A DNA stretch of 64,000 bases. Origin: Thermosediminibacteraceae bacterium. GTDB lineage: Bacteria > Bacillota > Thermosediminibacteria > Thermosediminibacterales > Thermosediminibacteraceae. The stretch is taken from contig JAKKUQ010000006.1 of NCBI GenBank assembly GCA_021890755.1, positions 1 through 64,000 on the forward strand, given 5' to 3'. The notes under the pieces are model-generated. The model worked only from the letters and a program-made list of their open reading frames with translations. It had not been told where the DNA came from and did not search any database. Shown here in pieces: positions 1 through 64,000 of the stretch (positions are counted from its first letter, which is position 1; every line of letters starts with the position of its first letter). The position numbers and the translations under genes are program-made.

Positions 1-175
1 TGATTGTCAAGAACTTTTTGCTTTAGTCTATTGACTTTTCATAGCACGTCTTAATAGAAAAAATGTTTTTGATTATGCTGCGAAAAATATAACAAAGTTT
101 CTTTATAAATCTTTAAATAGTTATTTCACCGTTTCTAGTTTAAATTATATAGTATCAAAATTCACGCTTGCTGTT

Positions 176-694
176 ATGCACACAATATTGCTTACGGTTC
201 CGGTCCTGTTAATTTATTTGCTAATGGGATACAAATTCAAAGAAATGGGTTTTAGGGTAGTAAACTTGAAGCTTACATTTACTCTTTTGGGATTGAGTGT
301 TCCATTAGGTATTTATGCTGGAGTATTTAAATTTTTCGATTACAAATTGTTACTTTATAGAACGATTGAATATGTTTTTGGAACATTTATAAATGGCTTA
401 CCCGAGGAATTATTCTTTAGAGGTTTTTTGCTTTCGAGATTGGAAGCTGTTTTAAAAAATTCATTGAATGCTCTCGTAATTTCTGCAATTGTTTTTAGTC
501 TAACCCACATTCCTTCAATGGTAATAACATACAATAATAATATTTTATATGCATTGTTTCGTAGCTTCTCACTGTTTCATGGACTTGCGGGTCTTATATT
601 AGGATATTTATATTTAAGGACAAGGAGTATTGTTCCTGTAATGCTTTGGCATGCTATTGACGGAAGATTAGGCACGATGTTTTTTTGGATTTAA
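176..694 (+). CDS. CPBP family intramembrane metalloprotease (5' end uncertain)
   Basis: This is a predicted membrane protease of the CAAX protease/bacteriocin-processing (CPBP, Abi) family. The family signature is visible: a Glu-Glu pair at residues 77-78 followed by Arg82 (EELFFRG), His111 in SLTHIPS, and His159 in LWHAID. Several hydrophobic segments span the 172 residues. The ATG at 176 has no recognisable ribosome binding site. The same frame is open back to position 35 without a start codon, where it meets a TGA at 32-34, and it is open again to the window edge. The gene may therefore be 5'-truncated or carry a nonsense mutation. CPBP proteins often accompany peptide exporters such as the ABC operon downstream. 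The substrate cannot be told. Confidence 0.75.
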   Translation: MHTILLTVPVLLIYLLMGYKFKEMGFRVVNLKLTFTLLGLSVPLGIYAGVFKFFDYKLLLYRTIEYVFGTFINGLPEELFFRGFLLSRLEAVLKNSLNALVISAIVFSLTHIPSMVITYNNNILYALFRSFSLFHGLAGLILGYLYLRTRSIVPVMLWHAIDGRLGTMFFWI

Positions 695-1074
695 GAGTAT
701 AAGCGATATAAAAGATAGCGGCAGCTTTAATATAAAAAGTTCTCCAGAGCCAAAATCTTTTTTGTTTTCGATTCTTTCGTCAATTGAAAATGCAGCTTCA
801 ATAAAGGGATAATTTTAACTTATGCTTTCGGTTGGGAATAAAGCCGAAGCTGAAGCTTATATAGATATCATTGACTCCGAGATGGCTAATTAAAAAAATT
901 ACTTGATATAAGGAAGGTCATCGGCTGATGACCTTCCTTTCTTTTTATGGCCAAAAATTCCTGAGATAAAATATGCATTACCTAAGAAAAAATTTGAAAT
1001 AAAGTTCAGCCGCTGTATCTTAGCCTGCCTTTGCCTTTGGCTTTCCATGTAGGAAGTGGGTATTAAATTTAATA
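695..1074. other. Gene-poor stretch with remnant frames
   Basis: I see no convincing gene here. One frame is open from the end of the CPBP gene to 812. It would join that gene by a one-base shift in the T run near 680, so it may be a lost C-terminal tail. A 23-codon frame at 822-893 (starts MLSVGNKAEAEAY) has only a weak upstream AAAGGG. The one solid element is the terminator at 911-946. Confidence 0.4.
911..946 (+). terminator. Rho-independent terminator
   Basis: A perfect 11-bp stem (GGAAGGTCATC at 912-922 paired with 927-937) with a GGCT loop is followed by a T-rich run (TTTCTTTTT). It would end transcription from the CPBP region before the first ABC operon. Confidence 0.85.
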
Positions 1075-1102
1075 TTGACAGAAAATTACCTTACGATAAA
1101 AT
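1075..1102 (+). promoter_or_regulatory. Sigma-A promoter of ABC operon copy 1
   Basis: TTGACA at 1075-1080 and TAAAAT at 1097-1102 are separated by 16 bases. The same two boxes and spacing occur before the second copy (7465-7492), although the sequence between and around them differs. That conservation supports a functional promoter. Confidence 0.7.
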
Positions 1103-1180
1103 AATGTAAACCTTCATTTCAGGTTGGTAATTTTACTTAATCTTCCCACATTCATTAACCATAAGGATAGGTGAGGATAC

Positions 1181-1777
1181 TTGTGTATAGAAGTCAATCA
1201 CGTTTCAAAACAGTATACCCTCTGGAAGATTAAGGGATGGACGCGTCGAGAGCGGCAGGTGATAGAGGCGGTAAAAGACGTCTCGTTCAGAGTGGAATCC
1301 GGTAAGGCTCTGGCACTTATTGGGCCCAACGGAGCGGGCAAATCCACAATGATAAAGCTGCTGTGCGGAATCTTAAGCCCGACGCAGGGCAGTATAAGGG
1401 TTCTGGGAATGGACCCTTTTAAATACCGAAGCAAATTGGCATACCATATTTCCTCCGTTTTCGGACAGAGGTCCCAATTGTGGTACCACCTGCCTCCCAT
1501 AGATACCTTTTATTTGCTCGGCAGGATATACGACATAGGCCGGGTGGAGCTTAAAAAGCGAATGAAGGAGCTGGTCGATTTATTCGATCTTAGCTCATTC
1601 CTATACCAACCGGTGCGCAAGCTTTCTCTAGGACAGCGCATGCGCTGTGAAATCGCCGCAGCTCTCATACATAATCCCAGGATACTGTTTTTGGACGAAC
1701 CCACTATCGGCCTGGACGTGGTGGCAAGGTCTGCGGTGATAGATATTTTAAGAGACCTAAACAGGCAAAAAAAGTGA
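1181..1777 (+). CDS. ABC-2 exporter ATPase, N-terminal part (copy 1, split gene)
   Basis: This is the nucleotide-binding subunit of an ABC exporter whose permeases resemble the ABC2_membrane_6 (DUF990) type. It carries Walker A GPNGAGKST (residues 48-56), signature LSLGQRMR (148-155) and Walker B ILFLDEP (168-174). The TTG start at 1181 follows a GGTGAGG ribosome binding site. Translation stops at TGA 1775-1777, before the H-loop, which lies in the overlapping next frame. In the reading frame the sequence just before the stop is A AAA AAG (1768-1774), the canonical -1 slippery heptamer, so one full-length protein of about 330 residues could be made by frameshifting. A simple homopolymer mutation is the alternative. 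The substrate is unknown. Confidence 0.85.
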   Translation: MCIEVNHVSKQYTLWKIKGWTRRERQVIEAVKDVSFRVESGKALALIGPNGAGKSTMIKLLCGILSPTQGSIRVLGMDPFKYRSKLAYHISSVFGQRSQLWYHLPPIDTFYLLGRIYDIGRVELKKRMKELVDLFDLSSFLYQPVRKLSLGQRMRCEIAAALIHNPRILFLDEPTIGLDVVARSAVIDILRDLNRQKK

Positions 1778-2178
1778 CCATAATTCTAACATCCCATGAC
1801 ACCGGCGACATCGAGCGCTTATGCGAGGATGTCATAGTTCTAAACGATGGCAGAATCGTGCTGGAGTCGAACATCAGGGAAATGAGGAAGAACTTTTTTC
1901 ATTCCAAGATTGTTGAAATTGAGTTTGCGGAAAAACCCGAGGGTTTGAGCCTGGACGCAGGCGTTAGGGTAATCCATCAAAACGGACCTATTGTGAGATT
2001 AGAAGTCAATTTAAAAACATGCGATGTAAACGGAGTGGTAAGCCGGATAATTTCGCAAAACGCTGTAAGGGACATAACCATCCAGGACCCTCCTTTAGAA
2101 TCTATAATCCAGCACATTTACCTTTCGGGTTATCATGCGGGGCGGGAGGCGGAGAGAAATGCTCAAATCGATGGATAA
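1774..2178 (+). CDS. ABC-2 exporter ATPase, C-terminal part (copy 1, split gene)
   Basis: This frame supplies the rest of the ATPase that begins at 1181. It opens with GTG at 1774, overlapping the upstream TGA by four bases, and starts VTIILTSHD, the D-loop/H-loop segment with its switch histidine. The regulatory C-terminal region of this ATPase family follows, so the fragment has no nucleotide-binding ability by itself. It may be reached by a -1 frameshift at the A7 run 1767-1773 or by coupled reinitiation at the GTG. It overlaps the next permease gene by 20 bases, as expected for a tightly translated operon. Confidence 0.8.
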   Translation: MTIILTSHDTGDIERLCEDVIVLNDGRIVLESNIREMRKNFFHSKIVEIEFAEKPEGLSLDAGVRVIHQNGPIVRLEVNLKTCDVNGVVSRIISQNAVRDITIQDPPLESIIQHIYLSGYHAGREAERNAQIDG

Positions 2179-2959
2179 ATACGTAGCTGCCGCCGCTTTG
2201 AGTGCGAAGAATTATCTGGCTTATGTTTCGGAGATGATCTTCAGGTCCGGGTTCCTGGTGGTCATCCTGTTTGTATTCGTCAATTTATGGACGGTCACCT
2301 ACAGCCGAGCCGGTGCTGAAATTATCGCCGGATTTGACCTCAGAAAAATGCTCTGGTACCTGGTATTCACCGAGTCCATCGTTATTTCGCGCCCCAGGGT
2401 ACATCTAAAAGTGGAAGAGGATATCAGAACAGGAGCCGTCAGCTACACCCTCGCCCGGCCTTATAACTATCTATTATTTCAGTTGAGCGTAAGCTTCGGG
2501 GAGCGGATGGTGCGCTTCATATCAACCCTTATAGTGGGTTACGCCGTGATGACCGTTATGGTAGGGCCTTACTTTCCCGACTTGTCCATACTACCTTTTC
2601 TTACGGTAACAGTAGCCCTCGCGATGATGGCAGATCTTATTGGAATGATTACCATCGGCTTCCTGGCTTTCTGGGTGGAGGACGTATCGCCATTTTTCCT
2701 GGTATATTCCAGGCTGCAGATGCTGCTTGGGGGAATGATAGTACCCATCACCCTTTTTCCGCATTTTCTCAGAAAGCTGTCAGAGTGGCTTCCCTTCAGG
2801 TTTATGGTGTACGCCCCTGCCAAATTGTTTGTAAATTGTGACATTTATCAGGCTTTGAGCCTTATGGCGGAACAGATTATTCTGTGCGTTTTACTGTTCC
2901 TTATCGGGATGTCAGTATACCGAATGGGGGTAAAGCGTCTTGATGTCAACGGCGGGTAA
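2159..2959 (+). CDS. ABC-2 family permease A (copy 1)
   Basis: This is a membrane subunit of the exporter, of the ABC2_membrane_6/DUF990 kind. It has about six hydrophobic segments and lacks an ATPase domain. An ATG at 2135 is possible, but the ATG at 2159 (MLKSMDKY) sits behind a purine-rich GGAGGCGGAGAG site and is preferred; ATG 2171 is a further option. The start lies inside the end of the ATPase reading frame, implying translational coupling. With the partner permease it would form a heterodimeric channel for an unknown substrate, perhaps a lipid, peptide or drug. Confidence 0.82.
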   Translation: MLKSMDKYVAAAALSAKNYLAYVSEMIFRSGFLVVILFVFVNLWTVTYSRAGAEIIAGFDLRKMLWYLVFTESIVISRPRVHLKVEEDIRTGAVSYTLARPYNYLLFQLSVSFGERMVRFISTLIVGYAVMTVMVGPYFPDLSILPFLTVTVALAMMADLIGMITIGFLAFWVEDVSPFFLVYSRLQMLLGGMIVPITLFPHFLRKLSEWLPFRFMVYAPAKLFVNCDIYQALSLMAEQIILCVLLFLIGMSVYRMGVKRLDVNGG

Positions 2960-3734
2960 ATACTTGGGGCTGTTCCTGGGCTACTTATACATTAACGCGA
3001 AAGGGCTTCTGGAATACAAAGTCAGCAGCCTTATAGCCCTTTTTGGCTCCCTTTTAAACAGTGCCATCTGGCTGGTCTTCTGGTGGGTATTTTTCAAGAG
3101 GTTCCCCAATATTTCAGAATGGCAGTTCGTCCATTTATTCACTATTTGGGCAGTGCTGAACGTTGCTCTGGCGTTGGTCAGCGTATTCTACAATGTCTAT
3201 AAGCTTCCGGCAATTATCAATGAGGGGAAACTGGAGTACTACCTTGTAAGACCTAAAAATGCGCTCTTTCACCTTCTGGTCGCCAGAATGCAGCTTATAG
3301 ATTTGCTGGAAGCCGCAATATGGTTTATCAGCTTTATCATACTGAAACCTGAATTGCCGGCGATTTTATTATTCCTGCTGATGTCGGTCATCTCGGCTGC
3401 AATCATCCACGGCTTTCTCCTCATCCTAGGTTCACTTGGCTTTTTCCTCAAGTCCGCCGACGGTATCGGTACTGAATTATACAACGCCCTGATCACCTTC
3501 AGCACGTACCCGAACTGGATATTCCAAGGAGCGGCCAAATGGATAATATTCACAGTAATTCCGGCGGGTTTCATCTCTTACGTCCCCGTGCAGGTGATTT
3601 ATAACCGGGCTTACTTATGGATACTGGGGGGCCTGGGATTCGGGATACTCCTGAACATCATCGGTTGCGTCGTCTTTTCGCGGGGCCTTAAGTACTTCGA
3701 AACCGGCAGTACATTCGTTCTGAAGGCGGATTAA
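2943..3734 (+). CDS. ABC-2 family permease B (copy 1)
   Basis: This is the second permease of the exporter, about 263 residues with six predicted membrane segments. A TTG at 2940 directly precedes the ATG at 2943; the ATG is preferred because GGGGGTAAAG lies 5-10 bases upstream. It overlaps the previous gene by 17 bases. Its last 35 codons differ from the second copy at about 15 of 106 bases, whereas everything upstream back to the first codons reads identical between copies. Confidence 0.82.
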   Translation: MSTAGKYLGLFLGYLYINAKGLLEYKVSSLIALFGSLLNSAIWLVFWWVFFKRFPNISEWQFVHLFTIWAVLNVALALVSVFYNVYKLPAIINEGKLEYYLVRPKNALFHLLVARMQLIDLLEAAIWFISFIILKPELPAILLFLLMSVISAAIIHGFLLILGSLGFFLKSADGIGTELYNALITFSTYPNWIFQGAAKWIIFTVIPAGFISYVPVQVIYNRAYLWILGGLGFGILLNIIGCVVFSRGLKYFETGSTFVLKAD

Positions 3735-3735
3735 T

Positions 3736-4083
3736 ATGGCTGTTTCGCTTTTAACCTTGGGGCAGGCCTATCAGGAGCCCATGGGTGTTTACACACTTTA
3801 CACTGAAGCCGATATAATAAACACTTTGAAAGGGCTTATCCCGGAAAGGAGTGATTACAGGCACATTGAAGGAAACTCCAATGCTCACATAAAGGCGTCA
3901 CTCGTGGGAAGCTCCGTAGTTTTAGCGATAGAAGACGGAAGGCCAGTTCTCGGCACCTGGCAGGGCGTGCTTTTCTGCGAATTCGATGGCCCAAGGAAGA
4001 GGAAGGTGTTTATAAAGTGCTTGAATTCCAAAACTATGCAGCAGTCTGACTCTGGAGATGTTGCGAAAAAAATATGGGCTTGA
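3736..4083 (+). pseudogene. 5'-truncated YjbQ/UPF0047 family gene fused to ABC-operon debris
   Basis: From about residue 26 the frame matches the C-terminal half of the YjbQ (UPF0047, thiamine-phosphate-synthase-like) family: GNSNAHIKASLVGSS, then GTWQGVLFCEFDGPRKRK. The family is usually near 135-140 residues. The N-terminal half with its usual TTAGVTINE-like segment is missing. The first residues (AVSLLTLGQ) instead come from the tail of the duplicated ABC operon, since bases 3743-3764 recur at 10132-10153. This looks like a recombination junction that removed the front of yjbQ. A functional fusion is unlikely. Confidence 0.7.
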
Positions 4084-4101
4084 TAAAATCAAAAAATAAT
4101 A

Positions 4102-6486
4102 TCAAATTCTATCTACTTTCATTACACGCATTGCATTGACTATTGCAATAAGTGCAACGCCTACATCGGCAAATACCGCTTCCCACATGGTTGCGATACC
4201 ACCAGCACCTAACGCCAGTACGATAATCTTTACACCCAATGAAAATATAATGTTCTGCCATACAATACGGCGTGTCCTTTTGGCAATCTTTATAGCAGTT
4301 ACAAGCTTTGAAGGTTCGTCGGTCATTAGTACGACGTCGGCAGCTTCAATTGCTGCGTCAGAGCCTAAACCGCCCATTGCTACGCCGACATCCGCACGGG
4401 CTAACACGGGGGCGTCGTTGATGCCATCCCCAACGAATACAAGCTTTCCTTTAGGCGACTTTTGCTTTTCCAGCATTTCAAGCTTTTCGACCTTTTGGTC
4501 TGGGAGAAGTTCGGCATGGACTTCATCAAGCCCTAACTGCTTGCCAATTTTTTCTGCTACTGCTTTACTGTCACCCGTAAGCATGACAAGCCTTCTTACT
4601 CCGATACTTTTTAAGCCTTTCACGGCATTGGCAGAATCCTCTTTTACTTCATCGGAAATTACTATAAATCCAGCATATACTCCGTCTATCGCTACGTGTA
4701 CGGTTGTTCCTACAGCGTCGGTATTAACATAGGCGATATTTTCCTTTTCCATAAGTTTTGCATTTCCTGCAAGAACTGTCCTTCCTCTTATCTTTACCTT
4801 TATTCCGTGGCCTGAAATTTCCTCATAATTTTCAATCTCGTTTTTATCCACTTCCTTACCATAAGCCTTCAAAATCGAAAGGGCGATTGGGTGGTTTGAA
4901 TAGCTCTCGGCAAAAGCGGCGTATTCCAATAGTTCATCCTTTGAAACATTGCCTTGCGGGCTTATCTGTGTTACCTTAAACACACCTTTGGTCAAAGTAC
5001 CAGTTTTATCAAATACAACCGTATCTACATCATTTAACGCTTCAAGATAATTACTGCCCTTTACAAGTACACCGTTTTTAGATGCTCCGCCAATACCGCC
5101 AAAGAAGCCCAACGGGATTGAAACGACCAACGCACAAGGGCAGGAGATTACTAAAAATACCATTGCCCTGTAAAACCAATCTGTAAAGGTAGCCCCTGGT
5201 ACAGTAAGAGGAGGGACGATAGCGATAAGTGCTGCTGCTATTGTTACAACAGGAGTATAACGCCTTGCAAATTTAGTAATGAAGTTTTCGGTCGGGGCTT
5301 TCCTGCTGCTTGCGTTCTGTACCAAATCAAGTATTTTGGAAACGGTAGACTCACCAAACTCTTTGGAAACTTCAATCGTTAAAAGACCGTTTATATTGAT
5401 AAAGCCAGCTAAAACGTCATTTCCGACCTCGACCTCTCTTGGTACAGACTCGCCAGTTAATGCTGAGGTATCTACCATTGACTTTCCATCAATGATTTTA
5501 CCGTCCAGAGGTATTTTTTCACCAGGTTTAACCACGATAATATCGCCAACTTTAACATCTTTGGGCGATACTTTCTTAATTTCGTCCCCCACCTTTAGGT
5601 TAGCAAAATCGGGACGAATATCCAAAAGCGCTACAATAGACTTTCTAGAACGATTTACAGCTATATTCTGTAAGAACTCACCCACCTGGTAGAACAGCAT
5701 AACGGCTATACCTTCAGGGAATTCCTGAATGATAAATGCACCTATCGTAGCAATGGTCATTAAGAAATTTTCGTCGAACACCTGACCTCTTGTAATGTTC
5801 TTAACAGCTCTAAGCACTACTTCGCCACCTGATAGGATATAGCTGATTAAAAAGAGCGAAAATTCTATCCAGTAAGGAAACTCAAACAGAAGGGCGACGG
5901 CAAAGAATGCGCTCGATATTCCCAATCGTATGGCCTTCTTTCTGTTTTTTGCTTCAAGGTCTGAAGCTGTATTACTGCTACCATCCTCACAAGCACACTT
6001 TACGTCCTGTTCCTCGCTGTCTACAACCTCAACCTCTGGCTCAATTTCTTTGACAAGCCTTTTTATCTGGCTTATAATGCTGTCTAACTCATCCTTGTTT
6101 TCGACTTCCAATCGCAGTTTTTTAGATATAAAATCCAGGCTTGCCGACTTTACCCCTGCAATTTTCCTCGTTTCAGCTTCAATCTTTCCTGCACAGTTTA
6201 CACAGTCTAACCCCATTAGTATAAGCGTTTTTTCGGTTGAGCGTGTAATATTCTTTTCCTTAACGATGACGTCTGGCTCAATATCTTTCACTATTTTGTT
6301 CACCAAAGAAAAAATATCGTTGGCGTTAATTGTATTATCCACTTCAACGGATAATACTTTCGTAGCAAAGTTTAGGCTTGCTTGCTTCACACCCTTTAGT
6401 TCATTCACCTTCGCTTCAATTTTCATAGCACAGTTTGCACATTCCAATCCTTCAAGGATTAGCTCCATTGTTGTCTCTTTACTCAT
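4102..6486 (-). CDS. cadA: Cadmium/zinc-type heavy-metal P-type ATPase
   Basis: This is a P1B-type ATPase exporting Cd2+, Zn2+ or Pb2+ across the membrane, 794 residues. Two HMA metal-binding domains come first (LECANC near residue 15, LDCVNC near 75). A membrane domain follows with the ion-site motif SCPCALV near residue 449, then the phosphorylation motif DKTGTLTKG near 492 and the hinge [16 protein letters not shown]. The SCPCALVVS context and the DVGVAMGGLGSDAAIEAAD segment match the CadA/ZntA branch rather than CopA. The ATG at 6486 lies one base after the stop of cadC, so the two are one operon. The second unit inside the pair of ABC operons, it is probably an inserted metal-resistance module. 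Confidence 0.93.
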   Translation of the reverse strand: MSKETTMELILEGLECANCAMKIEAKVNELKGVKQASLNFATKVLSVEVDNTINANDIFSLVNKIVKDIEPDVIVKEKNITRSTEKTLILMGLDCVNCAGKIEAETRKIAGVKSASLDFISKKLRLEVENKDELDSIISQIKRLVKEIEPEVEVVDSEEQDVKCACEDGSSNTASDLEAKNRKKAIRLGISSAFFAVALLFEFPYWIEFSLFLISYILSGGEVVLRAVKNITRGQVFDENFLMTIATIGAFIIQEFPEGIAVMLFYQVGEFLQNIAVNRSRKSIVALLDIRPDFANLKVGDEIKKVSPKDVKVGDIIVVKPGEKIPLDGKIIDGKSMVDTSALTGESVPREVEVGNDVLAGFININGLLTIEVSKEFGESTVSKILDLVQNASSRKAPTENFITKFARRYTPVVTIAAALIAIVPPLTVPGATFTDWFYRAMVFLVISCPCALVVSIPLGFFGGIGGASKNGVLVKGSNYLEALNDVDTVVFDKTGTLTKGVFKVTQISPQGNVSKDELLEYAAFAESYSNHPIALSILKAYGKEVDKNEIENYEEISGHGIKVKIRGRTVLAGNAKLMEKENIAYVNTDAVGTTVHVAIDGVYAGFIVISDEVKEDSANAVKGLKSIGVRRLVMLTGDSKAVAEKIGKQLGLDEVHAELLPDQKVEKLEMLEKQKSPKGKLVFVGDGINDAPVLARADVGVAMGGLGSDAAIEAADVVLMTDEPSKLVTAIKIAKRTRRIVWQNIIFSLGVKIIVLALGAGGIATMWEAVFADVGVALIAIVNAMRVMKVDRI

Positions 6487-6487
6487 T

Positions 6488-6871
6488 TTATACCCCTCTT
6501 TTCCAATGCTTTTCGTTTATGTGGATTAACCCCTGGTCGAATATGTTCTTTATATGTTCATCGTCCAGCGAGTAATACACAATTTTACCCTCTTTTCTAT
6601 ATTTCACCAGCCTTGCCTGCTTTAATACCCGTAACTGATGGGATATTGCAGATTGAGTCATATTCAGGAGGACTGCTAAATCACAAACACACATTTCTGC
6701 TTCATCTAAAGCCCAAAGTATCTTGACCCTGGTGGTATCACCAAAAACCTTAAAAAGCTCTGCAAGGTCGTAAAGGTTTTCTTCCGACGGCATTTTTTCC
6801 CTTACGGCATTTACAACATCCTCATGGATAACGTTGCAGTCACATCTATCCAATTCGTCTCTTTCTTTCAT
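6488..6871 (-). CDS. cadC: ArsR/SmtB family metal-responsive repressor (CadC-like)
   Basis: This winged-helix repressor of 127 residues fits the CadC/CzrA branch. The N-terminus carries a CDC pair (RCDCN), the recognition helix reads MTQSAISHQLRVLK, and the ELCVCDLA-like motif is present as EMCVCDLAVLL, giving thiolates for Cd/Pb/Zn sensing. The ATG at 6871 has a GGGGTGAA ribosome binding site. It is followed one base later by cadA. Two TGAA-N6-TTCA sites bracket the promoter, so it probably represses itself and cadA until metal binds. Confidence 0.9.
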   Translation of the reverse strand: MKERDELDRCDCNVIHEDVVNAVREKMPSEENLYDLAELFKVFGDTTRVKILWALDEAEMCVCDLAVLLNMTQSAISHQLRVLKQARLVKYRKEGKIVYYSLDDEHIKNIFDQGLIHINEKHWKRGV

Positions 6872-6905
6872 TTTTTCACCCCTTTTCGTATATTATATAA
6901 ACAAT

Positions 6906-6919
6906 TGAATAACTCTTCA
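6906..6919 (-). promoter_or_regulatory. Putative CadC operator, downstream site
   Basis: TGAA-N6-TTCA half-sites typical of ArsR/SmtB operators lie just downstream of the -10 box of the cad promoter, near the expected transcription start. Confidence 0.6.
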
Positions 6920-6933
6920 TATATTACATTTTT

Positions 6934-6962
6934 ATTATATGCTGCAAATTTAATGATGTCAA
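6934..6962 (-). promoter_or_regulatory. Sigma-A promoter of cadC-cadA
   Basis: On the minus strand a perfect TTGACA (6962-6957) and a perfect TATAAT (6939-6934) are separated by 17 bases. It faces cadC. Confidence 0.88.
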
Positions 6963-6970
6963 TATAAATA

Positions 6971-6984
6971 TGAATAATTGTTCA
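6971..6984 (-). promoter_or_regulatory. Putative CadC operator, upstream site
   Basis: TGAATAATTGTTCA is palindromic at 12 of 14 positions and has the TGAA/TTCA arms of ArsR/SmtB family operators. It lies 8 bases upstream of the -35 box. Confidence 0.62.
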
Positions 6985-7464
6985 AGTGTTAATATAGATG
7001 TGTAATAATGGACTACGGTGTGCAAATGAGCAAGATGCAACGTTTAGATAGCAATGGGTTAAAAGTCTACCGCAACGGCTACTATTTAAAAAAATTTAGT
7101 CAGCCGAGTCGACACCATTACATTGAGAGTTCCCAGGCTCCGTAGAACGTAAGCTTTAGGTAGCGAGTTTTCAAAATCTATAATTTCTGAGCTTTGCAAC
7201 AACCTGGACCATATTGCTATTGTCTAACCGTGAATCAGCTATCCGCACCGTCTGAGGCCACTGCTGTCAAGGGCGGGAAAGCCCGGCGATAGTGTATCAT
7301 TGACACCTAAAGGGCCGGAGGAGGTAAAATAGGCCAATCGGTGGTGATAAAAACACCTGATTCTAGCCAGAGGGATTTTTACACAAAAAAATTGGACTTG
7401 ATCAGATAGCACAACAGGAATAAATTTAATAACATTCAAAAATAATATTTTCGTTCCGATAATA
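6985..7464. other. Gene-free stretch of unknown content
   Basis: No gene with both a ribosome binding site and recognisable homology is visible. A 39-codon frame at 7026-7145 (starts MSKMQRLDSNGLKVY) has no ribosome binding site. The part 7250-7400 is G+C-richer than its surroundings and contains short hairpins, for example GGGC/GCCC near 7270-7283 and GGTG/CACC near 7339-7356. I could match it to no riboswitch or mobile element family. Confidence 0.35.
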
Positions 7465-7492
7465 TTGACAAAACCTTGCGCTGCGATAAAAT
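7465..7492 (+). promoter_or_regulatory. Sigma-A promoter of ABC operon copy 2
   Basis: TTGACA (7465-7470), 16-base spacer, TAAAAT (7487-7492). It matches the boxes at 1075-1102, with a diverged spacer. Confidence 0.7.
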
Positions 7493-7571
7493 AATGTCAA
7501 ATCTCATCTTACGGCGGTTAATTTCCATATTTTGTCCATGTGGGTTTACGCATAAGGATAGGTGAGGTCCT

Positions 7572-8168
7572 TTGTGTATCGAGGTTAAACGCGTTTCAAA
7601 ACACTATACCCTATGGAAGATTAAGGGATGGACGCGTCGAGAGCGGCAGGTGATAGAGGCGGTAAAAGACGTCTCGTTCAGAGTGGAATCCGGTAAGGCT
7701 CTGGCACTTATTGGGCCCAACGGAGCGGGCAAATCCACAATGATAAAGCTGCTGTGCGGAATCTTAAGCCCGACGCAGGGCAGTATAAGGGTTCTGGGAA
7801 TGGACCCTTTTAAATACCGAAGCAAATTGGCATACCATATTTCCTCCGTTTTCGGACAGAGGTCCCAATTGTGGTACCACCTGCCTCCCATAGATACCTT
7901 TTATTTGCTCGGCAGGATATACGACATAGGCCGGGTGGAGCTTAAAAAGCGAATGAAGGAGCTGGTCGATTTATTCGATCTTAGCTCATTCCTATACCAA
8001 CCGGTGCGCAAGCTTTCTCTAGGACAGCGCATGCGCTGTGAAATCGCCGCAGCTCTCATACATAATCCCAGGATACTGTTTTTGGACGAACCCACTATCG
8101 GCCTGGACGTGGTGGCAAGGTCTGCGGTGATAGATATTTTAAGAGACCTAAACAGGCAAAAAAAGTGA
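7572..8168 (+). CDS. ABC-2 exporter ATPase, N-terminal part (copy 2, split gene)
   Basis: Second copy of the exporter ATPase. Only three residues, all among the first eleven, differ from copy 1 (EVKRVSKHY against EVNHVSKQY). From 7614 onward the DNA reads identical. It has the same TTG start, the same motifs and the same TGA (8166-8168) after an A AAA AAG heptamer at 8159-8165. The break is therefore shared by both loci and cannot be an independent sequencing slip at one place, though copying of one mutant allele to the other remains possible. Confidence 0.85.
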   Translation: MCIEVKRVSKHYTLWKIKGWTRRERQVIEAVKDVSFRVESGKALALIGPNGAGKSTMIKLLCGILSPTQGSIRVLGMDPFKYRSKLAYHISSVFGQRSQLWYHLPPIDTFYLLGRIYDIGRVELKKRMKELVDLFDLSSFLYQPVRKLSLGQRMRCEIAAALIHNPRILFLDEPTIGLDVVARSAVIDILRDLNRQKK

Positions 8169-8569
8169 CCATAATTCTAACATCCCATGACACCGGCGAC
8201 ATCGAGCGCTTATGCGAGGATGTCATAGTTCTAAACGATGGCAGAATCGTGCTGGAGTCGAACATCAGGGAAATGAGGAAGAACTTTTTTCATTCCAAGA
8301 TTGTTGAAATTGAGTTTGCGGAAAAACCCGAGGGTTTGAGCCTGGACGCAGGCGTTAGGGTAATCCATCAAAACGGACCTATTGTGAGATTAGAAGTCAA
8401 TTTAAAAACATGCGATGTAAACGGAGTGGTAAGCCGGATAATTTCGCAAAACGCTGTAAGGGACATAACCATCCAGGACCCTCCTTTAGAATCTATAATC
8501 CAGCACATTTACCTTTCGGGTTATCATGCGGGGCGGGAGGCGGAGAGAAATGCTCAAATCGATGGATAA
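8165..8569 (+). CDS. ABC-2 exporter ATPase, C-terminal part (copy 2, split gene)
   Basis: Identical in sequence to the fragment at 1774-2178. It begins with the GTG that overlaps the upstream stop and carries the TSHD switch histidine and the C-terminal regulatory region. It needs a -1 shift, or assembly with the N-terminal fragment, to form a complete nucleotide-binding domain. Confidence 0.8.
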   Translation: MTIILTSHDTGDIERLCEDVIVLNDGRIVLESNIREMRKNFFHSKIVEIEFAEKPEGLSLDAGVRVIHQNGPIVRLEVNLKTCDVNGVVSRIISQNAVRDITIQDPPLESIIQHIYLSGYHAGREAERNAQIDG

Positions 8570-9350
8570 ATACGTAGCTGCCGCCGCTTTGAGTGCGAAG
8601 AATTATCTGGCTTATGTTTCGGAGATGATCTTCAGGTCCGGGTTCCTGGTGGTCATCCTGTTTGTATTCGTCAATTTATGGACGGTCACCTACAGCCGAG
8701 CCGGTGCTGAAATTATCGCCGGATTTGACCTCAGAAAAATGCTCTGGTACCTGGTATTCACCGAGTCCATCGTTATTTCGCGCCCCAGGGTACATCTAAA
8801 AGTGGAAGAGGATATCAGAACAGGAGCCGTCAGCTACACCCTCGCCCGGCCTTATAACTATCTATTATTTCAGTTGAGCGTAAGCTTCGGGGAGCGGATG
8901 GTGCGCTTCATATCAACCCTTATAGTGGGTTACGCCGTGATGACCGTTATGGTAGGGCCTTACTTTCCCGACTTGTCCATACTACCTTTTCTTACGGTAA
9001 CAGTAGCCCTCGCGATGATGGCAGATCTTATTGGAATGATTACCATCGGCTTCCTGGCTTTCTGGGTGGAGGACGTATCGCCATTTTTCCTGGTATATTC
9101 CAGGCTGCAGATGCTGCTTGGGGGAATGATAGTACCCATCACCCTTTTTCCGCATTTTCTCAGAAAGCTGTCAGAGTGGCTTCCCTTCAGGTTTATGGTG
9201 TACGCCCCTGCCAAATTGTTTGTAAATTGTGACATTTATCAGGCTTTGAGCCTTATGGCGGAACAGATTATTCTGTGCGTTTTACTGTTCCTTATCGGGA
9301 TGTCAGTATACCGAATGGGGGTAAAGCGTCTTGATGTCAACGGCGGGTAA
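8550..9350 (+). CDS. ABC-2 family permease A (copy 2)
   Basis: The protein is identical to the copy 1 permease A. The preferred start is the ATG at 8550 behind GGAGGCGGAGAG, 20 bases inside the ATPase frame. Perfect identity at synonymous sites over this length, beside diverged flanks, is what marks the recent homogenisation. Confidence 0.82.
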   Translation: MLKSMDKYVAAAALSAKNYLAYVSEMIFRSGFLVVILFVFVNLWTVTYSRAGAEIIAGFDLRKMLWYLVFTESIVISRPRVHLKVEEDIRTGAVSYTLARPYNYLLFQLSVSFGERMVRFISTLIVGYAVMTVMVGPYFPDLSILPFLTVTVALAMMADLIGMITIGFLAFWVEDVSPFFLVYSRLQMLLGGMIVPITLFPHFLRKLSEWLPFRFMVYAPAKLFVNCDIYQALSLMAEQIILCVLLFLIGMSVYRMGVKRLDVNGG

Positions 9351-10125
9351 ATACTTGGGGCTGTTCCTGGGCTACTTATACATTAACGCGAAAGGGCTTC
9401 TGGAATACAAAGTCAGCAGCCTTATAGCCCTTTTTGGCTCCCTTTTAAACAGTGCCATCTGGCTGGTCTTCTGGTGGGTATTTTTCAAGAGGTTCCCCAA
9501 TATTTCAGAATGGCAGTTCGTCCATTTATTCACTATTTGGGCAGTGCTGAACGTTGCTCTGGCGTTGGTCAGCGTATTCTACAATGTCTATAAGCTTCCG
9601 GCAATTATCAATGAGGGGAAACTGGAGTACTACCTTGTAAGACCTAAAAATGCGCTCTTTCACCTTCTGGTCGCCAGAATGCAGCTTATAGATTTGCTGG
9701 AAGCCGCAATATGGTTTATCAGCTTTATCATACTGAAACCTGAATTGCCGGCGATTTTATTATTCCTGCTGATGTCGGTCATCTCGGCTGCAATCATCCA
9801 CGGCTTTCTCCTCATCCTAGGTTCACTTGGCTTTTTCCTCAAGTCCGCCGACGGTATCGGTACTGAATTATACAACGCCCTGATCACCTTCAGCACGTAC
9901 CCGAACTGGATATTCCAAGGAGCGGCCAAATGGATAATATTCACAGTAATTCCGGCGGGTTTCATCTCTTACGTCCCCGTGCAGGTGATTTATAACCGGG
10001 CTTACTTATGGATACTGGGGAGTCTGGGGTTCGGTATACTACTGAACGTCATCGGTTGCGTCATCTTTTCGCGAGGCCTTAAGTACTTCGAAACCGGCAA
10101 TACATTCGTCTTAAGGGTGGATTGA
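9334..10125 (+). CDS. ABC-2 family permease B (copy 2)
   Basis: Second copy of permease B. It is identical to copy 1 up to base 10020 and then diverges (ILGSLGFGILLNVIG against ILGGLGFGILLNIIG, and a C-terminus of FVLRVD against FVLKAD). The differences are mostly conservative or synonymous, so both C-termini look functional. Its last codons contain the first copy of an 11-base repeat, GGGTGGATTGA, that recurs at the end of the following MFS gene. Confidence 0.82.
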   Translation: MSTAGKYLGLFLGYLYINAKGLLEYKVSSLIALFGSLLNSAIWLVFWWVFFKRFPNISEWQFVHLFTIWAVLNVALALVSVFYNVYKLPAIINEGKLEYYLVRPKNALFHLLVARMQLIDLLEAAIWFISFIILKPELPAILLFLLMSVISAAIIHGFLLILGSLGFFLKSADGIGTELYNALITFSTYPNWIFQGAAKWIIFTVIPAGFISYVPVQVIYNRAYLWILGSLGFGILLNVIGCVIFSRGLKYFETGNTFVLRVD

Positions 10126-10196
10126 TAAACTTTTCGCTTTTAACCTTGGGGCATATAAAAAAGGGGGTATCAAAAATTGGGATTGAAAGAAACATA

Positions 10197-11366
10197 ATGA
10201 AATTCACCATGTACAGTGTTTTTACGAAGGCGTTATTTATGGATGCTATTATTACACTTTATTTGTTCGCACGTGGTTTGAACGTTACCCAAATAATGTT
10301 GTTGGAGACCTTTTCAGCTCTAACCATAACTTTCTTCGAGATTCCGGGAGGCGCTGTAGCGGATAAGTTTGGCAGAAAATACAGTTTGTTTTTTGGAGCA
10401 TTTTTGCAAGCTATTGCAGTCATATTTCTTATAATCGGTCTAAATTATCTATTCTTTGTTGCCGGGATAGTGATATTTTCGATCGGAGCTACTTTTATAT
10501 CGGGTGCGGATAATGCTTATTTGTATGACTTTTTAAATGAAAATAATATGAAAGATAAGTTTCAACAAATTGACGGCAGCATAAGGTCCTGGATTCTTTA
10601 TTCTACGGCGATTTTTTATCTGACAGCAGGTCTTTTATATACTAAAAGCATCTATTTTCCTTTTTATCTCACCCTTATATCCCTAATATTCGCATCATTG
10701 TTGGCGCTTAGCCTGACAAATATAAGTATAGATACGAAAAAGCCAGAAGGGAAATTGTCCTATTCTCAAATTATCAAAGAGAGCGGAAAATTTATATTTA
10801 AAAACACCGACTTATTATTCCTATTCCTCTTTTCTAGTGTGGTTCTATCTTTTATATATCTAGCCAGGGGCATCGAACAGACATATTTATATTTCAATAA
10901 AGTGCCGCCGCAATACTTCGGATTGCTGGTATGTATCTTCAATTTGATTGCAGGGTTCTTTTCCAGAAAAAGCAGGCAGATAACCGATTTATTTAAGAAT
11001 GCCCAGTTTTATATATCCATATCATTATTCCTGTTTCTAATATTGATGAGTCAAATTAAATCTTTGTATTTCGGATTGCCTTTGCTTTTAGCATTCCATG
11101 CAATTAGAGGTATATCTTCACCTTATCTCTTTAGACGCTTGAATGAGCACATTATTTCGGAAATACGTGCAACCATACTCTCTTTTCACAATTTGTTGAT
11201 GGGCCTTTTTATCGCTGCTTCAGCCCCTCTGCTGGGATACTTAACGGACAGACTAGGAATATATTATACATATCTCGTAATGTCGCTGAGTTTCTTATGC
11301 CTGATTGCCGTTATTGTTCTTTTAAAGGCGAAAAAATTAAAAATGTTGGTTTTTCGGGTGGATTGA
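10197..11366 (+). CDS. Major facilitator superfamily transporter
   Basis: This is a 12-segment MFS exporter of about 390 residues. The loop 2-3 signature is GGAVADKFGRKYS. Its frame extends upstream to a TTG at 10122, but those codons (NFSLLTLGH) are the shared tail of the ABC duplication, so the ATG at 10197 (MKFTMYSVF) is preferred; its ribosome binding site is poor. It may have been inserted behind ABC copy 2, because GGGTGGATTGA occurs at both 10115-10125 and 11356-11366. The substrate is unknown; drug efflux is plausible. Confidence 0.75.
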   Translation: MKFTMYSVFTKALFMDAIITLYLFARGLNVTQIMLLETFSALTITFFEIPGGAVADKFGRKYSLFFGAFLQAIAVIFLIIGLNYLFFVAGIVIFSIGATFISGADNAYLYDFLNENNMKDKFQQIDGSIRSWILYSTAIFYLTAGLLYTKSIYFPFYLTLISLIFASLLALSLTNISIDTKKPEGKLSYSQIIKESGKFIFKNTDLLFLFLFSSVVLSFIYLARGIEQTYLYFNKVPPQYFGLLVCIFNLIAGFFSRKSRQITDLFKNAQFYISISLFLFLILMSQIKSLYFGLPLLLAFHAIRGISSPYLFRRLNEHIISEIRATILSFHNLLMGLFIAASAPLLGYLTDRLGIYYTYLVMSLSFLCLIAVIVLLKAKKLKMLVFRVD

Positions 11367-11367
11367 A

Positions 11368-11475
11368 ATGGCGGTTAATATTAAAGACTCTTTAAAAAAG
11401 CTGATTAAGATTTCCATGGTTTTATTGATCTATACAATGGTCTTTATATTCTCTCTAAACGTGTTAGATTTTTAG
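11368..11475 (+). CDS. Small membrane-anchored ORF, possibly the signal segment of a broken phosphatase
   Basis: A 35-codon frame begins at the ATG two bases after the MFS stop. It starts MAVNIKDSLKKLIK and continues with one hydrophobic segment. After its TAG the same frame continues directly into alkaline-phosphatase-like sequence. It may be the export segment of a now-deleted phosphatase or an unrelated small membrane protein. No function is claimed. Confidence 0.35.
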   Translation: MAVNIKDSLKKLIKISMVLLIYTMVFIFSLNVLDF

Positions 11476-11680
11476 GGCGGCCGAATCGACCATGCAGCCC
11501 ACATCCACGATGGGGCGGTAGTAGCGAGGGACGTAAATGCTGTCGCCGATATTATGAGCAAGCGGGCGCTGCTCTGCTGGACTTCCACCACCCATACCGG
11601 TGCGGACGTTCCCGTTATGGCTTATGGTCCGTACGCCGATACATTTACAGGCACATAGACAATACAGACATCTTTAATTG
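11476..11680 (+). pseudogene. Alkaline phosphatase remnant
   Basis: Two short blocks of an alkaline phosphatase remain. The first reads GGRIDHAAHIHDG, the family's metal-ligand region. The second reads WTSTTHTGADVPVMAYGP, near the usual C-terminus. The roughly hundred residues normally between them are missing. A one-base deletion near 11655 moves the expected DNTDI segment into another frame. No start codon or ribosome binding site serves it. It is a decayed gene, not a working enzyme. Confidence 0.75.
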
Positions 11681-11821
11681 ATGGTGCAAGCGATTGGACT
11701 GCCGGACAGCATTCCTGCGAAGGTGTACAAAAGCAAAATAGCAACTAAAGCTGTGCATTTGGCAGAGGATGCGGTTAATACGGTCGAAGGAATAATGAAT
11801 AATTTGGAAAGGGAAAGCTGA
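11681..11821 (+). other. 46-codon remnant frame
   Basis: An open frame (starts MVQAIGLPDSIPAKVYK) contains an amphipathic stretch with IATKAVHLAEDAVNTVEG. There is no good ribosome binding site. I do not recognise it; it follows the phosphatase remnant and may be part of the same debris. Confidence 0.25.
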
Positions 11822-11826
11822 AATAG

Positions 11827-11855
11827 TTGACAAACCAATAACCTGAAGGTAAAAT
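11827..11855 (+). promoter_or_regulatory. Promoter of the valS T-box leader
   Basis: TTGACA (11827-11832), 17-base spacer, TAAAAT (11850-11855), positioned just upstream of the T-box leader. Confidence 0.75.
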
Positions 11856-11872
11856 ATACATTAAAATTAAGA

Positions 11873-12115
11873 TTGCAAAGGCGCTGACGGGGAGGAGTAG
11901 GAAGCCCGCCCTTATAAAGAGAGGGAGGTCGTCGGCTGAAAGCCTCCTTAAGGGCAGCTTTCGAAGGTCGCCCCTGAGCTGCTTCGGCGAAAGAGTAGCC
12001 GGAGCCGGTTTTACCGTTAAATTTTCAAGAGCCCGGCTGAAAACCGGGAATTAAGGTGGTACCGCGAAAGGGGCCTTTCGTCCTTAAATCAAGACGAAAG
12101 GCCTTAAATTTTTGA
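11873..12115 (+). ncRNA. T-box leader, valine (GTC specifier)
   Basis: This is a tRNA-sensing T-box riboswitch. It shows the AGTA motif of the specifier loop near 11897, a GAGAG element, the conserved T-box AAGGTGGTACCGCG at 12053-12066 and a terminator hairpin (12072-12082 with 12093-12103, then T-rich). Opposite the AGTA motif, the segment GAAGGTCGCCCCTGAG places GTC (Val) at 11967-11969 as specifier codon. This agrees with valS immediately downstream. Uncharged tRNA-Val should stabilise the antiterminator and switch valS on. Confidence 0.93.
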
Positions 12116-12144
12116 ACATGAAATCTAGCAAAGGAGGTTAGGGT

Positions 12145-14793
12145 ATGAATATTACCGATATTCCTTCCGTCTACGATCCGAAGAATGTAGAAGAAAAATG
12201 GTATAAGTTCTGGGAAGAAAACGACTTTTTCCGGGCCAAGATTGAACGAGGGAAAGAGCCCTTTACTATAGTAATACCTCCGCCCAATGTAACTGGAAAC
12301 CTTCACCTCGGGCATGCCCTGAACAACACAATTCAGGACATCCTAATAAGATTTAAAAGAATGCAGGGCTATCCGACTCTGTGGCTTCCCGGTACCGATC
12401 ATGCGGGGATTGCCACCGAAGCCAAGGTGAAGGAGCAGCTGGCCGAAGAAGGACTGTCCAAGTACGACCTTGGCAGGGAAAAGTTCCTGGAAAGGGTTTG
12501 GGCTTGGAAGGAAAAGTACGGCAATACCATAGTAAACCAGCTGAAAAAGCTGGGAGCGTCCTGTGACTGGTCCCGCTTCAGGTTCACCCTGGATGAGGGG
12601 CTCAGCCGTGCCGTTCGCGAAGTATTCGTAACGCTTTACGAAAAAGGATTGATATACCGGGGCGACTATATCGTGAACTGGTGCCCCACCTGCAAGACCA
12701 CTTTGTCCGATATAGAGGTGGAACACGAGGAAAGACAGGATAAGCTCTATTACGTAAAGTACCCATTTAGCGACGGTTCGGGATATGTAACCATAGCGAC
12801 CACCCGCCCCGAGACCATTATGGCCGATACGGCCGTTGCCGTGAACCCAGCGGATGAAAGGTACAGGGCGTATATCGGCAAGACCGTGATTCTGCCACTG
12901 GTGGGTAGGGAAATCCCGATCATCGCCGACGATTACGTGGATATGGAATTCGGCACGGGAGCGCTGAAGGTAACTCCAGCCCATGACCCAAACGACTTTG
13001 AAATAGGTCTGCGCCACGGGTTGCCGATGATAAAGGTCCTGGACGAAGAAGGGCGCATGAACGAAAACGCTGGTAAGTTTAAAGGGCTAGATAGGTACGA
13101 GTGCCGGAAAGCCATGATTAGGGAACTGGAAGAAAAGGGTTACATGGTAAAGATCGAGGACTTAACCCACAGCGTGCGTAAGTGCTACCGTTGCAACACA
13201 GTGGTGGAACCCATGGTCTCTAAGCAGTGGTTTGTCAGGATGAAGCCTCTCGCGGAGCCGGCCATTGAAGTGGTAAAGCAGGGCAGGGTGCAGTTCGTTC
13301 CCGAAAGGTTTGCAAAAATTTATATTAACTGGCTGGAAAATATTCACGACTGGTGCATCTCGAGGCAGCTCTGGTGGGGCCACAGGATTCCAGCGTGGTA
13401 CTGCAAGGATTGCGGAGAAACCATAGTTTCGCGAGAAACCCCTGCAAAATGCTCAAAATGCGGAGGAAGCTCTTTGGAGCAGGACCCTGATGTTTTGGAT
13501 ACCTGGTTCAGTTCGGCCCTCTGGCCCTTCTCAACGCTAGGTTGGCCCGATGAGACGGATGATCTAAAGTATTTTTACCCGACCACAGTACTTGTCACGG
13601 CCTATGACATAATATTCTTCTGGGTGGCCCGCATGATATTCATGGCAATGGAGTTCATGAAAAAGGAGCCCTTCAAATACGTGGCGATTACTGGTCTCAT
13701 TAGGGACGCCCAGGGCCGCAAGATGAGCAAATCTCTGGGCAACGGCATAGATCCCCTGGAGGTCATAGAAAAATACGGCGCCGACACCCTCAGATTTGCT
13801 TTGATCACCGGCAACACTCCGGGGAACGACATAAGATTTTCGTGGGAGAAAGCAGAACACAGCCGCAATTTTGCCAACAAAATATGGAATGCTTCCCGTT
13901 TCGTTATGATGAATCTGGAAGGCTTCGAGCCAGGAGAACCCGAACTGGAAAAATTATCGCTTAAGGACCGCTGGATTTTATCAAGGCTGAATGAGGTGAC
14001 GCGGGAAGTTACGGAGTTCTTGGAAAAGTTTGAAGTTGGAATGGCATCTCAGCAGGTCTACGACTTTTTCTGGAGCGAGTTCTGCGACTGGTATATCGAG
14101 ATGGCAAAAATAGACCTTTACGGCGAGGACGAAACTGCAAAAAAGAGCACTCAGAGGGTCCTTTATACCGTGCTGGAGAGGGTTTTAAGACTGCTGCATC
14201 CGTTCATGCCCTTTATTACCGAAGAGATATGGCAGCACCTGCCCCATGAGGGCAAGAGCATAATGGTGTCATCCTGGCCGGAGTACAGGTCCGATTGGCA
14301 GTTTGATGATGCCGTCAATATGCAGGTCCTAATGGATGCGGTAAGAGGTATCAGAAACATAAGGGCGGAGATGAATGTGCCTCCATCCAAAAAAGCAAAA
14401 GCGGTGGTTAGAACAGGAGACGCAAATACGCTTGAGCTTTTAAAACAAAACCTTGACATTATCCAAACATTGGCGAAAGTTTCTGAAGTTGATTTCATTC
14501 CTGAAGGAGAGCAGGCTCCCGGAAAAGCCATGAGCTGCGTCATAAGGGGAGCGGAAATCTTCATCCCCATGGAAGGGCTTGTGGATCTGGAAGCAGAAAT
14601 CGCAAGGCTCCAAAAAGAAAAAGCGGCTTTAGAAAAAGAAATAACCACAGTGAGGAAAAAGCTTTCCAACCACAATTTCCTTACGAAAGCTCCAAAAGAG
14701 GTAGTGGAAAAAGAAAAACAAAAAGAGAAGGATTACATCGATATGCTGAAGCGAGTGGAAAATAGATTGAGGGTCCTGACCGGAAACAATTAA
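12145..14793 (+). CDS. valS: Valyl-tRNA synthetase
   Basis: This class I aminoacyl-tRNA synthetase, 882 residues, charges tRNA-Val. The HIGH motif appears as HLGHA after PPPNVTGN (about residue 52) and KMSKS as [10 protein letters not shown] near residue 525. The editing domain lies between them, with IATTRPETI and DTAV. A C-terminal coiled coil starts near residue 810 ([18 protein letters not shown]), the usual valyl arm. AAAGGAGGT precedes the ATG. Expression is under the T-box leader at 11873-12115. Another synthetase is excluded by the Val specifier and the family motifs. Confidence 0.97.
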
Positions 14794-14826
14794 TCCTGCA
14801 AGCAAATTGGGGAAGGAGCTTTTCCT

Positions 14827-16137
14827 ATGCTGAGCTACCGTGAGGCTTTGGAGTTTATCGAAGGGGTTGGCAAGTTTGGCATTAAGTTGGGACTTCAGAA
14901 TATTATAAGATTGCTGGAACTCTTGGGCAATCCCCAGGAAGGGCTAAAGATAATTCACGTGGCTGGGACAAATGGCAAAGGTTCCACTTGCGCCATGATT
15001 GACTCCATTTTGAGGACTGCAGGCTACCGGGTGGGGCTTTACACTTCTCCGTACCTCGAGGTATTCAACGAGAGGATAAGAGTGGACGGCAGTAATATCC
15101 CCGACGACGATGTCGCAAGGCTCACCGAAAAAATAAAGGAAGCAGTAAAAGAAATGGAAGCCAGGGGCTGGGGTGTGCCTACGGAATTCGAAGTGGTAAC
15201 TGCTCTAGGTTTTTTGTACTTCCAAGAGCAGAATGTAGATTTTCTGGTGTTGGAAGTTGGTATGGGCGGCAGGTACGATGCCACCAACGTGATTACACCC
15301 CTGGTCAGCGTTATTACTCCCATAAGCTACGACCACCAGCAGTATCTGGGGAATACCTTGCGGGAAATAGCGGGAGAAAAATGCGGCATAATAAAGCAGG
15401 GAGTCGTCGCGGTAACTGCACCACAGATGCCGGAAGCCATGATGGTTATAGAAGATACCTGTCGGAAGCTGAATTCTCCGCTGGTTAAGGTTGAGCAAGA
15501 AGCAAGGTACCGTCTTTTAGACTGGGGAGTTGAAGGTCAGATATTCGATCTTAAGACATCGAAAAACGAATATGACAGATTACAGATAAAGCTACTGGGC
15601 GACCATCAGCTAGACAATGCGGCGACAGCGGTAGTTGCGGTAGAGGCTCTTGAACGCTACGGGATAAACTTATCTCATGATGCCGTGAGAATGGGCCTTT
15701 TGAGAGCCCGCTGGCCAGGCAGATTGGAAATATTAAAAACTAACCCTTATGTGCTGATTGATGGTGCCCACAACCCTTCTGGAATAAGAGTATTGAAAGA
15801 CGCTATTTTAAAATATTTCCCGGGTAAAAAGGTAATTTTGGTGATAGGTATTCTGGAAGATAAAGACTATGTGAGCATGCTGGAAGAAATAGTTCCAATA
15901 GCGGAGGCGGTAGTTGCAACAAAGCCCGACAGCCCAAGGGCGCTTTCGGCGAGCGCGCTGGAGGCCTCTATAAGAAGCCTGTCGCTTCGGAAAATGCCGA
16001 AAATTTTTAGCAGCGACAATATTGAAGAAGCTATCGATGCGGCTTTTAATATGGCAGGAGCCGATGACCTCATAGTTTTTGCAGGGTCCTTGTATCTGGT
16101 GGGGACGGTAAGAAGCCTATTGAAAAATTTAAATTAG
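14827..16137 (+). CDS. folC: Folylpolyglutamate synthase / dihydrofolate synthase
   Basis: This Mur-ligase-family enzyme adds glutamate to folates, and in many bacteria also makes dihydrofolate from dihydropteroate. The ATP-binding motif HVAGTNGKGST lies near residue 46, followed by TSPYLEVFNERIRVDG and the metal/phosphate segment LEVGMGGRYDATN; the C-terminal domain contains LIDGAHNPSG. At 436 residues it is full length. It lies 33 bases after valS with GGGGAAGGAGC before the ATG. valS-folC pairing is common in Firmicutes. Confidence 0.95.
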   Translation: MLSYREALEFIEGVGKFGIKLGLQNIIRLLELLGNPQEGLKIIHVAGTNGKGSTCAMIDSILRTAGYRVGLYTSPYLEVFNERIRVDGSNIPDDDVARLTEKIKEAVKEMEARGWGVPTEFEVVTALGFLYFQEQNVDFLVLEVGMGGRYDATNVITPLVSVITPISYDHQQYLGNTLREIAGEKCGIIKQGVVAVTAPQMPEAMMVIEDTCRKLNSPLVKVEQEARYRLLDWGVEGQIFDLKTSKNEYDRLQIKLLGDHQLDNAATAVVAVEALERYGINLSHDAVRMGLLRARWPGRLEILKTNPYVLIDGAHNPSGIRVLKDAILKYFPGKKVILVIGILEDKDYVSMLEEIVPIAEAVVATKPDSPRALSASALEASIRSLSLRKMPKIFSSDNIEEAIDAAFNMAGADDLIVFAGSLYLVGTVRSLLKNLN

Positions 16138-16148
16138 ATTAAAATTTT

Positions 16149-16193
16149 GCCCCCTTCTGTGAATATAAATAATTAGTAGGAAGGGGGCTTTTT
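16149..16193 (+). terminator. Terminator-like hairpin abutting the DUF2508 start
   Basis: GCCCCCTTC (16149-16157) pairs with GAAGGGGGC (16180-16188), followed by TTTTT and then immediately the ATG at 16194. The 3' arm also supplies the only ribosome binding site (GAAGGGGG) for the next gene, so the element could both end folC transcription and hide the start of that gene. Confidence 0.7.
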
Positions 16194-16445
16194 ATGATGA
16201 AAAAAGATTTTAACAGCCCCACAGAAAGTGTGAGGCTTTTTCTAAAAGAAATTGAGGATGCAAGACGGGAAATGCAGTTTGCTGAAAAAGCCTTTCAGTG
16301 GGTGAGAAACGACCCAGAGGAAGTAGATGCTGCACTGGCGAGGTTGGAGGCAGCTAAGGTCCGTTACAACCTGCTTATCAAGAAAGCAAAGGATATGGGT
16401 ATAAAGATAGACAAGATAACCATGTTTAGTCTTTTGCTAAAATAG
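16194..16445 (+). CDS. DUF2508 (YaaL-like) family protein
   Basis: This small 83-residue protein is mostly helical and charged, resembling the DUF2508 family. The ATG at 16194 is followed by a second ATG at 16197. Its ribosome binding site lies inside the 3' arm of the hairpin at 16149-16188. Transcription reading through from folC would keep the site paired, whereas a transcript starting in the loop would free it. Its biochemical role is not known. Confidence 0.7.
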   Translation: MMKKDFNSPTESVRLFLKEIEDARREMQFAEKAFQWVRNDPEEVDAALARLEAAKVRYNLLIKKAKDMGIKIDKITMFSLLLK

Positions 16446-16465
16446 AAGGGTTTTGCAAATGAATA

Positions 16466-16494
16466 TTCAAAGGATGACATTTTATTGATATAAT
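16466..16494 (+). promoter_or_regulatory. Promoter of apbE
   Basis: TTCAAA (16466-16471), 17-base spacer, TATAAT (16489-16494), with an extended -10 TG at 16486-16487. Confidence 0.65.
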
Positions 16495-16546
16495 TTATGT
16501 AGGATAACTAGGAAGGAGGTGGAGACGGCAAGTTCGTCGCTTTGCA

Positions 16547-17581
16547 ATGAGAGGCAAACCAAAAATCTTAATTTTTATTTTTGCCGTTATAATCCTTCTT
16601 ACAGCTTGTAGCCGTAAAGAGGACAAGCCAGTGGTAAAAACAAATTATCTATTGGACACCCTTATAAAGATTTCGGCTTATGGCAATGGAGCGTCGGAAG
16701 CCATCGATGTAGCCTTTGAACGGATTGCTGAAATCGATAAAAAGATGAATGCTAGGGCGGACGACAGCGAAGTGACGGCGGTAAATAAGGAGGCCGGGAG
16801 CCAATTTGTAAAAGTCAGTCCTGATACTTTCTACGTTATAAAGAGGGGGCTCTACTTTTCCGAACTTTCCCGTGGAAAATTTGATATAACCGTAGGTCCT
16901 TTGATAAATCTGTGGGGCATAGGAACTGATAGGGCACGGGTCCCCGAAGAACAAGAAATAAAAAATGCATTGTCGCTTATAAACTATAAAGATGTCTTGC
17001 TTAATGAAGAAGAAAAAAGCGTAATGTTGAAAAGGCCGGGGATGGCAATAGACCTTGGAGGCATAGCCAAGGGATATGCGGCAGACGAAGTTGTCCGGAT
17101 ATTAAAAGAAAGAGGGATAAAAAACGCAGTGGCCGATCTCGGAGGAAATGTTTACGTTATCGGTAAAAAGCCAAACGGCGAGCCATGGAAGATCGGTATA
17201 CAGGACCCATTCAATATAAGGGGCGATATATTTGCAATTGTGGAAGTTTGGGGAGACAAGACCTTGGTTACTTCAGGGGTATATGAAAGGTTTTTTGAGG
17301 AGGACGGTAAAAGATACCACCACATATTGGATACTAAAACAGGTTATCCAGTGGAAAACGGTCTTGTGAGCGTAACGATAATTGGCGACAGTTCAATTGA
17401 CGCTGATGCTCTTTCTACTACTGTTTTTTCGCTGGGCGTAAAAGATGGTATGGAACTGATTGAAAGCTTGCCGGGGGTAGACGCGATTTTTGTGACTGCA
17501 AATAAGGAAGTATACTTGACCTCAGGAGTAGCTAATTACAATTTCAAAATAACCGATAACTCATTCATACTTAAGAATTGA
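16547..17581 (+). CDS. apbE: FAD:protein FMN transferase (lipoprotein)
   Basis: ApbE uses FAD to attach FMN covalently to Thr/Ser in (S/T)GA(T/S) motifs of RnfG, RnfD and related proteins, outside the membrane. The N-terminus is a lipoprotein signal with lipobox LLTAC. The catalytic region reads DLGGIAKGYAAD near residue 172, then DLGGNVYVIG, and the C-terminal metal site is DADALSTTVFSLG. Length 344 residues is typical. GGAAGGAGGTGG lies about 30 bases before the ATG, farther than usual. Its likely clients, RnfD and RnfG, are encoded about 11 kb downstream. Confidence 0.94.
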   Translation: MRGKPKILIFIFAVIILLTACSRKEDKPVVKTNYLLDTLIKISAYGNGASEAIDVAFERIAEIDKKMNARADDSEVTAVNKEAGSQFVKVSPDTFYVIKRGLYFSELSRGKFDITVGPLINLWGIGTDRARVPEEQEIKNALSLINYKDVLLNEEEKSVMLKRPGMAIDLGGIAKGYAADEVVRILKERGIKNAVADLGGNVYVIGKKPNGEPWKIGIQDPFNIRGDIFAIVEVWGDKTLVTSGVYERFFEEDGKRYHHILDTKTGYPVENGLVSVTIIGDSSIDADALSTTVFSLGVKDGMELIESLPGVDAIFVTANKEVYLTSGVANYNFKITDNSFILKN

Positions 17582-17589
17582 AAACAACA

Positions 17590-17607
17590 TTGTTAAAAAA
17601 TTAACAA
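17590..17607 (+). promoter_or_regulatory. Rex operator
   Basis: TTGTTAA-AAAA-TTAACAA has perfect 7-bp arms and matches the clostridial Rex consensus TTGTTAAnnnnTTAACAA. It lies 26 bases upstream of the best -35 box of rex, so autoregulation is likely, although it does not overlap that promoter. Confidence 0.85.
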
Positions 17608-17632
17608 ATATGTGATTTTTTTCTCTTTTCTA

Positions 17633-17661
17633 TTGTAAAAATCTGTGCATTATGTTAGAAT
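17633..17661 (+). promoter_or_regulatory. Promoter of the rex-hydrogenase operon
   Basis: TTGTAA (17633-17638), 17-base spacer, TAGAAT (17656-17661), ending 15 bases before the rex start codon. Confidence 0.6.
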
Positions 17662-17676
17662 GAAGGTGAGGAGTGG

Positions 17677-18315
17677 TTGAGTTTGTTCAAAAAATTTAAA
17701 ATACCTGAAGCCACCATTGGAAGACTTACATCTTATTCGCGATTTTTGAAAGAAGCAGACGAAAAAGGGATAACAACCGTCTCATCCCAGCAAATAGCAA
17801 AAGCTACGGGTGTCACTCCTGCACAGGTCAGGAAAGACCTGGCATATTTTGGAGAATTTGGCACAAGAGGTGTTGGATATAATCCGAGAGAATTATATAA
17901 CTATATTATGAAGATACTCGGCCTGGACAGACGGTGGGCCGTGGTAATAGTTGGTGCGGGACGCCTTGGAGCCGCGCTTTCTATGTATAAAGGATTTGCA
18001 GAAAGAGGGTTTGATATTGTCTGTATTTTCGACGAAGACCCTGAAAAAATAGGAAAGAAAATTGGCGACATAGAGATACGACCGATGGAGGAACTGAGGG
18101 AAAAAGTAAAAGAATACTCTATTAAACTGGGGATAGTAGCAGTGCCGGCTTCTGCTGCTCAGGAAGTAGTTGACATTATGGTTGAAGCGGGCATAAGAGG
18201 TATTATCAATTTTGCACCGGTAAACGTTTCAGTTCCCGAAGGTGTGGTACTGAGGAGAGTTGATTTGGCGTCCCAGCTGGAGTATTTGACGTTTCATCTG
18301 GGTGAAACTAGATGA
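17677..18315 (+). CDS. rex: Redox-sensing transcriptional repressor Rex
   Basis: Rex represses fermentative and hydrogen genes when NADH is low and is released by NADH. The 212-residue protein has an N-terminal winged helix (VSSQQIAKATGVTPAQVRKDL, split by the family's DNA-contact residues) and a Rossmann domain with VVIVGAGRLGAAL near residue 88. TTG at 17677 is the start, after AAGGTGAGGAG. The next gene overlaps it by four bases. The operator at 17590 implies autoregulation, and the whole cluster through hydA is probably under Rex. Confidence 0.95.
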   Translation: MSLFKKFKIPEATIGRLTSYSRFLKEADEKGITTVSSQQIAKATGVTPAQVRKDLAYFGEFGTRGVGYNPRELYNYIMKILGLDRRWAVVIVGAGRLGAALSMYKGFAERGFDIVCIFDEDPEKIGKKIGDIEIRPMEELREKVKEYSIKLGIVAVPASAAQEVVDIMVEAGIRGIINFAPVNVSVPEGVVLRRVDLASQLEYLTFHLGETR

Positions 18316-19121
18316 AGCTTAAAAAGATAAAAGAAATTCTCCAAGCTGAGGTGTTGGTTGGAGAAGAGAAAGATTTAGAGGTTGATGTAACTAATGCTTG
18401 CGGAGCCGACCTAATCAGCGATATTTTGGCCGATACAAAGAAAAACGCGGTTTTGCTGACTGGCCTTACTCACAGGCAGATAATACAAACTGCTAGTATG
18501 TCTGAATTTGCGGCGATAGTTTTCGTTAGAGGTAAGTTCCCAGCTCAGGATGTAATAGAACTGGCTAGGGAAAATGGCCTTCCACTCCTTCGCACTGAAT
18601 ACCCCCTATATGAAAGTTGCGGACTCCTTTATGAAGCAGGGCTGAAAGGGAATGAAAGGGATAAAAAAAGAATCGAAAAGCGAAACGGAGAAGAGCAGAT
18701 AACTGGCGCTATGCGCCTTGTTTACGATGTGTATGGTGGTGACTTTGACAGAGCCGGAAAGGCTACAGAACAAGCCAAGAAAGTTTTAAAACAATTGGGT
18801 GTTAACCCTTCTTCTATGAGGAGAGCATCTATTGCTGCTTATGAGGCTGAGATGAATATAGTAATTCACGCCTATAAAGGAAAGCTGATTTTTAATATAA
18901 CCCCTTCATATATTGAAATCATAGCGGAAGATGAAGGCCCCGGCATAGAAGATGTGGAACTGGCAATGAAGGAGGGATTTTCAACGGCTCCCGAACGCGT
19001 GCGGGAATTGGGGTTTGGGGCTGGTATGGGATTGCCAAATATGAAAAAATTTTCAGACGTGTTTGAAATTAATTCTGTTGTTGGGAAAGGCACGAAAGTA
19101 AAAATGATAGTCAATTTATAG
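18312..19121 (+). CDS. DRTGG domain protein fused to an anti-sigma-type HATPase
   Basis: Residues 1-115 are a DRTGG-type domain (AVLLTGLTHRQIIQ, then LPLLRTEYPLYESCGLL), the same fold as the stand-alone protein at 20481. After a charged linker, residues 135-269 form an RsbT/SpoIIAB-like GHKL ATPase: N-box AYEAEMNIVIHAY, DEGPGIEDVELAM, then GFGAGMGLPNMKKFSD. No phospho-acceptor His domain is seen, so it could be a protein-serine kinase or an ATP-dependent partner switch. It overlaps rex by four bases. A role in signalling for the neighbouring sensory hydrogenase is inferred from position. Confidence 0.85.
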   Translation: MKLKKIKEILQAEVLVGEEKDLEVDVTNACGADLISDILADTKKNAVLLTGLTHRQIIQTASMSEFAAIVFVRGKFPAQDVIELARENGLPLLRTEYPLYESCGLLYEAGLKGNERDKKRIEKRNGEEQITGAMRLVYDVYGGDFDRAGKATEQAKKVLKQLGVNPSSMRRASIAAYEAEMNIVIHAYKGKLIFNITPSYIEIIAEDEGPGIEDVELAMKEGFSTAPERVRELGFGAGMGLPNMKKFSDVFEINSVVGKGTKVKMIVNL

Positions 19122-19157
19122 TGAAGGCTTTTTTTATTGGAAAGCTGGTGAATCCCC

Positions 19158-20465
19158 TTGAGTTTTTATCATTCGGTTACGCTCGACATAAAAAAGTGCA
19201 GAGGGTGTACCAACTGCATAAAAGGGTGTCCTACGGAAGCCATAAGGGTACGTGGCGGGAAGGCTTTTATCATGGAAGAAAAATGTATCGATTGCGGCGA
19301 ATGCATAAGAATATGCCCAAATCAAGCAAAATTCGCCGTGACCGATGGCCTTGAAAAACTAAAATCGTATAAGTTTACAGTAGCTTTGCCTGCCCCGAGC
19401 TTTTACGCTCAATTTAGAGAGGGGACATCCAGGGAAGTCGTCAACGCTGCTTTAAAAGCTTTGGGTTTTGACGAGGTCTATGAAGTTCCTTTGGCGGCGG
19501 AAGAGGTTACCGCCGCCATTAGAGAATATTTGAAGAGAAATCGCGATATAAGACCTTTGATTTCCTCATCGTGTCCCGCTGTAGTGCGCCTAATAAAAGT
19601 GAGGTTTCCAGGGCTCATTAAAAACATCGTGCCGGTAAAAGCGCCTGTGGAAATAGCTGCTAAAAGAGCAAAGGAAATAATAAGGAGCGTATATGGAATA
19701 ACATCCCACGATATAGGGGCGTTCTTTATTAGTCCCTGTCCTGCGAAAGTTACTTCTGTGAAACAACCACTAGGAACTTCAAGGTCCTACGTAGATGGAG
19801 TTCTTTCCATGAGCAAGACATACGCAGAAGTAATAAAAAACATAGGAAGCGGAGACTATAATTCGATTTTTAAAAAATCTTGCGGTGTAGGGATAGGGTG
19901 GGGATATTCCGGCGGAGAAAATGCAGCGATTGGTACCGGCAATCGCCTTTCCGTGGATGGGATACACGATTGCATAGAAGTTCTTGAAGAGATCGAATTG
20001 GGTAAGCTTTGCGACATTGATTATTTGGAACTTCAGGCGTGTAGGGGTGGATGTGTAGGTGGAGCGCTTACGGTGGAAAACCGGTTCATTGCGAGTGTCA
20101 GATTGAAAAAGTTGGCGGAAAGGCTGGGGATTAAGAGTAATGTCCATGAGACGTCTATAGAAAAGGATTTTAAAAAGGGATATTACTTTTTGGAGGAAGA
20201 AATAAAACCTACTCCGTCGAAGCTCGACGATGACATGGCAACAGCCATTAAAAAGTTAGAGATGCTGGAAAAGACACTAAAGGAGCTTCCAGGATTAGAC
20301 TGTGGCAGCTGTGGCTCCCCCAATTGTAGAGCATTAGCCGAGGACATAGTGCAGAGACGTGCTAATGAGACAGACTGCGTATTTAAGCTAAGAGAAAAAG
20401 TACGGCAGCTAGTGGCTGAAGTACTTGATCTTTCACAAAAACTGCCTCCTACTATGGAGGGGTAA
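19158..20465 (+). CDS. Sensory-type [FeFe] hydrogenase with C-terminal Fe-S domain
   Basis: This 435-residue protein has two [4Fe-4S] motifs (CRGCTNCIKGCP, CIDCGECIRICP), an H-cluster domain, and a C-terminal Fe-S (PF04060-like) segment CGSCGSPNC. The H-cluster motifs are altered: L1 reads SSSCP (catalytic enzymes have TSCCP), L2 SPCPAK, L3 ELQACRGGC. The cluster ligands are kept, but the Cys that normally relays protons is Ser. That pattern fits sensory or slow hydrogenases rather than turnover enzymes. The TTG at 19158 follows a GGTGA site. The neighbours (DRTGG, HATPase, PHP proteins) suggest that it reports H2 or redox state. Confidence 0.85.
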   Translation: MSFYHSVTLDIKKCRGCTNCIKGCPTEAIRVRGGKAFIMEEKCIDCGECIRICPNQAKFAVTDGLEKLKSYKFTVALPAPSFYAQFREGTSREVVNAALKALGFDEVYEVPLAAEEVTAAIREYLKRNRDIRPLISSSCPAVVRLIKVRFPGLIKNIVPVKAPVEIAAKRAKEIIRSVYGITSHDIGAFFISPCPAKVTSVKQPLGTSRSYVDGVLSMSKTYAEVIKNIGSGDYNSIFKKSCGVGIGWGYSGGENAAIGTGNRLSVDGIHDCIEVLEEIELGKLCDIDYLELQACRGGCVGGALTVENRFIASVRLKKLAERLGIKSNVHETSIEKDFKKGYYFLEEEIKPTPSKLDDDMATAIKKLEMLEKTLKELPGLDCGSCGSPNCRALAEDIVQRRANETDCVFKLREKVRQLVAEVLDLSQKLPPTMEG

Positions 20466-20480
20466 GAGGGGGTGATTAGC

Positions 20481-20831
20481 TTGACTTTAGATGATCTTCA
20501 AAGGGAATTATCGCTAAAGCTTGTGACAAAAGGAACGAACCTAGATAGGCCGGTTACAGGCTGTTATGCGTCAGACTTATTGAGCTGGGTTATGGGGCAT
20601 GCAGAAGAAAATCAGGTATGGATTACCATACAAAGTCATCCTAACATAGTAGCAGTGGCAGCACTCCTAGGGCTTGCGGGGATTATTGTTGCTGAGGGTG
20701 TTGAGATAGATGAAGATACCATAAAAAAAGCAGAAGAGGAAAATGTGCCTATATTTTCTTCCGAGAAACCTATTTATGAAATATGCGGTATACTGTATAA
20801 TACGCTTTCAAGGAGCTATAAAAAATGTTAA
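20481..20831 (+). CDS. Stand-alone DRTGG domain protein
   Basis: This is a single DRTGG-type domain of about 116 residues (LDDLQRELSLKLV, AALLGLAGIIVAEGVEID, NVPIFSSEKPIYEICGIL). It resembles the N-terminal domain of the protein at 18312. A GTG at 20472 is in frame, but GAGGGGG abuts it; the TTG at 20481 lies 9 bases farther and is better spaced. Its stop overlaps the start of the PHP gene. DRTGG domains occur with CBS and phosphotransacetylase modules and may bind nucleotides. The function here is not established. Confidence 0.8.
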   Translation: MTLDDLQRELSLKLVTKGTNLDRPVTGCYASDLLSWVMGHAEENQVWITIQSHPNIVAVAALLGLAGIIVAEGVEIDEDTIKKAEEENVPIFSSEKPIYEICGILYNTLSRSYKKC

Positions 20832-21574
20832 AAGAATTTGCCGCAGACCTACACATTCATACATGCCTTTCGCCTTGTGCGGACTCGGAAATGATACCCC
20901 CGAACATCCTTAACATGGCAAAACTCTTAGGAACGAAAATTATAGGTATTTCAGATCACAATTCTGCTAAAAATCTCCAGGCAATGATTGAAGCATCTAG
21001 AAACTATGAAATTTTGGTACTCCCAGGCATTGAGGTTCAGAGCAAAGAAGAGGTACATGTGCTATGTTTATTTGAAAGGTTGAAAGAGGCATTGGAGTTT
21101 CAAGATTTCATTTATAGTCATCTTCCGCAAAAGAAAAACTATCCCCAATACTTCGGCCATCAGTATGTTGTAGATGCACAAGGAAACGTTAAAGGTGAAG
21201 AAGAGAGACTACTTATTGCCTCAACTGACCTGTCGGTGGACGAGATATTAAAAAATGCCTATAAGCTCGGGGGGATTGTCATACCTGCTCATATAGACAG
21301 AAATACTTTCGGCATACTGGGACAATTAGGTTTCATACCTGAATACCTGAGGGTAGATGCTGTTGAGTTTTCTAAAAACATTTCCTTAAAGGAAGCAAGG
21401 GGAAAATTCCCCTTTATATTTGATAGATTTCCAGTAATCTTTTCTTCTGATGCACACTGTCTGAAAGATATGGTTTTTCAAAAGACCTATTTCCTTTTAA
21501 AAGAACCAACTTTTGAAGAAATAAAAAAGGCCCTCATTGGCATAGGAGGAAGGGGGGTTGTACTAAGGGAATAA
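20825..21574 (+). CDS. PHP domain phosphoesterase
   Basis: This metal-dependent PHP-family hydrolase has 249 residues. The N-terminal metal motif is DLHIHTCLSPCAD, then GISDHNSAKN, with HIDR near residue 159 and SSDAHCL near 203, which together give the histidine/aspartate ligand set. It overlaps the DRTGG gene by seven bases. A phosphatase reversing a signal made by the two HATPase proteins of this cluster would fit, but this is inferred from context. The substrate is unknown. Confidence 0.85.
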   Translation: MLKEFAADLHIHTCLSPCADSEMIPPNILNMAKLLGTKIIGISDHNSAKNLQAMIEASRNYEILVLPGIEVQSKEEVHVLCLFERLKEALEFQDFIYSHLPQKKNYPQYFGHQYVVDAQGNVKGEEERLLIASTDLSVDEILKNAYKLGGIVIPAHIDRNTFGILGQLGFIPEYLRVDAVEFSKNISLKEARGKFPFIFDRFPVIFSSDAHCLKDMVFQKTYFLLKEPTFEEIKKALIGIGGRGVVLRE

Positions 21575-21650
21575 CTGGGAATAACGGTATATATAAATGA
21601 CAATTGGAAGGTATAAACAATAACATTAATCACAGGAGGAGTTGGCCGTT

Positions 21651-22139
21651 ATGGGACTTGCGGTAAAAAAAGATCCGGGATTAGAAGAAAAACTTAAGAA
21701 AGTAGACGAAATGCTAGAAAAATATAAGGGAAAGAAAGGGGTACTGCTGCAGGTTTTGCAGGAGGCCCAAAGCATTGTAGGATACCTCCCTATTGAAGTG
21801 CAAAAAAGAGTGGCCGAAGCATTGAATGTTACATTGAGTGAAGTATATAGCACCGTTACCTTTTACTCATTTTTCAACCTGAAGCCCAAAGGGAAATATC
21901 AGATAAGGAGCTGCATAGGTACTGCCTGTTACGTAAAAGGGGCTGACAAGGTTTTAGCACGGCTGGAACAAGAATTAGGGATAAAAGTAGGAGATACTAC
22001 CGATGACCTTAAATTTTCCTTAGATGCGTGCAGATGCGTCGGCGCATGTGGGCTTGCTCCCGTGTTAATTATCAACGACGACGTTTACGGCAGGGTGACT
22101 CCGGACAAGGTGCCAGAGATCTTGAAAAATTATGAGTGA
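21651..22139 (+). CDS. hydC: Bifurcating hydrogenase subunit HydC (NuoE-like)
   Basis: This thioredoxin-fold [2Fe-2S] subunit of the NAD-dependent electron-bifurcating hydrogenase has 162 residues. The ligand pairs are CIGTAC and CRCVGAC with the usual wide spacing. The start is the ATG at 21651 after CAGGAGGAG; an in-frame TTG at 21642 is too close to that site. It precedes the HATPase, a second [2Fe-2S] protein and hydB-hydA. Together HydABC oxidise NADH and reduced ferredoxin to make H2, or run in reverse. Confidence 0.92.
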   Translation: MGLAVKKDPGLEEKLKKVDEMLEKYKGKKGVLLQVLQEAQSIVGYLPIEVQKRVAEALNVTLSEVYSTVTFYSFFNLKPKGKYQIRSCIGTACYVKGADKVLARLEQELGIKVGDTTDDLKFSLDACRCVGACGLAPVLIINDDVYGRVTPDKVPEILKNYE

Positions 22140-22693
22140 GGGTAATGAAGGAGTTATCTTTGCATGTTCTTGACATTGTGGAAAATTCCCTGAGGGCAGG
22201 TGCCACAGTTGTTGAAATTAGGATCGTGGAAGACTCTGCAGAGGATCTTTTGACAATTGAAATCAAGGATAATGGCAAGGGAATGGATGAAGAAACCGTA
22301 AAAAAAGCCTTAGACCCATTTTTTACTACCAGAACAGAAAGAAGGGTGGGCCTAGGTCTTCCCCTTCTTGCACAAGCCGCAAAAAGCACTGGAGGAGACC
22401 TTGTCATACATTCATACCCTGGGCAGGGAACTACTGTAAAGGCACACTTTGTAAAAAGTCACATTGACCTGCAGCCTTTAGGGGATATGGCTGAAACGGT
22501 GGCGGCCGTGGTTGCCCTTCACCCTGAGGTGGATTTTATATACAGCCATGTGAAGGAAAGTAGGGAATTTTGCTTTAATACGAAAGAAGTCAAGAAAAAA
22601 CTTCAGGAAGTGCCGATAAATGACCCTCTGGTTATAGATTGGATTCTTAAGTTTATAAAGGAAGGCTTAAAGGAGATAAGCGGAGGTGCTTAA
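22136..22693 (+). CDS. GHKL-type ATP-binding protein in the hydrogenase operon
   Basis: This 185-residue protein has the Bergerat ATP fold of histidine kinases and anti-sigma factors: N-box DIVENSLRAGAT, DNGKGMDEE, GLGLPLLAQAAKSTGG, then GQGTTV. It lacks a dimerisation/His phospho-acceptor domain. Its C-terminal 70 residues are unassigned. The GTG at 22136 overlaps the hydC stop (GTGA); an ATG at 22145 is the alternative. Homologues sit in the same place in bifurcating hydrogenase operons of related anaerobes. Its role is unproven. Confidence 0.82.
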   Translation: MRVMKELSLHVLDIVENSLRAGATVVEIRIVEDSAEDLLTIEIKDNGKGMDEETVKKALDPFFTTRTERRVGLGLPLLAQAAKSTGGDLVIHSYPGQGTTVKAHFVKSHIDLQPLGDMAETVAAVVALHPEVDFIYSHVKESREFCFNTKEVKKKLQEVPINDPLVIDWILKFIKEGLKEISGGA

Positions 22694-22696
22694 GGT

Positions 22697-23071
22697 ATGG
22701 GAGTCATAAAATCTGTAGAAGAGCTTGAAAAAATTCGCGACCAGGCGCGCGAATTAATAAACCTAAGGAAAGACAATGAAAACAAAACGCGAATTGTGGT
22801 CGGAATGGGGACTTGTGGTATATCAGCGGGAGCCCGCCAGGTCTTGATGGCAATCCTTGATGAGCTGAAAAAGAGAAATTTAACCAACGTGATAGTTACC
22901 GAAACCGGCTGTATTGGCATGTGCAGGTTCGAACCTTTAGTAGACGTCATAAAGCCAAATCAGCCTAAAGTAACTTATGTTAATGTGAATCCGGAAAAGG
23001 CAAGGCAGATTGTGGCGCGGCACATAGTGAACAATCAGGTGATCGACGAATGGGTAATACCGAATGTATAA
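22697..23071 (+). CDS. Thioredoxin-like [2Fe-2S] ferredoxin
   Basis: This 124-residue protein has a thioredoxin-type ferredoxin fold, with GMGTCGISAGA near residue 36 and ETGCIGMCRFEP near residue 76 providing the four cysteines (C-x10-type and CIGMC sites). It resembles the N-terminal domain of the HydB protein encoded next and may serve as an extra electron carrier or accessory subunit of the complex. Spacing to hydB is 29 bases. Confidence 0.85.
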   Translation: MGVIKSVEELEKIRDQARELINLRKDNENKTRIVVGMGTCGISAGARQVLMAILDELKKRNLTNVIVTETGCIGMCRFEPLVDVIKPNQPKVTYVNVNPEKARQIVARHIVNNQVIDEWVIPNV

Positions 23072-23100
23072 TATTTTAACATTCATTCGGGGGGATGGAT

Positions 23101-24894
23101 ATGGAGTTTTATAGGGCGCATATACTTGTATGCAGGGGGACTGGCTGCACGGCTTCCGGAAGCGAACAGGTTTTTGAAGCTTTTGAGAAGGAGATAGAAA
23201 AACAAGGGCTTTCTAAAGAGGTAAAAGTCCTGTTGACCGGGTGCCTCGGTCTTTGCGAACTAGGACCAAACATTATTATTTACCCCGAGGGTACCTATTA
23301 TTGTAAGGTTAAAGCAGAAGATGTGCCGGAGATCGTAGAAGAACACCTAGTCAAGGGCCGGATTGTAGAAAGGCTCCTATACAAAGAACGCACTACAGAA
23401 GAGAGGATGAGGGCTCTTACGGACATTAATTTCTATAAAAGGCAAAAAAGGATTGCCCTCAGAAACTGCGGCCTTATTAATCCCGAAGTAATAGAAGAAT
23501 ATATAGCAAACGACGGATACCGGGCCCTGGCAAAAGTTTTGACTGAGATGACTCCCCAGCAGGTAATCGATGAGATAACCAAATCTGGATTGAGGGGTCG
23601 TGGGGGCGGAGGTTTCCCCACAGGAAGAAAATGGCAGTTTGCTAAAGATGCACCCGGCGACATAAAATATGTGGTATGTAACGGTGACGAAGGAGATCCC
23701 GGCGCTTTCATGGACAGAAGCATTCTTGAAGGTGACCCTCATACCGTGCTGGAAGCAATGGCCATAGCCGGGTACGCAATTGGCGCGAAGGAAGGATATA
23801 TTTACGTTAGAGCTGAATATCCACTGGCGGTAAAGAGATTAGAGATAGCTATAGAGCAAGCAAGGGAAAGAGGTCTTCTTGGTAAAAATATCCTCGGCAC
23901 TGGCTTTGATTTTGATATTTTCCTGCGCCTTGGGTCAGGTGCATTCGTGTGTGGAGAGGAAACGGCTTTGCTCGCATCGATCGAGGGTCGAAGAGGTGAA
24001 CCAAGGCCTAGGCCTCCTTTCCCGGCAGTAGCGGGATTGTGGGGTAAGCCCACTCTAATAAACAATGTGGAGACCTTTGCCAACATTCCGCCCATCATAT
24101 TAAATGGTGCCGAATGGTTTGCTAGCATAGGAACCGAAAGAAGTAAAGGTACAAAAGTGTTTGCTATCGGAGGTAAAATAAACAACACTGGACTTGTGGA
24201 GATTCCTATGGGGACCACGCTAAGGGAAGTAATATACGAGATCGGCGGCGGCATTCCCAACGGGAAGCAGTTTAAAGCGGTCCAAACCGGTGGACCTTCT
24301 GGTGGGTGCATACCCGCATCGCTGCTGGATATGCCTATAGAGTTCGATACGTTGACACAGGCCGGTTCAATGATGGGTTCCGGCGGAATGATTGTCATGG
24401 ATGAAGATACATGTATGGTCGATATAGCTAAGTTCTTCCTCACTTTCACACAAGACGAGTCCTGCGGAAAGTGTCCGCCCTGCCGGATAGGTACAAAGAG
24501 GATGCTGGAGATCCTAGAAAGGATAACCAATGGTGAAGGCCGTGAGGGAGACATCGAGCTTTTAGAAACCTTAGCTAAAAGTATAAAAGCTTCTGCTCTA
24601 TGTGGGTTGGGGCAGACTGCACCGAACCCGGTACTTTCCACACTCCGCTATTTCAGGGATGAATACGAAGCTCATATCAAGGAAAAGAGATGCCCTGCAG
24701 GCGCGTGCAAAGCATTGATAACTTACGAAATCATTGCGGATAAGTGCAAGGGCTGCGGATTGTGCGTAAAGGTATGCCCTGTGTCAGCGATTACCGGTGA
24801 AAGAAGACAGCCGCACGCTATCAACAAGGAGAAATGCCTTAAGTGCAACAGCTGTTTTGAAAGGTGCCCGTTTGGTGCTATAGTGAAGAAATAA
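23101..24894 (+). CDS. hydB: Bifurcating hydrogenase subunit HydB (NuoF-like)
   Basis: HydB is the flavoprotein of the bifurcating complex, where NADH is oxidised. Domains in order: a thioredoxin-like [2Fe-2S] domain (CRGTGC, CLGLCE), the FMN/NADH-binding core ([16 protein letters not shown] near residue 165), the [4Fe-4S] site [13 protein letters not shown] near residue 455, and a C-terminal ferredoxin domain ([24 protein letters not shown]). Two ATGs occur at 23095 and 23101; GGGGGG abuts the first, so 23101 is preferred. It is 22 bases from hydA. Confidence 0.95.
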
Positions 24895-24916
24895 GGGGTA
24901 AAAGGGGAGGATAAAC

Positions 24917-26668
24917 ATGGAAATGGTTACTTTGACTATAGACGGCGAAAAAGTTCAGGTCCCAAAAGGCACCACCATACTTGAGGCCGCCCGCAAGCTA
25001 GGTAAAAAGATTCCCACCCTCTGTTTTCTGAAGGGGATAAATGAAATCGGGGCGTGCAGGATGTGTGTGGTAGAAGTAAAGGGTGCCAGAGCACTTCAGG
25101 CTTCATGCGTTTATCCAGTATCGGAGGGAATGGAGGTATTCACCAATACCCCGGCGGTGAGGGAAGCAAGGAAAGTAACACTAGAACTTTTGCTATCCGA
25201 TCATAACATGGAATGCCCCACCTGCGTTAGAAACCTCAACTGCGAGCTTCAGAAGTTAGCCGAGGAACTGGGCATAAGGTCGATCCGCTTTACAGGTGAA
25301 AAACACAAGGCTATATACGATGATTTTTCACCATCTATAGTTAGGGATACTTCAAAATGCATCCTTTGCCGCCGCTGCGTGAGCACCTGCCACAATGTAC
25401 AGGGTGTGGGTGTAATTTCGCCCAACCACCGGGGATTTGAGACTACGATAGCTCCGGTCTATGACATGAGTTTGGCTGAAGTGGCATGCGTCAACTGCGG
25501 ACAGTGCATTTTGGCATGCCCGGTGGGAGCCTTAAAGGAAAAGGACGATACGGACAAAGTTTGGCAAGCACTGCAAGACCCGGAAAAACACGTAATCGTC
25601 CAGATTGCGCCGGCAGTCAGAGTATCCCTTGGAGAAGAGTTCGGGTTGGAAAGAGGCGCTATCGTAACTAAAAAAATTCCAGCAGCCCTGAGGAGATTGG
25701 GGTTTGACAGAGTATTCGACACCGATTTTGGAGCAGATCTTACCATAATGGAGGAAGGGCACGAGTTCATAGAAAGGCTTCAGAACGGTGGAAAGCTTCC
25801 GCTAATTACTTCCTGCAGCCCGGGTTGGATAAAGTTCTGTGAACACTACTATCCTGAATTTTTAGAGAACCTTTCCACATGCAAATCGCCGCAGCAGATG
25901 TTTGGCGCTGTTGCAAAAACTTATTACGCTCAAAAAATGGGAATAGATCCTTCAAAGATTTTTGTAGTATCAATCATGCCATGCACCGCCAAGAAGTTCG
26001 AATGCCAGCGGCCCGAAATGAGATCCAGCGGATACCAGGATGTGGATGTAGTGCTTACTACCCGGGAAATATCGAGGATGTTGAAGGAAGCGGGAATAAA
26101 CCTGGCGAGCCTACCCGATGAGGAATTCGACGATCCGTTAGGAATTTCGACTGGTGCTGGCGCTATTTTCGGTGCAACGGGTGGCGTTATGGAGGCAGCT
26201 TTGCGAACTGTCTACGAAGTATTGACTGGTCAAGAGCTTAAAAATTTAGATTTTACTGATGTCCGCGGCGTCGAAGGCATAAAAGAAGCAACGGTTGAAA
26301 TAAACGGCATGAAGATCAATGTAGCAGTTGCACACGGACTTGCGAATGCAAGGAAGCTTTTAGACAGAGTAAAAAATAAAGAAGCGACCTACCACTTTAT
26401 AGAGATAATGGGTTGTCCAGGCGGCTGCGTGGGTGGCGGCGGACAGCCTATCCTAAGCGCCGAAGAACGGTGGGAGCTGGATTACCGTAAGGTGCGCGGA
26501 GAGGCCATTTACGAAGTTGACCGCAATATGCCCTTGAGGAAATCCCATGAAAACCCGGCTGTGCAGCAGCTTTACAAAGAATTTTTAGGTAAACCTTTAA
26601 GCGAAAAATCTCATGAACTTTTGCACACTCATTATACTCCACGACCAAAGTATCCCGAAGCTGAATAA
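24917..26668 (+). CDS. hydA: Bifurcating [FeFe] hydrogenase catalytic subunit HydA
   Basis: This 583-residue catalytic subunit has a [2Fe-2S] domain (CFLKGINEIGACRMC), a His-Cys cluster site (HNMECPTC), two [4Fe-4S] sites (CILCRRC, CVNCGQCILACP), the H-cluster domain and a C-terminal small-subunit domain. H-cluster motifs are L1 TSCSPGW near residue 297, L2 IMPCTAKKFE and L3 EIMGCPGGCVGG. In L1 the residue before Pro is Ser where many enzymes have Cys. AGGGGAGG precedes the ATG. A strong terminator follows, closing the rex-hyd operon. Confidence 0.95.
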   Translation: MEMVTLTIDGEKVQVPKGTTILEAARKLGKKIPTLCFLKGINEIGACRMCVVEVKGARALQASCVYPVSEGMEVFTNTPAVREARKVTLELLLSDHNMECPTCVRNLNCELQKLAEELGIRSIRFTGEKHKAIYDDFSPSIVRDTSKCILCRRCVSTCHNVQGVGVISPNHRGFETTIAPVYDMSLAEVACVNCGQCILACPVGALKEKDDTDKVWQALQDPEKHVIVQIAPAVRVSLGEEFGLERGAIVTKKIPAALRRLGFDRVFDTDFGADLTIMEEGHEFIERLQNGGKLPLITSCSPGWIKFCEHYYPEFLENLSTCKSPQQMFGAVAKTYYAQKMGIDPSKIFVVSIMPCTAKKFECQRPEMRSSGYQDVDVVLTTREISRMLKEAGINLASLPDEEFDDPLGISTGAGAIFGATGGVMEAALRTVYEVLTGQELKNLDFTDVRGVEGIKEATVEINGMKINVAVAHGLANARKLLDRVKNKEATYHFIEIMGCPGGCVGGGGQPILSAEERWELDYRKVRGEAIYEVDRNMPLRKSHENPAVQQLYKEFLGKPLSEKSHELLHTHYTPRPKYPEAE

Positions 26669-26670
26669 GA

Positions 26671-26706
26671 AATAGGCCCGGGAGAATTTTCCCCGGGCCT
26701 ATTTTT
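26671..26706 (+). terminator. Terminator after hydA
   Basis: AATAGGCCCGGG pairs with CCCGGGCCTATT (26671-26682 with 26692-26703), then TTT. It marks the end of the hydrogenase operon. Confidence 0.9.
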
Positions 26707-26821
26707 GTCATTTCTAAGGGTTGAGCTCTGGGTAAATTTGCTATCGATTTAATATAAAAAATTATCAGTATAAACTCAACACGTGTCAATTATATAAATT
26801 ATTGTAGAAAAAAGTGTACTT

Positions 26822-26851
26822 TTGATGTATAATGTTGATGAGCGGTATAAT
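26822..26851 (+). promoter_or_regulatory. Candidate promoter of the rnf operon
   Basis: TTGATG (26822-26827), 18-base spacer, TATAAT (26846-26851). A second TATAAT lies at 26828-26833. A leader of about 100 A/T-rich bases follows before rnfC; I found no Rex-type palindrome in it. Confidence 0.5.
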
Positions 26852-26959
26852 ATATACTTTATGCACTTGTAGAAAATTATTTTTTTGTGCTTAAAGGGTT
26901 TTAAAAAAAAATGTCGAATTATTATTAGGTTTTTCTCATACCGGAGGGAGAGGTGAAGC

Positions 26960-28276
26960 ATGTTAAAAACTTTTAGTGGAGGCATTCATCCTCCGTATAA
27001 TAAAGAATTGACAAAACACAAACCAGTAGAAAAAGCAAAATTGCCTCAAAAAGTCATCATCCCGATGAGCCAGCATGTGGGTGCCCCCTGCGAACCGGTG
27101 GTAAAAGTGGGGGATTATGTCAAAGTGGGGCAGAAAATAGGCGAAGCCAAAGCCTTTGTATCGGCCCCCATCCACGCTAGCGTCTCCGGGAAGGTGGTGG
27201 CGGTCGAACCACGGCCCCATGCCAGTGGTGCACCTGTCATGTCTGTGGTAATAGAGTCCGATGGTATGGATGAGGTGTACGAAGGCGTAAAGCCCCCTAA
27301 ATCCCTTGACGAATTGACGCCCGATGAGATAAAAAATCTCATTCGAGATGCGGGGATTGTTGGAATGGGCGGCGCCGGTTTTCCAACCCAGGTAAAACTT
27401 TCGCCACCACCCGGTAAGACAATTGACACGATTATTGTAAATGGCGCAGAATGCGAACCCTACCTTACTGCAGACCACCGGCTTATGGTGGAAAGACCCG
27501 ATGACGTGGTGCTAGGCCTTCGAGCAATAATGAAGGCAACGGGAGTAAAAAGAGCTTATATAGGCATTGAGGATAACAAGCCGGATGCCATTGAAGCTAT
27601 GAAAGAGGCAGTTAAAGGCTTTAATGGCATAGAAGTCGTTCCACTTGCTACTAAGTACCCTCAGGGTGGTGAAAAGCAGCTCATCTACGCTATAACCGGG
27701 AGAGAGGTGCCGTCCGGAGGGCTCCCCATGGACGTGCACGTTATCGTTGACAACGCGGGAACCTGTGCCGCCATCGCCAACGTGCTGAAGACCGGTATGC
27801 CGCTGATAGAGAGGATAACCACGGTAACCGGCGCCGGTGTCAAGGAACCCAAAAACCTGCTTGTGAGAATAGGGACTCCCGTAGAGGAACTCATAGAACA
27901 GTGCGGTGGATTTAACGGCGAACCGGGGAAGGTTATCATGGGCGGGCCGATGATGGGGATTTCCCAGGCTCAGCTAGAAGTACCGGTAATGAAAGGTACT
28001 TCGGGAGTTTTGGTACTTCAAAAATCTGAAGTAAAAACCAATGAACCCATGCCGTGCATAAGATGCGCACGGTGCGTGGATGCATGTCCCATTCGTCTGT
28101 TACCTACTTACCTAGGAAAATTTGCCGAAAGAGGTATGTGGGACGAAGCCGAGCGGTACCACGCGCTGGATTGCATCGAATGCGGCTGCTGTGCCTACGT
28201 TTGTCCGGCTAATATTCCGCTCACCCAACTTATTAGGCTTGCCAAGAACCGTATATTGGCTTCTAAAAAGAAATAA
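26960..28276 (+). CDS. rnfC: Rnf complex subunit RnfC
   Basis: RnfC is the peripheral NADH/flavin-binding subunit of the ferredoxin:NAD+ oxidoreductase that pumps Na+ or H+. The 438-residue protein has an N-terminal barrel-sandwich region (HVGAPCEPVVKVGDYVKVGQ), the NuoF-like core (GMGGAGFPTQVKL near residue 136, NGAECEPYLTADHRLM) and a C-terminal pair of [4Fe-4S] motifs (CIRCARCVDACP, CIECGCCAYVCP). GGAGGGAGAGGTG precedes the ATG. It heads the operon rnfCDGEAB. Confidence 0.96.
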   Translation: MLKTFSGGIHPPYNKELTKHKPVEKAKLPQKVIIPMSQHVGAPCEPVVKVGDYVKVGQKIGEAKAFVSAPIHASVSGKVVAVEPRPHASGAPVMSVVIESDGMDEVYEGVKPPKSLDELTPDEIKNLIRDAGIVGMGGAGFPTQVKLSPPPGKTIDTIIVNGAECEPYLTADHRLMVERPDDVVLGLRAIMKATGVKRAYIGIEDNKPDAIEAMKEAVKGFNGIEVVPLATKYPQGGEKQLIYAITGREVPSGGLPMDVHVIVDNAGTCAAIANVLKTGMPLIERITTVTGAGVKEPKNLLVRIGTPVEELIEQCGGFNGEPGKVIMGGPMMGISQAQLEVPVMKGTSGVLVLQKSEVKTNEPMPCIRCARCVDACPIRLLPTYLGKFAERGMWDEAERYHALDCIECGCCAYVCPANIPLTQLIRLAKNRILASKKK

Positions 28277-28348
28277 GAACTAATATAGTTTTATTGCAAG
28301 ACTTTAAGGTAGCATTTTGCCAAAAAACCGAGTCAGGAGGTCTTTCCA

Positions 28349-29272
28349 ATGGGAGAATATAGATTTTTAATCTCATCGTCCCCGCACATCCACTCAGGGG
28401 AAAGCGTACAGAGGATAATGTTCAGCGTAGCCGGAGCTCTCCTTTTACCGACAATAGCGGGAGTTTACTTTTTCGGATATCGAGCACTGATACTTGTGGT
28501 AACCACTACTCTGGCGGCGGTACTCACCGAAGCTATCTTCCAGAAACTGCGTGGCAAACCGGTTACCGTATGGGATGGCAGCGCCATTGTAACGGGGATG
28601 CTTTTAGCTTTAAACCTGCCGCCGGGTCTACCACTTTGGATGGCTGTGGTCGGATCCGTAATATCTATAGCCCTGGGCAAGATGATTTACGGAGGATTGG
28701 GTACAAACCCTTTCAACCCGGCACTGGTGGGGCGTGTATTTCTAACTGTGACTTTCCCCGTGCAGATGACTACATGGATCAACCCGGTAGACGGGACTAC
28801 TGGGGCTACGCCTCTTGCCTTAATGAAAATGCAAGGGATACCCACCGACTATGTCAGGCTTTTCATCGGCAATGTGGGAGGCTGCATAGGTGAGACCTCC
28901 GCCATAGCTATTCTGCTAGGCGGTCTTTACCTGATCTATAGGGGATACGTTGATTGGAGAATTCCGGCGAGTTACCTTGGCACGGTGGCAGTTTTATCTT
29001 TTATCCTCGGAGGAGACCCAATATTCCACCTTCTGGCCGGAGGTTTGATGCTGGGAGCTTTCTTTATGGCTACCGACATGGTGACAACTCCAGTGACGAA
29101 GCTGGGAAGGATAATCTTTGGCATTGGAGCGGGAATTTTTGTAGTGCTCATCAGGTTTTACGGAGGGTATCCAGAGGGTGTATCCTTCTCGATTCTGTTG
29201 ATGAATGCCTTCACTCCTATAATAAACAGACTTACGGTTCCCAGGATTTACGGGGAGGTGAAGACCAGATGA
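28349..29272 (+). CDS. rnfD: Rnf complex subunit RnfD
   Basis: RnfD is an integral membrane subunit carrying covalent FMN. The 307-residue protein has about ten hydrophobic segments. The flavinylation motif is in DGTTGATPLALMK near residue 153 (TGAT), the probable ApbE target. GTCAGGAGGT precedes the ATG. The stop TGA overlaps the rnfG start by ATGA. Confidence 0.95.
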   Translation: MGEYRFLISSSPHIHSGESVQRIMFSVAGALLLPTIAGVYFFGYRALILVVTTTLAAVLTEAIFQKLRGKPVTVWDGSAIVTGMLLALNLPPGLPLWMAVVGSVISIALGKMIYGGLGTNPFNPALVGRVFLTVTFPVQMTTWINPVDGTTGATPLALMKMQGIPTDYVRLFIGNVGGCIGETSAIAILLGGLYLIYRGYVDWRIPASYLGTVAVLSFILGGDPIFHLLAGGLMLGAFFMATDMVTTPVTKLGRIIFGIGAGIFVVLIRFYGGYPEGVSFSILLMNAFTPIINRLTVPRIYGEVKTR

Positions 29273-29811
29273 ACCAGTACACTAGGATGATAGTGGTCCT
29301 TTTGATATTTTCGGTATTATCCGGTGCGGTACTTGCTTTTTCCTACGAGCTAGCCAACCCTAAAATTCAAGAACAGGCTCAGAAAAACCTAGAGGCCTCC
29401 ATAAAAAATGTACTGCCGGGCATAACAAAATACGAGCAAGTGGAAAAAGAGGGCCTGACCTTTTACATCGGGCTTGACGATCAGGGGAACAAAAAGGGGA
29501 TTGCTTTCAAAGCAACAGGACAGGGGTTTGGTGGTCCCATCGAGATGATGGTGGGATACGACCCAAAAGAAGGAAAACTTACCGGACTTCAAATCCTTTC
29601 AATGGCGGAAACTCCGGGCCTCGGTGCTAGAATCCAGGAGCCGACTTTTACGGATCAATTCAAGGGTAAGTCCGTAAATGATCCGTTCGAACCGAAAAAG
29701 GACGTTCAGGTAATTACTGGTGCGACCATATCACCGGCTGGAGTGGCCAGCGGGATAAAATCTGCCCTGGAAAAGGTTACTAAGATATATCCGGTGGGAG
29801 GTGACTATTGA
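29269..29811 (+). CDS. rnfG: Rnf complex subunit RnfG
   Basis: RnfG is an extracytoplasmic FMN-binding subunit, 180 residues, with one N-terminal membrane anchor (MIVVLLIFSVLSGAVLAF). The covalent FMN site is the Thr in ITGATISP near residue 156, a target for ApbE. The start is the ATG at 29269, overlapping the rnfD stop, with GGGGAGGTG upstream. The reading frame is open much farther upstream, but that part lies inside rnfD in another frame and should not be included. Confidence 0.95.
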   Translation: MNQYTRMIVVLLIFSVLSGAVLAFSYELANPKIQEQAQKNLEASIKNVLPGITKYEQVEKEGLTFYIGLDDQGNKKGIAFKATGQGFGGPIEMMVGYDPKEGKLTGLQILSMAETPGLGARIQEPTFTDQFKGKSVNDPFEPKKDVQVITGATISPAGVASGIKSALEKVTKIYPVGGDY

Positions 29812-30425
29812 TGTACCAGCTGGTTAAAGATTTCTTCAATGGATTGTGGAACGAAAACCCCACCTTTAAGATGATAATAGGTATGTGCCCCACGCTGGCG
29901 GTTACCACAGCTGCTATGAATGGCATAGCCATGGGGCTCGCTACTACCTTTGTCCTTGTGTTTTCAAGTCTTCTTATCTCACTGCTCAGGAATTTTATCC
30001 CGGCTAAGGTCAGGATACCTTGCTATATAATCGTCATAGCCACGTTCGTTACCGTGGTAGACCTTTTCATGGCGGGATATTTTCCGGCAATGTATAAAAT
30101 CCTGGGCCTTTACATTCCACTGATCGTGGTAAACTGTATAATAATGGCGAGAGCTGAAGCATTTGCCTCTAAAGTAACACCAATGAGAGCAATCGCGGAT
30201 GCCTTGGGCATGGGCTTAGGTTTCACGTGGGCTATCACTCTGATAGGTGCGGTAAGGGAACTTATGGGATCCGGTACTCTATTCGGCTTCCCGGTGTTCG
30301 GTGAAAACGTAACTCGCTGGGTTATAATGCTCCTTCCTCCGGGTGCTTTTATAACTATGGGCGTATTGCTCGGAATAATGAACCTACTTACGCGTAGAGG
30401 CGTCAAGAATACCCAATGCCATTGA
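29811..30425 (+). CDS. rnfE: Rnf complex subunit RnfE
   Basis: RnfE is a six-segment membrane subunit that, with RnfA, forms the pseudo-symmetric core holding a [2Fe-2S] cluster. The family cysteines are in GMCPTLAVTTA (about residue 25) and VVNCIIMARAEAFA (about residue 108). The ATG shares its A with the rnfG stop. Length 204 residues is typical. It is 15 bases from rnfA. Confidence 0.94.
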   Translation: MYQLVKDFFNGLWNENPTFKMIIGMCPTLAVTTAAMNGIAMGLATTFVLVFSSLLISLLRNFIPAKVRIPCYIIVIATFVTVVDLFMAGYFPAMYKILGLYIPLIVVNCIIMARAEAFASKVTPMRAIADALGMGLGFTWAITLIGAVRELMGSGTLFGFPVFGENVTRWVIMLLPPGAFITMGVLLGIMNLLTRRGVKNTQCH

Positions 30426-30440
30426 TAGGGGGAGAATCGG

Positions 30441-31025
30441 ATGAAGGAACTGTTGCTTATTATAGCAGGATCCGTGCTGGTCAACAACTTTGTCCTCTCC
30501 AGATTCCTGGGAGAGTGTCCGTTTTTAGGGGTTTCTAAAAAACTAGAGACCGCAATAAGTATGGGTTTTGCTACAACCTTTGTGCTTACGATGACCTCTG
30601 TGGCGACGTATTTCATACAGTTTTACATTCTGGAGCCCTTTGGACTATCCCGGTTTTTACAGATAGTATCTTTTATCCTTGTGATAGCATCCTTGGTACA
30701 GCTGGTGGAAATGGTCATCTTAAAGACTAGCCCCGCCCTTTATAAGGCGCTGGGCATTTATCTTCCGCTTATTACCACTAACTGCGCGGTGCTGGGTCTT
30801 GCCCTTTTGATTGCTATAAAGCGCTACAATCTCATACAGAGTATTGCTTTCGGTCTCGGGGCAGGTATCGGCTTTACGCTGGCAATGGCTTTAATGGCGG
30901 GAATCAGAGAGGAAATGGAGTTCGGCGATGTGCCTGAAGCTTTGCGGGGAGTTGCCATAGTTTTGATTACAGCCGGACTTTTGTCCATGGCATTCCTCGG
31001 ATTTTCCGGCTTAATTCCGATGTAG
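30441..31025 (+). CDS. rnfA: Rnf complex subunit RnfA
   Basis: RnfA is the membrane partner of RnfE, 194 residues. It carries LSRFLGECPFLGVSK near residue 20 and LPLITTNCAVLG near residue 108, whose cysteines bind the intramembrane iron-sulfur cluster, and six hydrophobic segments. GATAGGGGGAG precedes the ATG. Confidence 0.95.
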   Translation: MKELLLIIAGSVLVNNFVLSRFLGECPFLGVSKKLETAISMGFATTFVLTMTSVATYFIQFYILEPFGLSRFLQIVSFILVIASLVQLVEMVILKTSPALYKALGIYLPLITTNCAVLGLALLIAIKRYNLIQSIAFGLGAGIGFTLAMALMAGIREEMEFGDVPEALRGVAIVLITAGLLSMAFLGFSGLIPM

Positions 31026-31049
31026 CAGCTTTCTAGAGGAGGTGAAATT

Positions 31050-32087
31050 ATGGCTAGCGTGATGCTTGTTTCGCTTCTTAGCATGGGAGGGCTGAGTCTT
31101 CTTTTGGGGGCAGGGCTTGCCTATGCTTCGAAGAAATTTGCCGTGGAGACGGATCCCAGGGTTGATGCCATTAATGAGGTGCTGCCTGGAGCAAACTGTG
31201 GTGCTTGCGGTTATCCAGGCTGTTCGGGTCTTGCAGGAGCGATAGTAGAAGGAAAAGCGCCGGTCAATGCCTGCCTGGTAGGCGGCCCTGCTGTGGCAAA
31301 AAAAATTTCCGAAATTATGGGAGTCTCAGATACAGGTGCATCAGTGGAGAGAAAAATTGCCCGGGTCCTGTGCCAGGGAGGAAAAACAGAGGCTAAGCTA
31401 AAAGCTGAGTATTACGGCGTAAAATCCTGCAGAGCCGCGTCCATGGTAAACGGTGGCCCCAAGGGGTGTCCCTTCGGATGTATCGGATTCGGGGACTGCG
31501 CAAAGGTTTGCCCTGTGGGTGCCATTACCATGAGTGAGAACGGGCTGCCCGTAATAGACGAAGAAAAATGCACCGGCTGCGGGCTTTGCGCGAAGGAATG
31601 CCCCAAGTTTGTGATAACGCTTACTTCGGTGAAAAATGAAGTGCACGTTCGCTGCAGAGCTACTTTGAAGGCTAAGGACACAAGGGACGTGTGTAAGGTG
31701 GGCTGCATCGCCTGCAAGCAGTGTGAAAAGGCTTGTCCCTTTGATGCCATCCACGTGGTGAACAACGTGGCGATAATAGATTACGAAAAGTGCCGCAACT
31801 GCATGAAGTGCGTTGAAAAGTGCCCGACCAAGGCGATTACCTCGGCCTTTGCCAAAAGGAAGAAGGCAGTCATCAATGACAACTGCATCGGGTGCACCAT
31901 CTGCGCCAAAAACTGCCCGGTGAATGCCATATCGGGCGAGGTCAAGAAAAAACACGAGGTCAATGAGGAGCTCTGCATAGGCTGCAGCATCTGTGCGGAA
32001 AAGTGCCCCAAGAATGCAATAGCGATGGTCCGAGGTGAATGCGACATAAAAACCGGTAGCTTCAGCGCATGCTCTGTGGTAAAATAG
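31050..32087 (+). CDS. rnfB: Rnf complex subunit RnfB (extended polyferredoxin)
   Basis: RnfB accepts electrons from ferredoxin. The 345-residue protein has an N-terminal membrane anchor, the Fer4_21 cluster (NCGACGYPGCSG) and then a long run of four-cysteine motifs: CPFGCIGFGDCAKVCP, CTGCGLCAKECP, CIACKQCEKACP, CRNCMKCVEKCP, CIGCTICAKNCP and CIGCSICAEKCP. That suggests about seven [4Fe-4S] clusters, at the long end for this family. AGAGGAGGTG precedes the ATG. A terminator follows at 32094. Confidence 0.94.
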   Translation: MASVMLVSLLSMGGLSLLLGAGLAYASKKFAVETDPRVDAINEVLPGANCGACGYPGCSGLAGAIVEGKAPVNACLVGGPAVAKKISEIMGVSDTGASVERKIARVLCQGGKTEAKLKAEYYGVKSCRAASMVNGGPKGCPFGCIGFGDCAKVCPVGAITMSENGLPVIDEEKCTGCGLCAKECPKFVITLTSVKNEVHVRCRATLKAKDTRDVCKVGCIACKQCEKACPFDAIHVVNNVAIIDYEKCRNCMKCVEKCPTKAITSAFAKRKKAVINDNCIGCTICAKNCPVNAISGEVKKKHEVNEELCIGCSICAEKCPKNAIAMVRGECDIKTGSFSACSVVK

Positions 32088-32093
32088 ACTTTA

Positions 32094-32122
32094 AAAAGCG
32101 GGAGGATAAACCTCCCGCTTTT
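32094..32122 (+). terminator. Terminator after rnfB
   Basis: AAAAGCGGGAGG (32094-32105) pairs with CCTCCCGCTTTT (32111-32122) around an ATAAA loop. Confidence 0.88.
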
Positions 32123-32212
32123 GCTTTCCGGGTGATTTTGCCATCCGGGTTTTATTTTTTTTATTTATGAGGGAAATGACCACGCAAGTTCCTTTTTTTT
32201 TGCTACCGAATT

Positions 32213-32839
32213 TTACTCTTTGTTGGGAGACGCTATGATCATTTTGAAAATATCGCTGGCCAGGTTTTCCGAGTATTCTATCTTCATTCCTGACCTCAAT
32301 ATATTTTCTATTGTGTTTCTATTTATATTATCGCCGATTAAAAACCTAGGCAAGGGATTTAAAAAATCCATAAGAAGGCCAAAAAGAGGCTTTTCGCTCC
32401 TTACGTGTTCTAGAAAAAGAATTTTGCCTTCGGGTTTTGTAACCCTCCGCAATTCTTTAAGGCCCTGGATGGGATCCGGAACCGTGCAGAAGACGAAAGT
32501 AGATACCACTGTATCGAAGGTGTCATCTTCAAACTGCAGTTTCTCGATATCCATTTCCATTATCTTTACAGCTAATCCGAGTCTTTCAGCTCGCTTCTTT
32601 GCCTTTCCTAGCATAATAGGGCTAAAGTCTATAGCTGTGATGTCGGCTCCCGGTGGATAAAATTCCATATTGTTGCCGGTTCCAACGCCCACTTCCAAAA
32701 TTTTGCCCGAGGTTCGCTCCCAGAGCCTTTTCCTCCATTTCCTCAACGTATGCCCGAAAAGCCCTTCCATTACCAGATCATAATAGGGGGCGTACCTATC
32801 AAATTTGTGCTTTATCGATTCCTTCAGCGACCTGTTCAT
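32213..32839 (-). CDS. Class I SAM-dependent methyltransferase
   Basis: This 208-residue Rossmann-fold methyltransferase has motif I ILEVGVGTGNNMEFYP near residue 45, then DITAIDFSPIML, DIEKLQFEDDTFDTVVSTF and LKELRRVTKPEGKILFLEHV. It resembles the UbiE/phosphatidylethanolamine N-methyltransferase group. The substrate cannot be read from sequence, and an anaerobe with no visible quinone genes here does not favour quinone methylation. It is alone, with its own promoter (32886-32915). Confidence 0.85.
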   Translation of the reverse strand: MNRSLKESIKHKFDRYAPYYDLVMEGLFGHTLRKWRKRLWERTSGKILEVGVGTGNNMEFYPPGADITAIDFSPIMLGKAKKRAERLGLAVKIMEMDIEKLQFEDDTFDTVVSTFVFCTVPDPIQGLKELRRVTKPEGKILFLEHVRSEKPLFGLLMDFLNPLPRFLIGDNINRNTIENILRSGMKIEYSENLASDIFKMIIASPNKE

Positions 32840-32885
32840 TAGAAAAAACTCCCTTTATGTTCCCTGTTTTTAATATGCATAATTG

Positions 32886-32915
32886 ATTATAAAACTATCT
32901 TTGATTAGCGGTCAA
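32886..32915 (-). promoter_or_regulatory. Promoter of the methyltransferase gene
   Basis: On the minus strand TTGACC (32915-32910), 18-base spacer and TATAAT (32891-32886). Confidence 0.65.
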
Positions 32916-32980
32916 CATATGCGTTTTTATATCTTTGTCTCTTAATTTGTGAGGAATTTATGAAAATTCACTGAAAACGG

Positions 32981-33009
32981 TTGACTTCATAATTTGTCTA
33001 GATTAAAAT
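32981..33009 (+). promoter_or_regulatory. Promoter upstream of the degenerate ccdA-like locus
   Basis: TTGACT (32981-32986), 17-base spacer, TAAAAT (33004-33009). A CsoR-like site lies about 20 bases downstream. Confidence 0.65.
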
Positions 33010-33029
33010 AAAAAGCAGAGATAACCCAA

Positions 33030-33042
33030 ACCCCGTAGGGGT
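33030..33042 (+). promoter_or_regulatory. CsoR-like operator A
   Basis: ACCCC-GTA-GGGGT, a perfect 5-bp palindrome with a 3-base centre, continues as GGGGTATAT. It shares the core of the three other sites at 35652, 35852 and 38430 and is placed downstream of a sigma-A promoter. Confidence 0.6.
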
Positions 33043-33062
33043 ATATGCAAGTAGGTGATTTT

Positions 33063-33190
33063 ATGAATAAAAATAATTGGGGTCTATCCACATTTTATTA
33101 ATGTCGTTGTGCTGCGTTTTTATGCTCATAGCGGTAGCATTTTTGGGAAGGAAGCTCGGTGTATCTACTAATATTTTAAGTTACGCATAA
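33063..33190 (+). pseudogene. Frameshifted small membrane protein gene
   Basis: An ATG at 33063 behind AAGTAGGTGAT begins MNKNNWGLST and stops after 12 codons. One base back, an overlapping frame continues through LLMSLCCVFMLIAVAFLG to a stop at 33188-33190. Joined, they give a single-span membrane protein of about 40 residues with a broken frame. It stands under promoter 32981 and operator A. Confidence 0.5.
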
Positions 33191-33506
33191 ATACGGCACC
33201 TGGCTAGTGGTCTTAGCTTTGATTCTTGCGGCATTAGCTTTTTTTCGAGCTATGACCGCTGCCGGTCAGGGAATGATGTTGATGTTTATCTTTTCCATAG
33301 GACTTTCAATACCATATCTTGCGCTGGCTTTAGCTTTTGAAAGATATTTTGATAAATTGAAGGCTTTTATGAAGACCAGAACTCCGCAGATAGTACTGGG
33401 GGCTACAATGGTAATTTTGGGAGTCACAATATTGACCGGCAACTTTACAAAGATAAAGCGAATTTTATACAAGATTCTGCCGTGCAGGTTGCCCGTAGGC
33501 ATGTAA
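33191..33506 (+). pseudogene. 5'-truncated CcdA/DsbD-type membrane protein
   Basis: The sequence matches the C-terminal half of a cytochrome-c-biogenesis CcdA/DsbD membrane protein: GTWLVVLALILAALAF, then MFIFSIGLSIPYLALALAFERY and GATMVILGVTILTGNF. The usual N-terminal half with its first reactive cysteine is absent, and the frame hits a stop just upstream of the conserved block. A GTG at 33207 could start a 99-residue product, but no ribosome binding site supports it. A decayed thiol-relay gene is most likely. Confidence 0.65.
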
Positions 33507-33800
33507 AAAGAGGAAGACAAATACATCTATAAATTGGGATTTCTTATAGGTTTAGGCCTTACGGCAGGTTTTTATATACCAATAATAACCTTTGTCCAGG
33601 TGATAGTCATTGCAGGATTTGTGGGCTCTAGGTCCTTTTCGTGTATAAAAAATCCGAGCATGATTTGGGATATAACGGATGTTCCATAGGACATATAGGG
33701 TGCGATATTTATGGAAAGGTGCAAAAGTACCATGAGAGCATAATGATTAGCTCCCTGTCCATTACCAGGGGATTAATTTGCTTATAACAAAAAATGCATC
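33507..33800 (+). pseudogene. Decayed membrane protein sequence after ccdA remnant
   Basis: In the same frame as the ccdA remnant, after its TAA, 61 codons stay open to a TAG at 33687 and encode one clear membrane span (GFLIGLGLTAGFYIPI). Another frame nearby reads NGCSIGHIGCDIYGKV. The pieces suggest one or two genes broken by frameshifts. I could not assign a family. Confidence 0.4.
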
Positions 33801-33824
33801 ATAAACGAGAAAGGAGAGATTAAT

Positions 33825-34076
33825 GTGGATTTTTCGAATATTTTATTGCTGTTGATCGGTGCAGCTCTGCTTTTTTTGATGATGAGAAGGGGCGGGTGCT
33901 GTGGAGGCCATTCTGCCGGTGGTCATGACCTTCACAGGACAGATGATAATAGCAACTATGCCGTAGATCCTGTTTGCGGCATGAGAGTATCGAAAAAGAA
34001 CGCCATCACCAGGCAGATAAACGGAAAAACTTATTATTTTTGCAGCGAGGAATGCGCCAATTCTTTCAGAGGGTAG
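33825..34076 (+). CDS. Membrane-anchored YHS domain protein
   Basis: This 83-residue protein has one N-terminal membrane span, a Cys/Gly/His-rich linker (GGCCGGHSAGGHD) and a C-terminal YHS domain (DPVCGMRVSKKNA, TYYFCSEEC). YHS domains are short metal-binding modules often tied to copper ATPases and thiol proteins. The start is the GTG at 33825 with AAAGGAGAG upstream. The overlapping ATG two bases earlier is in another frame. It lies between the degenerate ccdA locus and copA, so a copper-handling role is inferred. Confidence 0.82.
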   Translation: MDFSNILLLLIGAALLFLMMRRGGCCGGHSAGGHDLHRTDDNSNYAVDPVCGMRVSKKNAITRQINGKTYYFCSEECANSFRG

Positions 34077-34213
34077 AAAAAATGGAGGCTCTGAGTCTAC
34101 TTTGTTCGGGCTGAGGATTTGCAGGAACTGAAACGACAGCAGGATATCATCAGGTATAAGCTTTTGGATCTAAAAAGCTAAGCAGAGATTTACATCATTT
34201 GTCAGCAACTTCA

Positions 34214-35305
34214 CTAGAGCAGACTTTCAAGAAACTCCACAATATCCTTGGCTTTAGGAGGGCATCCCGGCATATAGGTGCTGCATCCACGGGTACATGA
34301 ACCGATGCCGATCCCTTCAAGCTTTTTTCCTCTAAATCCCTGACCGATATATAATTTGGATCTCAAACCACTAAGGTGCCCTCTTTCCCTTAACCTCTCA
34401 AGCGCATAAATAAGACTTCCGTAACAAGCCGAACAGGCATCCTTCTCTACCACATATTTAGCCAGGCTCGCTACCCGCCTTGATGCCTCAAATTTGTTAC
34501 CACCGCTTGTGACCTGATTCAGCTCTACGATGTCGGCCTTCGTCACATCAGCTGAGCCCACTCCCAGCTTCTCGGCTATGGAAATATAGGCTATATCGTC
34601 TTTTTCGTACCCTATAAGCTGGGCGGCATATGCGTCTATCAGTACGGGATCCTTCCCCGCGATGATCCGGTTCATTTGAACCGGTGTGCCTCCCTCTTCG
34701 AAGGTCAAATCACCCACTATGGCATCTACGATAGTCAAATTCGCTCTTACAGCAGCGCCAAGGCAGGCAATGGGTTTGTGCAGCCCAAGAGAATGAAAAC
34801 GCCTTTTCTCGCTATCGGGTATGCATCCCTTTAAGTTTTTGAGAGCGCATGTCAGCTTAGTCTGACAGTGGGCCTTGAGCACCGGTACATTTATTAAATA
34901 GTCCACTTCAAGAGGTTTGCTGCACACCCTCAAGGTTAAATCGTCCACCCTGACTTCTCTGTATGCATCTCGCTTGAGGTCTATAAGCGGAACGCCGTAT
35001 TTGCGGGAAAGCTCCTCATAGCCGCATACCTTAAAAGCTCGTCCGGTATTCTCACCAATCCAGGAGCTTTCCATTATCAGCAGGTTGTTAAACCCGTGTG
35101 CCTTTAAATATTCCACCACTGCCCCGACCAATTCAGGATCGGTTGTGGCTCCAGAGGAGGATTGCTTGGCTACTACAAGATTGGGTTTAATACCTATAAC
35201 GAAATCCTTTCTAAGCTCATCAACCAACCCCACCGCGTCCAGCAACGGTGGGATCATCTTTTGTGGCTGGTTACCGTATATGACCATAATCTGGTGATGA
35301 TTCAA
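34214..35305 (-). CDS. DUF362 domain-containing protein
   Basis: This DUF362-family protein has about 363 residues. The conserved regions GIKPNLV, TDPELVGAVVEYLK, LINVPVLKAHCQTKLTCALKN and GKDPVLIDAYAA are all visible. The C-terminus is cysteine-rich (KDACSACYGSL, GSCTRGCSTYMPGCPP), which could bind a metal or Fe-S cluster. An ATG at 35311 is only two bases after GGGAGG, so the in-frame TTG at 35305 is the better start. The family's function is poorly known. Confidence 0.85.
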   Translation of the reverse strand: MNHHQIMVIYGNQPQKMIPPLLDAVGLVDELRKDFVIGIKPNLVVAKQSSSGATTDPELVGAVVEYLKAHGFNNLLIMESSWIGENTGRAFKVCGYEELSRKYGVPLIDLKRDAYREVRVDDLTLRVCSKPLEVDYLINVPVLKAHCQTKLTCALKNLKGCIPDSEKRRFHSLGLHKPIACLGAAVRANLTIVDAIVGDLTFEEGGTPVQMNRIIAGKDPVLIDAYAAQLIGYEKDDIAYISIAEKLGVGSADVTKADIVELNQVTSGGNKFEASRRVASLAKYVVEKDACSACYGSLIYALERLRERGHLSGLRSKLYIGQGFRGKKLEGIGIGSCTRGCSTYMPGCPPKAKDIVEFLESLL

Positions 35306-35408
35306 TGTCATTACCTCCCTTTTTGAAATTCATAAACTTTAAGAGAGGATTCTGTGGTTTGATCTAAATCCCCTCATTCATACCTTATTCGTCACCTTTA
35401 ACTCGATT

Positions 35409-35438
35409 AAAGAAGCGCCTTTGTTGAGGCGCCTCTTT
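35409..35438 (-). terminator. Possible terminator after the YHS gene
   Basis: AAAGA and GCGCC arms at 35409-35419 pair with GGCGC and TCTTT at 35428-35438, with one mismatch. The T-run is weak. Confidence 0.45.
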
Positions 35439-35447
35439 GCTATCAAA

Positions 35448-35627
35448 CTAACAACAGCATTGATGATGACCTTTATCATCATTGTTTTTCAGATATTTTT
35501 CAGGATTTTTGTCAAAAGCTATTTGGCAGTGTTTTGAGCAGAAATAGTAGGTCTGGCCATTGTAAGTAGATGTAGCAACAGCGTCATTCTCATTTACCTT
35601 CATGCCGCATACCGGATCTATAGCCAT
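35448..35627 (-). CDS. Small YHS domain protein
   Basis: This 59-residue protein is almost entirely a YHS domain: MAIDPVCGMKVNENDA, then TYYFCSKHCQIAF, ending in a metal-ligand-rich tail GHHQCCC. AAGGAGGTG precedes the ATG at 35627. It is divergently transcribed from copA, each with its own promoter and CsoR-like palindrome. A role in copper binding or delivery is inferred from that arrangement and from the family. Confidence 0.9.
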   Translation of the reverse strand: MAIDPVCGMKVNENDAVATSTYNGQTYYFCSKHCQIAFDKNPEKYLKNNDDKGHHQCCC

Positions 35628-35651
35628 ATTTTCACCTCCTTCACGAGCGAA

Positions 35652-35670
35652 TATACCCCTATGGGGTATA
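35652..35670 (-). promoter_or_regulatory. CsoR-like operator B
   Basis: TATACCCC-TAT-GGGGTATA is a perfect 8-bp palindrome with a 3-base centre. It lies just downstream of the minus-strand promoter 35682-35710 and before the YHS gene. Confidence 0.82.
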
Positions 35671-35681
35671 ATTTTTAAATT

Positions 35682-35710
35682 ACTATATCATTTTCGGCTT
35701 TATGTGTCAA
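35682..35710 (-). promoter_or_regulatory. Promoter of the small YHS gene
   Basis: On the minus strand TTGACA (35710-35705), 17-base spacer and TATAGT (35687-35682). Confidence 0.8.
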
Positions 35711-35812
35711 TATCCTTTTAGAAAGAACCCCCTTCAAGAACCGTATTTTCTATTAGCTTTCTTTAGTGACGGTGACATTACTTTCTGCTAAAGGTAGATA
35801 CTATAAATAAAT

Positions 35813-35842
35813 GTTGACATTTTTTTCACTGAAGAATATAAT
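35813..35842 (+). promoter_or_regulatory. Promoter of copA
   Basis: TTGACA (35813-35818), 18-base spacer, TATAAT (35837-35842). The CsoR-like palindrome at 35852 covers the region just downstream of the start point. Confidence 0.82.
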
Positions 35843-35851
35843 AAAATTAGG

Positions 35852-35868
35852 ATACCCCCATGGGGTAT
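35852..35868 (+). promoter_or_regulatory. CsoR-like operator C
   Basis: ATACCCC-CAT-GGGGTAT, perfect 7-bp arms, between the copA promoter and its ribosome binding site. Confidence 0.82.
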
Positions 35869-35900
35869 ATATATTCTAGAAAATAAGGTGGGGATAAAAT

Positions 35901-38312
35901 ATGTCGGAAGCTATTGGGAAAGCAGCGCAAAATATAGCGCTAACTATAAAAGGAATGACCTGTGCTTCTTGTGCCGCTCGCATCGAAAAAGCCCTTTCTA
36001 GGATGAAAGGCGTGCAGGAAGTAAATGTAAACTTTGCGGCTGAAAAGGCCAACATCATTTATGATCCCAAAGAGGTCTCCGTGATGGATTTTGTGCAGAA
36101 AATAAGGGATTTGGGCTATGAGGTGATAACCGACAGAGTGGAGCTGGGGTTGAAGAATATGACGTGCGCTTCTTGTGCCGCCCGCATCGAAAAGGTACTA
36201 GCCCGGACCACGGGAGTTTTAAAAGCTTCGGTGAATTTCGCTGCCGAGACTGCCACGGTCGAGTATTTAAGCAGTTTGACCGATGTAAAAAACCTCATCA
36301 AGGTTATCCGGGACATAGGCTACGACGCTTACGAAAAGACCGGAAAAGATGTGGACAGGGAAAAACAGGAAAGAGAGAGGGAAATTCGCTCTTTAGGCAG
36401 GCTGGTGGTAATTTCGGCCATTCTTTCGACACCCCTGATATTGACGATGATTTTCAGGGTTATGGGCTTGCATGGAGGTATACTTGACAATCCTTGGTTT
36501 CAAGTGGGTCTTGCTACCCCTGTGCAGTTTATAATAGGCTGGAAGTATTACCGCGGAGCCTATCATAATTTGAAGAACGGATCGGCCAATATGGATGTGC
36601 TGATAGCCATGGGCACGACCGCCGCGTATTTTTACAGTTTGTATAATGTATTCACTGTCCCCATGGAAATGATTCACAACTACCTTTACTTTGAAGCATC
36701 CGCGGTTATCATCACTCTCATTACCCTGGGCAAATACCTGGAGGCCGTAGCCAAAGGTAGAACGTCGGAGGCCATCAGAAAATTACTGGGCCTGCAGGCT
36801 AAGACTGCCCGGGTAATAAGAAACGGCGAAGAAATGGAGATACCTGTTGAACAGGTAGAAGTGGGGGATATAGTAGTGGTAAGGCCCGGTGAGAAGATAC
36901 CGGTGGACGGTATTATTATAGAAGGTTATTCTTCTGTTGATGAATCTATGCTCACCGGTGAAAGCATACCCGTGGAGAAAAAGGTAGGGGACGAAGTAAT
37001 AGGCGCAACCATAAATAAAACAGGCACTTTCAAGTTTAAAGCCACTAAGGTCGGCAAGGACACCGTGCTTGCCCAGATAGTGAAGCTGGTTGAGGAAGCC
37101 CAGGGGTCAAAAGCGCCGATTCAAAAGTTAGCTGACCAGATATCGGGGGTTTTCGTTCCTGCAGTCATCGCCATTGCCCTTATCACTTTTACGGTCTGGT
37201 ATTTTATATTTGACAACTTCACGGCAGGACTCATAAACGCAGTGTCGGTGCTTGTAATAGCGTGTCCCTGTGCGCTGGGGCTTGCGACGCCCACTTCAGT
37301 TATGGTGGGAACTGGAAAGGGCGCCGAACTTGGGGTGCTTATAAAGGGCGGTGAACACTTGGAGAGGGCCCATAAGATACGGGCGATCGTACTCGACAAG
37401 ACGGGAACCATTACCAAAGGAAAACCGGAAGTGACGGATATTATTCCAACCGGGAATTTAGGGGAAGAGGAAATCTTAAGTTTTGCTGCTATCGCGGAAA
37501 AAAATTCCGAGCATCCTCTGGGGGAGGCTATCGTAAATAAAGCAAGGGAAAAAGGGCTTGAACTTCCTGATCCCGAAAGTTTCGAGGCCATACCCGGCCA
37601 CGGCATATATGCAAAAATAAAGGGCAGGGAAGTTTATCTGGGTAACCGAAGGCTCATGAAAGCCAAAAATATTTCTACGGAAGGTGTAGAAGACCTGCTG
37701 GCAAAGCTTGAAAACGAAGGTAAGACCGCGATGATTATGGCTCTAGACGGCGTTCTTGAGGGAATTGTGGCGGTAGCCGATACCGTGAAGGAAAATTCAA
37801 AAGAAGCCATAGACGAGCTTAAGAAAATGGGCATCGAAGTTTGGATGATAACAGGCGACAACGAGCGCACCGCAAGGGCCATTGCCAGGCAGGTGGGAAT
37901 AGAAAATGTCCTGGCCGAAGTGCTTCCCGAACATAAAGCTGAAGAGGTGGAAAAGCTTAAAAAACAGGGTAAAATTACCGCAATGGTTGGAGACGGAATC
38001 AACGATGCACCGGCCCTGGCAGCAGCTGATGTCGGAATAGCTATCGGAACAGGCACAGATGTGGCAATAGAGGCGGCGGATATAACGCTCATGAGCGGTG
38101 ATTTAAAAGGGATAGTGACTGCTATAAAACTCAGCCGCGCAACCATGAGAAACATAAAACAAAACCTGTTCTGGGCTTTTATCTATAACACTGTTGGTAT
38201 TCCGTTTGCTGCTCTAGGGTATTTGAGCCCCGCAATAGCAGGAGCCGCAATGGCGTTTAGCTCGGTTTCTGTAGTGACTAACGCCCTGAGGCTGAAGAAG
38301 TTTAAACCCTGA
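35901..38312 (+). CDS. copA: Copper-exporting P-type ATPase
   Basis: This P1B-type Cu+ ATPase has 803 residues. Two HMA domains each carry MTCASC (near residues 18 and 88). The membrane ion site is [13 protein letters not shown] near residue 455, the phosphorylation site [11 protein letters not shown] near residue 497, and the hinge is [41 protein letters not shown] and [19 protein letters not shown] C-terminal residues mark the CopA branch. GGTGGGGAT precedes the ATG. Operator C predicts copper-inducible expression through a CsoR repressor that is not encoded in this window. Confidence 0.96.
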
Positions 38313-38401
38313 AATTTAGGAAAGGATACCTACCTAAATGCTGTTAAGAACCTTTGGGGGAGCTCCTTTAGGTGACATTATCGCAAAATAACCACGAGCT
38401 G

Positions 38402-38429
38402 TTGAAACCGATATTGCGTTCTCTATAAA
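38402..38429 (+). promoter_or_regulatory. Promoter of the MDCC-motif small protein
   Basis: TTGAAA (38402-38407), 16-base spacer, TATAAA (38424-38429), directly followed by operator D. Confidence 0.6.
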
Positions 38430-38448
38430 TATACCCATACAGGGTATA
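38430..38448 (+). promoter_or_regulatory. CsoR-like operator D
   Basis: TATACCC-ATACA-GGGTATA has perfect 7-bp arms. It keeps the TACCC/GGGTA geometry of sites B and C with one C:G pair lost on each side of the centre. Confidence 0.7.
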
Positions 38449-38473
38449 ACCGACAATCTAAGGGGGCGTTATA

Positions 38474-38629
38474 ATGGTTGGATGGCTTAAAAGGTTTATG
38501 GAAAATTTAGCCAAGGTTAATGAAAAAGAATTCGCCGGTAAGAAGATGGATTGTTGTGAACTGCATCGAACTCAGGAAAAACGCCCGGTGCATAATGACA
38601 CCGTGAATAATAAGAAGAAAGAGGAGTAA
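38474..38629 (+). CDS. Small putative metal-binding protein with MDCC motif
   Basis: This 51-residue charged protein begins MVGWLKRFMENLAKVNEK and contains GKKMDCCELHR, close to the LDCC motif of a small putative metal-binding family. Two adjacent cysteines and a nearby histidine could bind Cu+ or another soft metal. AAGGGGGCG precedes the ATG. It has its own promoter, a CsoR-like site and a terminator. I infer membership of the copper regulon; no function is proven. Confidence 0.8.
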   Translation: MVGWLKRFMENLAKVNEKEFAGKKMDCCELHRTQEKRPVHNDTVNNKKKEE

Positions 38630-38643
38630 GCACTAAATTTACC

Positions 38644-38680
38644 AAAGAGCCCCCAAAAAAGAAGAGGGGGCTCTTTTTTG
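38644..38680 (+). terminator. Terminator after the MDCC gene
   Basis: AAAGAGCCCCC (38644-38654) pairs with GGGGGCTCTTT (38666-38676), then TTT. Confidence 0.9.
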
Positions 38681-38847
38681 AATTTCTTTGCTTTTTAAGC
38701 GTTTTTTCAAAGCAAAAAGGCATTTCTAAAATGGAGTTTTAAAGTATAAATGATAGAAGAATCCATTTAAGTAAATATTGAGGGGCGTTGGCGGCAAGTT
38801 TTTGAATTAAAAAGCGCATCCTTTTTTATATAATAGTTTTTCATTAT
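38681..38847. other. A/T-rich intergenic spacer
   Basis: I see no gene, promoter or conserved element of note between the two terminators here. Confidence 0.4.
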
Positions 38848-38885
38848 AAAAAAAGCTGTGTGGGATCACACCACACAGCTTTTTT
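38848..38885 (-). terminator. Terminator after cotJC
   Basis: GCTGTGTGG (38855-38863) pairs with CCACACAGC (38871-38879), with an A run on the left and a T run on the right, so it can act on both strands. Confidence 0.85.
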
Positions 38886-38901
38886 ACAAATTAAAGTAAA
38901 T

Positions 38902-39477
38902 CTAGTAAAAAATGTGTTTGTGTTCGTAGTGTTCCTTAACCAGCATCAACGCCTCGCCGAACCGTTGGAAATGGACCACTTCCCTTTCCCTGAGGAAGGA
39001 GAGCGTCGCGATAACTCCGTCGTCGTCGGTGAGGGAAATGAGATGTTCGTATGTGGTGCGGGCTTTTTGTTCAGCAGCCATATTTTCGTGAAGGTCTGTT
39101 ATGGGATCGCCGGTAGCCTGGATATAGGCAGCGGTCCAGGGCACTCCGGCAGCATCGTGGGGGTACAGAGCTTTGTCGTGTTGTGCAAAATGATCCCCAA
39201 GCCCTGCTGCCCTCAACTGCTCGGGCGTGGCGTCTTCGGTAAGTTTATATATGAGCGTGCCGATAATTTCCCAGTGAGCCAATTCCTCGGTTCCGATGTC
39301 GGTAAGGAGTGCCTTGGCCTGAGGTATGGGCATCGTATAACGCTGGGTGAGATATCTCACCGCAGCGGAAAGTTCGCTGTCCGGACCGCCATACTGTGCG
39401 AACAGGTATTTTGCCATATTTAAATCGCAGCCCCTTACATTGGCAGGGTACTGCAGTTTCTTCTCATAGAACCACAT
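38902..39477 (-). CDS. cotJC: Spore coat protein CotJC, manganese catalase family
   Basis: This 191-residue ferritin-like protein of the Mn-catalase family is a CotJC spore-coat protein. Family features include NMAKYLFAQYGGPDSELSAA, DIGTEELAHWEIIGTLI (E and H metal ligands), DLHENMAAEQKARTTYEHL and FLREREVVHFQRFGEAL. It ends the minus-strand cotJA-cotJB-cotJC operon. In spore formers the operon is made in the mother cell, and CotJC may break down peroxide. Confidence 0.95.
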   Translation of the reverse strand: MWFYEKKLQYPANVRGCDLNMAKYLFAQYGGPDSELSAAVRYLTQRYTMPIPQAKALLTDIGTEELAHWEIIGTLIYKLTEDATPEQLRAAGLGDHFAQHDKALYPHDAAGVPWTAAYIQATGDPITDLHENMAAEQKARTTYEHLISLTDDDGVIATLSFLREREVVHFQRFGEALMLVKEHYEHKHIFY

Positions 39478-39495
39478 CTTCTTCCCACCTCCTGC

Positions 39496-39756
39496 TTAAT
39501 AGTGGATTTCCCAAGGCCACGGATCGTTGATGTAGCGATAGGGGAATTGAGATTCGAAGGAGTCAAGGCGAAGCGGCCCGAATCTATCCTCAAACATTTT
39601 TCTCAGCTGGTTTAACCTGTTCACCAGTTTGTTGCGGTCTTCCAGGGCCCTCCTATCACAGGGGTGTGTGTCAAGGAAAAGGGCCAGGTCATAAACAGCA
39701 AACTCCAATGCCTGGATCTCTCTTAACATTTCAACCATCGATGCGTAATCATGCAT
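39496..39756 (-). CDS. cotJB: Spore coat protein CotJB
   Basis: This 86-residue CotJB-family protein (MLREIQALEFAVYDLALFLDTHP, then FEDRFGPL and PWPWEIHY) belongs to the spore coat. The ATG at 39756 follows a GAGGTGAT-type site 25 bases after cotJA. It works with CotJA and CotJC; its own biochemical role is unknown. Confidence 0.93.
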   Translation of the reverse strand: MHDYASMVEMLREIQALEFAVYDLALFLDTHPCDRRALEDRNKLVNRLNQLRKMFEDRFGPLRLDSFESQFPYRYINDPWPWEIHY

Positions 39757-39781
39757 CGTATATCACCTCACCGAAATATTC

Positions 39782-39958
39782 TTACTTATGAGATTTTCCG
39801 TGTTTAGGACGATACGGCCTGTATAATTCGGGAAATATGGTTCCGTACATAAGCGCTGTTCTCGGGTCGAAAGTTTCACCATAGGTCTGCATGGGTATAT
39901 AGCACTCTGCAAGCCTCATGCCATCAAAGCCTTTTGACATAGTTTCGGGTTTCGACAT
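39782..39958 (-). CDS. cotJA: Spore coat associated protein CotJA
   Basis: A 58-residue CotJA-like protein with the family core MRLAECYIPMQTYGETFDP and the stretch ALMYGTIFPELYRPY. The start codon is at 39958-39956, with GGGGGG(T)AGTAAT upstream. It is the first gene of cotJABC and was recognised by translating the stretch before cotJB. Confidence 0.9.
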   Translation of the reverse strand: MSKPETMSKGFDGMRLAECYIPMQTYGETFDPRTALMYGTIFPELYRPYRPKHGKSHK

Positions 39959-40011
39959 TTATTACTACCCCCCTAGGGAGAATTTTTCAATTCGTTAAAT
40001 GCTTCTGTAAT

Positions 40012-40041
40012 ATACTATGAAAACCGGGTTTTTTAAGTGAC
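40012..40041 (-). promoter_or_regulatory. Candidate sporulation (sigma-E) promoter of cotJ
   Basis: On the minus strand GTCACTT (40041-40035), 15-base spacer, CATAGTAT (40019-40012). This approximates the sigma-E pattern (ATA-type -35, CATACAAT-type -10). The -35 match is imperfect. Confidence 0.35.
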
Positions 40042-40049
40042 ATTTTAAA

Positions 40050-40079
40050 TAAAAAAGCCGTGCGCAAGGCACGGCTTTA
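40050..40079 (-). terminator. Terminator after the Gly/His-rich gene
   Basis: AAAGCCGTGC (40054-40063) pairs with GCACGGCTTT (40069-40078); the A run at 40051-40056 gives the U run on the minus strand. Confidence 0.85.
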
Positions 40080-40084
40080 AGGCT

Positions 40085-40204
40085 TTAACACCAGTCACCC
40101 AACAGGAGAAGTATTAATATCAGAAATACGATAAAAGCCTTATCGCGGCGATGATGGTGTCCATGTCCGCCACCAAAGAAGCCGCCTCCGCTTACTTCGT
40201 CCAT
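40085..40204 (-). CDS. Small Gly/His-rich membrane protein, YjcZ-like
   Basis: A 39-residue protein: an N-terminal Gly/His-rich part (GGGFFGGGHGHHHRRD) and a C-terminal hydrophobic segment ending LLLLGDWC. AAGGAGGGA precedes the ATG at 40204. The layout resembles YjcZ-type small sporulation proteins. It lies next to the cotJ operon and has its own terminator. The spore link is inferred. The His cluster might bind metal. Confidence 0.72.
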   Translation of the reverse strand: MDEVSGGGFFGGGHGHHHRRDKAFIVFLILILLLLGDWC

Positions 40205-40349
40205 TTATATCCCTCCTTGCAGTTTTCTCAATACCAGTATATGTAGGCAGTATTTAATGGGTTACAACTAATAAATGACCAGCTTTTTATCAATACTATT
40301 ATTCAGAAAGGTTTTCACGGGTGTTTTTAATGAAAGGAGCTATGGGAAT

Positions 40350-41570
40350 ATGAAAAAGAGTACAGCCATACAGCTTGCCCTCTTGAGTCTTGTTCCGTTT
40401 ATAATGGTTCTCGGAAATTCTATGTTGATTCCGGTGTTACCTGCGATAAAAGAAGCCGTAGGTATTAACCAGTTTCAGGTGGGCCTTTTTATAACGGCTT
40501 TTTCAATACCTGCAGGCCTTGTGATCCCCTTTGCGGGAATGCTTTCCGACCAGATAGGCCGAAAAAAAGTGATGGCTCCTGCGCTGATAATATATGGTAT
40601 AGGCGGGATTGTTGCGGGACTGAGTTCGCTTTTTTTAAAAAATCCCTATTGGGGAATCCTTGCAGGAAGGATAATTCAGGGAGTGGGTGCCGGGGGCACC
40701 TATCAGTTGGCTATGGCCATAGTCGGTGATACCTTCAGTTCTGAGGAGCGGAGCAAGGCACTCGCCCTGCTGGAAGCGTCCAACGGGCTGGGCAAGGTGG
40801 TAAGTCCCATACTTGGTGCCAGTCTTGCAATGATTACCTGGTACTTTCCCTTTTTCGCCTACGGTATCCTTGCCATACCGGTCGGTATTATTCTATATTT
40901 TTTTGTTCAAGAAAAGGCCGAATTCAAAAAGCAATCCATAGAAAACTACATAGCAGCAGTGAAGGCAATCTTCGATAAAAAAGCTGCAGGTTTGCTTGCT
41001 AGTTTTTTTGCCGGAATGATGGCCTTATTTTCGCTTTTTGGCATTCTTTCGCTTTACTCGGATATACTTGAAAAGAATTTTGATGCTGTGGGTTTTAAAA
41101 AAGGTCTGATTATTGCGTGTCCGGTGCTCGTAATGGCTTCGTTTTCCTATGCACTGGGTATACTGCTTGAAAAACGTAAAAATAAAGGTTTAAAAATCTT
41201 TATACTGACGGGGCTTATATTAATAGTATCGGGACACGTCATTTTCTCGCTGGTCAAAGAGTTCTGGCTGCTTTTTCTTTCCGTATTAATTCTTGGGACT
41301 GGCGTTGGGTTTATAATGACCCCCGTAAATGCTCTGGTAACGGGTTCGTGCAGTGTCCAGCGAAGGGGTATAATTACATGTCTTTACGGCAGCCTAAGAT
41401 TTTTTGGTGTGGCGGTAGGCCCTCCCATTTACGCATTTTCCGAAAGATATGGTACTTTACCGGTGGTACTGGCAGCGGGTTCGTTGAGCCTGATAGCTCT
41501 TATTATTGCCATATTCCTCCTTGTGCCCGATAAAATACTTTTGGATCAAGAAAACAAAAAAGAGGGATAA
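40350..41570 (+). CDS. Major facilitator superfamily exporter
   Basis: This 12-segment MFS drug:H+ antiporter-type protein has about 406 residues. The loop 2-3 motif is GMLSDQIGRKKVM and motif C-like glycines are in the GRIIQGVGAGGTYQLAM segment. The frame is open to 40275, but the ATG at 40350 follows AAAGGAGC and begins MKKSTAIQLALLS, so it is preferred. The substrate is unknown. Confidence 0.9.
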   Translation: MKKSTAIQLALLSLVPFIMVLGNSMLIPVLPAIKEAVGINQFQVGLFITAFSIPAGLVIPFAGMLSDQIGRKKVMAPALIIYGIGGIVAGLSSLFLKNPYWGILAGRIIQGVGAGGTYQLAMAIVGDTFSSEERSKALALLEASNGLGKVVSPILGASLAMITWYFPFFAYGILAIPVGIILYFFVQEKAEFKKQSIENYIAAVKAIFDKKAAGLLASFFAGMMALFSLFGILSLYSDILEKNFDAVGFKKGLIIACPVLVMASFSYALGILLEKRKNKGLKIFILTGLILIVSGHVIFSLVKEFWLLFLSVLILGTGVGFIMTPVNALVTGSCSVQRRGIITCLYGSLRFFGVAVGPPIYAFSERYGTLPVVLAAGSLSLIALIIAIFLLVPDKILLDQENKKEG

Positions 41571-41586
41571 TGTCCCTCTTTTTGCT
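41559..41586 (+). terminator. Bidirectional terminator between MFS gene and cysK
   Basis: AAAGAGGGA (41559-41567) pairs with TCCCTCTTT (41573-41581), flanked by A and T runs. It includes the MFS stop codon. Confidence 0.8.
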
Positions 41587-41594
41587 GAATGCTC

Positions 41595-42533
41595 TTATTC
41601 TGAAGGGAAAAGTCCTTCCACGCTCAGATAGCGCTCTCCAGTGTCCGGGAGTACTGTTACCACTAGGCTATCGCGTTTCATAGCACCTGCTACCTTGCGG
41701 GCGGCGAAAACTGCAGCGCCTGCCGAAATTCCAGCTATAATTCCCTCTTTTGTAGCAAGTTCGCGAGTAGTTTCAAAAGCTTCTTCGTTGGTGACTGTTA
41801 TAATCTCATCAATCAGCTTAAGGTCTAGAACTTTCGGGATGAAACCCGCACCGATACCTTGGATTTTATGAAGCCCCGGCTTACCGCCAGACAGCACGGG
41901 GGACGCTGCAGGCTCTACAGCCACTATCTTGACGTGAGGCACTTCCTCCTTCAATACCCTGGCGACGCCGGTTATCGTTCCTCCGGTGCCGACCCCGGCC
42001 ACGAATGCGTCGAGCTTACCCCCTGTCTGCTCAAGTATTTCAATAGCAGTAGTTTTTTCATGAATTTCCGGATTGGCCGGGTTTTCAAACTGCTGGGGCA
42101 TGAAAGAGTCCTTTATTTCCTTGGTTAGTTCCAAAGCCTTTTCTACTGCTCCTTTCATACCCCGCTCTGGAGGGGTCAAAACCAATTCGGCACCGTATGC
42201 CTTTAGGAGCCTACGCCGTTCCATACTCATTGAGGCCGGCATAACCAGTATCAACCGGTAGCCTTTAACGGCACACACCATTGCAAGACCGATACCGGTA
42301 TTGCCGCTAGTGGGCTCCACGATCGTGGAACCTGGTTTTAAGATTCCCTTCTTTTCGGCCTCCAGGATCATGTTGTAGGATATGCGGTCCTTTACGCTGC
42401 CTCCCGGATTAAAAGACTCGAGCTTTGCTGCGATGGTGGCACCGCCTTCCGGTGAAAGTTTTGAAAGCCTTACCATTGGGGTCTTTCCGATGAGATCGAG
42501 AATTGAATTTTTTATAAAGTTTGTCCTTTCCAT
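41595..42533 (-). CDS. cysK: Cysteine synthase A
   Basis: This PLP-dependent O-acetylserine sulfhydrylase has 312 residues. The PLP lysine is in [10 protein letters not shown] near residue 42, the substrate loop is [10 protein letters not shown], and the phosphate-binding motif is GTGGTITG. The ATG at 42533 follows GAAGG; an in-frame TTG at 42566 would overlap the upstream gene and is less likely. It lies 7 bases after the E1-like gene, so the two are co-transcribed. It may use sulfide or a protein-thiocarboxylate donor (CysM-like); the partner hints at the latter. Confidence 0.93.
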
Positions 42534-42540
42534 GGAGCCT

Positions 42541-43941
42541 TCATTCCTTTCTATTTGAATTTTCAACTATGTCGCAAACAAAGTCATACTCTCCGCTGAG
42601 ATTTTTTAAAGATGGATCTTTACCACAAACGGGACATTCGTCGTTTTTCTTTATCTCAGGAGTCATAAAGTTAAGTTCCAGGGCATCGAAGATCAAAAGC
42701 CTGCCGCTTAAAAGCCTGCCGCAACCCGTCAGGAGTTTTACAACTTCTGCAGCCTCCAGAATCCCCATAACTCCCGGTACAGGGCCTAAAACTCCAGCTT
42801 CGGAGCAGGAGGGAATGTTTCCTGCCGGTGGCATTTTCGGGAAAACGCACCGGTAACAGGGACCTTTGCCTGGCAAGATGGTCATTGCAATGCCCTCAAA
42901 CCGTAAAACGCCGGCTTCGGCCAGCGGTTTTCCTGCGAGGACGCAGGCGTCATTTAAGAGGTAACGGGTAGGGAGGTTATCAACACCATCCATTATTACG
43001 TCATAATCCTTGATGATTTCCAGAGCGTTTTCCTTGGTAAACCGGATGAGGTATTTTTCAATATTTATTTCCGGGTTTATTTTTTTCAGAAAAACTTCTG
43101 CAGATTCAACTTTTGGCATTCCGATTCGGGAAGTGGAATGAAGAATTTGCCTGTTTAAATTGCTGATTTCTACGATATCGCTGTCCACAAGCCCCAAATT
43201 TTTTATTCCGGCCAACACGAGAGCTATTGCCGCAGGTGATCCAAGCCCACCACTGCCAACTATAAGTACCCTTGAGTTGGAAAGGTCTTTGCCCTTTACC
43301 GGATCTTCTGAGACAATACTTTCCAGGACACTTACATCTTCACCTGTTTTAAACTCCATATCAAAAAGGTTGTAATAAAGGGGGATTTCTAAATGCCGGC
43401 CCAGGTTCAAGCATAACTTTATCGCTTCTATAGCTGCCAGAACCCCCGCAAAGCATTGGGAAAAAATTGTGCCAGGGGAATTTTGGGTTGAATCGTTTTC
43501 TTTTTCAGGCAAGGGGATCTTTAAACTTCCCGCCTCTTTTGTAGTTCTTATATATCCATACCAGGGTGCTGTGAAAGTGATTATTTTGGGGACTTCCTCT
43601 AAGCCTTTTAATTCCGGAAAATTGTCGGCCAAGATAGCAAAATCGATTTTTTCTTCTGCCGGGAAGGTAGGGAAATCATTGAAGAACTCTATCTTTAAAT
43701 CGGGATTAAGATCCAGGAGGTTTGCCTTCAAACCTGAAAAGTCTTCCGGTTTTTCCAAAGCTACGTACAACTGCCCTATGCCTGATGCAGCAAGATAATA
43801 AAGCAAGAGAGAAATATTCTTTATAGAATGGGAAGTTATATAGCCTCTTGATTCCAGGAGCTTTTTCTGACCGGGTCCGCTTATTTCAGGCATTATTATG
43901 TGCCTCATAAATCTAAAAAGCTGTTCTTTCGGCAGGATCAC
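42541..43941 (-). CDS. Tandem ThiF/MoeB/E1-like protein with degenerate first domain
   Basis: This 466-residue protein contains two E1-like halves. The C-terminal half is complete: nucleotide motif [30 protein letters not shown], the [14 protein letters not shown] region, [13 protein letters not shown] with the candidate catalytic cysteine, and zinc pairs CYRC and CPVC. The N-terminal half begins with the family opening [11 protein letters not shown], then lacks the Gly-rich loop. It thus resembles an inactive pseudo-E1 joined to an active adenylyltransferase. The GTG at 43941 follows GAGGGGTGG. It should adenylate the C-terminus of a ThiS/MoaD/CysO-like carrier, but none is encoded nearby. 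Confidence 0.85.
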
Positions 43942-44048
43942 TGAACCACCCCTCAAAGAATTCCGGGTAAATAGATAAGATTACAATAAAATTATATACT
44001 CCTGCAATGACAGTGTCAAACATAAAAAGGAACCGTTTTACAAGGTCC

Positions 44049-44594
44049 CTAGGTTTTCCATATAATAGATTTTCGAAGAGATGAAGAAAGGAGCGATGCG
44101 GCCAGGACTTTTAATAGATCCCCCGGGATAAAGGGAAGTGCTCCGGCAGTTACTGCAGCAGTTATATCCATATCGGTTATAAGCGCTAAATAAAAAGTAC
44201 CTGCAGTATACACCACTATTATGCCACCAAGGATATTAGAAAGAATAAGCATTAAAAAAGTAGGATTTCTTTTTCTAAGCATAAAAGCTATTATGTAAGC
44301 TGCGATGGGCCAGCTCATGATGTATCCACCAGTAGGACCTATAAGCGCTCCGAGCCCGGCAGCCCCTGCGGAAAATACGGGAAGCCCTGCGATTCCCATG
44401 GATATATAAACCACCATGCATAAAAACGCCGTCTTTGGTGGTAAAAGACTTCCCGCCAGCATAACCGCTAGGGTTTGCAACGTTACAGGAACTGGGCTAA
44501 AGGGTAAGGGAATTCTTATGTAGCTTAAAACTGCCGTCAGTGCAGCAAAAAGTGCACAATAAGTTATATCTACGGCTGAAAGTCTTTGATTCAC
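44049..44594 (-). CDS. bioY: Biotin transporter BioY
   Basis: BioY is the substrate-binding membrane subunit (S-component) of an ECF-type biotin importer. The 181-residue protein has six hydrophobic segments and the BioY signatures PFSPVPVTLQTLAVMLAG and LGALIGPTGGYIMSWP. The energising ECF subunits are not in this window. GGAAAGGAG precedes the ATG. A BirA-type operator overlaps its promoter, so biotin should repress it. Confidence 0.95.
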   Translation of the reverse strand: MNQRLSAVDITYCALFAALTAVLSYIRIPLPFSPVPVTLQTLAVMLAGSLLPPKTAFLCMVVYISMGIAGLPVFSAGAAGLGALIGPTGGYIMSWPIAAYIIAFMLRKRNPTFLMLILSNILGGIIVVYTAGTFYLALITDMDITAAVTAGALPFIPGDLLKVLAASLLSSSLRKSIIWKT

Positions 44595-44631
44595 GTTTAA
44601 GCTCCTTTCCTATATATGTATTTTTTAAGAC

Positions 44632-44660
44632 ATTTTAGTGTAAGTTATGTTTAATGTCAA
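44632..44660 (-). promoter_or_regulatory. Promoter of bioY
   Basis: On the minus strand TTGACA (44660-44655), 17-base spacer, TAAAAT (44637-44632). The -35 box lies inside one arm of the BirA-type operator. Confidence 0.8.
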
Positions 44661-44685
44661 CCATAATAAAAAATTAAGTTAACAA
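44654..44685 (-). promoter_or_regulatory. BirA (biotin repressor) operator
   Basis: TTGTTAAC, 16 bases, then GTTGACAT on the minus strand. The consensus is TTGTTAAC-N15/16-GTTAACAA, so one arm is perfect and the other matches 6 of 8. Confidence 0.78.
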
Positions 44686-44697
44686 ACCATATTTTTC

Positions 44698-44727
44698 TTG
44701 ATCTTTTTCATTAAAAAAGGATAAAAT
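44698..44727 (+). promoter_or_regulatory. Promoter of the HMA metallochaperone
   Basis: TTGATC (44698-44703), 18-base spacer, TAAAAT (44722-44727). No CsoR-like palindrome is present here, unlike at the copA region. Confidence 0.6.
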
Positions 44728-44748
44728 ATTTGAAAGGGAGGGATGAAA

Positions 44749-44985
44749 ATGTCTGGTTGTTGCGGCGGTCAGAGAAGATCTGATATCACACTGAAAGTCT
44801 CGGGTATGTCTTGCTCGCACTGCAAGCATTCCATAGAGTCGGCAGTAAAGGCCTTGCCTGGCATAGAGAAAGTAGAGGCAAAAGTTGAGGAAGGTAAGGT
44901 GGATGTGTCTTTCGACCCTTCAAAAGTCTCGCTTGAACAGATGACAACAGCCATCGAAGATGCCGGATACGAGGTTGAAAGATAG
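44749..44985 (+). CDS. Heavy-metal-associated (CopZ-like) metallochaperone
   Basis: A single HMA domain of 78 residues with the ligand motif GMSCSHC and the usual C-terminal DAGYEVE. An extra CC pair sits at the start (MSGCCGGQ). The ATG at 44749 is well spaced from GGGAGGG; another ATG at 44743 is too close. It probably shuttles Cu+ to CopA, but it has its own promoter and lies 6 kb away. Another soft metal is possible. Confidence 0.88.
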   Translation: MSGCCGGQRRSDITLKVSGMSCSHCKHSIESAVKALPGIEKVEAKVEEGKVDVSFDPSKVSLEQMTTAIEDAGYEVER

Positions 44986-45025
44986 GATTTTATGCTCCCC
45001 AAGTGGGCATAAAATCCTTTTTTTT
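44984..45025 (+). terminator. Terminator after the metallochaperone
   Basis: AGGATTTTATGC (44984-44995) pairs with GCATAAAATCCT (45007-45018) and is followed by a T run. Confidence 0.88.
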
Positions 45026-45057
45026 GCCTTTCGAGCTAGAGGTATTTTCCACTTGTC

Positions 45058-45087
45058 TTGACCCAAAAAAATATGGTACACTATAGG
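45058..45087 (+). promoter_or_regulatory. Promoter of the NusG-II/Gx/maf group
   Basis: TTGACC (45058-45063), 18-base spacer, TATAGG (45082-45087). Confidence 0.5.
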
Positions 45088-45111
45088 TAATGTTAAGGAA
45101 GGCGATTTACC

Positions 45112-45495
45112 ATGTTGACAAGAGGGGATAAAATTTTAATAGCACTCATACTTGTATTTGCTATGGCAATTTTTACCGGCTTTCAAATTTACGGCTTTAG
45201 TGGTGAAAAAACCTATGCCGTTATAGAAGTAAATGGAAAGGAATACCAAAAGATTTCCCTGGGGAAAGACGGCCCAAAGCTTCAACTGAAAGTGCCTGGA
45301 GCGATGGGGGATCTTGTACTGGAAGTCGACAGGTACAGGGTCAGGGTACTTTCTTCTGACTGTCCCGACAAGGACTGCATAAGGCAGGGATGGGCGTCCC
45401 GCCCCGGACAAGCACTTGTATGCCTTCCGAACCGCGTTGTTGTAAAAATAGTAAACAATAAGTCGTCGGGCGAATTGGATGGAGTAAGTTTCTAA
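45112..45495 (+). CDS. NusG domain II-containing protein
   Basis: This 127-residue protein has one N-terminal membrane anchor (ILIALILVFAMAIFTGF) and an extracytoplasmic domain of the NusG-domain-II type with two cysteines in DCPDKDC and one in LVCLPNRVVV. It regularly precedes a Gx transporter gene, as here (24 bases). The pair may support isoprenoid or flavin-related export; this is not established. Confidence 0.85.
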   Translation: MLTRGDKILIALILVFAMAIFTGFQIYGFSGEKTYAVIEVNGKEYQKISLGKDGPKLQLKVPGAMGDLVLEVDRYRVRVLSSDCPDKDCIRQGWASRPGQALVCLPNRVVVKIVNNKSSGELDGVSF

Positions 45496-45519
45496 AAAGG
45501 CTGTTAAGGATGATGGGTT

Positions 45520-46050
45520 ATGTCTGGCAGCAAAAAAATGGTATACATGTCACTGCTTGTGGCTGGTGGCGTTGCTCTTCATCTGGTAGAAAGTTTGATA
45601 CCGGTGCCCTTCCCTGTGCCAGGAGCAAAACTTGGCCTTGCCAACATTATTTCTTTGCTGGCGATAGTTCTTTACGGAACTAGAGAGGGGCTTCAGGTAA
45701 ACGTTTTAAGATGCCTCATAGGCGCTACATTGGGAGGTTCAATGTCAAGCCTGCTTTACAGCCTCGCGGGAGCTATATCGAGCACTATCATGATGGGAAT
45801 GATATTTAAACATTTTAAAAATGTATTCAGCCTTGTTGGTGTCAGCATAATCGGAAGCGTGACCCACAACATCGCGCAGGTGACGGTGGCAAGTATAGTG
45901 CTTTCTACTTTTGGACTTTATTCTTATTTACCTTTTTTGATGGTTGTGGGACTTTTTACGGGTATTTTTACTGGCCTCGCAGCCATTTATGCAAGAGAAA
46001 AGCTAATTGTCAACCTCAGGCTGCTGGATGTGATGGAAAAAAGGAGATGA
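45520..46050 (+). CDS. Gx transporter family protein (HepI-like membrane protein)
   Basis: This 176-residue membrane protein has about six hydrophobic segments, with GVALHLVESLIPVPFPVPGAKLGLANI near the start. It is often annotated as 'heptaprenyl diphosphate synthase component I' but resembles ECF-type S-components and has no prenyltransferase motif. The substrate is unknown. It is seven bases from maf. Confidence 0.82.
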   Translation: MSGSKKMVYMSLLVAGGVALHLVESLIPVPFPVPGAKLGLANIISLLAIVLYGTREGLQVNVLRCLIGATLGGSMSSLLYSLAGAISSTIMMGMIFKHFKNVFSLVGVSIIGSVTHNIAQVTVASIVLSTFGLYSYLPFLMVVGLFTGIFTGLAAIYAREKLIVNLRLLDVMEKRR

Positions 46051-46057
46051 GGCCGTA

Positions 46058-46648
46058 ATGGAGCAAACCAAGGCTCCAAAATTAATCCTAGCTTCCGCCT
46101 CTCCGAGGAGACAAGCACTGCTCGCACAGGTAGGGCTTGAATTTGAAGTTATTCCAAGTTCCATTGATGAAGTAATGCCCCCTAAAGGTTTGCCAGAACT
46201 CATCGCAACTTCACTTGCCGAGCAGAAAGCTATGGACGTGGCCCTTCGCGTAGGAGAGGGCATTGTAATCGCCGCAGATACAGTAGTTGCGCTGGACGAT
46301 AGTATTTTGGGAAAGCCAAAAAATGAGGACGAGGCAAGGAAAATGCTTGAAAGACTGAGTAATAAGTGGCACAGGGTTTTTACTGGCATTGCAGTTATCG
46401 ATGCCGCATCTTTCAAAAAAGTTTCCGATTATGAGGAAAGTCGAGTGAAGTTTAAGGCCCTTTCTGCCAGTGAGATTGAAAATTACATAAAGACTGGCGA
46501 GCCCATGGATAAAGCCGGTGGTTACGGTATTCAGGGAAAAGGAGCTTTGCTTGTAGAGAAAATAGAAGGATGTTATTATAATATCGTGGGACTACCGCTT
46601 TTCAAGCTGGGTTGTCTGCTTTCTTCTTTTGGCATAAAAATTCTTTGA
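46058..46648 (+). CDS. maf: Maf-family nucleoside triphosphate pyrophosphatase
   Basis: This 196-residue Maf protein hydrolyses dTTP/UTP or modified nucleotides. It has the opening LILASASPRRQALLAQVG, then IAADTVVALDD and GKPKNEDEARKMLERLS, and KAGGYGIQGKGALLV. It begins the conserved maf-radC-mreBCD-min cluster of Firmicutes. Confidence 0.95.
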   Translation: MEQTKAPKLILASASPRRQALLAQVGLEFEVIPSSIDEVMPPKGLPELIATSLAEQKAMDVALRVGEGIVIAADTVVALDDSILGKPKNEDEARKMLERLSNKWHRVFTGIAVIDAASFKKVSDYEESRVKFKALSASEIENYIKTGEPMDKAGGYGIQGKGALLVEKIEGCYYNIVGLPLFKLGCLLSSFGIKIL

Positions 46649-46664
46649 CCAGGAGGATACTACG

Positions 46665-47357
46665 GTGTCATCTTTGAAAATTAAAGATTTACCTCTTGAG
46701 GTAAGGCCCAGAGAACGCCTTCTGAAGTACGGAGCCGAAGCATTGAGCGATGCTGAACTTTTGGCACTCTTGATAAGGACCGGCACCGTAGCTGAGTCAG
46801 CCTTGGTACTGGCCCATAGGGTGCTGAAAGGAGATGGAACGGCAACGGGGCTAGAATTTGTGGCAGCTGCCAGCATTGAAGAGCTCTCAAAAATAAAAGG
46901 AATCGGACTTGCAAAAGCTGTGCAAATTAAAGCGGCTGTCGAACTGGGCCGAAGGATTTCAGCCCATTGCAGACGTGGTGATGTCGTAATATCCTCACCG
47001 GAGGATGTGAAAAAATTATTAATGGAAGAAATGCGATTTTTAGATAAGGAGCACTTCAAGGTTATTCTTCTCAATGTAAAAAACCGGGTAATATCGGTGG
47101 AAAACATTTCGGTGGGCAGCCTTAACTCTTCTATAGTACATCCGAGGGAGGTCTTTAAACCTGCTATTAAAAGGAGCAGTGCTGCGGTAATACTGGTGCA
47201 TAACCATCCAAGCGGTGATCCGACGCCGAGCAGAGAAGACATAGAAATAACGCGTAGGCTAATGGAGGCAGGTAAAATCCTCGGGATAGAAGTGCTTGAT
47301 CATATAATTTTTGGTAATCCCAATTATTTGAGTTTCAAGGAGAAAGGACTTTTATAG
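46665..47357 (+). CDS. radC: RadC family (JAB/MPN domain) protein
   Basis: This 230-residue RadC has an N-terminal helix-hairpin-helix (KIKGIGLAKAVQIKAA) and a C-terminal JAB-like domain with HNHPSGDPTPSREDIE, the zinc-binding HxH-Dx motif. GTG at 46665 follows CAGGAGGAT. Despite its name, a DNA repair role is doubtful across the family. Confidence 0.95.
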   Translation: MSSLKIKDLPLEVRPRERLLKYGAEALSDAELLALLIRTGTVAESALVLAHRVLKGDGTATGLEFVAAASIEELSKIKGIGLAKAVQIKAAVELGRRISAHCRRGDVVISSPEDVKKLLMEEMRFLDKEHFKVILLNVKNRVISVENISVGSLNSSIVHPREVFKPAIKRSSAAVILVHNHPSGDPTPSREDIEITRRLMEAGKILGIEVLDHIIFGNPNYLSFKEKGLL

Positions 47358-47373
47358 AAAGGAGTAGCTATGC

Positions 47374-48408
47374 ATGTTTGGACTTTTCAAGGCGCTGTCG
47401 AAAGATATAGGAATAGACCTTGGCACGGCAAATACGCTCGTGCATGTTAAAGGCAAGGGTGTAGTGCTTAGAGAGCCATCAGTGGTGGCAATCCAGAGGG
47501 ATACCGGAGAGATTTTAGCCGTAGGTGAAGAAGCAAAACACATGATAGGGAGAACCCCCGGCAACATCGTGGCTATAAGGCCTTTGAAAGATGGCGTTAT
47601 TGCAGATTTCGACGTAACCCAGGCGATGCTGAAACACCTTATATCCAAGGCTCTAAAGAGCAAAGGTATAGTCAAGCCTCGAGTCGTGGTTAGCATGCCT
47701 TCTGGTGTCACGGAAGTAGAAAAAATGGCTGTAATAAATGCAACATTGCATGCTGGAGCAAGAGAAGCATATCTTATAGAGGAACCTATGGCGGCTGCCA
47801 TAGGAGCGGGGCTTGAAGTGCAGGAACCCACGGGCAACATGATCGTGGATATAGGTGGCGGTACTACTGAAGTAGCTATCATATCTCTTGGAGGTATTGT
47901 TAGCAGCAAATCCATCCGCGTAGGCGGAGACGAGATGGATGAAGCAATAGTGAGCCACATCAAAAAAGAATACAATCTCATGATTGGTGAGCGTACAGCA
48001 GAAGAAATTAAAATTACCATTGGATCTGCTTTTCCAAAGCCCAAAGAAGAGACAATGGAGGTAAGAGGAAGGGACTTAGTAACAGGTTTGCCAAAGACGA
48101 TAAAGGTGAGCTCCGAGGAAATAAGAGAAGCGCTTATGGAACCGGTAAATAGTATTTTAGATGCCATAAAAGTTACGCTGGAAAAAACTCCCCCAGAGCT
48201 TGCGGCTGATATAATGGATCGGGGTATTGTGATGGTTGGTGGCGGAGCATTGTTATACGGCCTTGATAAGCTGGTCAACCACGAGACTGGAATGCCAGTT
48301 CATATAGCCGAAAACCCCCTAGACTGCGTCGCACTTGGGACAGGCAAAGCTCTCGAAGAATTAGACCTTTTAAAGCGCGTGCAGGTCTCCTCGAAAAAAG
48401 TCTTTTAA
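47374..48408 (+). CDS. mreB: Rod-shape protein MreB
   Basis: This 344-residue actin homologue positions the elongation machinery. It shows the phosphate loops [16 protein letters not shown] and [18 protein letters not shown] and the adenosine motif [23 protein letters not shown] precedes the ATG. It is followed directly by mreC and mreD. Confidence 0.97.
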
Positions 48409-48423
48409 AGGACGTGGTGCTTT

Positions 48424-49272
48424 TTGCTGCGCCTTGGGCGTTATAAAAAAGTCTTTTTCCTGATTTTAATCGTGATTGCTTTGAGTTTTACAGTAAATAT
48501 TACTGGCAACAATCGGCTCTTATTCAACATGCTGGAATATCCTGTCATCTCTCTGTTAAAACCCGTTCAGGAAGCCTTCGCGTGGGTATCCCATAAGGCA
48601 CAAGGCAGTATAACATCGATTTCCCATCTGTTTTACCTGAAAAGGGAAAACGAGGAATTGAAAAAACAAGTGGCAGAGCTATTGGCATACAAACACAAAT
48701 TTCTAGAATATAGCGAAGAAAATGCAAGATTGCGTCGAATGTTAGATTTTAAGGAAAAAAATCCCGAGTACGATATGGTAGCAGCAGAAGTGATTGGAAG
48801 AGATCCTAGCAATTGGTTTCACATGATAATTATCAATAAAGGAAGAAAAAGTGGAATTTCAGAAAATATGGCAGTTGTTACGGAAAGAGGATTGGTGGGA
48901 TATACAGTAGATGTGGGCGAAGATTGGTCGAAGGTTTTAATGCTTTTGGATAACAGAATGTCAGTAAGCGCTATGATACAGAGGACCAGGGATAACGGCA
49001 TCCTTAAAGGCAATATCGCTCCGGCACCTCCTGGATATGCCAAAATGGTATTTTTGCCAGCGGATGCCCAGATCGTTAAAGGAGATAAAGTTATATCTTC
49101 CGGTTTAGGTGGGATAGTTCCCAAAGGTATACTCATAGGCGAAGTAGTGGAGGTAAAAAAAGAGTCGGATAATTTAACCCAGTACGCCATAGTGAAGCCT
49201 GCAGTAGATTTCCAGAAATTAGAGGAAGTTTTTGTCATAAGAAGCGAAAGAGCGCTACCAGGGGGTGAATAA
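48424..49272 (+). CDS. mreC: Rod-shape protein MreC
   Basis: This 282-residue protein has one membrane span near residues 10-28, a coiled coil at about 65-105 (KRENEELKKQVAELLAYK) and the beta-rich MreC domain beyond (VIGRDPSNWFHMIIINKG). The TTG at 48424 is the start, 15 bases after mreB. It links MreB to the PBP/RodA synthase. Confidence 0.95.
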   Translation: MLRLGRYKKVFFLILIVIALSFTVNITGNNRLLFNMLEYPVISLLKPVQEAFAWVSHKAQGSITSISHLFYLKRENEELKKQVAELLAYKHKFLEYSEENARLRRMLDFKEKNPEYDMVAAEVIGRDPSNWFHMIIINKGRKSGISENMAVVTERGLVGYTVDVGEDWSKVLMLLDNRMSVSAMIQRTRDNGILKGNIAPAPPGYAKMVFLPADAQIVKGDKVISSGLGGIVPKGILIGEVVEVKKESDNLTQYAIVKPAVDFQKLEEVFVIRSERALPGGE

Positions 49273-49275
49273 TTT

Positions 49276-49776
49276 TTGCGGTCCTTAACCTATTTAATAA
49301 TAGCTATTTTATTGATTATAGCCCAGTCCACCTTAGGGGTACTTTTTAAAATAGGAAGCGTAAAGCCTGATTTTGTACTGGTGTTGGTGCTTTGTGTGGC
49401 ATTGATCAAGGGAGAGAGTATTGGAGCCGGTTACGGTTTAATAATTGGGCTTATTGAAGATATAGTTTACGGGAAATTTTTAGGGTTTAATGCTCTTATT
49501 AAGTTCCTAACTGGTTATTTTGTGGGTTATGGAACTAGAGATTTGTTTAAAGGCCCCGTGGTATTCACCATGGGCTTTGTTTTCGTAGGAACGATCCTTT
49601 ACAACCTCTTATTTTTGACAGCTTGTTTGCTTTTTACTCCCGAATACAAGATGGGCATTTTTCTGCCTCAAGTAGCATATTCCGCTCTTTACAATGCATT
49701 AATTGGTCCCGCGATGTATGGTGCAGTTTTAAGGCTGGAAAAAGTTCTGAATTATTATTTTGTGACAAAATATTAA
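49276..49776 (+). CDS. mreD: Rod-shape protein MreD
   Basis: This 166-residue membrane protein has five or six spans and the MreD pattern KPDFVLVLVLCVALIKG, then GLIEDIVYGKFLGFNAL. A TTG start at 49276, three bases after mreC, follows GGGGGTGA. It works with MreC in elongation. Confidence 0.93.
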   Translation: MRSLTYLIIAILLIIAQSTLGVLFKIGSVKPDFVLVLVLCVALIKGESIGAGYGLIIGLIEDIVYGKFLGFNALIKFLTGYFVGYGTRDLFKGPVVFTMGFVFVGTILYNLLFLTACLLFTPEYKMGIFLPQVAYSALYNALIGPAMYGAVLRLEKVLNYYFVTKY

Positions 49777-49794
49777 GTCCAGGGGAGAATTGCC

Positions 49795-51882
49795 GTGGAA
49801 TCTAAAATAATAGAAAAAAGATTACACATATTTACTTGGATTACGGTGGGCGTATTCCTTTTTTTGAGTATTGGACTTTTCATGCTCCAAATAGTCCACG
49901 GTGCCGAGTACGAAAAGCTTGCACAAGAAAATAGAATAAGAATCGTGCCGGTGACAGCACCCAGGGGTGGCTTTAAGGATAGGAACGGGAAAGAATTGGT
50001 GAACAGCAAACCTAGTTATACGGTTTCATATATGAATGTCAACTCAACGCCTGAAGAACAGGAAAGGGTATTTCAAACTTTAAGCGAGATTTTAAATATT
50101 CCGAGAATTACCCATGTGGTCAAAGAAAGGTATATAGTGGGCGAAAATGGAGTGGTGGAGCTTGAAAAACTCCCGCTTTGTGATGTAAACAATGATGGGA
50201 AAGTTGATGATGGCGATATTCAAGTAGTCGACGAAAAGACCGGAAAGAGCGTTGAAGTGATAAATTTTGAAGCAGCTACCGGAAAAATAAAACTAGATGC
50301 GCCTCAGGGTACAGCAGTTCTTATCTCTTATTCTTATGACACCTTCAAGAACAAAATCATGGACCTGGGGTATAAAAAATACATGCCTGTTAGACTGAAA
50401 ACCAATGTAGACATGGAGACAGTGGCCAAAATAGAAGAAAGGCGCCTGCCAGGTGTGTATATCGAAGTGGAGCCCATAAGGAATTATATTTACGGCAGTA
50501 TGGGTGCCCATATATTCGGATATGTGGGAGAGATAAATCAGGAAGAGTTAAAAGTCCTCAGAGATAAAGGGTACAGGCCCGGGGATTTGGTGGGTAAAAC
50601 AGGCCTAGAAAAAGTTTTAGAGCCGTATCTAAAAGGCGAAAATGGCGGGCGGCAGGTGGAGGTTACCGCTACAGGAAAGCCCATCCGTACTCTTGGGGAA
50701 AAACCAGCGGTGCCGGGAGCTACAGTTAATCTTACCATCGATGCGAAGCTGCAGCAGGTGGCAGAACAGGCTTTGCAGGAGCAGCTAATAAAACTCCAGA
50801 CGGACAAGAGAAATCCCTTACCCAATGCAAAAAGGGGAGCTGTGGTCGTGCTAAACGTCAAAACAGGAGAAGTACTCGCTATGGCAAGCGTGCCCAGTTT
50901 CGACCCGAATATGTTTGCCCGAGGCATAACTCAGAAAGAGTGGGAAAGCCTAGCGAACAATCCTTTAAAGCCGATGGTAAATATAGCTATCTCGGAAGTG
51001 TATCCCCCAGGGTCGGTTTTTAAGATGGTTACGGCTACGGCAGCACTGGAAGAAAAGGTTACTGATGAAAAGGAAAAAATTCGCGACCGTGGAGTATACT
51101 GGACTATACTACCGAAAAAGGATTGGAAGCCAGGTGGACATGGCATCGTCGATATGGTAAAAGCCTTAGCTCAGTCTTGCAATATATATTTTTACGAAAT
51201 GGGAAGGCGGCTTGGTATCGATGCAATAGAAAAGTACGCCAGGATGTACGGGCTTGGAAAGCCCACCGGCATAGAACTCCCCGGCGAAAAATCCGGAAAT
51301 GTAGCAAGCAGAGAATACAAGGAAAAAGTTTTCCAAAAAGCGGAAGACAAAATATGGTACCCTGCTGAAACCCTTGACGCAGCGATAGGACAGGGTTACC
51401 ATCAATATACACCTCTACAGATCGCCACTTATATTTCTGCCATTGCCAACGAGGGCTACTGGATGAAGCCCTATCTTGTCAAAAGTATAGTGGACGCCAA
51501 GGGAAACGTCATTTATGAAAGAAAGCCGGAAGTTGCGGGTAAAGTCCCTGTTTCTAAAAAGACTTTTGAAATCATAAAACAGGGGATGAGGGGAGTCGTG
51601 CTTCCTGGCGGAACAGCATACTCAGTGTTTGCTGATTTTCCCGTTTCGCTGGGAGCCAAAACTGGAACGGCTCAGTGGGATATTAAAAAGACTCCTCACG
51701 GCTGGTTTGTAGCTTTCGCTCCTTTTGAAGATCCGGAAGTGGCTGTGGTGGTATTTATAGAGCAAGCAGGATCCGGAGGAGCTACCGGAGGTCCTGTGGT
51801 GAAAGCCATTTTAAGCGCCTACTTTAACTTAGACCAAAAGGTGGAAGACGCTGATAAAGATAATATAGAAGTTACCGAGTAA
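49795..51882 (+). CDS. mrdA: Penicillin-binding protein 2 (class B transpeptidase) with EF-hand insertion
   Basis: This 695-residue elongation transpeptidase has an N-terminal membrane span (17-37), the pedestal domain (PRGGFKDRNGKEL) and the catalytic domain: active-site SVFK after PPG, SCN, and KTGTAQW. Between about residues 112 and 190 is an additional segment carrying DVNNDGKVDDGD (residues 130-141), an EF-hand/dockerin-type calcium loop, followed by a small beta-rich stretch. That loop is not a standard part of PBP2. GTG at 49795 follows AGGGGAG. A terminator follows the gene. Confidence 0.94.
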   Translation: MESKIIEKRLHIFTWITVGVFLFLSIGLFMLQIVHGAEYEKLAQENRIRIVPVTAPRGGFKDRNGKELVNSKPSYTVSYMNVNSTPEEQERVFQTLSEILNIPRITHVVKERYIVGENGVVELEKLPLCDVNNDGKVDDGDIQVVDEKTGKSVEVINFEAATGKIKLDAPQGTAVLISYSYDTFKNKIMDLGYKKYMPVRLKTNVDMETVAKIEERRLPGVYIEVEPIRNYIYGSMGAHIFGYVGEINQEELKVLRDKGYRPGDLVGKTGLEKVLEPYLKGENGGRQVEVTATGKPIRTLGEKPAVPGATVNLTIDAKLQQVAEQALQEQLIKLQTDKRNPLPNAKRGAVVVLNVKTGEVLAMASVPSFDPNMFARGITQKEWESLANNPLKPMVNIAISEVYPPGSVFKMVTATAALEEKVTDEKEKIRDRGVYWTILPKKDWKPGGHGIVDMVKALAQSCNIYFYEMGRRLGIDAIEKYARMYGLGKPTGIELPGEKSGNVASREYKEKVFQKAEDKIWYPAETLDAAIGQGYHQYTPLQIATYISAIANEGYWMKPYLVKSIVDAKGNVIYERKPEVAGKVPVSKKTFEIIKQGMRGVVLPGGTAYSVFADFPVSLGAKTGTAQWDIKKTPHGWFVAFAPFEDPEVAVVVFIEQAGSGGATGGPVVKAILSAYFNLDQKVEDADKDNIEVTE

Positions 51883-51885
51883 TTC

Positions 51886-51917
51886 AAACCAGAATCTTAC
51901 AGATTCTGGTTTTTTTG
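51886..51917 (+). terminator. Terminator between mrdA and minC
   Basis: AAACCAGAATCT (51886-51897) pairs with AGATTCTGGTTT (51901-51912) around TAC, then T residues. Confidence 0.9.
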
Positions 51918-51987
51918 TTGCCTCAAGAAGGAATTGGCTCTTTTTTGAAGAATATTGATAGAAGACGAGGCTGCGGAGGGAGCATGA

Positions 51988-52596
51988 ATGAGTCAAAAAA
52001 CGGTGGTAATAAAAGGGACAAAAGATGGAATTTCCATAATTTTACGTCGCCACTCGGATTTTAATACGATAAAAAATTCGATCTTTGAAAAGCTCCAAAA
52101 AGGAGGCGAATTTTTCAGGGGTGGCCAAGCAAGATTACTGGTCAAAGAAGGGTACATAAGCCAGGAGGAAATGGAGCAGCTGGAAATGATGCTCAAGGAG
52201 TTCGGCTTAAACCTCAAAAAGGATCCTCCTTTGTATACCGTTCCTTATCCCAACCCCCCGCAACCAGAGACCCTGGTTCTGAAAAAGACTCTTCGTTCCG
52301 GCCAGAGGATTTCTTACAGTGGCAATGTAGTAATCGTCGGCGACGCCAATCCGGGGAGTGAAATAATAGCGAAAGGAGATATACTGGTTTTTGGAGCATT
52401 GCAGGGTATGGCTCATGCAGGCGCCGATGGAGATGTAAATTCAATAGTAGCAGCATATAGACTCCAGCCAACCCAGCTCAGAATAGCAGATGTTATATCA
52501 AGACCCCCCGAAGGGAAAAACATCATTCCTCAGGTGCCTGAAATTGCCCGTTTAAAAGATGGTGTCATAATTATCGAACCCTTATGCCTACCTTGA
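51988..52596 (+). CDS. minC: Septum site-determining protein MinC
   Basis: This 202-residue MinC blocks FtsZ assembly away from midcell. The N-terminal domain is about residues 1-90, the linker contains YPNPPQPE, and the beta-helical C-terminal domain includes GQRISYSGNVVIVGDANPGS and GDILVFGALQGMAHAG. GCGGAGGGAG precedes the ATG. It heads minCDE. Confidence 0.93.
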   Translation: MSQKTVVIKGTKDGISIILRRHSDFNTIKNSIFEKLQKGGEFFRGGQARLLVKEGYISQEEMEQLEMMLKEFGLNLKKDPPLYTVPYPNPPQPETLVLKKTLRSGQRISYSGNVVIVGDANPGSEIIAKGDILVFGALQGMAHAGADGDVNSIVAAYRLQPTQLRIADVISRPPEGKNIIPQVPEIARLKDGVIIIEPLCLP

Positions 52597-52627
52597 CGAC
52601 GTTTAAATTTGGACAGGAGGGGAAGTA

Positions 52628-53434
52628 ATGGGTCAGGTAATTGTAATTACTTCTGGAAAAGGTGGAGTGGGGAAAACTACCACTACCGCCAATATAGGGA
52701 CCGGTCTTGCACTATTAAAGCACAGGAAAGTGGTGATGATAGACGCCGACATCGGCCTTAGAAATCTCGATGTGGTTATGGGCTTGGAGAACCGCATAGT
52801 GTATGACCTGGTAGATGTAGTGCAGGGGGTATGCAGGCTAAAACAGGCTTTGATAAGGGACAAGCGCTTTGAAAACCTTTACCTTTTGCCCGCTGCCCAG
52901 ACGAAAGATAAAAATGCAGTATCTCCAGAGCAGATGAAGAACCTTTGTGAGCAGCTAAGGGAAGACTTTGATTATGTGCTGGTGGACTGCCCCGCCGGTA
53001 TAGAGCAAGGATTTAAAAATGCCATAGCCGGAGCCGACAAGGCTATCATCGTTACAACGCCAGAAGTTTCTGCCGTACGCGATGCCGACAGGGTCATAGG
53101 CCTTTTGGAAGCTGAAGGATTAAATGAGCCCCAGCTAATTATTAACCGTATAAGGCCCGATATGGTCAAACGTGGCGATATGATGGATATAGATGATATC
53201 ATAGATATCCTTGCCATAGACCTTTTGGGCGTCATTCCGGAAGATGAGAGGATAGTGATTTCTACCAACCGCGGTGAGCCGGCAGTAGCAGACGAAAACT
53301 CAAAAGCAGGGCAGGCTTACCGAAATATCGCTCGCCGGTTAGAGGGAGAAAATATACCGATAATGTCCCTGGATGTAGAACCGACTTTGATGGAGAGGAT
53401 AAAAATGTTGTTTGGTTTAAGATCAAGAAGGTAG
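52628..53434 (+). CDS. minD: Septum site-determining protein MinD
   Basis: This 268-residue ParA-family ATPase recruits MinC to the membrane. It shows the deviant Walker A SGKGGVGKTTT, the VMIDADIGLRNLDVVMGLE block and a C-terminal amphipathic membrane helix (MERIKMLFGLRSRR). GGACAGGAGGGG precedes the ATG. Confidence 0.97.
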   Translation: MGQVIVITSGKGGVGKTTTTANIGTGLALLKHRKVVMIDADIGLRNLDVVMGLENRIVYDLVDVVQGVCRLKQALIRDKRFENLYLLPAAQTKDKNAVSPEQMKNLCEQLREDFDYVLVDCPAGIEQGFKNAIAGADKAIIVTTPEVSAVRDADRVIGLLEAEGLNEPQLIINRIRPDMVKRGDMMDIDDIIDILAIDLLGVIPEDERIVISTNRGEPAVADENSKAGQAYRNIARRLEGENIPIMSLDVEPTLMERIKMLFGLRSRR

Positions 53435-53449
53435 GGGGAGGGGGGCTAA

Positions 53450-53734
53450 ATGATGGATTTTCTAAGACTTTTCGGCAGGGAAGATGTATCCAGCAAGGAT
53501 ATAGCAAAAGAGAGGCTAAGGTTAATTTTAGTCCATGATAGGGCCAACGTTTCCCCGCAATTCCTTGAGATGATAAAGAGCCAGATAATAAACATAATTT
53601 CTGATTACGTTGATATAGAGGAAGAGGGGCTTGAAGTTAAACTCACCAGGATGAAAAAGGGAGAAGAAATAACAGTTCCGGCGCTGGTAGCCAACATTCC
53701 CATTAAAAGGATAAAGCACGTTGCTCGTGTGTAA
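53450..53734 (+). CDS. minE: Cell division topological specificity factor MinE
   Basis: This 94-residue MinE has an N-terminal membrane-targeting helix (MDFLRLFG), the MinD-contact segment SKDIAKERLRLILVHDRA and a C-terminal dimer domain. Presence of MinE, absent from Bacillus, means oscillating Min positioning. Two adjacent ATGs (53450, 53453) follow GGGGGAGGGGG. Confidence 0.94.
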   Translation: MMDFLRLFGREDVSSKDIAKERLRLILVHDRANVSPQFLEMIKSQIINIISDYVDIEEEGLEVKLTRMKKGEEITVPALVANIPIKRIKHVARV

Positions 53735-53756
53735 AAAGGAGGAAAAAAATCTTTAA

Positions 53757-55520
53757 ATGAGCCGTGAAGTGTTTGCCCTTGATATCGGTACTAGAACTGT
53801 AGTAGGTGTAGTTTTGCACAAAGAAGGCAGAGACATCGTAATAAAAGACTATGAGGTTCTGGAGCATGAAACAAGGGCGATGTATAGCGGCCAGATCCAC
53901 GATGTAGAAGTTGTTGCAGGATGCGTGCGCCGGCTTAAAGATACGCTAGAAAAAAGGTTGGGGTACAAGCTAGATAAAGCGGCAGTAGCTGCAGCAGGAA
54001 GAGTTTTAATCACAGTACAAACGAGGGCGGAAAAAAAGATATCTCCTTTTAAGGAAATTGACGTCAATGATATCAAGAGTTTAGAGGCGGACGCTTTGGG
54101 AAAAGCAATTAAAGCGGTTTCAGGAAAGAGCACCAGAGAAGCATTTTTAGACTATCACTGCGTGGGATACAGCGTAATTAAGTCGTACCTCGAGGGTGAC
54201 CCCATGGAAAATCTTTTGGGGCAAAAAGGCAGGAGTATCGCGGTAGACATCGTAGCTACTTTCCTTCCGCGTTCAGTGGTAGAAAGTCTCATTACAGTTT
54301 TGAAAAGATGCGAATTGGATCTTGACAGTATCACTCTGGAACCCATAGCTGCGAGTATCATTGCGATTCCTCCGAGCATGAGGAAGTTGAATATCGCTTT
54401 GATAGATATAGGTGCCGGTACTTCGGATATAGCTATCTCAAGGGATGGGAGTATTTTCGCTTACGGTATGGTTCCAATGGCGGGGGATGAAATAACTGAA
54501 AAAATATGCGAAGCTTTCCTCCTTGATTTTCCGGAAGGAGAAAGGGTAAAAAGAGAACTTTTGACCCGAACTAGCATAGAGTTTACAGATATATTGGGGT
54601 TTCAAAGATGTCTGGAATCACGAGAAATCATAGATGCCGTAAAAGAGGCGGTTTGGAATCTTTCGGCGAAAATAGCAGAAAAGATTTTGGAACTTAACGG
54701 CAAACCTCCTGCGGCGGTGCTTTGCATCGGAGGAGGAAGTTTACTCCCGGGCTTACAGGAGGCTATAGCAGCGAATCTGGAGATACCACAAGAAAGAGTA
54801 GGAATAAAAAATTTGGAATCAATTCAGTTTGTAAAGGGGGCAGGGGGCAGTTTATCGGGGCCTTTTGCTGTAACGCCGGTGGGAATAGGCGTTAATGCGC
54901 TAGAGGGTACAACTTTGTCCTTCAGTAAGTTTTGCGTGAACGAAGAAGTCGTTCACGTGCTGGGGAAAGATAAACCTACCGTATTTCAGGTTTTAATTCA
55001 AGCAGGGTTTCCTTCATCCCGTATTTTAGGCCTCCCCGGTCCAGCCCTTACCTTCGAGCTAAACGGCGAACTCAAGGTGGTTCCGGGCAAACTTGGTCAA
55101 CCTGCGGTTATAACCGTGGATGGACACGTGGCTGGTCTTGATGACCCGGTAGAAGACGGTTCAAAAATCGTAATTGAAGAAGCAAAACCCGGTGCACCAG
55201 GTCGGGCTAAAGTGGCTGATTTTATAAGCGATGAGTACAGGACAGAAATTTACGTCAATGGTCGAAAGATGCAGATAGAACCTCAGATAACGATTAATGG
55301 CAAAAAGGCAGATCCAGAGGATGAAATAATTGATGATTCTTCGGTGGTGATTAAAAAGCCAGAGCTAATTGTGAACGATATTTTTAATATAATAGATTTC
55401 GATTTAAAAGGGATGCCAGGTTATTTAGAAATAAAGGTAAACGGTCAGCCGGCAACTTTAACCACACCATTAAATGACGGTGATTCAGTAGAACTTGGAT
55501 GGAAAAATATACATGAATAA
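53757..55520 (+). CDS. FtsA-like actin-fold protein with long C-terminal extension
   Basis: This 587-residue protein begins with an FtsA/PilM-like actin fold: FALDIGTRTVVGVV, VDIVATFLPRSVVESL, ALIDIGAGTSDIAIS and LCIGGGSLLPGL. Canonical FtsA is about 400-420 residues. Here about 200 more residues follow from about 390, rich in short beta strands and internal repeats of the type 'ngkp-dD-s-v-i' (VEDGSKIVI, IIDDSSVVI, LNDGDSVEL), without an FtsA-type amphipathic tail. AAGGAGG lies 14 bases before the ATG. It sits between minE and rodA, so a role in division or elongation is likely but unproven. Confidence 0.82.
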   Translation: MSREVFALDIGTRTVVGVVLHKEGRDIVIKDYEVLEHETRAMYSGQIHDVEVVAGCVRRLKDTLEKRLGYKLDKAAVAAAGRVLITVQTRAEKKISPFKEIDVNDIKSLEADALGKAIKAVSGKSTREAFLDYHCVGYSVIKSYLEGDPMENLLGQKGRSIAVDIVATFLPRSVVESLITVLKRCELDLDSITLEPIAASIIAIPPSMRKLNIALIDIGAGTSDIAISRDGSIFAYGMVPMAGDEITEKICEAFLLDFPEGERVKRELLTRTSIEFTDILGFQRCLESREIIDAVKEAVWNLSAKIAEKILELNGKPPAAVLCIGGGSLLPGLQEAIAANLEIPQERVGIKNLESIQFVKGAGGSLSGPFAVTPVGIGVNALEGTTLSFSKFCVNEEVVHVLGKDKPTVFQVLIQAGFPSSRILGLPGPALTFELNGELKVVPGKLGQPAVITVDGHVAGLDDPVEDGSKIVIEEAKPGAPGRAKVADFISDEYRTEIYVNGRKMQIEPQITINGKKADPEDEIIDDSSVVIKKPELIVNDIFNIIDFDLKGMPGYLEIKVNGQPATLTTPLNDGDSVELGWKNIHE

Positions 55521-55557
55521 ATTACTGTTCAAAGGCATTTAAGGATACTTTGAACTG

Positions 55558-55566
55558 TGGTATAAT
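55558..55566 (+). promoter_or_regulatory. Extended -10 promoter before rodA
   Basis: TGG-TATAAT is an extended -10 element 30 bases upstream of rodA. The -35 is weak (TTTAA-like near 55538). Confidence 0.5.
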
Positions 55567-55595
55567 GGTAAACGGATTCTCGGGGGAGGCTTTGT

Positions 55596-56690
55596 ATGGA
55601 TCCGAAGCTTTTAAGATATCTCGATTATAGACTTATAACCGTAATTGTACTTATAACAATTTTGAGCATACTGACTATAAGCAGTGCTACCCATGCTACT
55701 GCCCCTGGGGGAAGTTTCCATTATACCAAAATGCAGATTATTTGGTTTCTCCTGGGCCTTGTGGCAATGGCGATTATATTAATGATCGACTACCATACCA
55801 TCAGTATGCTGTCTAACGCTATATATATCGTCAATTTGATTTTCCTGGTTATAGTGCTATTTCTGGGTAGAACCACGATGGGTGCGCAGCGCTGGATACC
55901 CATAGGGTCTTTTGGCTTTCAGCCTTCAGAATTCAGCAAACTTGCAATTATCATTACACTGGCAAGGTTCCTGGACAAAAAGAAAGTCGAGAATTTGAAG
56001 GATTTGATTCAAGTATTCATACACGTTGGAATTCCGATGCTGCTTATTATGAAACAACCTGATCTTGGCACATCTTTGGTATTGCTGGCGATTATGTTTG
56101 GCATGCTCTTCGTATCAGGAGTAAGCGTAAAGCTGCTGTTGGGAACGGTAGCAGCAGGAATAGCTGCACTTCCAGTTTTTTGGCAGTTTTTACACGATTA
56201 TCAGAAAATGAGGATCCTGATATTTTTGAACCCCAATCTTGATCCTCTGGGGTTCGGATATCACGTAATTCAATCGAAAATTGCCATAGGTTCCGGCCGG
56301 ATTTTGGGAAAAGGCCTTTTTCAGGGGACCCAGAACCAACTCGATTTCATACCCGAACAGCAGACCGACTTTATATTTGCAGTCTTGGGTGAAGAGCTAG
56401 GGTTTATAGGCGGAATGCTTCTTTTGCTGCTTTTTTTCATCTTGATATACCGCACCATTCAAATAGCGTTCAGAGCACGAAATGCTCTTGGTACTTATAT
56501 GGCTGCAGGTGTTGCTTCAATGTGGATTTTCCAGGTGCTTGTGAACGTGGGAATGACTATGGGACTCATGCCGGTAACGGGTATACCCCTGCCGTTTATG
56601 AGCTACGGGGGCAGTTCGTTTTTAATGAACATGATGGCTGTCGGCCTGGTCCTTAATATAGGGATGCGAAGACAAAAGATTCTGTTTTAA
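55596..56690 (+). CDS. rodA: Rod-shape SEDS glycosyltransferase RodA
   Basis: This 364-residue SEDS peptidoglycan polymerase has ten membrane spans. The family features are GAQRWIPIGSFGFQPSEF, PDLGTSLV, FIPEQQTDFIFAVLGEELG and PLPFMSYGGSSF. CGGGGGAGG precedes the ATG. It would pair with the PBP2 encoded upstream. RodA rather than FtsW is favoured by its position with mreBCD and mrdA. Confidence 0.92.
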   Translation: MDPKLLRYLDYRLITVIVLITILSILTISSATHATAPGGSFHYTKMQIIWFLLGLVAMAIILMIDYHTISMLSNAIYIVNLIFLVIVLFLGRTTMGAQRWIPIGSFGFQPSEFSKLAIIITLARFLDKKKVENLKDLIQVFIHVGIPMLLIMKQPDLGTSLVLLAIMFGMLFVSGVSVKLLLGTVAAGIAALPVFWQFLHDYQKMRILIFLNPNLDPLGFGYHVIQSKIAIGSGRILGKGLFQGTQNQLDFIPEQQTDFIFAVLGEELGFIGGMLLLLLFFILIYRTIQIAFRARNALGTYMAAGVASMWIFQVLVNVGMTMGLMPVTGIPLPFMSYGGSSFLMNMMAVGLVLNIGMRRQKILF

Positions 56691-56804
56691 TTGGCCAGGG
56701 GCACTAAATTTTTCCCGTCCCTGGCTATTTATTTTTGTTAATGTAATAAACGAGCCCTCCCTGCAATAGATATATATCAAGAATTTCATCGGGAGGGGTA
56801 ACCA

Positions 56805-57509
56805 GTGTGGTGGCAGAAGGAAATTGATCCTTACTCCCAGTATTACACAAGTTCTGGCGAAAAGAGCAGGGAAGGTTTTATAAGCCTTAAAAAGGTTATA
56901 ATTTCTCTTGTTATACTCTGTGCAGTGCTCTTGATGAAAAAAGTAAATTTTCCGTTGTCTTCTATGGTTCTTACTAGAGTAAATCAAGCTTTAACCTACG
57001 AAATGGATTTAACAAAACTGCAGGATACCATTAAAAACTTTAACCTATTAAAAGAAGAACTTCCTGCATTCAAAAGCATTATTAGAGATGAAGCTCCTAA
57101 GCTTTCTTCAAGTGGTATGATAGCGCCCGTTCACGGAAAGGTAACATCGCGGTTCGGACAAAGATTTCATCCCCTCCTGAAAGTAGAGCGGATGCATAAC
57201 GGCATTGATATAGAACAGGTGGAGGGTACACCGGTGAAAGCTGCTGGCGACGGTACGGTGATGCTGGCAGCAGAGGATGCGGAACTGGGGCGGATCGTCA
57301 AAATAAGGCATGATGGGGATGTGGTGACAGTATATGCCCACCTTAAAGACGTTTACGTAAAGATCGGGGATAAGGTAAACCAGGGACAAATTATAGGTAC
57401 TGTGGGTAAGACCGGCCTTGCCGAAAAGCCACACCTCCATTTTGAGATATGGGAAAAAGGAGTAGCGGTAAACCCTGAAAAGTGGCTAAAAATTCCTGAA
57501 AAGCCTTAG
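56805..57509 (+). CDS. spoIVFA: SpoIVFA-like M23/LytM-domain protein
   Basis: This 234-residue protein has one membrane span (about residues 29-47) and a C-terminal LytM domain. The zinc-ligand pattern of M23 peptidases is kept: HNGID near residue 127 and HLHFE near residue 212. The GTG at 56805 follows GGGAGGGG. The next gene, 10 bases on, is a SpoIVFB-type protease, so this is probably SpoIVFA, which holds SpoIVFB inactive in the mother cell. It could also be an active endopeptidase because the ligands are intact. Confidence 0.85.
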   Translation: MWWQKEIDPYSQYYTSSGEKSREGFISLKKVIISLVILCAVLLMKKVNFPLSSMVLTRVNQALTYEMDLTKLQDTIKNFNLLKEELPAFKSIIRDEAPKLSSSGMIAPVHGKVTSRFGQRFHPLLKVERMHNGIDIEQVEGTPVKAAGDGTVMLAAEDAELGRIVKIRHDGDVVTVYAHLKDVYVKIGDKVNQGQIIGTVGKTGLAEKPHLHFEIWEKGVAVNPEKWLKIPEKP

Positions 57510-57519
57510 GGGGAGACCT

Positions 57520-58386
57520 ATGGCCTTTTTAATTTCTGGGATAAAAGTAAGGCTGCATTTTTTATTCCTGATGATTTTAGCTGCGGGTCTTGCTGCAGGC
57601 TTTTATGGGGAAGTTGCGGCGGCTCTACTTGCCCTGCTGGTGCATGAGGCATCACATATTTTAGCTGCTCGTATGCTAGGAATTGAAGTGGAGGAATTGG
57701 AACTTTTACCTTTTGGTGGCAGGATGAGCATAAAAGGACTCTACCACTACTCTTTTGAAGCTGAAGTAATGGTTATTCTTGCAGGGCCTTTAGGAAATCT
57801 GAGCCTTGCTGCCATGTTCATAGCCCTGGTGTATCAGAACTTTTTGCCCTGGGATGTGGGATATCTTTTTATCAGGTATCAGCTGGCACTGGGGCTTTTT
57901 AACCTGATTCCCGCCCTGCCACTAGACGGCGGTAGGATATTCATGTTATGGCTGAGCCAGATGGTAAGTTTTATTTCGGCGGTAAGAATTGCGGCAAGAA
58001 TTGGCAGGGCATTGGCGTTTTTTTTGTGGGCTCTATTTTGGGTTGCTGCCATAAAGGGCAATTACAACATGGACTTTCTGATGAGCGGAATTTTCCTTTT
58101 TTTGGCAGCGGCTGAGGAAGAAAAACGGGCTCCCCTGATGTTTTTCAGCTACATGACCCGAAAAAGGGAGAACCTGATGAGAAAAGGATTCCTTCCTGTT
58201 CAGGCTTTAGTAGCTTTTGCTGGAGTACCGGTAAAACAGGTCCTTTATCGCTTAAACCCCCAGAATTTTTATCTCGTTTATGTCGTGGATAGAGGCTGCA
58301 GGTTAAAAAAGTGCTTGACCGAAACGGAACTTTTTGACACTATAATAGACAAAGGATTGGATATAAAGATAGAAGACCTGTTATAA
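57520..58386 (+). CDS. spoIVFB: SpoIVFB-type site-2 protease (M50)
   Basis: This 288-residue intramembrane metalloprotease has HEASH near residue 44 (HExxH) and the third ligand region LFNLIPALPLDGGRI near residue 127, in a six-span core. In sporulating bacteria SpoIVFB releases sigma-K from pro-sigma-K. GGGGGAG precedes the ATG. No CBS domain is obvious in the C-terminal 80 residues. Confidence 0.92.
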   Translation: MAFLISGIKVRLHFLFLMILAAGLAAGFYGEVAAALLALLVHEASHILAARMLGIEVEELELLPFGGRMSIKGLYHYSFEAEVMVILAGPLGNLSLAAMFIALVYQNFLPWDVGYLFIRYQLALGLFNLIPALPLDGGRIFMLWLSQMVSFISAVRIAARIGRALAFFLWALFWVAAIKGNYNMDFLMSGIFLFLAAAEEEKRAPLMFFSYMTRKRENLMRKGFLPVQALVAFAGVPVKQVLYRLNPQNFYLVYVVDRGCRLKKCLTETELFDTIIDKGLDIKIEDLL

Positions 58387-58422
58387 TATAAAGGTATTAA
58401 AAAATACGAGGAGGCATAAGTC

Positions 58423-60279
58423 TTGGATATAAATAAAATCCTGGAAGAAATTTTACCAAAAGTTTCGAAGCCAACGCGGTATTCGGGAAATGAGCTAAAT
58501 ATTATAAAGAAAGACAAGCGTAAAATTAAAGTTCATATAGCTCTTGCTTTTCCGGACGTATATGAGGTGGGCATGTCTCACCTGGGCCTTAGGATTCTTT
58601 ACCACCTTTTGAACGAGCAAGAAAATGTTTATGCAGAAAGAGTCTTTGCACCATGGGTCGATATGGAAGATATGATGCGGGAAAAGGGAATCCCTCTTTT
58701 TAGCCTCGAGAGCAAGACTCCGCTTTCCGAATTTAACATTATAGGTTTTTCCCTGCAGTACGAAATGAGCTACAGCAATGTACTCAACATGCTGGAACTT
58801 GCTGGGATTCCCATTTTTTCATCAGAGCGAAAGGACAGCGATCCGATTGTAATAGCAGGCGGACCTTGTGTATATAATCCCGAACCCCTTGCAGAAATTA
58901 TCGATCTTTTTGTAATAGGCGAAGCAGAAGAAGCAATCCTGGAGCTTGTGGACCTTTACATCGATTGCAAAGAAAGCTCGGGGAGCAGAAAGGAGTTCCT
59001 CGAAAGGGCAGCGCAAATACCCGGCGTTTATGTCCCCGCTTTTTACAGCGTGCATTACAATGAAGACGGCACGGTTAAGGAAATTGTTCCCACAAAGGCC
59101 GGATTGCCAGAAAAGGTGAAAAAGCGATTTATAAAAGATCTCGATAATGTTTATTACCCCACTAGGATTATAGTTCCATATATGGACATAGTCCATGATA
59201 GGGCAGTGCTCGAAATATTTAGAGGATGCAGTAGAGGATGCCGCTTCTGCCAAGCCGGGATGATTTACAGACCCGTTAGGGAAAAATCTGTAGAGAAATT
59301 GGTAAACATTGCCCGGGAAATGATAGAGGCGACAGGTTATGAAGAAATTTCCCTGGCATCGCTCAGCACCAGCGATTACTCGGATTTAAAAAAGCTTATA
59401 GAAATTCTAACCGATGAATTCAGAGAGTCTAGGGTTGGCCTTTCGCTCCCATCCCTCCGCATAGATTCCTTTACATTGGATATAGCACGCCGCATAATGG
59501 AGATAAAAAAGAGCGGCCTCACCTTTGCTCCTGAGGCAGGGACCCAGAGGCTGAGAGACGTGATTAACAAAGGTGTTACAGAAGAGGACCTCTTGAATTC
59601 AGTGAGGGGAGCTTTTGAGGCCGGTTGGAACACCGTAAAGCTTTATTTTATGATAGGACTTCCGACAGAAAGTTATGAAGACCTGGAGGGAATTGCAGAG
59701 CTTGCTCACAAAGTTGTGGACATGTACCGGCAAGTAAAAGGCAGCACAAAGGGTCTCAGGGTTACGGTCAGCACCTCTACCTTTGTGCCGAAACCCTTTA
59801 CTCCTTTTCAGTGGGAAGCACAAATCCCCTTGGAAGAAATAGAAGAACGTCAGAAATTTTTAAAAAAGAAGTTAAAAAACCCCCATATTTCTTATAACTG
59901 GCATGACGGTAGGTTAAGCTTTCTTGAGGCAGTATTTTCCCGCGGCGACAGGAAGCTAAATTTGGTGCTTAAAAAAGCCCGGGAAAAGGGCTGCAGGTTC
60001 GACAGTTGGAGCGATATATTTTCCTTTTCCAAATGGATGGAAGCTTTCAGTGAAATAGGGATAGACCCGAAATTTTACGCCAACCGCCCACGGTCTGAAA
60101 ATGAATTCTTCCCTTGGGAGGTCATCGATCCGGGAATAGATAGGAAATTTCTTTTGAGGGAATTGAAAAAAGCCAAAAAAGCGGAGCCCACTCCTGACTG
60201 TAGATTTGATAGATGCCATGGCTGTGGGATTATGAAATTAGAAGGCGGGATTGCGTGTGAAGGTAAGAATGAGGATTAG
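58423..60279 (+). CDS. B12-binding-domain radical SAM protein (TIGR03960 family)
   Basis: This 618-residue protein has an N-terminal B12-binding-like domain (about 30-190), the radical-SAM core with cluster motif CSRGCRFC in EIFRGCSRGCRFCQAG near residue 268, and a C-terminal extension ending in a CRFDRCHGCG cysteine set. The TTG start at 58423 follows GAGGAGG. It overlaps the next gene by 29 bases; the two families occur together across Firmicutes. The reaction is unknown. Confidence 0.92.
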   Translation: MDINKILEEILPKVSKPTRYSGNELNIIKKDKRKIKVHIALAFPDVYEVGMSHLGLRILYHLLNEQENVYAERVFAPWVDMEDMMREKGIPLFSLESKTPLSEFNIIGFSLQYEMSYSNVLNMLELAGIPIFSSERKDSDPIVIAGGPCVYNPEPLAEIIDLFVIGEAEEAILELVDLYIDCKESSGSRKEFLERAAQIPGVYVPAFYSVHYNEDGTVKEIVPTKAGLPEKVKKRFIKDLDNVYYPTRIIVPYMDIVHDRAVLEIFRGCSRGCRFCQAGMIYRPVREKSVEKLVNIAREMIEATGYEEISLASLSTSDYSDLKKLIEILTDEFRESRVGLSLPSLRIDSFTLDIARRIMEIKKSGLTFAPEAGTQRLRDVINKGVTEEDLLNSVRGAFEAGWNTVKLYFMIGLPTESYEDLEGIAELAHKVVDMYRQVKGSTKGLRVTVSTSTFVPKPFTPFQWEAQIPLEEIEERQKFLKKKLKNPHISYNWHDGRLSFLEAVFSRGDRKLNLVLKKAREKGCRFDSWSDIFSFSKWMEAFSEIGIDPKFYANRPRSENEFFPWEVIDPGIDRKFLLRELKKAKKAEPTPDCRFDRCHGCGIMKLEGGIACEGKNED

Positions 60280-60928
60280 AAAGAAAGAAGAAGCCAAATA
60301 TATTTCTCACCTTGATTTGATGAGAGCGCTGGAACGAGCCATGAGAAGGGCAAAGCTGCCTTTAAAATTTACAGAAGGATTCAATCCACGACCCAAACTA
60401 ACATTTACTCCAGCTATACCCGTAGGTATAACCAGCGACGTGGAATACATGGACGTGGAATTCACAAAGCAGCTTTCCATGGATGAGATTTTTAGCAGGC
60501 TAAATTCCGTGCTTCCGCCGGGAATTTCTTTGGTGAAGGTAGATACCGCTGAAGGTAAAATTCCCCTTTCAGCGGTAAACAGAGCACTTTACACGGTGGT
60601 TGTAGATATAGGTAATGCTACAAGGGAAGTCTTGGAAAAAGCAATAGAAAAGCTCCTTTCTCGATCCGAGATAAACATCGAAAAAAAGTCCAAAGGAAAA
60701 GTTAAATTTGTAAATATAGCCCCGTGGATTTACGATATAAAAATAGGGCAAATTGAAGACGGCAAAATCGAGCTTAAAATGGAACTTGCTGCTGGACAAC
60801 AAGGAAGTGTCACGCCGCCGGCAGTTGTAAATGCTCTTCAGGAATATATCCCCTCTCTTTCCGTGCGGCGCATAAACCGGGATGAAATCTTTTTGTTCGA
60901 TAATGGAAAGAGAATCGATCCCATTTAG
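60251..60928 (+). CDS. Radical-SAM-associated protein (TIGR03936, DUF2344)
   Basis: This 225-residue DUF2344 protein has the opening KKEEAKYISHLDLMRALERA followed by LPLKFTEGFNPRPKLTF. It overlaps the radical SAM gene and is fused to it in some bacteria. Its ATG at 60251 lies within the last codons of that gene. A substrate-binding partner role is likely; the substrate is unknown. Confidence 0.9.
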   Translation: MRVKVRMRIRKKEEAKYISHLDLMRALERAMRRAKLPLKFTEGFNPRPKLTFTPAIPVGITSDVEYMDVEFTKQLSMDEIFSRLNSVLPPGISLVKVDTAEGKIPLSAVNRALYTVVVDIGNATREVLEKAIEKLLSRSEINIEKKSKGKVKFVNIAPWIYDIKIGQIEDGKIELKMELAAGQQGSVTPPAVVNALQEYIPSLSVRRINRDEIFLFDNGKRIDPI

Positions 60929-60950
60929 GGGTTCGGGGGTTGAAAAATTA

Positions 60951-62183
60951 ATGAATAAGGAGATTATAGCCGATGTAGGAAAAGATGAAGTAAAGGTGGG
61001 GATTTTGGAAGACGGGGAACTGGTGGAATTTTTTGTGGAAAGAAACCTAAAGGAGCGGGTAGCTGGAAATATTTACAAAGGAAAGGTAGCCAATGTCCTT
61101 TGCGGCATGCAAGCTGCCTTTGTGGATATAGGTCTTGAGAAAAATGCTTTTTTATACGTAGATGATATAAATGCTGAATCAGTAGGATGGGACTTAAAAA
61201 AGCAAATCGGGGATATCATAAGACCAGGACAAGAGGTGCTGGTACAGGTAGTCAAGGAACCAATGGGCTCCAAAGGAGCACGGGTCTCCGCCAACATAAC
61301 TTTGCCGGGAAGATTCTGTGTTCTCATGCCCGCGGTTGATTATGTAGGAATCTCGCGGAGGATTGAGGAGGAAGAAGAGAGGGAACGGCTAAGAGCCCTT
61401 GCAGAAGAACTGCGCCCCCCACGCATGGGAATTATAGTGCGCACTGCCGCTAAAGGGAAGGGAAAAGAAGAGCTAAAAGCTGATATCGAATATCTAAAGA
61501 ACCTATGGGAGGAAATCCGGCATAAAGAGAGAAAGTGCGATGCGCCACGGCTCATTTACAGGGATATGGACCTTCTTGAAAGAATTGTAAGGGACGTTTT
61601 CACACCTGAAGTGACCCGATTTTATATCAACAGCCCTGAAGTGTTTGAAAGAATAACTAAAATCGTTTCAACAAGCTTACCGGCTTTAAGAGACAGGATA
61701 ACTCTATACAGTGGCAAAGTAGAGATCTTCAAATATTTTAATATTGAAGCGGAAATAGCGAAAGCACTGTGCCGCAAGGTATGGCTGAAATCCGGTGGTT
61801 ACATCGTGATAGACCGCACTGAAGCCTTAACGGCTATTGACGTTAATACCGGCAAATTTGTCGGAGGTAAGGACCTGGAAGACACAGTTTTGAAAACTAA
61901 CCTGGAAGCGGCAAAGGAAATCGCAAGACAGATAAGGTTAAGAGATATCGGAGGAATTATAGTTATAGACTTTATAGATATGAATTCTCAAGAACACAAA
62001 AAGATGGTGGTAGATGTCCTTGAAATGGAATTGAAAAAAGACAGGACCAGGGTACGCGTTTTAGGGATAACCCCCCTTGGCCTTGTGGAAATGACAAGAA
62101 AAAAGGTAAGGCAGAGCCTGGATGAAATTTTAGAAAGGGTTTGTCCTTACTGCAATGGCAAGGGCAGAATAGGTAGTATTTAA
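60951..62183 (+). CDS. rng: Ribonuclease G/E family protein
   Basis: This 410-residue RNase G has an N-terminal S1-like domain (NIYKGKVANVLCGMQAAFVDIG) and catalytic aspartates in AIDVNTGKF and VIDFIDM, plus the zinc-link CPYCNGKG at the C-terminus. It lacks the long scaffold tail of RNase E. The ATG at 60951 (MNKEIIADVG) is the start; the frame's upstream extension lies inside the previous gene. A terminator follows, so the usual ribosomal-protein genes (rplU, rpmA) are not linked here. Confidence 0.93.
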   Translation: MNKEIIADVGKDEVKVGILEDGELVEFFVERNLKERVAGNIYKGKVANVLCGMQAAFVDIGLEKNAFLYVDDINAESVGWDLKKQIGDIIRPGQEVLVQVVKEPMGSKGARVSANITLPGRFCVLMPAVDYVGISRRIEEEEERERLRALAEELRPPRMGIIVRTAAKGKGKEELKADIEYLKNLWEEIRHKERKCDAPRLIYRDMDLLERIVRDVFTPEVTRFYINSPEVFERITKIVSTSLPALRDRITLYSGKVEIFKYFNIEAEIAKALCRKVWLKSGGYIVIDRTEALTAIDVNTGKFVGGKDLEDTVLKTNLEAAKEIARQIRLRDIGGIIVIDFIDMNSQEHKKMVVDVLEMELKKDRTRVRVLGITPLGLVEMTRKKVRQSLDEILERVCPYCNGKGRIGSI

Positions 62184-62213
62184 AGCCGTGCGAGAGCACG
62201 GCTTTAAATATTT
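62182..62213 (+). terminator. Terminator after rng (bidirectional)
   Basis: AAAGCCGTGC (62182-62191) pairs with GCACGGCTTT (62196-62205), followed by AAATATTTTTTT. Its arm overlaps the end of the convergent minus-strand gene. Confidence 0.85.
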
Positions 62214-62551
62214 TTTTCCTTTTCTCCGCTTTTTACGTCTTTGCTTTCCTGAGATTGAGTTTCGCCGCCGGAGAGGTTTTTTACAAGGTTTAAAAGCGCT
62301 GCAGGATTTATTTTTTTGTCAGAAGAACTTCCAAGCATTCCAAGAAGGGTCGATGCAAGCTCTTTAATGTCTGATGACCCGGATTTTTTTTCTGGTTTTA
62401 ATTCCTGCGAATTTAGGTAAGTTATTATACCGAGGGTATTGCTTAAAGCCAGGAGGCTTATGAGTTCATTGATGTTACCGCCCCGCTTTCCCTGTACGAC
62501 CTCTGTTACCATTTCCAGTAAGCTAAAATCAGGCCTGCTCTCATCAGGCAA
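62204..62551 (-). CDS. Hypothetical protein, third gene of the minus-strand trio
   Basis: This 115-residue soluble protein is acidic to neutral and helical, with ELISLLALSNTLGIITYL and a charged C-terminus. I do not recognise a family. GGGGGTGAT precedes the ATG at 62551. Helical segments such as LLNLVKNLS and the LLSLLAL-type stretch recall the protein at 62640, so the two may be distant relatives. It is the last gene of a small convergent operon next to sleB; a spore-related role is only a guess. Confidence 0.7.
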   Translation of the reverse strand: MPDESRPDFSLLEMVTEVVQGKRGGNINELISLLALSNTLGIITYLNSQELKPEKKSGSSDIKELASTLLGMLGSSSDKKINPAALLNLVKNLSGGETQSQESKDVKSGEKEKNI

Positions 62552-62604
62552 TTTTTATCACCCCCTGTTAATTTAATATATGTTTTTAACGAACAAAAAA
62601 GAAT

Positions 62605-62640
62605 AAAAAAAGGGCTTTGAGCCCTGTTTACCGTGGGTTT
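62605..62640 (-). terminator. Possible weak hairpin between hypothetical genes
   Basis: AGGGCT pairs with AGCCCT around TTG near 62612-62626, with an A run to the left. It may attenuate transcription toward the gene at 62204. Confidence 0.4.
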
Positions 62641-62981
62641 TAATTTTGTTTTTGTTTTTCAGCCAATGTGTTCAAAAGGTTTTCCAGTTCCTGTGTTTTG
62701 CTAGCTTTTGTTGCTGATTCTGCTTCAGCTTCTTGTTCCTTTTCTCCTACCTTCTCCTGTTCCTTTTCTTCTACCTTTTCCTCTTCCCCAGAGGGTGTGG
62801 TTACCATTGCCAGGAGCGAGTTTAGTGCTTCAATATTAATTTTTTCTTCCGGATCTGAAGGCCGGAAAACATTGATGACCGTAGAGAAAACCTCTACCAC
62901 TTCCTGACCTTTAGAGCTCAGAAAAGGTTTTAGCGCATTTAAAAGCCTCAAATCGTCGTCTGATATCGAAAGCAACTTCAT
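62640..62981 (-). CDS. Hypothetical acidic protein, second gene of the trio
   Basis: This 113-residue protein has a helical N-terminal half (DDLRLLNALKPFLSSKGQEV, then NSLLAMVTTPSG) and a Glu/Lys-rich tail (EKEQEKVGEKEQEAEAESA). I do not recognise the family. The ATG at 62981 follows a run of seven G residues 11 bases upstream. Eighteen bases separate it from the preceding minus-strand gene, so they are co-transcribed. Confidence 0.72.
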   Translation of the reverse strand: MKLLSISDDDLRLLNALKPFLSSKGQEVVEVFSTVINVFRPSDPEEKINIEALNSLLAMVTTPSGEEEKVEEKEQEKVGEKEQEAEAESATKASKTQELENLLNTLAEKQKQN

Positions 62982-62999
62982 ATTTTACATGCCCCCCCT

Positions 63000-63170
63000 T
63001 TAGTGTTTTTTAAAGACTCCCGCTTCAGAAGACTTGATGAGAAGAATCAATATCAGGAAAAGAAGATAGGGATTATGGATACTTCTTCTGTGAATCTTTT
63101 TATCATTCATTTTGTCATTCTTTTGATCATTCTTTTTATCATTCTTTTTATCCTTTTTGATCTCATCCAT
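63000..63170 (-). CDS. Small KKND-repeat membrane protein
   Basis: A 56-residue protein: residues 1-25 hold a repeated KKND/QKND/KMND pattern (DKKNDKKNDQKNDKMNDKK), and residues 33-46 form a hydrophobic segment NPYLLFLILILLIK. GCGGGGG lies nine bases before the ATG at 63170. An overlapping plus-strand frame exists (63003-63230), but this one has the better ribosome binding site and continues an operon on the same strand. The repeats are in DNA as a 15-base unit with variations. Function unknown. Confidence 0.65.
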   Translation of the reverse strand: MDEIKKDKKNDKKNDQKNDKMNDKKIHRRSIHNPYLLFLILILLIKSSEAGVFKKH

Positions 63171-63296
63171 CGTGTTGCCCCCGCTTTTTATAGATTTTCT
63201 AAAATATTATATGATTTTTTAATTCCGTGAGTGAAAGAATAAGGGTGTAACCATAAGTAAAAACTAAAAATGGATTACAATCTCGGGGGTGATAGA

Positions 63297-63782
63297 TTGA
63301 GTAACTTCGTTCGAAATGTGCGGCTTGGTACAGCACTGTTGCTTATATTTATCCTCTTTATCGGCGTTTTGGGTAGCAAGGAGCATTCCGCAAAGGAAGT
63401 AACGGCAAATTATGCCGTTTCGGCAAGGAGCAGTGATATTGAGTTATTGGCACGGCTGGTAGCAGCTGAAGCAGGTGCAGAACCGTACGTAGGGCAGGTA
63501 GCTGTTGCTGCGGTGGTTTTAAATAGAGTAAAGAGCTCGAAATTTCCCGATACGATCCCGGAAGTCATTTATGAGCCCAGAGCTTTTGAGTCGGTAAGCA
63601 ATGGGCTTATATGGGCACGAACCCCGACCAGAACCAATTACAATGCCGTTCGGGATGCATTAAATGGCTGGGATCCGACGTATGGAAGTCTCTTCTTCTG
63701 GAATCCGTATAAAAGAGTGAGTCGTTGGATATGGACCCGCCAAATTGTCACTCAAATAGGAAGGCACGTATTCGCAAGATGA
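63297..63782 (+). CDS. sleB: Spore cortex-lytic hydrolase SleB/CwlJ type
   Basis: This 161-residue protein has one N-terminal membrane span (LGTALLLIFILFIGVLG) and a Hydrolase_2 domain: ELLARLVAAEAGAEPYVGQV with the catalytic Glu, VLNRVKSSKFPDT, then YEPRAFESVSNG and a C-terminal WIWTRQIVTQIGRHVF. The TTG at 63297 is well spaced from CTCGGGGGTGAT; an in-frame ATG at 63270 has no such site. It lacks the peptidoglycan-binding domain of Bacillus SleB. The neighbour ypeB supports SleB over CwlJ. Confidence 0.88.
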   Translation: MSNFVRNVRLGTALLLIFILFIGVLGSKEHSAKEVTANYAVSARSSDIELLARLVAAEAGAEPYVGQVAVAAVVLNRVKSSKFPDTIPEVIYEPRAFESVSNGLIWARTPTRTNYNAVRDALNGWDPTYGSLFFWNPYKRVSRWIWTRQIVTQIGRHVFAR

Positions 63783-63796
63783 AAGGAGAGGGTGAG

Positions 63797-64000
63797 TTGA
63801 AAAGCAGGTATATCTTCTGGGCTTTAGGAATACTGGTCTTAGCACTGATAGCAGTGGGCATCTGGAGTATGAGCAGCCGAGCATATTCGGCGGAAAACCT
63901 TTTGGAAGCCAGTTACCAGAAGGCTTTTTATAACCTCCTTGATGAGGTTAATACTGTAAACATACTTTTATCGAAAAGTCTTGTAACATCATCGGACAGC
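63797..64000 (+). CDS. ypeB: Germination protein YpeB, N-terminal part (cut by window edge)
   Basis: The first 68 residues are visible. They include a TM/signal segment (ALGILVLALIAVGIWSM) and NLLEASYQKAFYNLLDEVNTVNILLSK, which matches the YpeB N-terminus. The TTG at 63797 follows AAGGAGAGGG. YpeB is required for stability of SleB in spores. The gene continues beyond the window. Confidence 0.9.
   Translation, partial: MKSRYIFWALGILVLALIAVGIWSMSSRAYSAENLLEASYQKAFYNLLDEVNTVNILLSKSLVTSSDS

Follow-up and report, generated by a model that had tools for sequence, protein, structure and literature searches.

A group D putative sensory [FeFe] hydrogenase and its linkage to a DRTGG/SpoIIAB-like kinase gene in a Thermosediminibacteraceae bacterium

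The stretch of DNA analyzed here (the window, 64,000 nucleotides from a Thermosediminibacteraceae bacterium) encodes, in the same gene run as a working hydrogenase, a second [FeFe] hydrogenase, HydS, which raises the question of what this protein does there and which partner, if any, it signals to. Signaling by group D [FeFe] hydrogenases is an acknowledged question, and finding the interaction partners of TamHydS from Thermoanaerobacter mathranii has been called critical (PMC13104023, 2026). The enzyme class is known; what our analysis adds is the linkage to a partner, as it narrows the candidates to one kinase encoded upstream of hydS in every sampled HydS genome, plus a PHP phosphoesterase. 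Our search of the open-licence PubMed Central literature turned up neither counts of the kinase linkage nor descriptions of the DRTGG/PHP cassette, of the CBS variants, or of the co-decay presented below, though reports may exist elsewhere.

HydS and its active site

The hydS gene starts with a TTG codon, about 8 nt downstream of a GGTGA sequence. A sequencing artifact was ruled out as the origin of this open reading frame, which is intact in close relatives at 79-81% identity. The following features were assigned to it:

19158-20465, + strand: HydS, group D (M2e) [FeFe] hydrogenase, 435 amino acids
19179-19328, + strand: N-terminal 2x[4Fe-4S] ferredoxin-like domain, residues 8-57 (Pfam Fer4_10, 8-54)
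19374-20066, + strand: H domain, Fe_hyd_lg_C PF02906 (Pfam residues 73-303, E 2.8e-31)
19563-19577, + strand: L1 motif SSSCP, residues S136-S137-S138-C139-P140 (Ser138 codon at 19569-19571)
19908-20030, + strand: alternative proton path S251, E254, D267, E291 (TamHydS S249, E252, D265, E289)
20286-20384, + strand: C-terminal [4Fe-4S] domain CGSCGSPNC-x16-C (Pfam PF04060, residues 377-409, E 1.6e-12)

The AlphaFold2 model of HydS (pLDDT 92.4, pTM 0.88) has [FeFe] hydrogenases as its top structural matches. In an alignment with 81 relatives, the eight cysteines of the N-terminal domain are invariant. The C-terminal motif is an exact Cx2Cx4Cx16C (C382, C385, C390, and C407) flanked by D381 and D406, and its cysteines are kept in all 79 relatives covering this region. 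The Pfam search of the window proteins returned no PAS domain in HydS, and together with the PF04060 match and the residue positions this bears out the preliminary description, in which a C-terminal CGSCGSPNC cluster domain had been noted in place of a PAS domain. The same description had read SSSCP where catalytic enzymes carry TSCCP, with all L1-L3 ligand cysteines present, and both statements held. Ser138 occupies the position of the proton-relay cysteine, whereas Cys139 is the retained cluster ligand; among the 81 relatives, position 138 holds Ala 63 times and Ser 18 times but never Cys, and in this alignment the serine of the window protein represents the minority form of a general substitution of the relay cysteine. 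The H-cluster ligands Cys139 (L1), Cys194 (L2, SPCPAK), and Cys295/Cys299 (L3) are invariant wherever the relatives cover them.

Loss of the relay cysteine does not imply loss of proton transfer, as the Glu-Glu-Ser-Asp route described as an alternative in TamHydS (E252-E289-S249-D265; PMC10407848) is conserved: E254 is found in 81/81, E291 in 80/80, and D267 in 79/80 relatives. The M2e type is defined by absence of the relay residue Cys299 (CpI numbering) and replacement of M353 by Ser or Thr (PMC8163306), and the window HydS carries Ser138 and Ser192 at these two positions. For TamHydS, conserved residues surrounding the clusters at both termini have been listed (PMC13104023), and 16 of 17 published TamHydS positions are identical in the window protein at constant offsets of 0, +2, and +3, the exception being K42 for R42.

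In a tree of 89 H domains, the groups A, B, C, and D each formed one side of a branch, with support values of 100, 95, 98, and 100, respectively (SH-aLRT for D, 100). HydS fell into the D clade beside proteins of Tepidanaerobacteraceae and Thermosediminibacter, apart from A, B, and C. Judged by its sequence, HydS is thus a member of group D (M2e), a class already termed "putative sensory," the match to TamHydS having been made through published residue numbers and clade rather than by direct alignment. The phylogeny against groups A to D, which the preliminary description had proposed as a check, gave no grouping with catalytic enzymes. Its assignment to a sensory-type class therefore stood, but not any novelty of that class, since group D had been described and biochemically characterized earlier (PMC8163306, PMC10407848, PMC13104023). 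Membership in group C was rejected on account of the missing PAS domain and the separate clade, and membership in the catalytic groups A and B on account of tree position and the SSSCP motif. Some group C members retain a cysteine at the relay position (SACCP, TSCCP, or TTCCP in L112, L113, L111, L052, and L054); loss of the relay cysteine is not universal in group C, unlike in group D.

Gene neighborhood of hydS and the adjacent kinase

The window gene order is rex, DRTGG-HATPase, HydS, DRTGG, PHP, NuoE, HATPase, Fdx, NuoF, HydA (group A6), and then Rnf. Pfam searches agreed with the DRTGG, HATPase, and PHP surroundings noted earlier, placing a DRTGG and HATPase fusion 5' of HydS and DRTGG and PHP proteins 3' of it, followed by HydABC-type genes:

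17590-17607, + strand: predicted Rex operator TTGTTAAAAAATTAACAA, preceding rex and the cassette
17677-18315, + strand: rex, which opens the gene run in this lineage and encodes an NADH/NAD+-responsive repressor (NCBIfam NF003993, 312 bits, cut-off 217)
18312-19121, + strand: fusion of DRTGG and a serine-kinase ATPase domain resembling SpoIIAB/RsbW (Pfam DRTGG, HATPase_c_2)
20472-20831, + strand: stand-alone second DRTGG protein (Pfam DRTGG, E 3.9e-6)
20825-21574, + strand: PHP-family metal-dependent phosphoesterase (Pfam PHP)
21642-26668, + strand: working hydrogenase unit of NuoE-like, HATPase (22136-22693), 2Fe-2S ferredoxin-like, NuoF-like, and HydA proteins
24917-26668, + strand: HydA, NADH-dependent group A6 (NCBIfam NF040763, 960 bits, cut-off 765)

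Sequence and fold, namely the HATPase_c_2 domain and its N-box, mark the upstream neighbor as a putative SpoIIAB/RsbW-type serine kinase. Its sequence matches in the PDB were solely to the anti-sigma F factor SpoIIAB, and the HATPase part of its AlphaFold2 model fits SpoIIAB (TM 0.84 of target) and RsbW; the DRTGG part fits 3l31, the CBS-DRTGG region of a Clostridium perfringens pyrophosphatase. The N-box residues E178/N182 and the motifs DxGxGI and GFGAGMGLPN are conserved in the kinase alignment, and the score of the protein lies below the NCBIfam cut-off for SpoIIAB (61 versus 135 bits). A search of the genome for a cognate STAS antagonist returned none besides SpoIIAA, a single STAS protein encoded before the genome's own SpoIIAB-like gene at C158. 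Since the sole STAS protein sits with its own SpoIIAB-like gene, the target of the kinase is probably not a dedicated STAS protein, and a classical partner switch has no candidate antagonist except SpoIIAA. In the PHP protein, residues H10, H12, H45, E70, H78, H156, D209, and H211 are invariant or nearly so among 67 relatives, which indicates an intact metal site.

How tightly the kinase is tied to HydS was counted in an even sample of 150 genomes from the phylum, with thresholds of E <= 1e-50 for HydS and E <= 1e-34 for the kinase, for which the next matches followed at 1e-15. HydS was present in 50 and the kinase in 54 of these genomes, and in all 50 HydS genomes the kinase gene lies directly upstream on the same strand, at a gap of 18-440 nt (median, 46). 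Fisher's test on this co-occurrence gave 1.6e-35, a value that ignores shared ancestry. PHP accompanies HydS in 48 of the 50 genomes, and a HydA homolog occurs in 97 of the 150, including 46 of those with HydS. This near-obligate linkage supports the earlier suggestion that a signaling partner is encoded in the same operon, and we propose the DRTGG/HATPase kinase as the obvious candidate partner of HydS on these genomic grounds. Co-regulation without contact can explain the linkage as well, and two loci with HydS but without the kinase (L006 and L068) count against this proposal.

Comparison with 80 HydS loci from other genomes revealed the recurrent order DRTGG, kinase, HydS, DRTGG, PHP. The kinase lies 5' of HydS in 72 of the 75 loci with visible upstream sequence (73 after inspection of L061), and DRTGG and PHP follow 3' in 66/71 and 64/71 loci, respectively. 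Most loci encode DRTGG and kinase separately, and the window lineage has them fused in a single gene. The DRTGG-kinase-HydS-DRTGG-PHP set is divergent from the NuoE-HATPase-Fdx-NuoF-HydA set in at least a dozen loci (L032, L036, L050, L057, L063, L072, and L073, for example), and the two are therefore separable units, with the second HATPase belonging to HydABC. That protein (22136-22693) has an ATPase domain of the histidine kinase type, lacks a phospho-acceptor domain, and stays with NuoE, Fdx, and NuoF. A general tie between the cassette and Rnf was rejected, RnfC and RnfD lying within 9 kb in just 5 of the 44 loci with full flanks; three cassettes (L038, L040, and L105) adjoin Rnf rather than HydABC.

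The predicted Rex operator at 17590-17607 is the only match to the consensus TTGTTAANNNNTTAACAA with 0 mismatches in the window. The site recurs 5' of rex in L001-L005, L008 (1 mismatch), and G079. When up to 2 mismatches were allowed, 14 of 74 cassettes had a site within 300 nt upstream versus 0.53 expected, with close relatives supplying several of the 14. Rex adjoins the cassette in some lineages only. Rex sites have also been predicted 5' of hfsABCD and ech in T. saccharolyticum (PMC5886521). From the operator sequence, expression of the cassette in the window lineage is probably gated by Rex, i.e., by NADH/NAD+. Promoter-like matches were at chance level in our scan (19 versus 17.9 expected); terminator-like matches numbered 18 versus 10.2 expected, those on the + strand falling inside genes.

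Natural variants and a possible role for HydS

A complete, single-contig genome of the same family (G037) carries a decayed HydS cassette (L165, G037:C1:682000-696500) beside an intact HydABC set. Only joined fragments are left of kinase and HydS, and PHP carries a frameshift, while rex, the two DRTGG regions, and the complete HydABC set (73-93% identity) remain intact. Kinase and HydS may have been lost by a single deletion, with the damage to PHP being separate.

In a second type of variant, the kinase is fused to a CBS pair. Such fusions were detected at 12 loci in 10 of 399 genomes, several of them confirmed by Pfam; 8 of the 12 loci are without HydS and 4 have it, whereas HydS accompanies kinases without CBS in 49 of 51 genomes. 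The association of CBS fusion with HydS absence gave a Fisher value of 5e-6 on mixed samples, ignoring shared ancestry. CBS-DRTGG units of pyrophosphatases sense AMP and Ap4A (PMC10742508), and this distribution is compatible with a role of HydS as one input, which a nucleotide sensor may supplement or replace. A clean one-for-one swap of HydS and CBS was suggested by three loci and weakened by the four carrying both.

The orphan HydS proteins of L006 and L068 sit among MinD/CooC-like ATPases. At L006:8989-10311, HydS has no kinase, with a Fur-like gene 5' and MinD/CooC-like iron-sulfur ATPases 3', which suggests a second genomic context for group D.

We consider it probable, with some reserve, that HydS is a sensor and not a bulk catalyst, and that it provides the H2/ferredoxin input of the adjacent DRTGG/SpoIIAB-like serine-kinase switch over fermentative electron flow. 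H2, or reduced ferredoxin via the N-terminal clusters, would set the redox state of the H-cluster. In TamHydS, H2 changes the secondary structure and leaves the C-terminal cluster unreduced (PMC13104023); any signal passing through the C-terminal cluster must therefore be conformational. Such a change might be relayed through the C-terminal [4Fe-4S] region to the serine kinase, in a contact that we infer, and the kinase, if active, would have its protein substrate in the H2/ferredoxin/NADH node, possibly HydABC or its regulators. The PHP phosphoesterase may reverse this phosphorylation, and Rex would add NADH control of cassette expression. The direction of the response and the roles of the PHP and DRTGG proteins we likewise infer. 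More tentatively, and leaning toward doubt, we suggest that DRTGG, kinase, HydS, DRTGG, and PHP might constitute an undescribed serine-kinase module, its input being an [FeFe] hydrogenase, a nucleotide-sensing CBS pair, or both. If this is true, H2/ferredoxin state and energy charge would feed one switch over HydABC/Rnf electron flow.

We regard it as unlikely that HydS instead contributes slow auxiliary catalysis, or serves HydABC as an additional electron-carrying subunit, without any signaling function. All H-cluster ligands and the alternative proton path are intact, H2 turnover by TamHydS runs in both directions (PMC8163306), and NuoF and HydA are encoded near 39 and 32, respectively, of the 44 full-flank cassettes. 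However, the published turnover is low (PMC8163306), HydA homologs reach 97 of the 150 genomes versus 50 for HydS, the cassette can be divergent from HydABC, and its constant neighbor is the kinase and not HydA; moreover, HydABC is intact in G037 despite the decay of HydS. Even less probable is that HydS acts as a redox-dependent kinase subunit reading the redox state of ferredoxin, with H2 itself being irrelevant. The invariant N-terminal 2x[4Fe-4S] domain and the cassettes beside Rnf instead of HydABC would suit this role, but there would then be no need for the H-cluster ligands and the group D proton path to be invariant. Least credible is a sensor whose output is Rex or the second HATPase and not the DRTGG kinase: Rex and its operator precede the operon in the window lineage and this HATPase is part of the same gene run, but Rex lies beside the cassette in some lineages only, and the HATPase stays with NuoE, Fdx, and NuoF in divergent loci and is intact in G037 without HydS. 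For HydS as the putative input of the adjacent kinase, natural variants (fused, CBS-bearing, divergent, and decayed) are available for direct test.

Relation to known hydrogenases and kinases

TamHydS and the window HydS share domain order, the Cx2Cx4Cx16C motif, the absence of PAS and of the relay cysteine, a hydroxyl residue in place of M353, the Glu-Glu-Ser-Asp path, a HATPase neighbor, and a bifurcating HydABC downstream. The HATPase neighbor had already been noted in T. mathranii (PMC8163306) and Thermoanaerobacter (PMC3608648). The window enzyme differs in the serine at the relay position and in K42, and its locus in the fusion of DRTGG and HATPase in one protein and in a gene run that begins with rex.

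The presumed kinase resembles SpoIIAB/RsbW, its nearest solved structures by sequence and fold, in its HATPase_c_2 domain and in the catalytic Glu and Asn of the N-box. Unlike these proteins, it is fused to or paired with DRTGG, has no cognate STAS gene nearby, and scores below the NCBIfam cut-off.

Group C hydrogenases (TmHydS, Ruminococcus albus HydS, and Thermoanaerobacterium HfsB; PMC10055695, PMC11837493, PMC5707799) have in common with HydS the 2x[4Fe-4S] domain, the H domain, a C-terminal FeS domain, an altered relay cysteine, and linkage to Ser/Thr signaling proteins, but they contain a PAS domain and form a separate clade. Deletion of hfsB alters fermentation products and raises ethanol yield in thermophiles (PMC5707799), and an answer for group D could thus bear on fermentation control. 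The window genome also encodes a group C PAS-type sensory hydrogenase (L1 TTACP), whose neighbors are a serine phosphatase of the SpoIIE type and a group A HydA (G000:C64; L157:11354-13111, 10216-11394). One of its sensory hydrogenases is thus encoded beside a phosphatase (group C) and the other beside a kinase (group D). Of 81 genomes, 13 have both group C (PAS) and group D enzymes, versus about 6 expected.

Further relatives combine an H domain and an FeS domain with a sigma-54 activator AAA domain and a helix-turn-helix (L068:13925-16582, also with PAS; and, lacking PAS, L127:484-2730; L129:508-2709; L131:1498-3699; L133:499-2697), and are apparently one-component H2/redox-responsive transcription activators. 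Others join H domain, FeS, PAS, HisKA, and HATPase in a single chain, a hydrogenase-histidine kinase fusion (L130:344-2875, L132:1498-4035). In these group C-type relatives, the outputs follow directly behind the same FeS domain at which the group D chain ends, with the kinase gene next door. By analogy, this supports, but does not prove, that the output of group D is provided in trans.
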